Shown: positions 1 through 39,921 of the stretch, in pieces
Layout of the letters: every line of letters begins with the position of its first letter
Position numbering within the stretch: position 1 is the first letter of the stretch
Origin: Actinobacteria bacterium HGW-Actinobacteria-7
GTDB taxonomy: Bacteria > Actinomycetota > Coriobacteriia > Anaerosomatales > PHET01
Direction: 5' to 3'
Length of the DNA stretch: 39,921 bases
NCBI GenBank assembly: GCA_002841275.1
Contig: PHET01000020.1
Location: 4,869-44,789, forward strand
The notes under the pieces: model-generated
The model's database searches: none
What the model was told of the DNA's origin: nothing
The model's input: only the letters and a program-made list of their open reading frames with translations
Program-made: the position numbers and the translations under genes

Positions 1-18
1 CCGCCACTTTCAGCCAGA

Positions 19-95
<77 letters not shown>

Positions 96-164
96 GCGAG
101 GCGCTATGCTAACACTCCCTGCCCTGAGGCGCCAGCCATTTTCGCAGGTTAGCTGCGGAAAGCG

Positions 165-197
165 GAACGGGACCCGCCAGATGCCCGGGTCCCGTTC
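165..197 (-). terminator. Terminator hairpin after the 24-haem cytochrome gene
   Basis: A perfect 11-bp inverted repeat (GAACGGGACCC/GGGTCCCGTTC) with an 11-nt loop begins 21 bp after the cytochrome stop codon. The T-run is poor, so termination may be inefficient. It separates the cytochrome gene from the tRNA. Confidence 0.7.
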
Positions 198-218
198 ACC
201 AAATCCCGTGACTGCAGT

Positions 219-2339
219 CTACCTAGACAGCCTCACGTGGCAGTAGGAGCAGAAGGTCTCCTCGTGACAGCCGCTTCCGCTGCCGAAACAACCTGCTGCA
301 CCATTCTTCTTCACATAGGTGTTGTGCTGGCTCTTCCACGTCTTCTTTGTGTCCAGCCCCTTGTGGTGGCACGCGTCGCAGTAGCTCTGCCCATGACAGT
401 TCGCACACATGGCCGGAAGCTGGGTCTTCGCGCTCTTGAGAAGGTCAGCGTGTCCGCCCCCGTTGTCCTTCTGCGGCGGCTTGGCTGCATCCTTGAGACC
501 GAATCCGCTCGCGTGAGGCATCTTCACCTTGTGACAGCCCGTGCAGTACTTGGAGTTCGGCAGGTCAGCGGCCGCCCCCGAGTGACAGTAGGTGCAGATC
601 TCAGCGTTCTTGGTGTAGAGCTCAACGTGCTTCGCGGGCTTCGAAGAGAAGTCACGAACGAACAGCTTGGCCTTGTGCGACGCAGGCTTCACTTTGCGCT
701 TCTGGTGACAGCTCACGCAGTCGTTCTTCTTGTGGCACTTCTCGATGCAGCTCGCGGTTCCATTCGCGTTGGCTGAGCCACCGTGGACGTTGATCCAAGG
801 CTTACTGAACGAAGAGCCGACATGGTGGCAGTTGCTGCACAGCTGCTTCCAGCTGTGGCAGTTGCCGCATACCCTAGGCGTCTTCTTTCCACTAACGTGC
901 TGCTTCTTGAACTCCGCCGGGTGCGGCATCTCGAGCTTGTGGCAGCCCTTGCAGAATGCTGCGTTGGCACCGCCCGCGCCGTGGCAGATCGAGCACGACT
1001 CAATGGACTTCTGAGCCTCCATCGCGTGAACTGCGGACGGCTCTGCGGGCGTCTTCCCGAAGACAGTCACCGTGGGCTTTGTCGGCCGCTTCCAGTTCTT
1101 GGCCTTATGTGACGCCGGAACGACCTTGCGGCCCTTGTGGCAGTCCTCGCAGAACTTGGTTACGTGACAGTTCTCTGTGCACGATCTAATGCCCGACTTG
1201 GCAACCGCTTTGGGATGCTGCTGCGTCCACTGAGCGTTCTTGTCATATTCGAAGTTGACGGACTCGCCGTGGTGGCAGCTGTCGCAGAAGTGCGTCTTGC
1301 TGTTGTCCCCATGGCACTGAACGCACTTGGCGGCCTTTGTCTTGGACAACGCAGGGTGGCCTGCCGGGTCCTTGACGTCCTTCGGCTTCTTGAACTCGGC
1401 CGAGTGGGGCATCTCCATGCCATGACAGTTCGTGCAGAATTGGTCTGTGTGGCAAGTCGAGCAGTAGAAGATCGATTCGACCTTGGGCAGTTCTTCGCCG
1501 ATGTTCGCGTGATCGTCCGCCGCGGTGTTGCGCTGTGCAGCGATGACCTGGGGCACATCCGCCTTGGTGGCCGACTCTGCACCGCCCTCGCCCTCAGCCG
1601 CCGCCTTCTCGGCCTCGGCCTTCATTTCCTTGGCGAGATCCGCGTGACCTGATGGGAAGAAGTCCGCCTGCTTGTGAGATGCCGGCTTCAGATCGAAGTC
1701 CGAGGTGTGGCATGCGGTGCATCTTCCCGGGGCTGCAGCGCCCTTCTCAAGCCCGTGGCACCTGAAGCAGGCGGTCATGGACATGAAGTCAGTGTGTTTG
1801 CTGGTGGTCTTGGTCTTGGGATCCTTACCGACCAGCTCGAAGTCTTCGCGGTGCGCAACGCGGTTGTGGCAAACGGTACACGCCGCGTTGACCTCGCTGT
1901 GGGCCTTGTGATTGATGAGGATGCCCCTGGAGGGCGTGATGACACGAGTCGCCAAGTCGTGGCATTGAGTGCACTGCGTGGGCGCCATCGTGAGTGACAC
2001 TTCGCTCTCCGCATTCAGCGGCAGTTCGAAGTTGTCGGTCACAGTCAGGTAGAGCTCACCCAGGGCCTCCGCCTTGTGGAGCATGAAGGTCACGGGACTC
2101 GAGTTGACGGGCATGTGGCACGCCATGCAGGAGACATGCGAATGAGATGAGTGCTGATAGGCGACGATGGTGTCATCCTGCACCTTGTGGCACCCCTCGG
2201 CGCAGAACCAGCGAGTCGATGTCACCCCCAGTGTGACGATCAGCACTGCCGCGAGTACCAGGACCGCGATACCGGTCCAGATGATGTACCTCGGGCGGCG
2301 GGCCGGGTCTTTGAACCCGGCGAGCGATATCTTCGCCAT
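219..2339 (-). CDS. Membrane-anchored multihaem (about 24 haem) c-type cytochrome
   Basis: The protein has about 706 residues. It has a short cytoplasmic N-terminus, one transmembrane helix (about residues 19-41) and a long exported haem domain. I count 20 CXXCH motifs, three CX3CH (CAEGCH, CTENCH, CIEKCH) and one CX6CH (CFGSGSGCH), or 24 potential haems. The first two motifs after the helix resemble a NapC/NirT-type anchor. From about residue 293 the protein is three tandem six-haem modules, two of which end in a shared PASHKAK element. Residues 230-285 form a haem-free Ala/Glu-rich linker. I chose the ATG at 2339, preceded by GAGAGG, over the GTG two codons upstream. The likely role is moving electrons from the membrane across the cell envelope; partner and terminal acceptor are unknown. 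Confidence 0.93.
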   Translation of the reverse strand: MAKISLAGFKDPARRPRYIIWTGIAVLVLAAVLIVTLGVTSTRWFCAEGCHKVQDDTIVAYQHSSHSHVSCMACHMPVNSSPVTFMLHKAEALGELYLTVTDNFELPLNAESEVSLTMAPTQCTQCHDLATRVITPSRGILINHKAHSEVNAACTVCHNRVAHREDFELVGKDPKTKTTSKHTDFMSMTACFRCHGLEKGAAAPGRCTACHTSDFDLKPASHKQADFFPSGHADLAKEMKAEAEKAAAEGEGGAESATKADVPQVIAAQRNTAADDHANIGEELPKVESIFYCSTCHTDQFCTNCHGMEMPHSAEFKKPKDVKDPAGHPALSKTKAAKCVQCHGDNSKTHFCDSCHHGESVNFEYDKNAQWTQQHPKAVAKSGIRSCTENCHVTKFCEDCHKGRKVVPASHKAKNWKRPTKPTVTVFGKTPAEPSAVHAMEAQKSIESCSICHGAGGANAAFCKGCHKLEMPHPAEFKKQHVSGKKTPRVCGNCHSWKQLCSNCHHVGSSFSKPWINVHGGSANANGTASCIEKCHKKNDCVSCHQKRKVKPASHKAKLFVRDFSSKPAKHVELYTKNAEICTYCHSGAAADLPNSKYCTGCHKVKMPHASGFGLKDAAKPPQKDNGGGHADLLKSAKTQLPAMCANCHGQSYCDACHHKGLDTKKTWKSQHNTYVKKNGAAGCFGSGSGCHEETFCSYCHVRLSR
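234..1463 (-). repeat. Three tandem six-haem modules within the cytochrome gene
   Basis: The modules lie at about 1098-1463, 660-995 and 234-596. Each has the same order: CxxCH...CxxCH followed by K/G-x-E/K-MPH; then CxxCH...CxxCHH; then a widened CX3CH (CX6CH in the last copy) followed by CxxCH. The first two end in K-V-x-PASHKAK, which the last copy lacks. The DNA copies have diverged, so this is an old protein-level triplication rather than a recent one. Confidence 0.85.
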
Positions 2340-2494
2340 ACACACCTCTCTTGATCACACCGACTCTACTGCCGGATACAGCCGGGCATCTCCATGGGAT
2401 GCACACAGCGACTCTATAAGAACCGCGCCCCAGCGACAACCGCAGGCGCAGTTCAAAACACCGTTTTCTGGGAAAAATATAAGGTTGGGCCGAA

Positions 2495-2959
2495 TCAGCC
2501 GCTGATCTCGAGAATCAACGACACCTCGACAGGCGCCCCCATCGGAAGCTCAGCCACCCCGACCGCCTCCCGCGCATGAGCTCCGGCCTCCTCGCCGAAC
2601 GCAAGCGCCAGAACCTCGCTTGCCCCGTTGATCACCGCAGGTTGCGAGGTGAATCCCGCAGCGGAGGCAACATAGCCGACAAGCTTGACGACACGACACA
2701 CACGGTCCAGGTCACAGACGGTCGATGCCGCCGCCAAGGCATTGAGCGCGCACACCCCCGCGCACTCGAACGCCTGCTCTTGAGAGACCCCTGAGCCCAC
2801 ACGACCAGTAGCGGCAAGTACACCCTCGGAAAGCGGCAACTGCCCCGAGGTGAACACCAGATTGCCAGACCGAACCGCGGGCACGTACAGGCCCACCGGA
2901 GCGGGTGCCGCCGGAAGGTTGAGCCCTGCGGCTCCAAGCCGAACTCCGACTTCGCTCAT
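2495..2959 (-). CDS. RidA/YjgF-family protein
   Basis: The protein has 154 residues and the Rid-family core. VFTSGQLPL lies near the N-terminus, and the C-terminal signature AREAVGVAELPMGAPVEV contains the arginine that binds the substrate carboxylate in RidA-type deaminases. The family hydrolyses reactive enamine/imine intermediates of amino-acid metabolism, usually as a trimer in the cytoplasm. The ATG directly follows the stop codon of the chemoreceptor gene upstream (TAGATG), so the two are probably translationally coupled. The exact Rid subfamily, and so deaminase activity, is not settled by sequence inspection. Confidence 0.9.
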   Translation of the reverse strand: MSEVGVRLGAAGLNLPAAPAPVGLYVPAVRSGNLVFTSGQLPLSEGVLAATGRVGSGVSQEQAFECAGVCALNALAAASTVCDLDRVCRVVKLVGYVASAAGFTSQPAVINGASEVLALAFGEEAGAHAREAVGVAELPMGAPVEVSLILEISG

Positions 2960-4117
2960 CTATCGGACCAACGAGTCCGCGAGCCTGTTGAGCTCGGCAA
3001 TAGCCGCTTGTATCTGCCGGGAAGTCTCTGCCGCCTGGGTTGAGACTTGCGCCATCTCTCGCATCGAGACAACAACTTGGTCTGACGCGGAGCGCTGTTG
3101 CTGTGTGGCGATGGAGATCTGCTTGGCTGAGTCGGTGGTCTCCTCGACCTGCTGGACGATCTTGTCCAGCGAGTCTGCGGTACGGCGGGCAAGCATCTTG
3201 CCTTCCTCGACCTTCTTCTGCGCCTTCTCGGTCGACATGACCAGCGAACTCGCGCTCGATTGGATCTCGCGCACGACTCTTCCGATCTCGGAAGTAGATT
3301 CGGTGACCGAGTCGGCGAGCTTGCGGATCTCTTCTGCGACGACCGCGAACCCCTTACCCGCTTCACCGGCGCGAGCGGCTTCGATCGCCGCGTTCAGGGC
3401 GAGGATCTTGGTCTGCTCGGCGATATCATCGATGATGACGAGAACGCGTCCGATCTCCTGGCTGCGCTCGCCGAGTGCGAGTATGCGGTCCGATGAGATC
3501 TGAGTGCTCTCGCGTATCTCCTCGATTCCGGCTGTCGTGTCTGCGACCGCCTGCATACCCTCTTCGGCCGAGGCGAGCGTGCGCTCGGCAACGGCGGCGA
3601 CAGACTGTGAGTTGTCGGCGATCTGCTTGGAAGTCTGAGCGAGTTCCTCGACCGTCGCACCCGTCTGAGTCACCGCGGCGGCCTGTTCGGCCGCGCCCGA
3701 TGCCTGTTCATCGGTTGCGGACAGGACCTGAGATGTCAGCGCCCTGATGTCGACGTTCACCGCTTTCGCCTGAGCAAGTACGCTCGTCACCTCACCGAAG
3801 AGATTCAGCGTCTCCTCTTGAAGGTCCTCGCAGTCCCCGTCACAGAGCACCTTGAGTCCATAGCGACTCTGCGCCTGCTCGAGCACGTCTCTGAACATGC
3901 CCTCTCCCACGCTTGCGGCCACATAGGCGCAGGCGACACCGAGTGAGATGCCCGCCAGCACGCACGTGAGGCCGAAAGCGATCATCGCCGAGCTGCTCTT
4001 CGGGTCGACGAAGATGCGGGCAACGAGCGGGAAGGCGACCCCGACCCCGATGCCGGCGGTGCCCATGTACAGGATCAGCTTCCGTTTGGTCTCCGAGTGC
4101 TTCCCCTTGTTGGCCAC
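2960..4117 (-). CDS. Short methyl-accepting chemotaxis-type receptor without a periplasmic sensor domain
   Basis: The protein has 385 residues from the preferred GTG start, which follows GGAGGGG; an upstream ATG without a ribosome site is less likely. Two transmembrane helices (about residues 13-35 and 40-65) are joined by only a few residues. No clear HAMP domain is visible. The rest is the long helical signalling domain, with the conserved hairpin tip [20 protein letters not shown] followed by [16 protein letters not shown], which contacts CheA and CheW. A CDGDC motif lies just after the membrane segment and could bind metal or sense redox state (inference). The receptor should sense an internal or membrane signal. 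It is divergent from the ferredoxin-selenoprotein operon and lies about 12 kb from the che cluster. Confidence 0.85.
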
Positions 4118-4212
4118 GTGCCCCTCCGCTCGCATGAAACCCAGGATAGCCTGTCCGCTACATACTACCAGCACCACACCGAAGCGAACCAAAAGAAAGG
4201 CGTATTCAGCAG

Positions 4213-4242
4213 TTGCATTCTGCATACCCCATGGGGTATTAT
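4213..4242 (+). promoter_or_regulatory. Promoter with embedded CsoR/CstR-like palindromic operator
   Basis: A sigma70-type promoter is visible: TTGCAT (4213-4218), an 18-bp spacer and TATTAT (4237-4242). The perfect 16-bp palindrome ATACCCCATGGGGTAT (4224-4239) fills the spacer and overlaps the -10. C-tract/G-tract palindromes flanked by AT are typical operators of the CsoR/RcnR/FrmR/CstR repressor family, which respond to copper, nickel, formaldehyde or persulfide. No such regulator gene is in the window, so the inducer is unknown. The predicted transcript starts about 55 nt before the ferredoxin ATG. Confidence 0.7.
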
Positions 4243-4303
4243 TGCGAGTGAGAACGCACTCAAAGCGCCTTGCTGCGCTCAGCTGATTGGAGAACCACAA
4301 GAT

Positions 4304-4507
4304 ATGTCGACCATACGAATCGAGAACTCCCAGTGTGACCGATCGCCCGGCTGTCCGTCACGGCGAGTATGCCCTCAGGGCGCCATAGTCCCCGTCGAGG
4401 GCGGTTCGTACCCGGGCTCCAACGGTTACACTGTGATCCAGGACAAGTGCACCGGCTGCGGCGTGTGTATGCGTGTGTGTGCCGGCGGCGCTGTCCAGAT
4501 GGGATAA
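4304..4507 (+). CDS. Small ferredoxin with one canonical and one atypical Fe-S motif
   Basis: The protein has 67 residues and starts at an ATG about 10 nt after GGAGA. The second half has a canonical 4Fe-4S motif, C49-x2-C52-x2-C55-x3-C59. The first half has C11-x5-C17-x5-C23-P instead of CxxCxxCxxxCP, so only seven cysteines are present. By analogy with two-cluster ferredoxins it could hold one [4Fe-4S] and one [3Fe-4S] or incompletely ligated cluster. It is a soluble cytoplasmic electron carrier. The next gene starts 16 bp after its stop, so it is probably the electron donor or partner of the selenocysteine-containing thioredoxin-fold protein. A longer in-frame reading from 4097 crosses the promoter and is not credible. 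Confidence 0.85.
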
Positions 4508-4523
4508 CGATATGGAGACCAAA

Positions 4524-4874
4524 GTGAGCAACCCTGTGGTCGTAGAGGTTTTCGACATACCCGCTGCTAGCGACTGCTTCTCCGGGGGTTGAGGCCCGTC
4601 CTGGTCTCCGGAGGAGATCACCGCGATTATCCAGGCGGAAGTCGAGCGTCGCTACGGCGACGATGCCCAGATTCTCTATCGCGACGTTTCGCAGGCGGAC
4701 ACCGCATCCGAGCACGAAGCGATGGTCAAAGATATCGAGGTGCGCGGGCTGCTGTACCCGGTGACGGTCGTCGATGGAGTTCCTATCTACGATGGAGCCG
4801 TCAGCTATCCCGCGATATTGCGCGCTGTTCACAACAAGCTTGTCGAACGCGAAGAGGCCGCCGCGGCTGAGTGA
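4524..4874 (+). CDS. Putative selenoprotein: thioredoxin-fold ArsD/YuzD-like protein with a CxxxxU motif
   Basis: Reading through the TGA at 4590-4592 as selenocysteine gives an uninterrupted 116-residue protein from the GTG at 4524 (GGAG six bases upstream); an in-frame ATG at 4512 is the alternative start. The N-terminal beta strand VVVEVFDIP leads into C18-F-S-G-G-U23-G-P-S. ArsD proteins carry CSTGVCGPS at this place, so Sec replaces the second Cys of a CX4C pair. The rest fits a thioredoxin-like fold: a helix, an ILYRDV strand, LLYPVTVVDG with the probable cis-proline, and YDGAVSYP, resembling ArsD and YuzD-type proteins. Frame and homology are intact on both sides of the TGA, which argues against a pseudogene. 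A SECIS-like hairpin follows. The likely role is redox or metalloid/persulfide chemistry with the upstream ferredoxin (inference). Confidence 0.8.
4590..4620 (+). promoter_or_regulatory. Selenocysteine TGA and bacterial SECIS-like hairpin
   Basis: The TGA at 4590-4592 is followed by an 8-bp stem (4602-4609 with 4613-4620; UGGUCUCC paired with GGAGAUCA, including one G-U pair) closed by the triloop GGA. The loop begins 17 nt after the TGA and starts with G. This fits what is known of bacterial SECIS elements: a short hairpin inside the coding region with the loop about 16-37 nt after the UGA and a G in the first loop positions. Confidence 0.75.
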
Positions 4875-4904
4875 CCGGTGCGTCTGGATTCTCACTACTG
4901 CTCA

Positions 4905-4946
4905 AGAAGCGCCGTCGAACCCACAGAAAGGGTCGGCGGCGCTTCT
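4905..4946. terminator. Bidirectional terminator between converging genes
   Basis: The arms AGAAGCGCCG/CGGCGCTTCT form a 10-bp stem with an inner ACCC/GGGT stem. It lies 30 bp after the selenoprotein gene and 59 bp after the convergent J-domain gene. T-runs are short on both sides. Confidence 0.65.
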
Positions 4947-5004
4947 GTCTTGCGGCCGGCAAGGCACTTCCCAAGACGCGTGGTCGGTCCCGCAGACCCG
5001 CCCC

Positions 5005-5298
5005 TCACCTGCGGGAACGAACCGAATCCAGAAACAGGCCGACAAGCCCTCTCTCGAGGAACTGCTCCCACGCGCCGCCCCGATCGGGTGCGAGCGTAAG
5101 GTCATACGCCCGACGCCGCGCTGGGTCGCGCAGCACCGCGTAGGCCTCGTTGATAGCCTGCATACGCCTCGTGCTCTGCTCCCGGTCGCCAACGCCGTTC
5201 AGATCCGGATGGTACTTGCGAGAGAGAGCCTTGAACGCTCGCTCGACGACCTCCGGCTCGGCATCCCTGGTGACCTGCAAGGTCCTGTAGTGATCCAT
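5005..5298 (-). CDS. Small J-domain (DnaJ-like) protein
   Basis: The 97-residue protein is almost only a J-domain: DHYRTLQV at the start, the HPD motif in RKYHPDLNG, and the closing helix INEAYAVLRDPARRRAYD. The HPD motif stimulates ATP hydrolysis by DnaK-type Hsp70 chaperones. The Gly/Phe region, zinc finger and C-terminal substrate domains of full DnaJ are missing, so this is a specialised co-chaperone of unknown client. The ATG at 5298 was chosen because the domain starts there; the longer reading overlaps the transporter gene upstream. It lies 14 bp after the transporter stop. Confidence 0.85.
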   Translation of the reverse strand: MDHYRTLQVTRDAEPEVVERAFKALSRKYHPDLNGVGDREQSTRRMQAINEAYAVLRDPARRRAYDLTLAPDRGGAWEQFLERGLVGLFLDSVRSRR

Positions 5299-5312
5299 TT
5301 GAATCAACCTGC

Positions 5313-6224
5313 TCAGATCGTCGCGGGTAGCGGCGCACGCCGAGAACGGATCTCTCCGATGACCACGCCACCCAATACGAGCGCCGCGCCGACCGTCTGT
5401 AGGATCGTGAGCCGCTGCTCCGGCCAAACAGCCATCGCCAAGGCGATGGTGAAGAGTGGCTCCACCGTCGAAATGACCGCTGCCTGTGCGGGTCCAAGCC
5501 CTCTGATACCTTCAAGATACAAGACGACGGCCGCGAACGTGGGCACAACGACAATCGCCGCGAGCAGCCACCACGCCTGAGGCTGCCATTCCGCGGTGGA
5601 GAGCGCGTTTCGCCCGACCGTCGCGAAAGCGCCGACAGCCGGAAGCAGCGCCGCGATCCCAAACGTGTACGCCATCATCGTCAATCGTGACCGGCCAGGC
5701 AGCCAGCGCGCCGACAGCAGATTGAACAGGGTGTACCCCACCGCCGCCCCTAACCCCAGCACAACGCCTTGCCAGGCGACGCCGCCCACCGCGTCCCCTA
5801 GACCAACCACCAGAGCGCAGCCCACGAAGGTGATCAGGACGGCAGCACCCTGGCCCCAGTCCGCTTTCTGACCTAGGAGCAGCCAACCTGTGAGCGTGAC
5901 GAACGCGGGGTAAGCGTAGAGAAGCACCGCCACCACAGATGCATCCGCGAACTTCAGTGCGTAGAAGAAGCAGATCGAAGCCGCGCCGTAGCCAGTCATC
6001 GCCAGCGTCGCGTAGCGCCGCACATCAGCCAACGGCACCACCAGTGCCCGGTGATCCCGAACAGACGCCAACACGCCCAGCAGCACCGCAGCGATCAGGA
6101 AGCGCCACGCCAGGAGCGGGAGCGGGTCTGCGCCGGCTTCATAGGCGAGCGGAGTGAGCACTGCGAGTGTGCCGAAGCACGCTGCCGAAAGAATCACCGC
6201 GATGAACGACCACTTACGGTTCAT
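5313..6224 (-). CDS. EamA-family (drug/metabolite transporter superfamily) permease
   Basis: The protein has about 303 residues and ten predicted transmembrane helices arranged as two EamA repeats. The first repeat begins with FIAVILSAACFGTLAVLTPLAYEAG and the second with VLGLGAAVGYTLFNLLSARWL. Members export small metabolites or amino acids across the cytoplasmic membrane; the substrate cannot be read from sequence. The ATG at 6224 (MNRKWSF) puts the first helix in the usual place, although its GGAG is only three bases away. An upstream start is possible. The gene is divergent from the VanZ-like gene. Confidence 0.88.
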   Translation of the reverse strand: MNRKWSFIAVILSAACFGTLAVLTPLAYEAGADPLPLLAWRFLIAAVLLGVLASVRDHRALVVPLADVRRYATLAMTGYGAASICFFYALKFADASVVAVLLYAYPAFVTLTGWLLLGQKADWGQGAAVLITFVGCALVVGLGDAVGGVAWQGVVLGLGAAVGYTLFNLLSARWLPGRSRLTMMAYTFGIAALLPAVGAFATVGRNALSTAEWQPQAWWLLAAIVVVPTFAAVVLYLEGIRGLGPAQAAVISTVEPLFTIALAMAVWPEQRLTILQTVGAALVLGGVVIGEIRSRRAPLPATI

Positions 6225-6339
6225 TGGCTCCGAATCGTGTAGCGTGATGAGGATCAGTCCGAGCAACAGTGTCACTGGCACCACACGCGGTCAAGCGCAT
6301 ACTGGAACCGCCCGGACCCACATCGACAAAAGGGGGCGT

Positions 6340-6729
6340 GTGAGTATCTCGGCCAACTACTCGGCGTACATTCGTTGGGGCTCGGTCGCCGTCTGGGCAA
6401 CCTGCATCTTCGTCGTTTCGGCTGTGCCCGGCTCGAGCATCCCCGGCCATTACGGCAACCTCGCACATTTCGCCGAGTACGCCATCTTGGCAATCCTGCT
6501 CCTACGCGCCCTGGAGATACGGCGGCGGTCACTTCCAGCGTGGATCAGCTCGGTACTGCTCGCATCAGCATACGGCGTGTCCGACGAACTCCATCAGCTG
6601 TTCGTCCCGCTGCGAGTCTCGGACCCCGTCGACTGGATGCGCGATACCGTGGGGGCCGCAGCCGGCGTGGCGTGTTACCTGCTGGTGGTCCGATTGGTCA
6701 GAAGACACGGGCCGGCCTCGGAGCGCTAG
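6340..6729 (+). CDS. VanZ-like membrane protein
   Basis: The 129-residue protein has about four transmembrane helices and VanZ-family signatures: NLAHFAEYAILAILL, then SDELHQLFVPLR, then DWMRDTVGAAAG. VanZ proteins are linked to teicoplanin tolerance in some organisms, but the family is broad and chromosomal copies are mostly uncharacterised. The GTG at 6340 is preceded by AAAAGGGGG, a good ribosome site; the longer reading upstream has no support. Its last bases overlap the convergent pilT stop by 4 bp. Confidence 0.85.
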   Translation: MSISANYSAYIRWGSVAVWATCIFVVSAVPGSSIPGHYGNLAHFAEYAILAILLLRALEIRRRSLPAWISSVLLASAYGVSDELHQLFVPLRVSDPVDWMRDTVGAAAGVACYLLVVRLVRRHGPASER

Positions 6730-7829
6730 TACACGCCGCTCTGGGCGGCCGACTGGGGATCTACGCCCAGATGGCGCACCTTGATCTTGAAGTCATGTGC
6801 GTTCGCCGACATCGCGATAGCGTCGTCGAGGGTTATCTGGCTGTTCTGATACAGGCGCAGGAGCGACTGATCGAACGTCTGCATCCCGTAGTACTCGCCC
6901 TCTTCCATGGCGTCACGGATGAGGTAGGTCTTCTCGGAATCGTTGATGTACTCGCGGATGGTTCCGGTCATGACCAGCACCTCGACCGCCGCAACCAGCC
7001 CGCCCTGAATCGAAGGGATGAGCCGCAGCGACACGATTCCCCGCAGCGTCGCGGAGAGCATCAGCCGAATCTGCTTCTGCTGGTAGGGCGGGAAGAAGTC
7101 GATGACCCGGTTGATGGTCTCCGCCGCATCGATGGTGTGCAGGGTGGACAGAACCAGGTTGCCGATCTCAGCTGCGGTCAAGGCCGCCGAGACGGTCTCA
7201 TGGTCACGCATCTCGCCGATAAGGATGACATCCGGATCCTGCCGCACGACGTGACGCAGAGCGTCCGCGTAGCTCTCGGTGTCTATGCCGATCTCGCGCT
7301 GGTTGATGATGCACTTGTCGTCCTGATGCAGCACCTCGATCGGGTCCTCGACGGTGACGATGTGGCCCTCGCGCGTGTGGTTGATGTGGTCGATCATTGC
7401 GGCAAGCGTGGTCGTCTTGCCGGAACCCGCGGTCCCCGTCACAAGGATCAGGCCACGGGCTTCGTCGGCAAGGCGGCGAATCACCGCGGGAAGACCCAGC
7501 TCCTCGATGGTGGCTCGCTCCGTCGCGACGCGGCGCAGAGTCATGCCGATGCTCCCGCGCTGGTGGAAGACGTTGACGCGAAAGCGCCCGACTCCAGGGA
7601 CCGAGTAGGCGAAGTCCGTCTCATGGTGATTCTCGAACGAAGCCTTCTGCCGCTCATCCATCATGCCGATGGCCAGCAGCCGAGTCTGTTCAGCACTCAG
7701 GGAAGGCAGGTCGTGAAGCACGAGAAGCTTGCCGTTGAGTCTGATCGCTGGAGGGCTCCCGACCTTCACATGAAGGTCCGAGCTGCCCCGATCACTCATG
7801 ATCTTGAGCAGTCCGTCAATGTCGGACAT
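6726..7829 (-). CDS. pilT: PilT-type twitching motility ATPase
   Basis: The 367-residue protein matches the normal PilT length. The Walker A motif GTAGSGKTT is at residues 132-140. The Asp box VTVEDPIEV, Walker B region DPDVILIGEMRD and His box STLHTIDA follow. AIRLNG in the N-terminal domain is typical of the PilT/PilU group. The hexameric ATPase powers retraction of type IV pili at the inner membrane. No pilin or PilB gene is nearby, so it is an orphan locus. The neighbouring che cluster could steer pilus-based movement, but that is only suggested by proximity. Confidence 0.93.
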   Translation of the reverse strand: MSDIDGLLKIMSDRGSSDLHVKVGSPPAIRLNGKLLVLHDLPSLSAEQTRLLAIGMMDERQKASFENHHETDFAYSVPGVGRFRVNVFHQRGSIGMTLRRVATERATIEELGLPAVIRRLADEARGLILVTGTAGSGKTTTLAAMIDHINHTREGHIVTVEDPIEVLHQDDKCIINQREIGIDTESYADALRHVVRQDPDVILIGEMRDHETVSAALTAAEIGNLVLSTLHTIDAAETINRVIDFFPPYQQKQIRLMLSATLRGIVSLRLIPSIQGGLVAAVEVLVMTGTIREYINDSEKTYLIRDAMEEGEYYGMQTFDQSLLRLYQNSQITLDDAIAMSANAHDFKIKVRHLGVDPQSAAQSGVY

Positions 7830-7911
7830 CGCGAGTCATCTCCCCAGTAGATCGATTGGTTCAGCAGGCGACACTCAGTATAGCCGCCCGATGCGCGACC
7901 GACACGTGAAA

Positions 7912-7944
7912 CGTCCCCGCACTCTTTGCGAGGGTGCGGGGACG
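7912..7944 (-). terminator. Terminator hairpin after the NlpC/P60 gene
   Basis: A perfect 11-bp inverted repeat (CGTCCCCGCAC/GTGCGGGGACG) with an 11-nt loop lies 24 bp after the hydrolase stop. On the minus strand it is followed by a short TTT. Confidence 0.8.
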
Positions 7945-7967
7945 CGAATCAAGCACTTGAGAGAGAA

Positions 7968-9008
7968 CTAGGGACGGCGGGCACCCGCGTAGTCACCGCG
8001 GCCGATCGAGCCGTAACTGACGACGGCGCCGGTGTGCGGGGCGTGAATCATCATGCCGCCGCCCACGTAGATACCAACGTGGTGGACCGGAGATCCAAAG
8101 AAGACGAGATCGCCGGGCTGCAAGTCCGAACGGCTCACCGGCTGCCCGTACCTCGACTGGGCCGAAGATGTTCTGGGGATGGTGACCCCAGCGGCGTGCC
8201 GATACACGTAGGACGTGAACCCGGAACAGTCAAAACCGCTTGGCGAAGTCCCACCCCATTGATACGGCACACCAAGGAAGTGCCGAGCGTACGGGACTAT
8301 CTCGGAGCGGGCCTTGTTGGTAGGAGGCGGATAGTCCCTCACGCCCGAGCGGACAAAGGAGGATGCGCGCTGGGCCGCTGCACGCGCCTCGGCCGCCTGC
8401 AGCGCCGCGATCTCGCTCTCAAGCCCCGCGAGCTTGCGCTTGCGGTCGGCCAACTGGGATAGAACGGAGCGCTTGTTCGCGCCCATGATGGCCAACTGCT
8501 TGACCGCTGCCTTCTCCTTGTCCGAAAGCTCCGCGTGCACGGCCTTTGTCTCGCTGTGCAGCTTCTTGAGCTCGGCAACGGACTCCGCGTCGCTGGTGTT
8601 CAGTTCGGCCAGGACATCCCACGTGGTGGCGAACTCCTCGAACGACTGGGCGCCCAGCAACACATCCACGAACCCCATGGGGCCCTGGCGGTACATGCTG
8701 TTGGCGCGCACACTCAGGTGACGCTGAACCACTGTCGTCCGCTTCTTGAGCTTGGCAAGTCTCTTTGCGGCAGCGCGCGTCTGGGACAGGAGTTTGCCGT
8801 GCTTGTCGGCCGCCGCGTTGTAGCGTTCTGCGGCGATCTCAACTCGCGCGTCGAGTTGGTCGATCTGCTTCTTGACGGTGCGCGCTTGTGAGAGCTTGCT
8901 TGCGGGCACAGCACCCGCCATTGTGGCGCTGAACAGCAGCACTGATGAAAGCAGAAGTGCCGCGAGCGCCTTGCTGGAGTTAGTCAGTTCAGTTCCTCCG
9001 TGGCTCAC
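7968..9008 (-). CDS. Secreted NlpC/P60 peptidoglycan hydrolase with coiled-coil domain
   Basis: A signal peptide (ALAALLLSSVLLFSATMAGA) leads into about 180 residues of coiled coil, as in PcsB- and RipA-like hydrolases. A C-terminal NlpC/P60 domain follows, with the catalytic Cys in FDCSGFTSY, His in HHVGIYVGGG and a further His in MIHAPHTG. It should cut peptide stems of peptidoglycan outside the cell, probably during division. The start is uncertain. GTG at 9008 is used here but lacks a ribosome site; CTG at 8987 has GGAGG seven bases upstream and would start right at the signal peptide. It follows the peptidoglycan-binding protein gene by 43 bp. Confidence 0.9.
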   Translation of the reverse strand: MSHGGTELTNSSKALAALLLSSVLLFSATMAGAVPASKLSQARTVKKQIDQLDARVEIAAERYNAAADKHGKLLSQTRAAAKRLAKLKKRTTVVQRHLSVRANSMYRQGPMGFVDVLLGAQSFEEFATTWDVLAELNTSDAESVAELKKLHSETKAVHAELSDKEKAAVKQLAIMGANKRSVLSQLADRKRKLAGLESEIAALQAAEARAAAQRASSFVRSGVRDYPPPTNKARSEIVPYARHFLGVPYQWGGTSPSGFDCSGFTSYVYRHAAGVTIPRTSSAQSRYGQPVSRSDLQPGDLVFFGSPVHHVGIYVGGGMMIHAPHTGAVVSYGSIGRGDYAGARRP

Positions 9009-9051
9009 CGGGGGTGTCACATACCGTCGAATTTTACCACGCAAGCGCTGG

Positions 9052-9945
9052 CTAGTCGAAGACATGGCAGAGCGCGTCGAGCAGGCGCACTGCCTCGCGC
9101 TGCAGTTCGTGCTCAGACTCCAGGGCCACATCACCGAGTTCGATGACTATCTCCTGGCGTCTGTTCCGTGCTGATTCGAATGCAGCTAGCAAACGTGATT
9201 CCAATGTGACGCCCGCTCGCTCACTGACCACGGGTCGCCCAGGAACGTCTTCAGTCTTGCCCTCGCCGCAGAGCAGCAGCGAGACCGTGGTGTCCTCCGG
9301 TTGCACCGCGCCCATCTCCAGCAAAGACATGAGCGCCTGGGGGTTGGTCGCCGCTGCCAGATTCGCGACGCGTTCCGCTACAGAACAGCCCGTTGCGTCG
9401 AGCCCGGAGATAGCAAGGCGTGTCCTCACCAACCCTTCGCATGCTCGTGCAGGCGCCGTCCGCGCAGCAGAGTGCGCCGCGGGGTCCTTGCCCTCCCATA
9501 CGTGCCTGAGAAGGAACAGCGACCGAACAGACTCCGCTCCGGCGATGCCATCGGGAACGAGCCCCACGTTGCGCTGGAACTCGCGCACAGCGCCTTCCGT
9601 GAATGCCCCGAATATCCCGTCTGCCGCCCCGCACACGAAGCCGAGCGCGTTCAGCGCCTCCTGGAGTACATGGACATCATGACCGTGGAAGTAGGGCGTC
9701 TTCAGATAGAGCATCCTGTCGCCCAGCGTGAATGTCGCGTCGACCAGAGCTGCCCAGGTGGCTTCATCAACAGCGCTCTCGGACCCAAGACCGCTATCGC
9801 TCCTGAATGACAGCACCGCTTCAGCAGTGCGCCCGAAGAAGACTCCGTCGATTCCTGTGGGGCCGAGGTCGTAGCCAAGCACTCTGAGCCGACGCTGTAT
9901 ATCCTCCACGGCGACGCCGCGATCGCCGACACGTACCGGCTTCAT
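9052..9945 (-). CDS. Protein with two peptidoglycan-binding domains
   Basis: The protein has 297 residues from the ATG at 9945, which has AGGAGG nine bases upstream. Two PG_binding_1 repeats are visible at about residues 1-65 (VEDIQRRLRVLGYDLGPTGIDGVFFGRTAEAVLSF, described by its core LGYDLGP) and 78-140 (core LGFVCGAADGIFGAFTEG). The C-terminal 150 residues have no recognisable enzyme domain. Part of them (ESARNRRQEIVIELGDVALE) faintly resembles an amidase segment, but no zinc ligands can be assigned. There is no signal peptide. It is probably a cell-wall accessory factor for the adjacent NlpC/P60 hydrolase. Confidence 0.8.
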   Translation of the reverse strand: MKPVRVGDRGVAVEDIQRRLRVLGYDLGPTGIDGVFFGRTAEAVLSFRSDSGLGSESAVDEATWAALVDATFTLGDRMLYLKTPYFHGHDVHVLQEALNALGFVCGAADGIFGAFTEGAVREFQRNVGLVPDGIAGAESVRSLFLLRHVWEGKDPAAHSAARTAPARACEGLVRTRLAISGLDATGCSVAERVANLAAATNPQALMSLLEMGAVQPEDTTVSLLLCGEGKTEDVPGRPVVSERAGVTLESRLLAAFESARNRRQEIVIELGDVALESEHELQREAVRLLDALCHVFD

Positions 9946-10034
9946 TGACTTGTCCTCCTGAGCACAGGGATTCCTAGATGGAGATGCGCCGTCGAAGTCT
10001 ACCACGAGGCGCACTCAGCTCATCACCCCGCCAA

Positions 10035-10059
10035 TCGCCGGCAGCTTCGCCCCCGGCGA
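10035..10059 (-). terminator. Weak hairpin at the end of the che/GGDEF operon
   Basis: A 7-bp stem TCGCCGG/CCGGCGA encloses an 11-nt loop. It lies 6 bp after the diguanylate cyclase stop and has no T-run. Confidence 0.4.
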
Positions 10060-10064
10060 GCTCC

Positions 10065-11534
10065 TCAGCAACCAGCCGCCACTACCCGGTTCTTACCCGC
10101 TCGCTTGCCACGGTACATCGCGGCATCGGCCATCTCGAGAAGCGCCAAGGCGTTCTCGGCTGAGCCCGGATAGGTTGCGACCCCGATAGATACCGTACGG
10201 CTCACGCATACCGCGTCTGCGATCTCGTGGCTCACCCGTTCGACTTCGACTCGAATCCGCTCGGCTACCATCGTCGCGCCGGCGCAGGTGGTCTCGGGCA
10301 ACACGACCACGAACTCCTCGCCACCGTAGCGGGCAGCGATGTCCATCTCCCTGAGGTTCTTGCGTATCACCTCGGAGACCGACTTGAGTACACGATCCCC
10401 GCAGGGATGCCCGAAGCTATCGTTGAACTCCTTGAAGTCATCGATATCCAGCATGATCAGGGACAGTGAGTGCCCGAATCGCAAAGAACGCTGAAACTCC
10501 TCGTCCAGCCGCTGCTTGAAGTACCCGTGGTTGTAGAGCTCGGTGAGACGGTCGGTCACAGACAGCCGCTCGAGTTCCTCATGTAGCAGCGCATTCTGCA
10601 GTGCCAGAGACGCCTGGCTACCCAGCACTTCAAGCCTCTCCATCTCGACAACCGAGAGCTCGCGCGGGGTCGACGAGGCCATCACCATGACGCCGAAGAC
10701 GTTGTCTCCCGCGCGAAGCGGCACCGCGGCCTGACTGGCTATCGATCCCGAGTCGAGTGCCCAAGCAGTCGAATTCGCGTCGGAGGATACGTCCAGCTGA
10801 TTGACCGGGCCCTCGCGGAACGCGTGGCCCAGTACGGTCTCGGAAATGGGGACGAGCAGCCGGAACTCGTAGTGCGGCCTCCCTTGGGAGGCCCGAAGCT
10901 CCAAGGTCCAGTCTGCTCGATTGAACAGGTACACGCAGTTGATCTCGGCCCCAAGAATGCCGTTGCAGCCGTCCACGATCAGTGACGAGACGTCATCGAC
11001 CGACGTGAAGCTGGTCAGCGCCTTGAAGAACTCGTGGGTGAAGAAGATCTCGGCGAGACGGCTTTCCAGCTCCTCGTTGGCCTTCTCGAGCGCATCCTTC
11101 GAGGACTCAAGACGACGCTCGTGGTTGCGGATCTTCTCGTAGGCGACCTGAAGCTCAACAAAGAGCCGCTCCTGCTCGCGAGCCTCATGCTTCGCAGCCA
11201 GGAAGTCCGTGACCAGATCGGATCCCGCGCCTCCGATAAGGCTGATGTGCGCAGGCCTCTGCAGCTCAAGCTCAGAAAAGACGCTCGGATCGTCGGATGC
11301 ATCGATGATCAGATCGAGCCCCGGAATCTGAAATACCTCTGTCAGCTCCTTGGCGGACGGTACCCCCAGCTCCTGCGCAAGCCGAGCCGCCGGTGTGGAG
11401 TCGCCCGTGCAACAGACGCCCGAAACGAGGACACTGTCGATCTCCAGAAGCGAGCGCAGCAATGCTGACGCCCGTGTGCCTCCGCCCACGATCGCCAGCG
11501 AGATGCGGCTAGTGACCACTTGCCGCGAACTCAT
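10065..11534 (-). CDS. Diguanylate cyclase with N-terminal Rossmann-like and GAF domains
   Basis: The protein has about 489 residues. Residues 1-115 look like a nucleotide-binding Rossmann fold (ISLAIVGGGTRASALL, then LDLIIDASDDP, then ISLIGGAGSDLV). A coiled coil (about 120-165), a GAF domain (about 170-315) and a GGDEF domain follow. The active site is GGEEF (about 404-408), and an upstream RxxD (REMD) is the product-inhibition site. It should make cyclic di-GMP from two GTP. It is the last gene of the che operon, 20 bp after cheD, so cyclic di-GMP output is probably coupled to chemosensory signalling. The ATG at 11534 is preceded by AGGGA. Confidence 0.9.
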   Translation of the reverse strand: MSSRQVVTSRISLAIVGGGTRASALLRSLLEIDSVLVSGVCCTGDSTPAARLAQELGVPSAKELTEVFQIPGLDLIIDASDDPSVFSELELQRPAHISLIGGAGSDLVTDFLAAKHEAREQERLFVELQVAYEKIRNHERRLESSKDALEKANEELESRLAEIFFTHEFFKALTSFTSVDDVSSLIVDGCNGILGAEINCVYLFNRADWTLELRASQGRPHYEFRLLVPISETVLGHAFREGPVNQLDVSSDANSTAWALDSGSIASQAAVPLRAGDNVFGVMVMASSTPRELSVVEMERLEVLGSQASLALQNALLHEELERLSVTDRLTELYNHGYFKQRLDEEFQRSLRFGHSLSLIMLDIDDFKEFNDSFGHPCGDRVLKSVSEVIRKNLREMDIAARYGGEEFVVVLPETTCAGATMVAERIRVEVERVSHEIADAVCVSRTVSIGVATYPGSAENALALLEMADAAMYRGKRAGKNRVVAAGC

Positions 11535-11578
11535 ATGTTCGCCATCCCTGCGCAACAAGACAGTGCCGACCCCCCACG

Positions 11579-12097
11579 CTACAGGCAGCGCACCCCAAAC
11601 AGGTAGCTACGCACCGTCACCTCGCCCGTTTCAAGAGCAAGCTCGACCGTACGCGCATGCGCCTCCCCAGTGTCTTCGGCAACTAGCGGCACAGACATGA
11701 GTGCCAGTTGTCGCTTCACTTCCATGACATTGCGCTTGCCGATCCCCGAAATGGCGCTGTCACCGTGGAACATCGCCGCACCCCCGGCGATCTTCGCCTC
11801 CAGACGAGACAGCAGGGAACCTTGTTCGCGAAGCATCCGGACCATCTCGGGAATCGCATAGTCTGCGAACCTGCCCGGAGCGACGTTCCGCCCCTCGGAG
11901 AGCTTCGACGGCAGCATGACGTGCGCCATGGCTCCACGCTTTGCGAAGTGGTCGTAGATGGCAACCCCGACGCAGGATCCCAGCGCCGGCGTCACAAGTA
12001 TCATCGGGGCATGACCGAACCCGATGTCGCCGATGCCCACTTCAACAACATCGGGTCGACCCGGTTCGTGCTTCGAGAAGTCACTGAGACTGGTCAC
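11579..12097 (-). CDS. cheD: Chemoreceptor glutamine deamidase CheD
   Basis: The 172-residue protein has the CheD signature: catalytic Cys42 in ALGSCVGVAIYD and His59 in GAMAHVMLP. The central GRFADYAIPEM and the AKIAGGAAMF strand also match. CheD deamidates receptor glutamines and binds CheC; in Bacillus-type systems the CheC-CheD complex adjusts receptor activity. It lies 10 bp after cheC in the che operon. A GTG start is used. Confidence 0.95.
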   Translation of the reverse strand: MTSLSDFSKHEPGRPDVVEVGIGDIGFGHAPMILVTPALGSCVGVAIYDHFAKRGAMAHVMLPSKLSEGRNVAPGRFADYAIPEMVRMLREQGSLLSRLEAKIAGGAAMFHGDSAISGIGKRNVMEVKRQLALMSVPLVAEDTGEAHARTVELALETGEVTVRSYLFGVRCL

Positions 12098-12107
12098 GTC
12101 AGTCTCA

Positions 12108-12719
12108 TCAGACGAGGCCCAGGCGGCCCAGAAGGACTGCGAGGCTCTCGGGGTCAGGCAGGAAGAACAGAGCGACGTCGGCGGTGAAGGTCTGATCGAC
12201 CAGCGCCGTCCTCAGCGTAATGGCTTCCTCGGCGTAGATCCCCGCTTCGGCGTAGACCACTTCAAGTATCGCACCAGCCATGTCGCATGCGTAGGCGGGT
12301 TCCGCCGGGATCACATGGACGTCGGCCATGCGCGCGATCGCTGCCAGATACGCTGCGATGAGCAATGATGCCGCGTGAGTCAGCAATGCGCCGTTCTCGA
12401 CAGTCTGCGAGACGGTCGTTCCTACCGGCCGCCCACGCAACATGTCGACGAACGCCAGTGCCGCCTCCTGCTCGGCCATGAACAGAATCCCGCCGGACAG
12501 GTCGCCCACGAGCCGGGTGTAGACCGCGATGGCGAGCCGCTCAGGTCCGCCGAAGATGCGCGGGACGTCCTTGATCGGGATGACTTCGACCGTGGGAACC
12601 TCAAGCGATACGGGGTGATCGACGAGCTGCGACAACGCAGTTGCTGCGTGCCCGGCGCCGATGCTCCCTACCTCCCGCAGCGCGTCTCGCTGTATGGCCG
12701 TCAACGTTGTGAGATCCAC
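12108..12719 (-). CDS. cheC: CheC-like protein with both catalytic asparagines replaced
   Basis: The protein has about 203 residues with the duplicated CheC fold. CheC phosphatases use two D/S-x3-E-x2-N motifs to remove phosphate from CheY. Here the first reads DALREVGS and the second SQTVENGA, so Ser and Ala stand where Asn is expected. Phosphatase activity may be reduced or lost, leaving a CheD-binding role. GTG at 12719 has AGGAGG at ideal spacing; GTG at 12725 is also possible. Its start overlaps the end of cheA, which implies translational coupling. Confidence 0.9.
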   Translation of the reverse strand: MDLTTLTAIQRDALREVGSIGAGHAATALSQLVDHPVSLEVPTVEVIPIKDVPRIFGGPERLAIAVYTRLVGDLSGGILFMAEQEAALAFVDMLRGRPVGTTVSQTVENGALLTHAASLLIAAYLAAIARMADVHVIPAEPAYACDMAGAILEVVYAEAGIYAEEAITLRTALVDQTFTADVALFFLPDPESLAVLLGRLGLV

Positions 12720-12721
12720 GA

Positions 12722-14671
12722 TCACGCCTCCTGGTGTGTGAACAACGTGCGCGGGTCCAGAATCAGCATCACACGGCCGTCGCCGAGAATAGTCGCGCCC
12801 GAGAAGCCTCGCGAGTCCCTGAAGAGTCGGGACAGCGGCTTGACCACGATTTCTTTGCGGCCGCCTAGCGAATCAACGACCAGGGCCCTGCGCTCGGCCC
12901 CGTTCTCGACCAAAACCACGCTCGATCCTCGCTCCGGGAGTTCATGCAGGTCACAATCGGACAGTAGTGCGTCAAGGCGCAACAGGGGCACCACTTCACC
13001 TGTCCGGAGGATGACTACCGGCGCGCCATCAACGGTCGTGATGTTCAACTCATCGGCGGCGTACACCTCATCGACCGCCGAGAGCGGCAGTGCGAACGGG
13101 CGGCTACCCGCCTCGACTATCAACGCCTGGATGATGGCGAGTGTCAGCGGTAGACGCAGCATGAACTCGGTTCCCTGTCCGAGAGCCGAGCGTATCTGGA
13201 TGGTGCCGCCGAGGTACTCGATCTTGCCCTTGACGGCATCGAGGCCCACGCCCCGCCCGGAGACCCGGTTGGCGCTCTGTAGAGTGGAGAGCCCTGGGAC
13301 GCAAGTGAGCATCAGTATGGAGGACTCGTCGTAGTCGGCTCGATCCGACGCCTCGACGATGCCTCTGGTAACCGCCTCATTCCAGACCTTGTCGGGGTCG
13401 ATGCCGCGACCATCGTCGCTCACGATGATGGCGACGTGATCTCTCTCGCGGCTCGCACGGAGCGTGATGTTGCCCACCGCTTGCTTGCCGGCCTGCGCCC
13501 TCTCGCTGACCGTCTCCATGCCATGATCGATGCAGTTGCGCAGCAGATGAACGAGCGGATCGCCAATCTCATCGAGAACCGTGCGATCCAACTCGATCTC
13601 GAGCCCCTCCATGTGAAACTCGACCCGCTTGTCCAGCTCAAGCGCAAGATCACGCACCATTCGCGGAAAGCGATTGAAGATGTTCTCCACCGGGACCATC
13701 CGGGTCTGCATGATCTCGTACTGCAGATCGGTCGAAACGCGGTGCAGCTCTTCCAGAACCTCGATCAGTTCGGCGTCCCGTCGTCGTTCCGCCATCTGGT
13801 CGAGCCGCGAACGCAGGATGACGAGTTCGCCCGCCAGATCGACCAGCATGTCGAGATGCCCGATCGAGATGCGGACGGTCTGCGCTTGTGACAGTCGCGG
13901 TAGCTGACGGGCGCGTTGCTGGCTGGCTGGCGCGGCGTCCTCCGGGGACTCCTCCGCATGCGGTTCAGCGTAGTCGATTCGAACGGCTTCAACCGCTTCT
14001 ACTTCGCTGATACGCATGACAGCGGCCTCGACGTCTTCTCTGCTAGCGTCCGCGGCCACGATCACCTCGAACGTCCGATCGAAGTGCTCGTCCTCGATCT
14101 CACGTTCCGACGGCAGCGTCTCGAGAACCCGCCCGACATGTTCGAGCCGCTTGATCACCATGTATGCGCGAACGGCTTTGAGAACGCATGAGTCCTGCAG
14201 TGTCACCGAGACGTGCCATGTGGTCCCGGACTCCCCCATCGTGGTTGTCGGCGCTGCCGACATGTCCGCGTCGGCTCGCAGTGCTCCCTCTCCGCGCGCA
14301 GCCGCAGCGGTGAGGGCCTCGATCATCTCATCAATCTGCACTTCTTCTCGCCCGTTGGACTCGTCGTCGATGAGGTCCCTCACCATATCGACGGCGGCAA
14401 GCATGAGCCCGGTCACGGCGGCCTCGGGCACCATGACGCCGCGACGAACGCGGTCCATCAGGCTTTCCATCTTGTGGGTCAGCTCGGCGGTGCGCCGATA
14501 CGCCATCGCCGCCGCCATGCCCTTGAGCGAGTGTGCACCACGAAACACGACCTCGACGGGGGTAAGATCCGAGGGGTCGGACTCTAGGGCAAGTAGACCG
14601 TCGGTGATCTGCTGGATGTACTCCGTGCTTTCGGCAAGAAACACCGACCGATACTGCTCCATATCATCCAT
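12722..14671 (-). CDS. cheA: Chemotaxis histidine kinase CheA
   Basis: The 649-residue protein has the complete CheA domain order. P1 carries phospho-accepting His47 in RGAHSLKGMAAAM. A CheY/CheB-binding P2 region (about 150-235), a P3 dimerisation helix pair (about 265-330), the P4 ATPase domain and a C-terminal CheW-like P5 domain follow. P4 shows the N box HLLRNCIDHGME, G1 DDGRGID and G2 GRGVGLDAVK. The kinase phosphorylates CheY and CheB in response to receptor state. The start overlaps cheB by 8 bp and the stop overlaps the cheC start region. GGGGG lies eight bases before the ATG. Confidence 0.97.
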   Translation of the reverse strand: MDDMEQYRSVFLAESTEYIQQITDGLLALESDPSDLTPVEVVFRGAHSLKGMAAAMAYRRTAELTHKMESLMDRVRRGVMVPEAAVTGLMLAAVDMVRDLIDDESNGREEVQIDEMIEALTAAAARGEGALRADADMSAAPTTTMGESGTTWHVSVTLQDSCVLKAVRAYMVIKRLEHVGRVLETLPSEREIEDEHFDRTFEVIVAADASREDVEAAVMRISEVEAVEAVRIDYAEPHAEESPEDAAPASQQRARQLPRLSQAQTVRISIGHLDMLVDLAGELVILRSRLDQMAERRRDAELIEVLEELHRVSTDLQYEIMQTRMVPVENIFNRFPRMVRDLALELDKRVEFHMEGLEIELDRTVLDEIGDPLVHLLRNCIDHGMETVSERAQAGKQAVGNITLRASRERDHVAIIVSDDGRGIDPDKVWNEAVTRGIVEASDRADYDESSILMLTCVPGLSTLQSANRVSGRGVGLDAVKGKIEYLGGTIQIRSALGQGTEFMLRLPLTLAIIQALIVEAGSRPFALPLSAVDEVYAADELNITTVDGAPVVILRTGEVVPLLRLDALLSDCDLHELPERGSSVVLVENGAERRALVVDSLGGRKEIVVKPLSRLFRDSRGFSGATILGDGRVMLILDPRTLFTHQEA

Positions 14672-15758
14672 CGCCGTATCCCCCCGTTCGCCCCTTCACC
14701 GTGCGGCGGATCTCGGTGGCGACCTGCTCCACGGGAACGACCAGGTCCGCTGCACCGAACCTCACAGCTGATCCGGGCATTCCCCAGATCACACTTGTTG
14801 CCTCGTCCTGAACGACGACATTACCGCCAGCCCGTCGTATCGCCAGGCTTCCCATCGCCCCATCCGAGCCCATGCCCGTGAGGACTACACCCATGCCCTT
14901 CACGCCAAATTCGCGAGCAACGCTCTCGAACAGGATGTCAGCCGCCGGGCACACTCCGTGCCGTGGAGGCGTATCGATGAATCGCAGCCGTGCGCCCTCC
15001 TCGGCGCGCACGACCGTGGCGTGCCTCCCGTAGGGGATCAGATAGCCCCGACCCTTCTCCAGCACCTGCCCGTCGAATGCCTCGACGATCGGCACCGTGC
15101 CCACCGCCGTCAGTCTGCGAGCGAGTGATGCAGAGAAGCCCGCCGGAAGATGCTGGACGACCACATACGCTGCAGAAACTGCGATGGAAAGGCCAGCGAA
15201 CACCCGCTCGAGAGCCGGGGGGCCGCCCGTCGACGCGGCAATCGCCACGAGCATCTCGGGCGGACGGTGCCCGACAGGAAGAACCGACGCCGCAGCGCGC
15301 GGAGACGCAGGCGAAGGTGCGGCCCCTCCCTCCGCCGACTGGGCGGGGGCATGCTCGGGTGGAATACGGTACGCGGTTCGGATCTTCTTGAGCAGCAGTT
15401 CGGTCAGTTCGGTGATCGAGCTGGCCACACCTGTGGCTGGTTTCGGAATGAAGTCGACCGCTCCCAAAGCCAGCGCCCGATAGATGGTGTCTGCATCGGT
15501 GTCCGAGGAGAGCATGATCACTCGGGCCTGAGTGTGCTTGCGGATGTGGGTGAGCGCCTCGAGCCCGCTGAGCTCCGGCATGTCAATGTCGAGTGTGACG
15601 ATGTCGGGGGCCAATGCTCGCGCCTGTTCGATGGCCTCCACGCCGTTCTTCGCTGTACCGACGATCTCGATTCGCGGGTCCATCGAGAGAGCGCGCACCA
15701 GCATCTGCCTGATGAGCGCAGAATCATCAACGACGAGGACTCGAATGGTCAGACGCAT
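14664..15758 (-). CDS. cheB: Chemotaxis methylesterase/deamidase CheB
   Basis: The 364-residue protein has an N-terminal receiver domain (phospho-accepting Asp57 in TLDIDMPELSG, Lys in IPKPA), an Ala/Pro-rich linker and the methylesterase domain. The catalytic triad is Ser176 in AASTGGP, His203 in VVQHLPAGF and Asp299 in GMGSDG. It removes methyl groups from receptor glutamates and is opposed by CheR of the same operon. It overlaps cheA and follows cheY by 15 bp. Confidence 0.97.
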   Translation of the reverse strand: MRLTIRVLVVDDSALIRQMLVRALSMDPRIEIVGTAKNGVEAIEQARALAPDIVTLDIDMPELSGLEALTHIRKHTQARVIMLSSDTDADTIYRALALGAVDFIPKPATGVASSITELTELLLKKIRTAYRIPPEHAPAQSAEGGAAPSPASPRAAASVLPVGHRPPEMLVAIAASTGGPPALERVFAGLSIAVSAAYVVVQHLPAGFSASLARRLTAVGTVPIVEAFDGQVLEKGRGYLIPYGRHATVVRAEEGARLRFIDTPPRHGVCPAADILFESVAREFGVKGMGVVLTGMGSDGAMGSLAIRRAGGNVVVQDEATSVIWGMPGSAVRFGAADLVVPVEQVATEIRRTVKGRTGGYGDG

Positions 15759-15773
15759 CTGCCGAGCAGCCTC

Positions 15774-16145
15774 TCAGCCTACGGTCGTGTTGAGACACTT
15801 CTTCACGGTCTCGAGCACCTTCGTCGGCTGGAACGGCTTGACGAGGAAGTCGAGGGCGCCGGCCTCAAGGGCCTCAACAATCATCTTCTGCTGGCCCATG
15901 GCGCTCACCATCAGCACCCGGGCATCAGGATTGGCCTGTCGAATGGTCTTGAGCGCTGAGATACCGTCGAGTTCAGGCATCGTGATGTCCATGGTGGTCA
16001 AGTCCGGCTTGAGCTCCGCGAACTTCTCCACGGCATCACGACCATTGACTGCCTCGTGAATCGTGTAGCCCTCCTTGATGAGGATGTCTCTGATCATCAT
16101 CCTCATGAACGCAGCGTCGTCAACGACGAGGATCGTCCTAGACAT
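15774..16145 (-). CDS. cheY: Chemotaxis response regulator CheY
   Basis: This is a single receiver domain of 123 residues: acidic pair Asp9-Asp10 in VVDDAAFMR, phospho-accepting Asp53 in TTMDITMPELDG, Ser81 in the switch position and Lys103 in LVKPF. It carries the CheA phosphoryl signal to its target (flagellar motor or pilus machinery); no motor gene is in the window. The ATG at 16145 overlaps the end of cheW by 8 bp and follows GGGGGAG. Confidence 0.95.
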   Translation of the reverse strand: MSRTILVVDDAAFMRMMIRDILIKEGYTIHEAVNGRDAVEKFAELKPDLTTMDITMPELDGISALKTIRQANPDARVLMVSAMGQQKMIVEALEAGALDFLVKPFQPTKVLETVKKCLNTTVG

Positions 16146-16629
16146 CGAGCACTCCCCCAACTTCGTCCACGTCGGAACCCCCGGTAATGTTGGCCCCATG
16201 CGGAATCGTCTCTTCGAGATCGAGCAGGATGATCAGCGAATCATCACGCTCTGCAACGCCTGTGAACGCTTTGGATGTTTCGGCGGCAAGCACGCCCTCG
16301 GGTATCGGCCGGAAGCTCTCGGCACTGAGTTCGACGACTTCGTTCGCCTCGTCGACTGCCAACCCCACCAGACCCGACTCCGTATCTGCGACCACGATCC
16401 TTGACTGACCGGTAGCAACGAACTCGGCACCCGAGAAGCGGTGACCCAAGTCAATGACCGGAATCACGCGCCCTCTGAGGTTGATCACGCCCAACACGGA
16501 CTGGGGTGATCGAGGCACGGGCGTAGACATCTCGTACCGGATGATGCTGTTGATGCCCTCGACCGGCACCCCATAGAGTTCCGCACCAAGGCGGAACACC
16601 ACGAAGCTGCGACCTCTGCCTTCATTCAC
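16138..16629 (-). CDS. cheW: Chemotaxis coupling protein CheW
   Basis: The 163-residue protein is one CheW/SH3-like domain: FVVFRLGAELYGVPVEGINSI (core), then VLGVINLRGRVIPVIDL and the VVADTESGLVGLAVDEANEVV segment. It links CheA to the receptor tips. A short acidic tail after GANIT is unusual but harmless. A GTG start is supported by AGGGG six bases upstream. It follows the mcp gene by 9 bp. Confidence 0.95.
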   Translation of the reverse strand: MNEGRGRSFVVFRLGAELYGVPVEGINSIIRYEMSTPVPRSPQSVLGVINLRGRVIPVIDLGHRFSGAEFVATGQSRIVVADTESGLVGLAVDEANEVVELSAESFRPIPEGVLAAETSKAFTGVAERDDSLIILLDLEETIPHGANITGGSDVDEVGGVLDV

Positions 16630-16638
16630 GAGCGGCCC

Positions 16639-17955
16639 CTAGTCGGTCCGGAATCGGTTCACAGCGGTGTCGAGACCCTGAGCCATGTCAGCCAGGTCCT
16701 GTGCCGATGCTGTGATCTCCTGCATGCAGGCGGTCTGCTCTTCCGCGGCTGCCGCGGTCTCCTCGGCCGAAGCGGCATTCTCCTCGACCACTGCCGCAAT
16801 CTGGTGCATGGCCTTTTCGACCTCGGCCGTACGACGTGACTGTACGGTCATCGACTCGGATATCTGAGCCGCCAGACTGGACGTACGCGAGACAGCGTCA
16901 CTGATCAGACGAAGCGCGTCTCCTGTCCGCCCGACGACCTCACTTCCCACCTCGACCTCGCGTGTTCCGATCTCCATGTAGCGAACGGCCTTGGCCGTCT
17001 CGCTCTGTACTTCCTTGATGAGCTCGCCGATCTGCTCCGCGGCGCGGCCTGAGCCCTCAGCCAGCTTGCGAACCTCCTCGGCCACAACCGAGAAGCCCCG
17101 GCCGGACTCGCCTGCGCGCGCGGCCTCAATCGCCGCGTTGAGCGAGAGCAGGTTTGTCTGGTCGGCGATGTTCGTGATGACATCCACGATTCCGCCGATC
17201 TGGTCACTGCGCTTGCCCAGAACCTCGATCGACTCCGCGAGCGTCTCGATCGCCTGTTGAATCTCCGCGATCTTGAGTATCGCCTGTTCGGTCGCCAACT
17301 CACCCTGATGGGCTACGCTTGCGGCCTCTTCGCTGGTGCGTACCGCGGCGGCGGCCTGTGCCGAGACCTCCTCTGTGGTGGACGCGATGAGATCCATCGA
17401 GCGGCTCGTCTCGTCAACATTGCGCGACTGGAGCTCGGCACCAAGGGCTATCTGCTGGACCGACGAGGATATCTCCATGGTTGAAGAGTTGATCTCTTCA
17501 GACGAGGCGGACAGCTCGGTTGCCGCCGCAGCGACCGCGTCGGCCGAACGCCTCATCTGGCCGGCCATGTTGCCGAGCGACAGGATGAGCCCATTGCACT
17601 CGTCCGCCAGAAGCGCGATCTCGTCGTTGCCGGAATCGTCAGCCCGTAGTGTGAGATTGCCCTCGCCCACGTCGATGAGAACCGCTCCGAGGTCCCTGAG
17701 CGGCCGCAGAATACGCTCCTTGAACTTCCCGCGCCACAGGAACGAGACCACGGGAGCTTGGACGCCCATCAGAAGACCGCCGAGCAGGACGATAGGCATC
17801 ACCTGCCCCCAGGTGTAGCCGAGGTAGAGCGTAGCGATGACACCCGTCATCGTGCACGCCAGAATCAGTGGCGGCAGTACAACAAGCCACATCAAGTTGG
17901 CGAAGTAGGAAGACAGACCCCCTCGCACCGTGCTGTCGCGACGTTCGCGTTCCAT
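16639..17955 (-). CDS. Methyl-accepting chemotaxis protein without a periplasmic domain
   Basis: The protein has about 438 residues. Two transmembrane helices (about residues 14-37 and 43-65) are separated by only a few residues, followed by a HAMP-like segment ([23 protein letters not shown], core GEGNLT). The cytoplasmic signalling hairpin has the tip [18 protein letters not shown] and then [17 protein letters not shown]. With no external domain, it probably reads an internal or membrane signal such as energy state. The ATG at 17955 follows AGGGG; a GTG at 17997 overlapping the cheR stop is the alternative. As the receptor of the operon it is the likely cognate input for CheA. Confidence 0.9.
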
Positions 17956-17996
17956 TGGCGCCCCCTGCTCAGCGTCTCTCGTTCCCGGCACGGACA

Positions 17997-18842
17997 CTAC
18001 GTCCGCTCACGTTTGCGATAGATTCGTCCGTTCCCGTCAACCGGCTCGAGCCATGTCGATGCCGCATCCGACAGCTTCTCGCTTCGCCCCAGAACCAAGT
18101 AGCCACCGGGCGTCATCGCCCGATTGAAGTTCTCCAGTACTCTGGCCTGTTGCTGGCGATCGAAGTAGATGAACACGTTCCGACACAACACGAGATCGAT
18201 GACTCTTACAGGTATATCGTCAAACAGGCTCATCTTCCTGAATCTGATTACGTCACGGACCTCATCAGCCACCTCGAAGTGCGCGTTTCCGTGGGCCCGT
18301 GTGAATCGTAACCGATAGTCTGCGGTGACGCCCTTGTACTTGGCCTTGTCGAAGACGCCGGCCTTGGCCTTCGCCAGCGCGTTGGGATCTATGTCCGTGG
18401 CCAGTACCGACGTCGCGAAGTGCGCGGCATCGTCGCCAAGGATATCCAGCAGAAGCATCGCCACCGAATAGGGCTCCTCACCGGTCGCACACCCGGCGGA
18501 CCAGACGCGAATCGATCGGTTGCGCGAATCGCGCTTGCGCGTGACCAAGTCAGGTACGACGGTCCGTCGAATCGAGTCCCACACTGTTGAGTCGCGAAAG
18601 AACTCCGTGACGTTGATGGTAAGCGTGTCGATCAGGCGGGCATACTCCGCAGGGTCTCCCTCCAACAAGTCACCGTAGCGCCGATAGGACGTCAGCCCCA
18701 AGACACGCATGCGAGCCGCTAGCCGTCGTTCGAGATAGGGCTGACGATAGAGAGCGAGGTCGATTCCGTGCGCGTCGCTGATTCGTCGGATGAGCCGGTC
18801 AATACTGCCCCGGTTCGCCGCAGTCTCCTCGGCCTCTGCCAT
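17997..18842 (-). CDS. cheR: Chemoreceptor methyltransferase CheR
   Basis: The 281-residue protein has the helical N-terminal CheR domain ([15 protein letters not shown]) and the SAM-binding methyltransferase domain with [25 protein letters not shown] and [11 protein letters not shown]. It transfers methyl groups from S-adenosylmethionine to receptor glutamates for adaptation. It is the first gene of the che operon. Its ATG follows a strong GGGAGGGGGG. The 208 bp upstream contain no gene and no convincing promoter. Confidence 0.96.
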
Positions 18843-19021
18843 TCAGTCCCCCCTCCCGCTCGCGGTGCAGGCGTCAGCGTCCCAGGTGCCCGCCCACATG
18901 ATAGTACGCAGCGGGCCGCGACGGGCGGGTGCCAAGGCGACACTCGACTGGGCACCAGGGAAAGCAGCACGGCGTAATCCAACAGCCGCGGGCTACGGGC
19001 GACGAGTCCAGAGCGGTTCGA

Positions 19022-19039
19022 GCCGCGGCCGTCCGCGGC
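19022..19039 (-). terminator. GC-rich hairpin after the secreted Ig-like protein gene
   Basis: A 7-bp stem GCCGCGG/CCGCGGC with a CCGT loop lies 11 bp after the stop codon. It lacks a T-run. Confidence 0.5.
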
Positions 19040-19050
19040 GAGGAGCCCTG

Positions 19051-21507
19051 CTACTTGACCTTGAAGGTCCTTGAGTAGCTACCGAACTGCACTGCATGAC
19101 GAGAGTCCGCCGGCGCATATGCCCGCATCTTCCACGTCCCCGAGTACGGGATCTTTACCGAGGTGTAGACGCGGCTGTAGCTCGAATAGTTGTATGCCTT
19201 TGCCCAGAAACCTCTGCGGTAGACCCACTTGCCCTTCTCATAGCGGTAGCACAGGATCCTGACCGGTCTGGTCCCGGCGGTGTGACGGGGATTCAGCGTG
19301 GCACGTGAGGTGAACGACCTGTTCCGGTAGACGACCGATGGCTTCGTTGGCACTCCGACATACGGACGCGGCATCACGTACCGATAGGCAGTTGTCACGG
19401 ACTGGAATCCAGCCGCCGTGAATCTGAGACGGAAATACGTCTTGTTCTTGCTCACCGGCCTTGTGACGAAGGCGACCTCGCCTGAGGAGTTGGTGGACTT
19501 GGCGGTCAGCCTCTTCCAAGTACCAGAACTGTAGTAGAGAAGCTCGACGCTTCTGCCCACCAGCGGCGCACCTTGCGAGGTGAGTACCCCTGAGACCGTG
19601 GTGTACGCACCGTAGTTGAGCGTCGTCGGAGAGACCGAGAACGTCAACGCCACCGGATCGAGCGGATCCAGAGAGCTGGCAGCCGTGGGTGCAGACGCAT
19701 TGCCAAGAGCATCGGTCGAGACCGCCTCAACCGTGATTGGGAGGTACGGCATGAGGTCGCCTGAGGGCACTGTCGGAACCGTCCATGTGGCGAACCCGTT
19801 GCTGCTTGTGGCGTCGATGGTGAACGGGTCGTCCTGCCAGGCGTAGCCGTTCCAGTACTTGCCGCCGCTGCTAAGTGAGACCTTCACCGAATCCACGCCG
19901 GAGCCGGCATCCGACGATGTGCCTTGCACCGAAACGATTGCGTCGGGCGCGGTCGATGAGGAAGGCGACGTGATTGTCACTTCCGGTGCCGTCGAGTCGA
20001 ACCCGATGGAGTCGGACGCCGAGGCTTCGCTGGGACCGTTGGGGGCCGACGAGAATTGGTAGGTCACGCTATGGCTGCCCTCGACGGCCGCGATGGTTAC
20101 GCTGTCCGAACTGGCTGAGGGACCCCATGGACCGAACGCACCGCCGTCGACCGAATGCTGCATGTACGCGGCCCCTGCTGCCGAGACAGCTACCGAAACC
20201 TGAGTCTGTTTCGTGTAGGGAGCTCCGTCTTCGAGCGACACCGAAGCTCCTGCGGGGGCTGCAGAGGAGACCGAATTGCCGGTCGTCGACAGCGCGGCCT
20301 TGTCGAACGCCTTGGGCGTCACGGTAATGATCTGGCCCTTCGCCACGTCTCCGACCGTGGGTGTCCATGAGTAGGTCCACGTGGAGTATCCGTTGGCGCT
20401 GGACGCCGCAACCCAGTAGTCGACCGCAGTCCACATCGATCCGGTCCAGCACTGGCCGTCGGCTTGCCGGATTCTGATCTTGACGACATCGAGACCCGTG
20501 CCCACGTCACTGGCATTACCACTGATGACGACCGGTGAACCGGCCGCGATGGTGAATCCCGCGCCAGGCGTAGCCATGGACACTGTCGGCGCATGTGCGG
20601 TGACCGAAACGGTCGAATCGATAGCCTGGCCGTAGCCAGTGCCCGTTCCGGTATCCCATGGCTGCACCGAATAGCGATACGACGCGCCCTCGCCCGGTAG
20701 GGGGTCACTGTAGGTAGTTGCACTGGTGCGTGTGCCAGTGAGTTCCGTCCACGCCTCTGTGCTCGCCGGAGCGCGCCACACGCGGTAGGCGACACTGCGC
20801 GTATCGACAACCGTCTCAATCACCGAGCGGTAGGGCTTGGCCCACGTCAGCTCGACGGAGCTCGGCGCGGCAGTAGCGATCACCGAGCGCGGCGAACCGT
20901 ACTTCCACCCTGACACGAGCACGTTGTCGACAGTGGGCCCGGCGCCGGTTGCGGGCGAGTCCACGTGGTTGATGTCTTCGAACTTGAACCACAACGAACC
21001 TGCGGCACGTGCTAACGACTGGTTCCCAGCCGCGGACAGATCGTAGGACCGCGTCTTCCAGCTGGTGGTCACCGGGGCGGAATTGACAGGAATGGTCTGA
21101 CCGGATCCGGTCTGTTGCCACTGGATGAGGAAGTTGTTTGCCTCACCGGCGCCGACCGACGGCATCAGGTAGTAGAAGTCCAGTTGGCTGGAGTAGTAGT
21201 CGGCCGTCTGGGTGAGGTTGAAGGTGGCAAGACCGTACGTGTTGGTCGGGTAGGCCGACAGCGCACCCGCGGTACCGGCGCACCACAACCCCTTGGTCCC
21301 TGCATAGGCCCGGGCTATCGGTGCCCAGCTGGCACGAGGCGGAGCTGAGACGACGCTATACGATGGCGTCGTACCGGACTCGAACCCCTCGGAGATGATC
21401 GTGGCCGCCGTCCGCGAGGGTCCGGCGGCGAGCGCCACGCCCGGGGTCAGAACGCCGGCGAACAGGACCCCAAACAAAACGACCAACATCTTTGCGCGAT
21501 ACACCAT
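19051..21507 (-). CDS. Large secreted protein with Ig-like/Fn3-like repeats
   Basis: The 818-residue protein starts with a signal peptide (MLVVLFGVLFAGVLTPGVALA). A jelly-roll-like N-terminal domain (about 38-205, with FESG and FKFEDINH), an Fn3-like domain (about 210-305) and Ig-like repeats with DVGTGLDVVKI and DAGSGVDSVKV follow. The tail has two tandem beta domains rich in Tyr, Arg and Lys. There is no catalytic motif, LPXTG signal or S-layer homology domain. It is probably a cell-surface or adhesive protein. The gene downstream of the TPR-like gene starts 13 bp after it, so the two may be co-transcribed. Confidence 0.85.
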   Translation of the reverse strand: MVYRAKMLVVLFGVLFAGVLTPGVALAAGPSRTAATIISEGFESGTTPSYSVVSAPPRASWAPIARAYAGTKGLWCAGTAGALSAYPTNTYGLATFNLTQTADYYSSQLDFYYLMPSVGAGEANNFLIQWQQTGSGQTIPVNSAPVTTSWKTRSYDLSAAGNQSLARAAGSLWFKFEDINHVDSPATGAGPTVDNVLVSGWKYGSPRSVIATAAPSSVELTWAKPYRSVIETVVDTRSVAYRVWRAPASTEAWTELTGTRTSATTYSDPLPGEGASYRYSVQPWDTGTGTGYGQAIDSTVSVTAHAPTVSMATPGAGFTIAAGSPVVISGNASDVGTGLDVVKIRIRQADGQCWTGSMWTAVDYWVAASSANGYSTWTYSWTPTVGDVAKGQIITVTPKAFDKAALSTTGNSVSSAAPAGASVSLEDGAPYTKQTQVSVAVSAAGAAYMQHSVDGGAFGPWGPSASSDSVTIAAVEGSHSVTYQFSSAPNGPSEASASDSIGFDSTAPEVTITSPSSSTAPDAIVSVQGTSSDAGSGVDSVKVSLSSGGKYWNGYAWQDDPFTIDATSSNGFATWTVPTVPSGDLMPYLPITVEAVSTDALGNASAPTAASSLDPLDPVALTFSVSPTTLNYGAYTTVSGVLTSQGAPLVGRSVELLYYSSGTWKRLTAKSTNSSGEVAFVTRPVSKNKTYFRLRFTAAGFQSVTTAYRYVMPRPYVGVPTKPSVVYRNRSFTSRATLNPRHTAGTRPVRILCYRYEKGKWVYRRGFWAKAYNYSSYSRVYTSVKIPYSGTWKMRAYAPADSRHAVQFGSYSRTFKVK

Positions 21508-21520
21508 TGCGACCTACTCC

Positions 21521-22306
21521 TTACTTGGCTGCTGGAAACGCCGCAGCGAGAGCTGTTGCCGTGTCCTTTAGCGCGACCGGATCCACGCCCTGCTCCGCCA
21601 CGACGAGCATTTCGAACGCGAACCTGCCGCGCGCAAAAGCCACCATCGCCGTTCCGGATTCGTTCGTGCCGAAGTACGCCGTGTCCACCACGCCGACCGA
21701 GAGGGTCGCGGGGGTCTTGGCATACGCGACCTTGTCCACCTTTGCCACGAAATCCTTGGCTTTGGTCACGGTCTTCAGGTCATGCACGCTGAACACAGCG
21801 CGCTTGGTCCAATCATCATCAGTGGATCCGGCCTCGGGCTGGTAGGTCACCAAGGCGTCCGGAGACTGCTCCACGACCTGGCCGACCTCCCAACCAGTGA
21901 TCTTGGTGGGCAGCAGCTTCTTGAGGTCCTTGACCGCCGATAGGTACGGGTCATCCTTCGACGAGGAGTCACCGGAGTCAGGCTTGGTCGGCTCGGCTGG
22001 TGTCGGTTGCGCCTTCGCGGCTGCCACAACCGCTGCCGCGGCCGCATTGGAGGGGTCGGCCTTGAGGGCCTTCTCGGCAAGGCTCAGCGCGGTCGCGGTG
22101 TCATTCTTCGAGAGCGCAGCCTGAGCGTCGCGCGCAAGTTGGTCCGCTTGGATGCTGGGTGCGAGCTGTGTGGAGGGAGCGGGTTTGGGCGTATCGGACT
22201 TCGCCAACGCGCCGCCAAGGAAGACGACCGCAGCGAGGCCAAGCACACCGAGGCCAACCCACAACCACCGCTTCGCCTTCATTCCACCGAGCTTACCCAC
22301 GTTCAC
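21521..22306 (-). CDS. Membrane-anchored TPR-like protein of unknown function
   Basis: The protein has up to 261 residues. An N-terminal membrane helix (WLWVGLGVLGLAAVVFLGGALA) is followed by one TPR-like helix pair (about 55-95), an Ala/Pro/Ser-rich linker and a C-terminal domain beginning LLPTKITGWEVGQV. The lipoprotein at 31909-32754 has the same order (TPR, linker, domain starting WAPDKISGF, then a beta-rich part), so they appear to be paralogues. The C-terminal domain is of unknown function and faces outside. GTG at 22306 or ATG at 22282 could be the start. Confidence 0.75.
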   Translation of the reverse strand: MNVGKLGGMKAKRWLWVGLGVLGLAAVVFLGGALAKSDTPKPAPSTQLAPSIQADQLARDAQAALSKNDTATALSLAEKALKADPSNAAAAAVVAAAKAQPTPAEPTKPDSGDSSSKDDPYLSAVKDLKKLLPTKITGWEVGQVVEQSPDALVTYQPEAGSTDDDWTKRAVFSVHDLKTVTKAKDFVAKVDKVAYAKTPATLSVGVVDTAYFGTNESGTAMVAFARGRFAFEMLVVAEQGVDPVALKDTATALAAAFPAAK

Positions 22307-22420
22307 ACCGCCGTCTCTTCGCGCGAGGGATGCCGGTCCCCGGAATCAACGCTCGCATTGGTGCGAGCACGTTCACATAGCGCGAGGTACTACTGTTCGC
22401 AGCACATGTCGCGCCACTTG

Positions 22421-23800
22421 TCAGTCACGAGCCAAAGCGTCAACGACCGCAGCGGCCGTCGGAACGGTTCCTGCGCTCGCAGCAGCTTGCACGGCCGTCG
22501 ATACCGCGGCGCATGCCGCGCCCATCAGCGTGCCCTCGGGTACCGCGCTAACGACCTCCTCTGCCCATGCGGGAATCTCGCCGCCCAGAGCAGCAGCAGA
22601 GACCCAGCCAAGCGCTATGTCGGCATCGAACACCGCATCGCTTGGGTATACATCGTCGAGTTCGGCGAAGTCCCAAGTGATATGGCGCGCAGACTCAAAA
22701 CTCGACTCAAGTTCCGGCGCCTTGCCTGCTTGGAGCATCAGCACCAGAACCGCAGAGTCACGAAGGTTCTCCCGTAGCGCCACCATGGTCTCTACGATAC
22801 TCGCGCGCAGATCCTCGGGAACGTTCTCCCACATCTCCAGCCGGTCGTAGATCACGACGCCCGCACGGTAGGTGCCCGATGCGAACTTCAGAAGGGCCAG
22901 GAGTGTCTTGGTCGGCGCCTTCGAGACCTTGAGTTCCTCGGCCATCGACGCACATCCCTGTGCTCTGTAGGCACGAATACCTCGCGCTACGACCGGTGAG
23001 AGGTTAGCCTTCGCGTAGGCGGCGATGTACTCGGCCAGGAGCGCGTCGGTCGAGCCGTCAGGCTGTCCCTCGGTAAGGGCATCTTCGTCGATCTCGCCCA
23101 GCGGAATCGTGAACACCTCGCCCAGTGGGTCGTCGGTGGCGTCTTCGGACTCCGCGAGTGTCGAATCCCCCGCCGGGTCGGCGTCCAAACGCTGCTGGCG
23201 GGTAGTCGACACGCGCATGAGCGCCTCGAAATCGTCAGCTCCCTCACGCGATTCCAACGGCGCGCCAAAGATGCGCACGGCGAAAGCTGCCGCATCCGCT
23301 TCTATCTCCGCGAGTGCGGCCTCACGATCGAATCCGGTTTCGTCGAGCATGGTCCACTCGGCCAAGGAGTCGTCGGGCTCGCTCAGAGCCTCACGCGCCA
23401 AGTTGCCGATAAGGACATCGGGCGTGCCGTTGGCGATACGCTCGGCGAAGACGTTCAGGACCGCACGGACGCGGCCCATGCGCATCATGTCAAGCGGCAC
23501 GTAGGCGGGGATGACGCCTTCCACCGATTCGCTTGCAGAGAGATTCGCCAGAGCACCAGCGAGGGCAGCCACCGGGTAGTACGCAGGGAGCTGAGAGTTC
23601 TTCTCGATGATGATGGGAGTATGCGCAGGGTCGGAGACAGAGTCTTCGATTGCTGCGAGGAGTTTCAGGGAGGCGGCTCGCACCGCCAGCTTCAGACCTG
23701 CTGAATCCGCAGAACCGTCATCGGGCACGGCAAACGGATCGCCGATAAGGCCGAGGTGTCGAATCGCACTCTGAGCGTCATACGAAGATTGCACGGGCAA
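22421..23800 (-). CDS. Uncharacterised protein resembling an AAA-type ATPase without a P-loop
   Basis: The 459-residue protein is cytoplasmic and acidic, and I do not recognise its family. It begins IRHLGLIGDPFAVPDDG, similar to the entry region of ExeA/TniB-like ATPases (LGL...PF..PD). Where Walker A should stand it reads TPIIIEKNSQLPAYYP, with no GxxxxGK. A Walker B-like strand is GVVIYDRLEMWENVP, followed by VLVLMLQAG. An acidic linker lies at about 195-250. It may be a degenerate ATPase with a structural role. The start is TTG at 23800 or GTG at 23794. It stands alone between terminators. Confidence 0.65.
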   Translation of the reverse strand: MPVQSSYDAQSAIRHLGLIGDPFAVPDDGSADSAGLKLAVRAASLKLLAAIEDSVSDPAHTPIIIEKNSQLPAYYPVAALAGALANLSASESVEGVIPAYVPLDMMRMGRVRAVLNVFAERIANGTPDVLIGNLAREALSEPDDSLAEWTMLDETGFDREAALAEIEADAAAFAVRIFGAPLESREGADDFEALMRVSTTRQQRLDADPAGDSTLAESEDATDDPLGEVFTIPLGEIDEDALTEGQPDGSTDALLAEYIAAYAKANLSPVVARGIRAYRAQGCASMAEELKVSKAPTKTLLALLKFASGTYRAGVVIYDRLEMWENVPEDLRASIVETMVALRENLRDSAVLVLMLQAGKAPELESSFESARHITWDFAELDDVYPSDAVFDADIALGWVSAAALGGEIPAWAEEVVSAVPEGTLMGAACAAVSTAVQAAASAGTVPTAAAVVDALARD

Positions 23801-23955
23801 GCACTCCCTTACCTGATCGGGTGCGAGGACAATCGGCCGGATTCCCCTGCGCAGGGCATGGCCCCATCACGAATCTCCAGTATACCCCCACCTGCCGAGT
23901 GGCGTGTGCAAATCCGTTGCGCTCGCCCATGCGGAGATCGCGCCACGAAACTGAG

Positions 23956-23988
23956 AGGGCCCCGGGCGAATGACTCGTCCGGGGCCCT
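23956..23988 (-). terminator. Terminator of the hydrogenase-cytochrome operon
   Basis: A perfect 10-bp GC-rich inverted repeat (AGGGCCCCGG/CCGGGGCCCT) with a 13-nt loop lies 33 bp after the cytochrome stop codon. A short UUU follows on the minus strand. It marks the end of the hydS-hydL-cytochrome transcript. Confidence 0.85.
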
Positions 23989-24021
23989 TCGTGCGTCACA
24001 AGGAGGTGACGTCAAACCGTC

Positions 24022-25296
24022 TTACTTGTTGTGGCAGCGCTCGCACACGCCACGATTGTCGGCACGAAGAATCGCGCTCGACACGTTCGGGTTCACACCA
24101 ACAGGGGCAACCGTCGTCGGCTCAACCGACCACGTGTTGACCGCAGAGGCCCCGTTATATACCAAGCGAGAGTTCGCCCAGCCGGTCATCGTGACATCGG
24201 AGCCGTGTGCACGGTGGCACGTGAGGCAACCCATGTAGTCAGTCAGACGGTACTCGCCAACCGGATCGGCCAGCGAAGCTGCGCTCTTCTCGAGCGGAAG
24301 TACGGTGCTCGTTACAGCGTTGGTGCCGAAGCTGTTGACGGTGTTCGCCGTACCAACCGTGGTGTTGACCGGGTGGCGGTGACGAGGCATGTCGCCAACA
24401 AAGTTCGCAGCGCCCGTGACTGTGAGCTTGCCGTCGACGTCGCGGCTGAGAGCGCCGTCAGACTCGTACGCGCCGTAGTCATAGTTGCTGGACAGGTTGT
24501 CGTACTGGGTGTGGCAGGTCGAGCACCACGTGGACATCGAGCGCGGTGAGGAGATACCCGAGCCAGTGGTCGGCTCGAAGAAGTACTGCGCTGCGGTGTA
24601 GTTCGGACGGTAAGCAACCATCTGCGCCGCGCCCGGATCATGCTTGAGCCAACCGCCAGTACCGACCGAGGGGTAGCCTTCCTCAGAAGAGAAGACGTAG
24701 CCCTGCGGAACGTCGCTACCGTTGTAGCCGCCAACGGTCACGCCGTTGACGCTGTCCTTGAGCAGGCGGTAGTTCGAAGAACCGTGCACGTCGTGACAGC
24801 TGATGCACGAGAGATCGGTTCCAGCAGGCGCCGACGTTCCGCCGCCCCACATGGGATCGGTCACAGAGCCCTTGTCCATGTCATGCATCGAACTCACGCC
24901 GGAGAACGCACCGCCGTTGAGGCCCGCATTGAACGTGGAGTTGGTCTCGTACAGGATGGCGCCACCAAGCGCCACCGTGTCGGCCCCTGAAGGACCGGAG
25001 TCGAAGATGCCTACCTCGACGTTGGTGGAAGCGCCGGGAGCAGCATCACCGTGGCATGCGTAGCAGAACTCCTGCATGGTCGATGCCGAAGACACGAGCA
25101 ATGCACTGCGTCCGCCACTAGGGCCAGCGTTGTCCCACGTGAGCGTGGAGAACGAGGTGTGTGCACGGTGACAGCCGGCGCATGCGTCGGTGTCAAGCGC
25201 GTACGCACCGTGAGGGCCGAAGTTTGCAAAGGCCGAACCCGCTGTCGCAACGATGACCAGCGCGGTCAGTGCAAGAACGATAGATACTCTCTTCAC
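24022..25296 (-). CDS. Periplasmic hexahaem c-type cytochrome of the hydrogenase operon
   Basis: The 424-residue protein has a signal peptide (VLALTALVIVATAGSAFA) and six CXXCH haem motifs: CAGCH, CYACH, CISCH, CSTCH, CLTCH and CERCH, the last three residues before the end. CHRAH and CHDVHG contexts match doubled-CXXCH cytochromes, with extra His residues as distal ligands. A GTG start follows GGGGG by eight bases. The gene lies 20 bp after the hydrogenase large subunit gene and should accept electrons from it. A close relative follows the formate dehydrogenase genes (34301-35515): same length class, same haem order and the same DNRGVCExCHNK ending. Confidence 0.92.
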   Translation of the reverse strand: MKRVSIVLALTALVIVATAGSAFANFGPHGAYALDTDACAGCHRAHTSFSTLTWDNAGPSGGRSALLVSSASTMQEFCYACHGDAAPGASTNVEVGIFDSGPSGADTVALGGAILYETNSTFNAGLNGGAFSGVSSMHDMDKGSVTDPMWGGGTSAPAGTDLSCISCHDVHGSSNYRLLKDSVNGVTVGGYNGSDVPQGYVFSSEEGYPSVGTGGWLKHDPGAAQMVAYRPNYTAAQYFFEPTTGSGISSPRSMSTWCSTCHTQYDNLSSNYDYGAYESDGALSRDVDGKLTVTGAANFVGDMPRHRHPVNTTVGTANTVNSFGTNAVTSTVLPLEKSAASLADPVGEYRLTDYMGCLTCHRAHGSDVTMTGWANSRLVYNGASAVNTWSVEPTTVAPVGVNPNVSSAILRADNRGVCERCHNK

Positions 25297-25316
25297 TCAG
25301 TTCACCCCCTTCTGGG

Positions 25317-27443
25317 CTAGTGGACCGCGCAAGCGATGCACGGATCGAATGACTGGGCTACACGCAGCGCCTCGACGCCACCACCGGCACCGCCAGCGAT
25401 GAACGCACCAGCACCGCCCTTGGCAACGGTCTTGGTGGGCAAGTACGGAATACCGCCGTTGCTCGCCATGGCCGCTTCCATGGGACCACGCACGTCGTTC
25501 GCATCCTTGGGGGAGGCGTTCCACGTGGTGGGAACGATGCACTGGTAGCGAAGGATCTTGCCTGCGCCATCGATGCTGCACATATGCATAAGCGCACCGC
25601 GAGGTGCCTCACTGGCACCAAAGCCCTCGGCGCCACCTGGGGCAGCCTGCTTCGAAATGAAGGTGTCTGCCGTGCCAAGAGCGTCAAGCGCTGCCAACCA
25701 ACCGCCGCCGGTCCACGTGATGGGATCGAGGCCGTTGGTACCCGGGGTGAACCCGCCGATCATCTTCTGGATCAGCACGAACGACTCGAGCGGACGTGAG
25801 CGCAGGCGGTCGATGGTCGACGCGCCGCCCTTGAGGTTGTACACCCAACCGGCCACAGCACCAAGAATGACGGCACTGGGAAGGCCGTAGGCCAGCGCGA
25901 TCGTGGACTGCGTGATGTCCGCGATGTTGATGTTGGCTGATGCGTAAGACGTGGTACCAGCGTTGGTGACGGTCCAGTCCTGAGCAGCACCCACAAGGCC
26001 AAGCGCCGTGAGGTCCGCGTTGAACTTCAGCGTAGCAAGCCCGCTGCGCACGCACGCGACCGCGAGGTCGGGTCCGATGAGCGCGGGGTTGAGGCCAGTG
26101 TCGCCCCCAACGGTCTTGGCATACGCCGTGTAGCTCGGAACCGTCGTCCGCAGGTACACGCCGTCCTGGATGACGCCGGCAACGAAGAGGCGAGCCATGG
26201 GGCCGACCTCCATCGGGTGGCCGTCCCAGCGAGGTGCCTTAATCCAAGAGTACTTGTCGACGTCGTCGCGTACGGGAATGGTGCGCATCTCGGTGGCCGG
26301 CTCGGTGATGTCAGCAGCGACAACAACCGGTGCGCCGTTGGCATCAAGCTCGGTGACGCTACCTGCGTAGCGCGAGTACTTGATGTGCTCCTTGAGATTC
26401 GCGTAGACATCATCCTTGGTGATGGGCAGAGTCGCCGCGCCAAGGCCAACCTTGTATCCACGAGCCGAACCGAGCGTGCCATCCGTCTGCGGGAACGCAC
26501 CCCACGCCAGGAAGTTGCCACAACCCGCGCCGTAGCCTTCGCACGTGCCGAAGGGGCTGGAGACGTTGTTGACGTTGTCGTACTCGGGATAGAGCGCACC
26601 CAGAGCGAGGAACAACGGCACGAACTCCTGGATGATGAAGTTGCCGATCTCTTCCATCATCGAGCGGTACATCGTGCACTTGGACGTGAGTACCTCGTCC
26701 TTGTCGGTGGTCACACCACCGGCAACGAAGCAGGAAGTCATGGGCATACGGCCTGCGAACAGGGCGCCCGCCTCGAACGTGAGACGGCGGATGCGCAATG
26801 CCTTCACATACTGCTTGATGACGGCCGACCACAGGTCTACGGAGAAGCCTTCATCATCCAACGGGAGCGTGGCGCCGGCCTGAGCAGGCTGGCTCGCGTT
26901 GGTCGTAGCGGCAACACCCTTGCCGGTTGCCCTGAGCAGCGGGTGATAGAAGCTGTCATCGAAGTACGGCGTCCAAGGCGGAATGTTGGGACCCTGGATG
27001 TAGCTGGGGGCCGCAAGGTGATACGAGTGGGTGATGTGCGACATCAGGAACTCAGCTGAGAGCACGAGGTTTCTGATGTGCAGCGCCTTGGCCGGGATAC
27101 CCTGGCCATCGGGTACGTCAACCGTGCTCGTACCGTCAGCACTGCTGAGCTGCTGCCCGCCTGCGACCCACGTCTGGAAGCTGTCGTTGTAGCCCAGAAC
27201 GTTGTCGGCTGCGAATGTGGAGGTCTGGCCGTGAGGCACAGGGCACACACCGCAGATACGCTGGGTGAACGTGATAGCGTCGTTCACTTCACGGCCGATG
27301 AGGAAGTTCTCAAAACCGCGCCACAGGTTACCGTGGACATCGGCTTCGGTGACCATATTGGTCGCGTCATCAACCGTAAGCTTGACGCCGAGGTGACCTT
27401 CGATACGTGAGATCGGGTCGACCTCTCTGGTTACACTAGCCAT
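25317..27443 (-). CDS. [NiFe]-hydrogenase large subunit lacking the C-terminal maturation peptide
   Basis: The 708-residue protein binds the Ni-Fe site. The L1 motif R62-I-C-G-V-C67-P-V-P-H71 and the C-terminal D700-P-C-I-A-C-A-V-H708 supply the four cysteine ligands. ISRIEGHL near the start is also typical. The stop codon comes directly after the final His, the point where a protease normally cuts a C-terminal extension, so no proteolytic step seems needed. At 708 residues it is longer than most group 1 large subunits (about 550-600). It is exported with the Tat-signalled small subunit and oxidises H2. Gene order (small, large, cytochrome) and lack of a cytochrome b suggest a Coriobacteriia-type group 1 uptake enzyme (inference). 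Confidence 0.95.
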   Translation of the reverse strand: MASVTREVDPISRIEGHLGVKLTVDDATNMVTEADVHGNLWRGFENFLIGREVNDAITFTQRICGVCPVPHGQTSTFAADNVLGYNDSFQTWVAGGQQLSSADGTSTVDVPDGQGIPAKALHIRNLVLSAEFLMSHITHSYHLAAPSYIQGPNIPPWTPYFDDSFYHPLLRATGKGVAATTNASQPAQAGATLPLDDEGFSVDLWSAVIKQYVKALRIRRLTFEAGALFAGRMPMTSCFVAGGVTTDKDEVLTSKCTMYRSMMEEIGNFIIQEFVPLFLALGALYPEYDNVNNVSSPFGTCEGYGAGCGNFLAWGAFPQTDGTLGSARGYKVGLGAATLPITKDDVYANLKEHIKYSRYAGSVTELDANGAPVVVAADITEPATEMRTIPVRDDVDKYSWIKAPRWDGHPMEVGPMARLFVAGVIQDGVYLRTTVPSYTAYAKTVGGDTGLNPALIGPDLAVACVRSGLATLKFNADLTALGLVGAAQDWTVTNAGTTSYASANINIADITQSTIALAYGLPSAVILGAVAGWVYNLKGGASTIDRLRSRPLESFVLIQKMIGGFTPGTNGLDPITWTGGGWLAALDALGTADTFISKQAAPGGAEGFGASEAPRGALMHMCSIDGAGKILRYQCIVPTTWNASPKDANDVRGPMEAAMASNGGIPYLPTKTVAKGGAGAFIAGGAGGGVEALRVAQSFDPCIACAVH

Positions 27444-27468
27444 CTATCTCTTCCCTCCTTCCTTTCCT

Positions 27469-28848
27469 CTAACGGACGATGAACGGCAGGAAAGCGTCGG
27501 GGTAGCCCTGCTCCGTGCAAGCCATGCACGGGTGGCCGCCGGCAACGCAGTTGCCGCCCTTGCCGCTGTTGATGCCGCCAACGCCGTAGTCGAGCGTAGC
27601 GTCGTTGCGGGGATGCTGGGAGTTCCAACCATGCACAGCACAGAGCGTCATGGTCTGGGGGCCCTTGCAGCCGATGAGCTGCAGACAACCCGGATCGCCC
27701 GGCTTCGTCGCGAAGTTGTTGTTGCGCCAGTGCACGTAACGCTTGCAGTACGGGCCGTGAAGCGGCACGCCGTAGACGGCCTTGAGTCTGCGCTGATCGT
27801 CCACCGCAGCCGTGTTGATCGACTTGTCGGCGTTCAGAACGCCCAGAGGCTGGGTCGGCTGCGTGAAGTCAACAAGCCACGCGACGACCGTAAGGATGAA
27901 CCACCACGGGTTGGTGGGACAGCCCGGTACGTTGATGACCTTGTTGGATGCCGCGATGCCGTTCGCGCCCTGCGTGCGGAGATACTCGTAGGTGCCCAAG
28001 GCGCCGGTCTGGCTGCCCTTGAGGCCACTGACGGGGTTCTTCACGACAGGAGAGACGCATGCCGGATAGCCGCCGAACGTGGCGCACTGGCCGATAGGCA
28101 CGATCGCCTTGCAGCTGGGATCGGTGGCGAGATCGCGAATGACCTCGTCCATCTTGTGATCGCCGGCGCCGGTCTCCGGCTTGCCGATTGAACACCATGC
28201 GGCGTCGCCGGTCTTGTTCCACATACCGCCGCCATCGCTAGGCTGGATTGCGCCCTCGACGACGAGCACGAACGGGGTGGAGCCAGGGGTGAGGCGAAGC
28301 TGATTCAACCACTGGTACGCCAAGTCCCCGCCCATGTTCATGACGGTCTCATGGTACTGAAGGTCGATGAAGTCGATGAGTACGTCGGCGATGTTCGCCA
28401 CGAACGCGCTCTTGCCGCCGTTACCGCCGGCGCTCTCGAAGTCAGAGCCGACAATCCCATTGGTCTCGAAAAGGGTGCGGTGACCGTACGGGTGACCCGC
28501 ACCGGTCTCCTTGGTGATGCCGAGCGCGCCAGCAGTGATCGTGCCGGCAACGTTCCCGCCATCGCCGTTGCCTCCAACAGCGAGATCGAGGGCCTTGAGC
28601 GTCGAAATCGACGTACCCTCGACGGCGGTGCCTCTGACGTCTTCGAAGAGACTCAGAAGCGAGGTCGAGCAGCCTGTGCACTCTGCGCCGTGAACCCAAA
28701 CCACCTTGGGCTTGTCAGTCCACGCGCCGCTCCATACGGAACCATGGGCGAATGCCTGGGTGACCTGCGCGAGGTCAACCTGGCTCATTCCCATGGCTGC
28801 TGCCAGGGTGCTCAACCGGGTGACAAACTGTCTCCTGGTTATCGCCAT
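27469..28848 (-). CDS. [NiFe]-hydrogenase small subunit with Tat signal
   Basis: The 459-residue protein has an N-terminal Tat signal (TRRQFVTRL). The proximal Fe-S cluster motif is ECTGCSTSLL (Cys57, Cys60), with further ligands in IGQCATFGG and NVPGCPTNPWW. Medial and distal cluster cysteines lie in GPYCKRY, GCLQLIGCKGPQT and the final HPCMACTEQGYPD. About 25 extra residues, including DYGVGGINSGKGG, separate WN from the last Cys motif. The protein ends without the hydrophobic C-terminal anchor seen in membrane-bound group 1 enzymes. It transfers electrons from the Ni-Fe site, probably to the hexahaem cytochrome of the same operon. GAAGGAGG lies ten bases before the ATG. Confidence 0.95.
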   Translation of the reverse strand: MAITRRQFVTRLSTLAAAMGMSQVDLAQVTQAFAHGSVWSGAWTDKPKVVWVHGAECTGCSTSLLSLFEDVRGTAVEGTSISTLKALDLAVGGNGDGGNVAGTITAGALGITKETGAGHPYGHRTLFETNGIVGSDFESAGGNGGKSAFVANIADVLIDFIDLQYHETVMNMGGDLAYQWLNQLRLTPGSTPFVLVVEGAIQPSDGGGMWNKTGDAAWCSIGKPETGAGDHKMDEVIRDLATDPSCKAIVPIGQCATFGGYPACVSPVVKNPVSGLKGSQTGALGTYEYLRTQGANGIAASNKVINVPGCPTNPWWFILTVVAWLVDFTQPTQPLGVLNADKSINTAAVDDQRRLKAVYGVPLHGPYCKRYVHWRNNNFATKPGDPGCLQLIGCKGPQTMTLCAVHGWNSQHPRNDATLDYGVGGINSGKGGNCVAGGHPCMACTEQGYPDAFLPFIVR

Positions 28849-28894
28849 TCCTTACAAACCTCCTTCACACACACTAGGGGTGCTTGCGGTTCCT

Positions 28895-28956
28895 CGATGG
28901 GAAATGGAACAGGCCACCTCCTTATAGTCCCATCGTGGACGGGAGGAGGCGGCCTG
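28895..28956 (-). promoter_or_regulatory. Structured leader RNA of the hydrogenase operon
   Basis: In minus-strand RNA a 13-bp hairpin forms: CAGGCCGCCUCCU (28956-28944) with AGGAGGUGGCCUG (28922-28910), one G-U pair and a 21-nt loop. Its 3' arm hides a Shine-Dalgarno-like AAGGAGGUG. The loop contains CGAUGGGA (28935-28928), exactly complementary to UCCCAUCG (28902-28895) downstream. Either a pseudoknot or a competing fold is possible. The G-U pair shows that pairing is better as minus-strand RNA than as the plus strand. No known riboswitch class is recognised. Confidence 0.55.
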
Positions 28957-29091
28957 CTGTGCATGAAACACAGTTCGGTTCGGGTTCAGGACACGCATGG
29001 TACGTTCAGCGGTGTCCTGGATCCGCGGGCCCGATTGCCGGCTCCGACCCATCGTGCTGTCTATGCGGTTATTCAACTCACATGCGAACCC

Positions 29092-29149
29092 ATGTAACGT
29101 CTGTTACATTGTCCCGCTACATCGTACGAGCGTGCACGTGAGTGGTCAA
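29092..29149 (-). promoter_or_regulatory. Hydrogenase operon promoter with downstream palindromic operator
   Basis: On the minus strand: TTGACC (29149-29144), 17-bp spacer, TACGAT (29126-29121). Eleven bases later comes the perfect inverted repeat ATGTAAC-N4-GTTACAT (29109-29092), at about +5 to +22, where a bound protein would block transcription. The leader to hydS would be about 265 nt. The rest of the 312-bp gap holds the leader hairpin and no supported gene. Confidence 0.65.
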
Positions 29150-29160
29150 CAACATACTCC

Positions 29161-30672
29161 TTAATCTTTGTTGACGGGAGACCCCGCCGACTTGACTTCA
29201 GACTTGCGCTGTCGAGCGATGAACTCAAGGTGATCCACGGACTCAACCTCGAGCACCCGCGCAACCCGTCGGATCTCAGGGTCCTCAGCGCAGAACAACT
29301 TGGCGCGCTGCGCTATTGAAAGCAATACCGCGTCATGCCATTCCAGCTTGTAGCGGTCCTTGAGCGCCGTCGCGTCGGACTCCGAATGCTCAACCGGGTG
29401 AAGCAGCTCCGAGAGATCCACGTCGCCCTGCTTGACGTCCTTGAACAGCTCGTAGTCTTCGGGCGTGACCTCCCAGCGCACGCGGCGCTGAGGCATGAGC
29501 TGCAGCTCTTCGAGCGCGATCATCGCTTCAACGAACTCACGCGTCGCGAAGTAGCGGCGGCGGCGCAGGAACAGGAGAAGCGGTAGCAGCAGGAGCGGAG
29601 AGAGGCACAGCGCCCAGCCCGTGGGCGTCTTTGGCATGGGAACCGGGCTGAGCGCCTCGGGCCAACCCCATACCTGGATACGCCCGTTGACCGTGTCCGC
29701 GATGTAGATTCGGCGACGCGCGTCGATCGAGACATCGTTGGGGTAGCTGAACTGCCCCTCCAAGACGCCCTGCTCGCCGAAGCTCAGAATGCGCTGGCCC
29801 TTATCGGCATCCCAGATGGTTGCATCGTGTGAAAGTGTGTCCGCGACGACGATCCTGCGCGGCTCGGTCTTTGTCAGCTTGGGAAGGAAGTCAAACCCGC
29901 GGGGCAGCCCCTGGGTCAGAACGATGCGGAGGAACTCACCGTCCAGCGAGAACACCTGTATCCGCCGGTTGTTGGAGTCGGCTATCCACACCTCGTCGCC
30001 GCTGACCTTCACCGAGTTCGGGAACTGGAAGATCGCCTCGCCCTGCTTCGCATCCTCGACCAGTCCGGCAGTACCCACGCTCTTCTTGAAGGTCCCGTTC
30101 TTGTCGAAGATCAGAAGCCTGTGACCGTTCAGTATCTCTGTCACATACAGCGATCCGTCGGGGGCAAACGCGAGCGCAACCGGAGCCCACTGAGCGCCAC
30201 CGGTGTCGAACTTGGGCAGCTCCGACTTAGGCAGCTTGGGATTGAACTCTCGTAGGAACTTCCCTGATGCCGAGAAGATCTCCACGGCTCTCAGTCGCCG
30301 GTCTGATACATAGAACTCACCCGAAACCGGATTGCGCGCGACGTAGAGCGGGGTCACCAGCTTCCCCTTGCCCCAGATCGCGACCCGATCGCCCTCGGCG
30401 GTGAACACGTCAAGGGTTCCTCGGGCGGCGTCTGTCACGAATGCACGCCCTCCGGCGACAAGAACACCGATGGGCCGAGCAAGACGCTGCGCCCCGTCCC
30501 CGCTGAACGAGAACAGATACTGGGGCTGTGCGAGCAGCTCGGCTTGGTTGAACTGGATGTCGAGCCCCAACTTCCGCGACGCGCGGTAGTTGAGATACGC
30601 CACTCCGAGGAGGGCCAGCAACAGAACCAGAATCACGATGGTGACTATCAAACGAGTGCGTTTGCGCGACAT
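29161..30672 (-). CDS. NHL-repeat beta-propeller membrane protein with cytoplasmic PIN-like tail
   Basis: The 503-residue protein has an N-terminal membrane helix (about 9-27). An extracytoplasmic six-bladed NHL-type propeller (about 50-345) shows repeats such as RPIGVLVAGGRAFVTDAARGTLDVF (core AFVTDAARG), LYVTEILNGHRLLIF, VWIADSNNRRIQVF and IYIADTVNGRIQVWG. A second membrane helix (GWALCLSPLLLLPLLLFL) leads to a cytoplasmic domain of about 130 residues. Its end (WHDAVLLSIAQRAKLFCAEDPEIRRVARVLEVESVDHLEF) is described by its core DAVLLSIAQ and RRVARVLEV, which resemble the C-terminal half of PIN domains. The role is unknown, perhaps a scaffold for envelope electron-transfer proteins. The TPR gene lies 55 bp upstream. 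Confidence 0.8.
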   Translation of the reverse strand: MSRKRTRLIVTIVILVLLLALLGVAYLNYRASRKLGLDIQFNQAELLAQPQYLFSFSGDGAQRLARPIGVLVAGGRAFVTDAARGTLDVFTAEGDRVAIWGKGKLVTPLYVARNPVSGEFYVSDRRLRAVEIFSASGKFLREFNPKLPKSELPKFDTGGAQWAPVALAFAPDGSLYVTEILNGHRLLIFDKNGTFKKSVGTAGLVEDAKQGEAIFQFPNSVKVSGDEVWIADSNNRRIQVFSLDGEFLRIVLTQGLPRGFDFLPKLTKTEPRRIVVADTLSHDATIWDADKGQRILSFGEQGVLEGQFSYPNDVSIDARRRIYIADTVNGRIQVWGWPEALSPVPMPKTPTGWALCLSPLLLLPLLLFLRRRRYFATREFVEAMIALEELQLMPQRRVRWEVTPEDYELFKDVKQGDVDLSELLHPVEHSESDATALKDRYKLEWHDAVLLSIAQRAKLFCAEDPEIRRVARVLEVESVDHLEFIARQRKSEVKSAGSPVNKD

Positions 30673-30727
30673 TCCGACATCCTTCGGCTCGAGCGTTCAG
30701 CGGGCCCCTCAGAAGAGTATCGCTGGT

Positions 30728-31753
30728 CTATGGCGTGGTCGACTGGGTGATTCTCTTGGCCTCAGCGTTCTTGGGATCGAGCTTCAGCGCCTCTCTGGCA
30801 ACGGTCTGCGCGGACTTGACGTCACCGCGCGAAACCAGTGCCCGCGCCTGAGCAAGAATCGCCTCCACGCTTGTAGGATCGATCTGTCGGGCCAGGAGCG
30901 CCTCATCCACGGCATCGGTATCGCGGCCAGCCGCCAGCGCTTCCTTCGAACGCTTGATCGCGTCATCAAGCGTGCCGAGCTTGGCGAAGGCCGTCTTGGC
31001 CAACTCCGAATCGGGGGCGAGGTCGACGGCCTTGCGCAGATGCACCGCGGCGTTGATACGGTCTTTGCGCTCAAGGAGCAGCACGCCGTACAGGTAGTGC
31101 GCCTCAGCGTAGTTGGGGTCGAACGCCAGCGCCGCATCCAGCTGTTCGAGAGCGGCGTCATCGTCGCCCAAACCGTGCAGCGCGTTCGCAAGCAGGTAGT
31201 AGGTGGTCGAGGAGTCCTTCTTGATGCGCAGCGAACCCTTGAAGTACCCTGCTGCCTCTTCGTACCGGCGATCATCCAACGCGATCTCACCCAAGTGGAA
31301 GAACGCCACCCCGCGGCGCTGGTTGATCGCTTCGTACGTGGATCCGGTCGTCAGGTCGACTACCTTGTTGAAGTACTTCTCGGCGTTGGTTCGGTCTTTG
31401 GCTTCCATGGCGACAAGCCCGAGGTCGAGCCATGCGCCCGTGTGCTTCTCGTCAAGCTTCACAGCGGCCTTGAACTGCTGAGTTGCTTCCTTGAGCATGC
31501 CGGCGGTCGCCAGCGCCTCGCCGTAGCGGACGCGGCCCGCAGCGCTGTTGGGCTGGGCCTTGACGAACTTCTCGAGTTCCCCGAGTGCGCGCTGCGCGGG
31601 CGTCGCAGTGGACTCTTCCTGGCGCGTCTGCCAAATGGTGTATCCGAGCAAGCCGCCCAGACCCAGTATCGCCGCAACAAGAGCGACGACCACCCATCTG
31701 AGTGCGCTATCGACGTTGCGGCGCGACGGGCGGACTTCAGTCTCTTCGGTCAT
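30728..31753 (-). CDS. TPR-repeat membrane protein
   Basis: The 341-residue protein has a short cytoplasmic N-terminus and one membrane helix (VVVALVAAILGLGGLLGYTIW). At least six TPR units run from about residue 50 to the end; good examples are ATQQFKAAVKLDEKHTGAWL, AAGYFKGSLRIK and AALEQLDAALAFDPNYAEAHY. TPR domains bind proteins, so this is probably an assembly factor at the outer face of the membrane. The promoter upstream carries the same palindrome as the hydrogenase promoter, which ties this gene and the NHL gene to hydrogenase regulation. Confidence 0.85.
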   Translation of the reverse strand: MTEETEVRPSRRNVDSALRWVVVALVAAILGLGGLLGYTIWQTRQEESTATPAQRALGELEKFVKAQPNSAAGRVRYGEALATAGMLKEATQQFKAAVKLDEKHTGAWLDLGLVAMEAKDRTNAEKYFNKVVDLTTGSTYEAINQRRGVAFFHLGEIALDDRRYEEAAGYFKGSLRIKKDSSTTYYLLANALHGLGDDDAALEQLDAALAFDPNYAEAHYLYGVLLLERKDRINAAVHLRKAVDLAPDSELAKTAFAKLGTLDDAIKRSKEALAAGRDTDAVDEALLARQIDPTSVEAILAQARALVSRGDVKSAQTVAREALKLDPKNAEAKRITQSTTP

Positions 31754-31811
31754 GTACTTCCCTTACCCTTTGCTCGTTATGAAACGGGATCTGCCGGGAC
31801 CCCAGGATGCT

Positions 31812-31858
31812 TGTAACGAATGTTACACACCATACTCGCGGAATCTCAGCTCCGTCAA
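31812..31858 (-). promoter_or_regulatory. TPR/NHL operon promoter overlapped by the shared palindrome
   Basis: On the minus strand: TTGACG (31858-31853), 18-bp spacer, TATGGT (31834-31829). One base later comes TGTAAC-N4-GTTACA (31827-31812), covering the likely start point. Both this promoter and the hydrogenase promoter read TTGTTGAC at the -35, and both have the palindrome downstream of the -10, as expected for repressor sites. Confidence 0.65.
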
Positions 31859-31908
31859 CAACGAAGACTGCGCCGATTCCGCCCTGTTGTCACCGCTATC
31901 CACACAAT

Positions 31909-32754
31909 CTACGGAAGCTGATTGGCGGCCGCCTTGAGTGCCGACTTGAGCCCTGACGGGGGCTCTCCGGACTTTCCGGACATCTCCAACACGACCATGA
32001 CCGCCCCGTCCACAAAGCCCAGAGCGCCGTAGCGCTGCCCGTCCGTACCGAAGTACACGTCGTGTCCATTGAGCTTGAACGTATCAGAGTCGCGCGAGTA
32101 CACCCGTTTCACCTGAGCAGTCAGTCCCGAGTTGGCCAACTTCGCGCTGGGAAACTGCTCGACCGCGATGACGAACGATACAGCGTCCGATCCGCTGGCC
32201 GGCACGTACTGCCGAGCGATAGTGAGCGGGTCGACGGTGGGCCGGCTGGCCGTGAAGCCCGAGATCTTGTCCGGGGCCCACACGAGCAGCGATTCCGCCG
32301 GGCTGCCGGTGTCGGCATCGCCTGGCTTGTCCGGCGTAGAGGTGGTTGCCGCGGACCCTCCGGGCGAAGACGTGTCCGGTGCCGGCTTCCCTCCCCCAGC
32401 GATCGTGTCGAGCTGCGCTGCAGCTTTGGCGAATGCGGGGTCGATAGCGACGACCTGTTCGAGTGCCTTCTTCGCGGCGGCCATATCACCTGCCGCCAGT
32501 GCCTGCTGCGCCGCCTGGTACAGAGACTCAAGCTGCGCGTGGCGCGGACACAGGCGCGTGATCGTGCGCACCTTGTACTTGCCCGCATCTTGGGCCGGCA
32601 CCTTGACCGTATGAATGCCATCGGAGATGACTTCACCGTAGGTGCAGACGACCTTGGTGCCGGTGCGTACCTCGACTTGGGGTGCACACCCGGCACCGCC
32701 GAACAGCACCAACGCCAGGGCCAACACCGTGGTGGCACTGATCAAGCGTCTCAT
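31909..32754 (-). CDS. Lipoprotein with TPR-like segment
   Basis: The 281-residue protein has a lipoprotein signal peptide ending in the lipobox LFGGAGC. An N-terminal beta-rich part (about 28-70), a TPR-like helix pair (LYQAAQQALAAGDMAAAKKALEQVVAIDP), described by its core AAGDMAAAKKAL, a Pro/Ser/Gly-rich linker and a C-terminal domain starting WAPDKISGFTAS follow. Domain order matches the anchored protein at 21521-22306, so they are likely paralogues. It is anchored outside the cytoplasmic membrane; its function is unknown. The ATG overlaps the stop of the upstream membrane-protein gene by 4 bp, so the two are coupled. Confidence 0.78.
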   Translation of the reverse strand: MRRLISATTVLALALVLFGGAGCAPQVEVRTGTKVVCTYGEVISDGIHTVKVPAQDAGKYKVRTITRLCPRHAQLESLYQAAQQALAAGDMAAAKKALEQVVAIDPAFAKAAAQLDTIAGGGKPAPDTSSPGGSAATTSTPDKPGDADTGSPAESLLVWAPDKISGFTASRPTVDPLTIARQYVPASGSDAVSFVIAVEQFPSAKLANSGLTAQVKRVYSRDSDTFKLNGHDVYFGTDGQRYGALGFVDGAVMVVLEMSGKSGEPPSGLKSALKAAANQLP

Positions 32755-34199
32755 TGCGTCTCCTCGAGTTCAGGTCGTGCGGCTCTTCGCCTGTCTATCA
32801 GCACAGAGCTCAAGAGCAACACGGCTGAGAGTACCACCAGCACCGCAGACCCAATCCAGACAGGATCCACGAGTGCTTCTACAGAGAACCGAGCATACTC
32901 GGTGCCATATGTCTGTTGAACCGCAGCCGGCACCCACTGATTCCACGTGTGGAGCGTGGTGTCGATGAGCATTGGCGAGGCAGCCAACGCGACCAGGGCG
33001 GCCACCAACAGGCTCACCCATGTGGCACTGGGTGACCCCATCCGGCGCGTCCGCACGGCTGCAAGCAGGGCAAGCGCCGCTGCAAAGAGAATCCAGCCGG
33101 CGGCTGATTCGGCTCCGACCATGACCCAGGTGGCCGAGAACCCGTCCCCCAGGACGCCTTGGGCGGCTGCCGAGAGCGCCGGCCGGAAGAGCGCCACAGC
33201 GGCACCCGCCAGACCGAGCCAGGCAAGGAATCCAGCGACTTCGGCCAACCGCCCGCTCGTGGCCGCAGGGGCCGCGGTGCCCGTACCCGCAATCCAGACG
33301 GAGACCGCCCCAGCCAGACAGACCAACGCTCCGGCGACCACTGCAGGAATCTGGAACGGAATGGGCCCGAATATACCCGTCACGCGCTCGACGACGAACA
33401 GCGTCGTCATCACCGCCGGGATTGAGAGAAGCACAGAGCTCGACCGCAAGAGTCCGCGCTCGTGGGTCAGTGACGTCCAGCCCCCGATGAACGCAGCCTG
33501 CGACACCCCAAGCAAGATGAGCTCCGTGCTCAGCCGCACAATGGTCTGCCCGTAGTCGCCAAGACTGAACACCGCAACCACAGCGCTGAGCAGGCCCGCA
33601 CCGCCTGCGGCCACCGCAGCGACAAGACGATTGTCATGCTTCCGAGCAACCATGAGGATCGCTGCCGAGCCAAGCGCGAAGACCGCTCCCGCGCCCAACA
33701 TCACGATCTCTTGCTCTGGGAACTTGGCAAACGGCGAAAACGAGCTGGGGCGCTCCCAGTTCGCAAGAAGCGCGGCGGCGCCCGCTACCGCGAGCGCGGC
33801 GCCTGCGAAGCCGGCCCATGCAGGGCGCTCTTGCAAGACGACGACGGCGACGGCAACTGCGATCGGCCCCCACATCGCGGTGGTAAAGAAGAGCACCTCC
33901 GAGCCCGAAGGAGCATCCGAAGCGCGCTGGCTGAGCACGACAAGAGGGGCGACCCAGAATGCCGCGGCACCGCCCAAGGCGGCGATGATCAAATCACGCG
34001 GCGGTGTTGCTTGAAGGAAACGGCCGAGGCCGGCAGCGCGGATGGTCACAACGACCAACGCCGCGAGAAGGGTGGTCACGCCGATCAGGAGCGCATCCGG
34101 CATCTGGTCCATCACGACCGTGGTCAGCGTGAAGGAACCAGCAGCACCGGCAACGGCGAGCACGGCAGCACCGACGAGCTTGATGGGCTTTGCGGACAC
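32751..34199 (-). CDS. Polytopic membrane protein, EamA/DMT-like with extra C-terminal helices
   Basis: The 482-residue protein has about 12 transmembrane helices. The first ten resemble a DMT/EamA transporter: FFTTAMWGPIAVAVAVVVLQERPAWAGFAG (core VVLQERPAW, the usual end of an EamA repeat) and, in the second half, VLLSIPAVMTTLFVVERV. Extra helices follow from about residue 330 to the end, with a 45-residue external loop containing TWNQWVPAAVQQTYGTEY. The substrate is unknown. It lies between the two respiratory operons and is coupled to the lipoprotein gene. A role linked to cytochrome or lipoprotein export is possible but unsupported. Confidence 0.7.
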   Translation of the reverse strand: MSAKPIKLVGAAVLAVAGAAGSFTLTTVVMDQMPDALLIGVTTLLAALVVVTIRAAGLGRFLQATPPRDLIIAALGGAAAFWVAPLVVLSQRASDAPSGSEVLFFTTAMWGPIAVAVAVVVLQERPAWAGFAGAALAVAGAAALLANWERPSSFSPFAKFPEQEIVMLGAGAVFALGSAAILMVARKHDNRLVAAVAAGGAGLLSAVVAVFSLGDYGQTIVRLSTELILLGVSQAAFIGGWTSLTHERGLLRSSSVLLSIPAVMTTLFVVERVTGIFGPIPFQIPAVVAGALVCLAGAVSVWIAGTGTAAPAATSGRLAEVAGFLAWLGLAGAAVALFRPALSAAAQGVLGDGFSATWVMVGAESAAGWILFAAALALLAAVRTRRMGSPSATWVSLLVAALVALAASPMLIDTTLHTWNQWVPAAVQQTYGTEYARFSVEALVDPVWIGSAVLVVLSAVLLLSSVLIDRRRAARPELEETQ

Positions 34200-34232
34200 G
34201 ACACTCCCATGGGGAAGACGGCCTGACCGAGA

Positions 34233-34267
34233 GGAAGGGCCGGGGCTTTGTGCTCCCCGGCCCTTCC
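34233..34267 (-). terminator. Terminator of the formate dehydrogenase-cytochrome operon
   Basis: A perfect 13-bp inverted repeat (GGAAGGGCCGGGG/CCCCGGCCCTTCC) with a 9-nt loop lies 33 bp after the cytochrome stop. The distance and composition match the terminator after the hydrogenase-linked cytochrome. Confidence 0.85.
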
Positions 34268-34300
34268 AACGGTATCAGAGTGATACACGCAACGCTTGCC

Positions 34301-35515
34301 TTACTTGTTGTGGCACGCCTCGCATACGCCTCGGTTGTCCTTACGCAGCAGAGCAGACTCGCTGGCAGGGAACAGGTTCCTGGCGACGCCATCCGTGTCA
34401 ACAACTGAAGCCGCTCCAGCAGCACTGGCAAACCCGGTCATCGTCGACGACGTGCCGTGTGCACGGTGACAAGTCAGACACTCGATCCAGTCGCTGGTAT
34501 CAGCAACACGGGGACCTGCCGTAGCGGACTCAGTGAGCGAGTTCGCCAGCGGAAGACCGCTGTCGGCGACCAAAGCGACCGCGCCGTTGAAGTTGCTAAG
34601 CGGCACGTTGATGGGGTGACGATGGCGCAGCTTGAGGCCGCCGCCGTCGCCCGCATTGTAAACGCTGGCCGAAGCCGTGTAGGTGCTTCCGTCGGACTTG
34701 GTGAACATCTCGGCCTCACGCAGATAGGTCTGGTGACAACCAGCACACCAGCCGCTCATGCCCGTCTTGGCAGCAGCGTCGGAGGTGGTTGTGCGACCCT
34801 TTGCGTACATGGGCGTCGTGTAGTCCGGCTTGTAGTTCGGGTAGTCCTTGTGAAGCTCGAAACCGCCCAGCGGCCAGCCGGTCTCTACAGAAGAAACCCA
34901 GCCGTCAGGTGTGGGATCCGTGCCGGCGCCGACGTAGCCACCAACAGCGTTACCGTTGACCTGAGCCTTCAAGATGCGGTAGTTCGCGCTGCCGTGAGGA
35001 TCGTGGCAGGTCGCGCAGTCCATCTTGATCGGCACTGACTCGCCGATATCGGCCCCTGCGATCTGACCATCAGGATACGGAGTGCCGCCATAGTAGCCGC
35101 CGCCGTATGCGCCCCACGAAGCACCCTGGTACATGTGGGTCGACGTGGTCGCGCTCTGATCCAGAGACTCGAATCCACCACCGTTGAGGACGGCGAACTG
35201 CTCACCGTACGTGTCGCCCTCGTAGATACCTTCCTGGACGTTGGTATCAGCGCCCTGGCCGGTAGCGTCGTGACAGGCGTAGCAAAACTCCCACATCTGG
35301 GTGGCCGAGCTGACGAGCAACGCGCTCCGGTCAGACGGGCCGCTCTGCCACGTGATGCTGCTGATGGAAGTGTGAGCGCGGTGACAGCCGGCGCACGCAT
35401 CAGTGTCGGCAACGTAGTTGCCGTGGATCGCGAAGTTCGCAAAGGCAGTTGTCGGCACGGCAAGCGCGACGAGTACTGCGAGGGCGAACGCGATAACGAG
35501 TTTTCTCGACTTCAT
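34301..35515 (-). CDS. Periplasmic hexahaem c-type cytochrome of the formate dehydrogenase operon
   Basis: The 404-residue protein has a signal peptide (LVIAFALAVLVALAVPTTAFA, described by its core ALAVLVALAV) and six CXXCH motifs: CAGCH, CYACH, CATCH, CAGCH, CLTCH and CEACH. The start (ANFAIHGNYVADTDACAGCHRAH) and end (LLRKDNRGVCEACHNK) closely follow the hydrogenase-linked cytochrome at 24022-25296, showing paralogy. The middle has diverged. It starts 5 bp after fdhB and is the only candidate electron acceptor for the dehydrogenase in the window. Confidence 0.92.
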   Translation of the reverse strand: MKSRKLVIAFALAVLVALAVPTTAFANFAIHGNYVADTDACAGCHRAHTSISSITWQSGPSDRSALLVSSATQMWEFCYACHDATGQGADTNVQEGIYEGDTYGEQFAVLNGGGFESLDQSATTSTHMYQGASWGAYGGGYYGGTPYPDGQIAGADIGESVPIKMDCATCHDPHGSANYRILKAQVNGNAVGGYVGAGTDPTPDGWVSSVETGWPLGGFELHKDYPNYKPDYTTPMYAKGRTTTSDAAAKTGMSGWCAGCHQTYLREAEMFTKSDGSTYTASASVYNAGDGGGLKLRHRHPINVPLSNFNGAVALVADSGLPLANSLTESATAGPRVADTSDWIECLTCHRAHGTSSTMTGFASAAGAASVVDTDGVARNLFPASESALLRKDNRGVCEACHNK

Positions 35516-35520
35516 CTCGT

Positions 35521-36381
35521 CTACACCTCCCCGCCATTGACGGCGTCTGCTTCGTTACGCACCCGACGAGCTGAGAGAGCCGCCAGGCCACCGACCACGA
35601 GGGTCGGAAGGATCATCTTCGAGCCGGAGAGCATGCTGGAAGTCATCGGAGTGATGTGATCCTCGATAAAGGGATCGGCCTTCGCCGGGGTCAGCATAAC
35701 CTTCTTGCTGCCCCACATCATCGATCCGTTGCCGTACCAGTTCTTCGTGCCGTCGGCCAGATAGTAGTTGGCTTCTGCGAACGCGATCAAGTTCTCACGC
35801 GTGTCCCACCGCATGGCCTTGGCCGGGCATGTGGAGACACAAGCCGGCATGTGGGCCTTCTCAGGAACTGCATCGATCTCAGCCTGAGTAGCCGTCGTGG
35901 GAAGCATGTTGTTCTTGGTCGGATCGTCTTCACCGGCGCGACCGGAGCACAGCGTGCACTTGTTCATCTTGACCACACCCGGCGTTGCCTCGTAGGCATC
36001 GCCAACCTTGGGATAGCCACCGCGCTGACACTGGATCTCGCACGGCTTTATGGCGTTGGTCGAACAAGCGGACGGATCGCACTTGGTGTTGTCAACACTG
36101 ACAGCACCGTTGGCCTCTTTGGTGATAGCGCCAAGCGGACATGCCTTTGCGCAGGGAGGATCCGGGCAGTGCCAGCACGAGAAGCGGATGAATGGACCCA
36201 TGTCGACGCGCTTCTGGCTCTTGATCGCCAGCCGCTGACGCGGGTTGACGACGGAGCGCTGAGGCTTAACCGTCTCGATATCGGTGAAGTTCTTGAGGCC
36301 CCACTCACGCTTGCAGGCGATCGTGCAGCCACCGCAACGCATGCACTTGTCAACTTCTTGGAAGATAGCCATTACAGTCAT
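35521..36381 (-). CDS. Formate dehydrogenase iron-sulfur subunit (FdhB-like)
   Basis: The 286-residue protein is a DmsB/FdhB-type electron-transfer subunit for four [4Fe-4S] clusters. Visible motifs are CMRCGGCTIACKREW, CWHCPDPPCAKACPLGAI, an atypical CDPSACSTNAIKPCEIQC, and CTLCSGRAG with CVSTCPAKAM. A hydrophobic helix near the C-terminus (MILPTLVVGGLAALSA) could anchor it in the membrane, as in FdnH. There is no signal peptide, so it is probably carried out by FdhA's Tat signal. AGGAGG precedes the ATG; an ATG three codons later is possible. It lies 13 bp after fdhA. Confidence 0.92.
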   Translation of the reverse strand: MTVMAIFQEVDKCMRCGGCTIACKREWGLKNFTDIETVKPQRSVVNPRQRLAIKSQKRVDMGPFIRFSCWHCPDPPCAKACPLGAITKEANGAVSVDNTKCDPSACSTNAIKPCEIQCQRGGYPKVGDAYEATPGVVKMNKCTLCSGRAGEDDPTKNNMLPTTATQAEIDAVPEKAHMPACVSTCPAKAMRWDTRENLIAFAEANYYLADGTKNWYGNGSMMWGSKKVMLTPAKADPFIEDHITPMTSSMLSGSKMILPTLVVGGLAALSARRVRNEADAVNGGEV

Positions 36382-36394
36382 CGGTCACACCTCC

Positions 36395-39300
36395 TTATAT
36401 CTTCTCGATGCGGCACAGGCATGCCTTGTACTCGGGAATGGTCGAGTTCGCGTCCATAGCGTCGAGGCACAGGTCATTGGCGCGAGAACCGGTCGACAGA
36501 CCGCGGTCGCCCCAGTGCCAAGGAATCGCCACTACGCCAACGCCAACCCGCTGATTGTCCTTCACGCCAACACCGACGCGGGCACGGAATCCATCGCCAT
36601 ACGCAGCGCGCGGATACGTTGAAGCGATGGTGTCACCGGCAAAACCGTCGGTGCGGGCGGTGACGATGCGTACCATGTCGCCGTCCTTGATGCTGAACGC
36701 GCGGGCATCAACGGAGTTGAGCTCGATCCACGGCTCCGGCTCCATCTCGACGTTCCAGTGGTTGTTACGCGTGATCGGGCCGCCTTGGAAGTGCTCGACG
36801 CACCGGATCGTGGTGAGAACCAGAGGATAGGTCTCCTTGGTTCCGCGAGGCGAGTCGGAGAAGATGAGGTTGCCCTCTGCTCCGGCCGCGCGGTCGCTCA
36901 TCTGGCTGCTGCTCGAGTTGTAGCCGTACACACCGGCTACATCGTCACGAGGCGTCTCGTAGGGCTCGGTGTGCCACGGGAAGCGTCCGGCGAATGAAGA
37001 GCCGTCCGGGGTAGCGCCACCGGGAAGCTGCGGCTTGTCCGCGAGCGTGTGGACCTTACGATAGGCCGTCGAGTACTCGACGACATCCGACTTCGTGCTG
37101 ACAAACAGCCGGGCCACGAGATCCGGACCCTGGAAACCGTCGCTGACGTCCCACGGGGTGTCGCCGTTGGTGTACAGGACGCGCCTGTTGACCAACCATG
37201 CGTAGCCCCAGTTCTTGTAGAGCAGGTGTCCGCCACCGTTGTCGAAGCCCACTCCGTCTGCATCAACGTTGATGCGCGACTTGGCGCGGTTCGGAGCACC
37301 GGCGGGCCAGCCGCCACCACGTGTGGTGGTAACCGAGTCCCAGCCCTCAAGGTAGAGCCAGAGAGCTCCACCGTTGTTCTGCGGTGCGCACATCTGCTTG
37401 TAGCACTTCTCAGCGGACGCTTCGCAATCGAAGGTTCCACCAGGAGTCCAACCGTACTGCTCGGCCCACAGCTTCGTGTAGGGGTCCCACGTCGGCTGAT
37501 TGATCGTGGCACCGGCCCATACGGCCTTGATGTGGTCGAACGCTCCGGCACCGTTGAGTGCAAAGGCGAAGCGCATCAGCAGCTCGATGTCGGTCTTGGA
37601 CTTGCCCTGCGGAGCGATGTTCTGGTAGCGCCACTGCAGAACTCGACCGGAGTTCGTAGCCGACCCGGCTTCCTCAACGTGCGAGGATGCAGGAATCAGG
37701 TAGGTGCGGCTATCGTCCTTGCGGTCGCACGCTGCGGTCTCGTTCTCGAACATGTCGACGCAGACCAGGAGATCGAGCTCCTTGAGACCAGAGCGAACCG
37801 CGCCCTGGTTCGGCTCGGTGACTGCAGGGTTCTGGCCCCACACAACGGCGGCGCGGATCTTGTCCGTGCCCGCCCACGAGCTCTGCATCTTGCGGAACAT
37901 CTTGACGTGGTTGTCGCCGTTACCCTTGGGCCACAGCGAGTAGAGAGCATCCATCGTTGCCGCATCCTCGGGGAGGACACTCAGCGGCTCGGTGTAGCCG
38001 ACAAACGAGCCCGTGTTCAACCGGTACGGGGTATCGCCGAAGTAGGTCTTGGTCATCGACCAGAACCCCTTCTGCTGCAGCCCGCCGCTTGCGAAGACGT
38101 ACGGATCAATAGCGGCGGTACCACCGGCAACACCATTGAGACGGTTGCCATACAGGCTGTTCATGTAGTGGCCGAAGTCACCGGTGGGGTTGCCCGAGTA
38201 GCCAGGGATCAGGTGATAGAGCAGACCCATGTCGGTCGAACCCTGAACGTTGTGGATGCCACGCAGGGCGTTGATTCCGCCACCGGCGCGGCCCATGTTG
38301 CCCATGAGCGTCTGGATGACCGCAAACGACTTCACGTTCTGGGAACCGCAAGTGTGCTGCGTGATGCCCATCGCGTACATGAAGGTCGTCGAGCGGTAGT
38401 TGGCCGTCCGAGGATCGTTGATGGTGGCAGCAAAAGCAGCTGCATCAGTTGCGACACTGGAGCAGCGGCTGTTGGCGATCATCTTGTCGGCCACGTACTT
38501 GATCTCGTCAGCCGTGCAGCCGCAGATGTCTGCGGACTCGGCAAGTGTGTACGGCGCGACATGTGCCTTGAGCGCGGAGAATGCCGTGCCCGCAGCGTAC
38601 ATGTCCGGCGTGCCCGTGAAGTCCAAGGCGGTACCGGCGACCGTGGGAAGCCCGGTGAACGTACCGAGGGCAGACACGTGCGTGTCACGTACGTAGTCGG
38701 TTGTACTCACGTTGAACGTGGCATCCGTGTACTTCGGACGAACAGGATTCTGCTTGGCGTTGGCATCGTTGTAGATGCTGGTCGCCTTCGCGAGAGTCGC
38801 CTGGTGATAGGCCTCCCAGCGGGTCTTCTTGTTCGAGTTCGCCGGGTCATTGAAACCGGTGCCGGTTCCGGTGGCATCCGTGATGTAGTTGATCATCGCG
38901 TTGATGAAAGCGATGTCGGTACCGGGACGGATGCGGATGTACTTGTCTGCCATGGCTGCGGTCCGCGTCTTCCGCGGGTCGATGACGATCATCTCAGCCT
39001 TGGGCTTGCTGCTCGTGTAGGCGTTGCCTGCACGATCATAGATGGTCTTCACGCCGCCCACGAGGTCCTCACGGGCACGGTTGACGTGCGCGATGCTCGC
39101 GGGGTGGTTCTCGGCCGGGTTGGCACCCATCACGATGAAGAGTGTGGCGTTACCAAGATCCGTCCAGTTGTTCGTCATGGCGCCTCGTCCAAATCCTGCG
39201 GCCAGACCGGCCACGGTGGACGAGTGTCATATACGAGCCTGATGCTCGGTGTTACTGGTGCCGAACTCCGCGATCAGCTTGCGGTACATCCAGTTGGGCT

Positions 39301-39904
39301 CGTTATTGATGTGCGATGAGCCGAAGAAGGCGACCGACTTGCTGTTCTGGTTGGCACCAGTCCAGCCTGCGACGTCCTTGTTGCGATACGCAACCATGCC
39401 CTCGTTGAACGCGGTACCGTCGCCGGCAGCGATCTCGTCGAACGCGGTCTGGAGGCCCATGGCCGTCCAGTCGCCGTTTCCAATCCGCTTCCAAGCGATG
39501 CCGGTGGCGTCGGAGCCAGCAGCATCGGAGGCGAAGACGTTGTTCACCGGATGATCGCCCGGGAATGCACCGATGCGCCGTGCATTGTTCACGAGCTGCA
39601 GCGAACCAGCGCCCTTGGCGCACAGCCCGCCTGCGTTGAAGGGCGACTGGAAGTCGCCATAGATGTCGACGACAGTGCCTGATGCGATTTCTTTGACGAC
39701 GCGCTGCCCGCAGCTCGCTGAGCAGTACGGACACGTCGTCGTGGTGATCGTGTGCAGTGGGGAGTCCTCGTACGCCGCAGCTTTATCTGCATCGTAGGCG
39801 AAATCCAGACCGCAACCGACCACCGCTGTTGCGGCAGCTGTAGTCTTCAGGAAATCACGCCTGCTGATTCCCGAGGACGGCTGCCCGGTGTCCCTAGTTG
39901 CCAT
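36395..39904 (-). CDS. Selenocysteine formate dehydrogenase catalytic subunit
   Basis: Reading the TGA at 39229-39227 as Sec226 gives one 1169-residue protein; without it the gene splits into two ORFs. A Tat signal (SRRDFLK) is at residues 14-20. An Fe4S4 motif follows: Cys58-x2-Cys61-x3-Cys65-x29-Cys95. The active site HQARI-U-H-SSTVAGLAAGFGRGAMTN matches formate dehydrogenases of the FdnG/FdoG type, where Sec coordinates Mo or W and the next His assists. The C-terminal molybdopterin-binding domain is present (NSVDARAFSIKDGDMVRI). The protein oxidises formate to CO2 outside the membrane and passes electrons to FdhB. It is longer than E. coli FdnG (about 1015). Only 17 bp upstream are in the window, so its promoter is not seen. 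Confidence 0.95.
39198..39229 (-). promoter_or_regulatory. Selenocysteine UGA and SECIS hairpin in fdhA
   Basis: UGA is at 39229-39227. A 6-bp stem (39214-39209 with 39203-39198; GUGGCC paired with GGCCGC, one U-G pair) closes the loop GGUCU, which begins 18 nt after the UGA. The loop sequence and distance match the E. coli fdhF SECIS, recalled as a GGUC loop at the same position. Confidence 0.88.
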
Positions 39905-39921
39905 TCCTGTTTCCCTTCTGG

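Follow-up and report, generated by a model that had tools for sequence, protein, structure and literature searches.

Catalogued selenoproteins with a thioredoxin-like fold and an N-terminal Cys/Sec pair include the UxxC/CxxU types, Sec.1/Sec.2, SaoT, and HUIPC, but none of them is given with a Cys-x4-Sec motif or with the DUF1462 domain (PMC13188914). DUF1462 (Pfam PF07315, YuzD), which the literature puts in the thioredoxin-like clan, is not among the 119 selenoprotein families of the 2026 catalogue, nor is any Cys-x4-Sec thioredoxin-like family (PMC13188914). Among regulators of sulfur stress, CstR senses persulfides and controls sulfurtransferases (PMC5480029). Isolates of the Anaerosomatales (OPB41), probably the order studied here, respire sulfur, thiosulfate, or iron (PMC9686372).

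We analyzed a stretch of 39,921 nucleotides of actinobacterial DNA, referred to as the window. The initial annotation, made from the sequence alone, had proposed that it hides an ArsD/YuzD-like selenoprotein of a family in which it knew of no described selenoprotein. The catalogue is consistent with the latter point, and so is NCBIfam 20.0 (2026), which has no model matching the protein.

A selenoprotein gene with an in-frame TGA

The gene and its internal TGA are located as follows.

4524 to 4874, plus strand: selenoprotein gene of the DUF1462 family, with a GTG start, Cys18-x4-Sec23, and a TGA stop at 4872 to 4874
4590 to 4592, plus strand: TGA almost certainly decoded as selenocysteine (U23), kept in 63/63 homologues

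When the TGA is read as Sec, the frame encodes 116 residues, beginning VSNPVVVEVFDIPAASDCFSGGUGPSWSPEEI. Start codon, TGA position, and length agree in coordinates and translation with those first proposed. The active-site motif C-F-S-G-G-U-G-P-S is also present, with a small correction of the spacing, which is Cys-x4-Sec (C18, U23). The GTG at 4524 is preceded, at about 6 nt, by a GGAG ribosome-binding site, and the relatives also start at this point, mostly with ATG; an alternative in-frame ATG at 4512 is possible. No signal peptide was seen in the DUF1462 selenoprotein, and the best explanation is a putative cytosolic protein with a thioredoxin fold.

A protein search of 99 related genomes found homologues in 63, comprising 61 of the 69 genomes of the order and 2 elsewhere in the class. 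All 63 were translated. The initial annotation had left it to homologues to show Cys or TGA at the position in question, and every one has TGA at the identical codon, never TAA, TAG, or a Cys codon, within a motif close to C-x-x-x-G-U-G-P-[S/T/A]-W. When the 61 genes from the order are aligned by codon, the Sec column is TGA throughout (61/61). The ratio pN/pS, taken over ten close pairs, is 0.09 upstream of the TGA and 0.12 downstream of it; the downstream sequence is under purifying selection. Two findings that had been named as fatal to the proposal, homologues ending at the TGA and stops at other positions in relatives, were not made: all homologues read through the TGA, and their core holds no further in-frame stop.

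By the standard code, translation would end at the TGA, and gene callers would stop there or choose an antisense frame. This agrees with the prediction that they would miss the gene, and it is likely misannotated in the genomes of relatives because callers stop at the TGA. Taken at face value, a true stop would leave a truncated gene, a decayed one, or a pair of short genes. The unbroken conservation of TGA, the selection downstream of it, the synonymous invariance and covariation of the hairpin described below, and the absence of ATG, GTG, or TTG among the codons directly downstream of 4590 to 4592 in the window refute such a pseudogene, to which we give practically no weight.

The SECIS hairpin

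According to the bSECIS model, the loop has 3 to 9 nt and carries G in its first two positions, the upper stem has 4 to 16 bp, and the distance from the UGA is 16 to 37 nt (PMC13188914). The 8-bp hairpin with a GGA loop that had been noticed after the TGA is exact.

4602 to 4620, plus strand: SECIS hairpin, with TGGTCTCC at 4602 to 4609, loop GGA at 4610 to 4612, and GGAGATCA at 4613 to 4620

The stem begins 9 nt past the TGA, and the loop, with G in first place, follows 17 nt after it; loop length (3 nt), stem length (8 bp), and distance (17 nt) all fall within the model (PMC13188914). The hairpin codons +5 to +9 (TCT CCG GAG GAG ATC) are 98 to 100% invariant synonymously in 61 genes, whereas TCT makes up only 18% of the Ser codons in the gene family and codons outside the hairpin vary freely. 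In distant families, the stem pairs change in step (CTCC/GGAG, CTCA/TGAG, and CTCT/AGAG, among others), and across 23 distinct 19-mers of the hairpin 96.2% of the cells pair. Changes on both sides were counted in 23 cells, compared with 7.9 in shuffles, and none of 500 shuffles reached 23; this count is not to be read as a probability, because the sequences are related, and the slid control agrees with it. The covariation score was 0.43, compared with 0.18 for shuffled sequences (0/500) and at most 0.10 in the slid controls. Folding energy alone was uninformative, the value of −14.8 kcal/mol for the 46-nt stretch not being unusual (z = −0.38).

Selenocysteine machinery

In the source genome, selD (C34:29881), selA (C34:32220), and selB (C34:33623) are neighbors on contig C34; selB is interrupted by the contig end, and selD itself holds one TGA and is Sec bearing. 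A tRNA-Sec gene was found at C2:32383 (69 bits). The search for sel genes that had been suggested thus returned the whole set. In the order, selB and the DUF1462 gene occur together in 48 genomes, the gene alone in 13, selB alone in 3, and neither in 5, a weak trend that is limited by draft genomes. The 13 are genomes in which no selB match exceeded the cutoff; several gene-bearing genomes lack selB or a clear tRNA-Sec, some of them both, and two of these are nearly complete (G053, 98%; G055, 96%). The absences count against the Sec reading, but many relatives are draft genomes, and draft gaps are the most plausible cause.

The window itself holds a second recoded gene, the Sec-containing formate dehydrogenase to which the initial annotation had pointed, whose alpha gene (36395 to 39904) is split by gene callers.

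39227 to 39229, minus strand: Sec TGA of the formate dehydrogenase alpha gene, in the context R-I-U-H-S

The TGA, motif, and a hairpin were all found, and this TGA is an independent sign of UGA recoding here. The hairpin that follows the TGA (39229 to 39227 in reading direction) is GGCC-GGTCT-GGCC. Genes for multiheme cytochrome-like proteins (219 to 2345, 24022 to 25296, and 34301 to 35515, minus strand) were seen near a NiFe hydrogenase (25317 to 28848) and the formate dehydrogenase.

The DUF1462 frame would also be open if UGA encoded Trp or were simply read through. TGA terminates other genes here, the adjoining invariant Trp27 is encoded by TGG, DUF1462 and ArsD relatives have Cys at the aligned residue, and a SECIS hairpin and sel genes are present. 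Together with codon conservation, hairpin covariation, and the selection data, this rejects Trp decoding, which we consider vanishingly improbable. As first claimed, the in-frame TGA is genuine, and selenocysteine is almost certainly what it encodes; there is hardly any doubt that UGA23 is decoded by way of the bacterial SECIS hairpin.

Family assignment and distant relatives

The window protein matched Pfam PF07315 (DUF1462, YuzD) with 33.1 bits against a cutoff of 25, and the profile was matched by 23/23 aligned members at E ≤ 0.1. ArsD (PF06953) was the second-best Pfam family, touched weakly by 16/23 members with a best E value of 7.6e-4; these matches are below the curated cutoff, and the window protein is not among them. 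The DUF1462/YuzD half of the proposed ArsD/YuzD-like assignment therefore stands, while ArsD is a distant relative. In the 23-member alignment, Cys18, Sec23, the following Gly-Pro, Trp27, and Pro79 (at the usual place of a cis-Pro) are invariant.

The family profile also finds PDB entry 1xg8 (Staphylococcus aureus SA0798) at 7e-7, with its Cys at the Sec position. As to the thioredoxin fold (beta-alpha-beta-alpha-beta-beta-alpha), a single-sequence structure model of the window protein was weak (pLDDT of 59), and Foldseek placed 1xg8 first for this model, followed by thioredoxins and ArsD (3mwh), none under an E value of 1e-3.

When the profile was run against the whole phylum, five other families yielded further TGA-bearing relatives, with motifs such as CGFGU-GSYGLSQAEI, SCSGGU-GPSWSLEEI, and CRGGGU-APPLSLEE. 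In a sister subfamily (L102, L222, L223, L225, and L227), which reads PSG-U-SSSGxAGG-C-G, the two residues are exchanged, Sec occupying the first Cys position and Cys the Sec position. One Cys-only homologue was found (L226 in G323). The first Cys is lost in the distant member L104 and moved in L085. A single-sequence scan of a collection of genome contigs found no relative, an alignment-based scan of it gave four short, spurious matches, and a plasmid search found none.

The kinship with ArsD raises the question of metal(loid) handling. An ArsD-like selenoprotein would use Cys18 and Sec23 to capture a thiophilic metal(loid), As(III) or another, and pass it to a pump such as an ACR3-like permease, as part of a metal(loid)-stress regulon. 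C18 and U23 align with the residues that we take to be Cys13 and Cys18 of ArsD. The counterpart of ArsD Cys12 is absent, so that 2 of the 3 metal positions of ArsD are kept. Plain ArsD membership was rejected, the score being under the cutoff and one metal Cys missing.

A ferredoxin partner and a shared operator

Upstream of the selenoprotein gene are a promoter, a palindrome, and a ferredoxin gene.

4213 to 4242, plus strand: putative sigma-70-type promoter, TTGCAT at 4213 to 4218 and TATTAT at 4237 to 4242, the −10 element overlapping the right half of the operator
4224 to 4239, no strand assigned: operator-like palindrome ATACCCCATGGGGTAT, single match in the window
4304 to 4507, plus strand: small ferredoxin gene (Pfam Fer4, 3.7e-8), with first cluster motif CX5CX5CP and second CX2CX2CX3C

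The ferredoxin gene directly precedes the selenoprotein gene in 52/63 orthologue loci, with a gap of about 10 to 40 nt; cotranscription of the two from one promoter is the best explanation of this arrangement. At the distant locus L082, a similar ferredoxin gene lies downstream of the Sec gene, whereas L101 and L104 have a thioredoxin gene upstream of it and a gene for an FmdB-type zinc ribbon downstream. At L085 (3271 to 9111; G323:C6), the Pfam-confirmed array is ArsD-ArsR-ArsA-ArsA-Sec protein-FmdB-SBF permease-methyltransferase. The permease there is an SBF-USP permease, and the Sec-bearing DUF1462 relative lies within the ars operon.

The palindrome ATACCC-N4-GGGTAT occurs at the promoter in 60/61 members of the order (at most one mismatch). 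Its core, TACCC-N4-GGGTA, is found once each in 58/63 orthologue loci, lying about 340 nt upstream of the TGA, or about 140 nt if the ferredoxin gene is absent; 2 further loci have it with a single mismatch. TATNNT follows the GGG in 42 of the 58 loci, and a TTG-like triplet lies 9 to 12 nt before the operator, giving a spacer of 17 to 18 nt. The only member of the order without the operator, G013, also lacks the repressor gene.

The source genome has seven operator sites (reversed control, 0), and the 16-mer is present in 67/71 relatives (reversed control, one genome only). CsoR-family genes occur in 64/71 relatives, in many genomes about 1 kb from an operator; all 64 genomes with such a gene have operators, while 4 of the 7 without it have none. 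The seven sites mark the DUF1462 operon, a rhodanese-thioredoxin gene, an SBF/ACR3-like permease, CcdA with HMA, a CsoR/CDF cluster, Hsp20, and fasciclin, the last two neighbors named by eye. Genes for HAD and FAD-oxidase proteins, like those for fasciclin and Hsp20, adjoin some operators. When one operator locus was taken from each genome (30 in all), 26 fell at six recurring units: thioredoxin/CbiX-like membrane protein/DUF302-like (10), ferredoxin or selenoprotein (8), permease (4), rhodanese-thioredoxin (2), CcdA (1), and DUF302-like alone (1). The DUF302-like neighbor is presumably of that kind; Pfam gave no match.

The rhodanese-thioredoxin fusion (G000:C1:186057-186755; L191, about 5055 to 5759, outside the window) has an in-frame TGA as well (FFTDSUPTC), with the hairpin AGCCCTT-GGTCG-AAGGGCT 26 nt after it and the same operator upstream. 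One TGA is present in 53/53 long matches from 51 relatives, and no NCBIfam model reaches its cutoff on this protein. Since the operator also marks this second selenoprotein, the regulon offers a way to ask why selenocysteine has been retained in these anaerobes.

The CsoR-family repressor has Cys43 and Cys72 in 47/47 sequences and a Ser at the position of the copper-ligand His of CsoR. A copper-sensing CsoR regulon is disfavored because this His position is Ser, and we infer a CstR-like repressor from these aligned residues. In the source genome (G000:C27; L195, 12115 to 12705), two repressor domains are fused in tandem within a single frame; the repressor of most relatives has one. Going by the shared palindrome, the DUF1462 selenoprotein probably belongs to this CsoR-family/CstR-like regulon, with the repressor predicted to bind there.

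Proposed function

We think it reasonably probable that the DUF1462 selenoprotein is a ferredoxin-fed Cys/Sec redox protein of a reactive-sulfur or thiol-stress regulon. Sec coding, the conserved pair, the ferredoxin linkage, and the shared operator are read from the sequences. A CsoR-family, CstR-like repressor would cover the promoter of the ferredoxin-selenoprotein operon until reactive sulfur or thiol stress modifies its Cys pair. The derepressed set would then comprise thioredoxin, CcdA/HMA, the rhodanese-thioredoxin selenoprotein, the permease, and the ferredoxin with the DUF1462 selenoprotein. In the latter, the Sec23 selenolate may attack persulfides, polysulfides, or disulfides, Cys18 would resolve the Se-S intermediate, and either the partner ferredoxin, with its low-potential electrons, or the coregulated thioredoxin would rereduce the pair. 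As a set, attack, resolution, and rereduction fall slightly short of an even chance. Repression, induction by reactive sulfur, electron flow, and the persulfide or disulfide substrate are the parts of this scheme that we infer.

The invariant Cys/Sec pair and the Sec/Cys swap between subfamilies favor redox chemistry. The loss of the first Cys in L104 and its displacement in L085 count against the favored reading.

The main rival of the sulfur reading is metal(loid) handling, for which the relationship to ArsD, the ACR3-like permease, and locus L085 speak. The SBF/ACR3-like permease, HMA, and CDF proteins are in the regulon, and the ACR3-related permease and the HMA protein suit metal(loids) equally. 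Against this, the permease scores 101 where the ACR3 cutoff is 282.8, arsA was not seen in the operator neighborhoods inspected, the coregulated genes are mostly those of thiol and sulfur enzymes, and the repressor lacks the copper His. We regard the ArsD-like role as unlikely, though well above the remaining alternative. The latter gives the selenoprotein another main task, the delivery of sulfur, selenium, or Fe-S building blocks, with the ferredoxin as client; its usual neighbor is indeed an Fe-S protein, and the present results fix no substrate, but the invariant pair and the subfamily swap speak for redox chemistry, and we hold delivery to be quite improbable. Within the favored redox reading, the fullest version, a selenium-based reactive-sulfur defense regulon in which one CstR-like repressor controls two order-wide selenoproteins and a dedicated ferredoxin directly feeds a DUF1462 reductase through Cys-x4-Sec, is put forward tentatively, as possible yet somewhat doubtful.

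Comparison with known systems

The ferredoxin partner, the operator and regulon, the second selenoprotein, and the Sec-bearing relatives in other families of the phylum are new here and had been missed by the initial annotation. The window protein adds a selenoprotein family with Cys/Sec-swapped sister groups, near-universal within the order and also found in further families of the phylum, and the ferredoxin partner and operator turn a DUF into a testable redox component of what may be a sulfur/thiol-stress response. We know of no described precedent for a ferredoxin coupled to a selenol thioredoxin-fold protein.

SA0798 (1xg8), the DUF1462 protein of known structure, has the same length, a thioredoxin-like fold that is predicted for the window protein as well, and a Cys aligned with Sec. 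It has CxxC where the window protein has Cys-x4-Sec, and only the second position corresponds; CxxC is a feature of this one solved member and not a curated criterion of the family. The window protein further differs from it in being linked to a ferredoxin and dependent on a SECIS. ArsD reads C-x2-G-x-C-G-P, like the C-x2-G-x-U-G-P of the window protein, but its systems are ars operons with arsA, and the window has no ars operon. The CstR regulon of S. aureus (tauE, cstA, cstB, and sqr; PMC5480029) likewise has a CsoR-family repressor with a Cys pair and, among its targets, a sulfurtransferase-type (rhodanese) gene and a transporter. Unlike that regulon, the one described here has about seven dispersed sites, with targets that include two selenoproteins, a ferredoxin, a thioredoxin, and CcdA.
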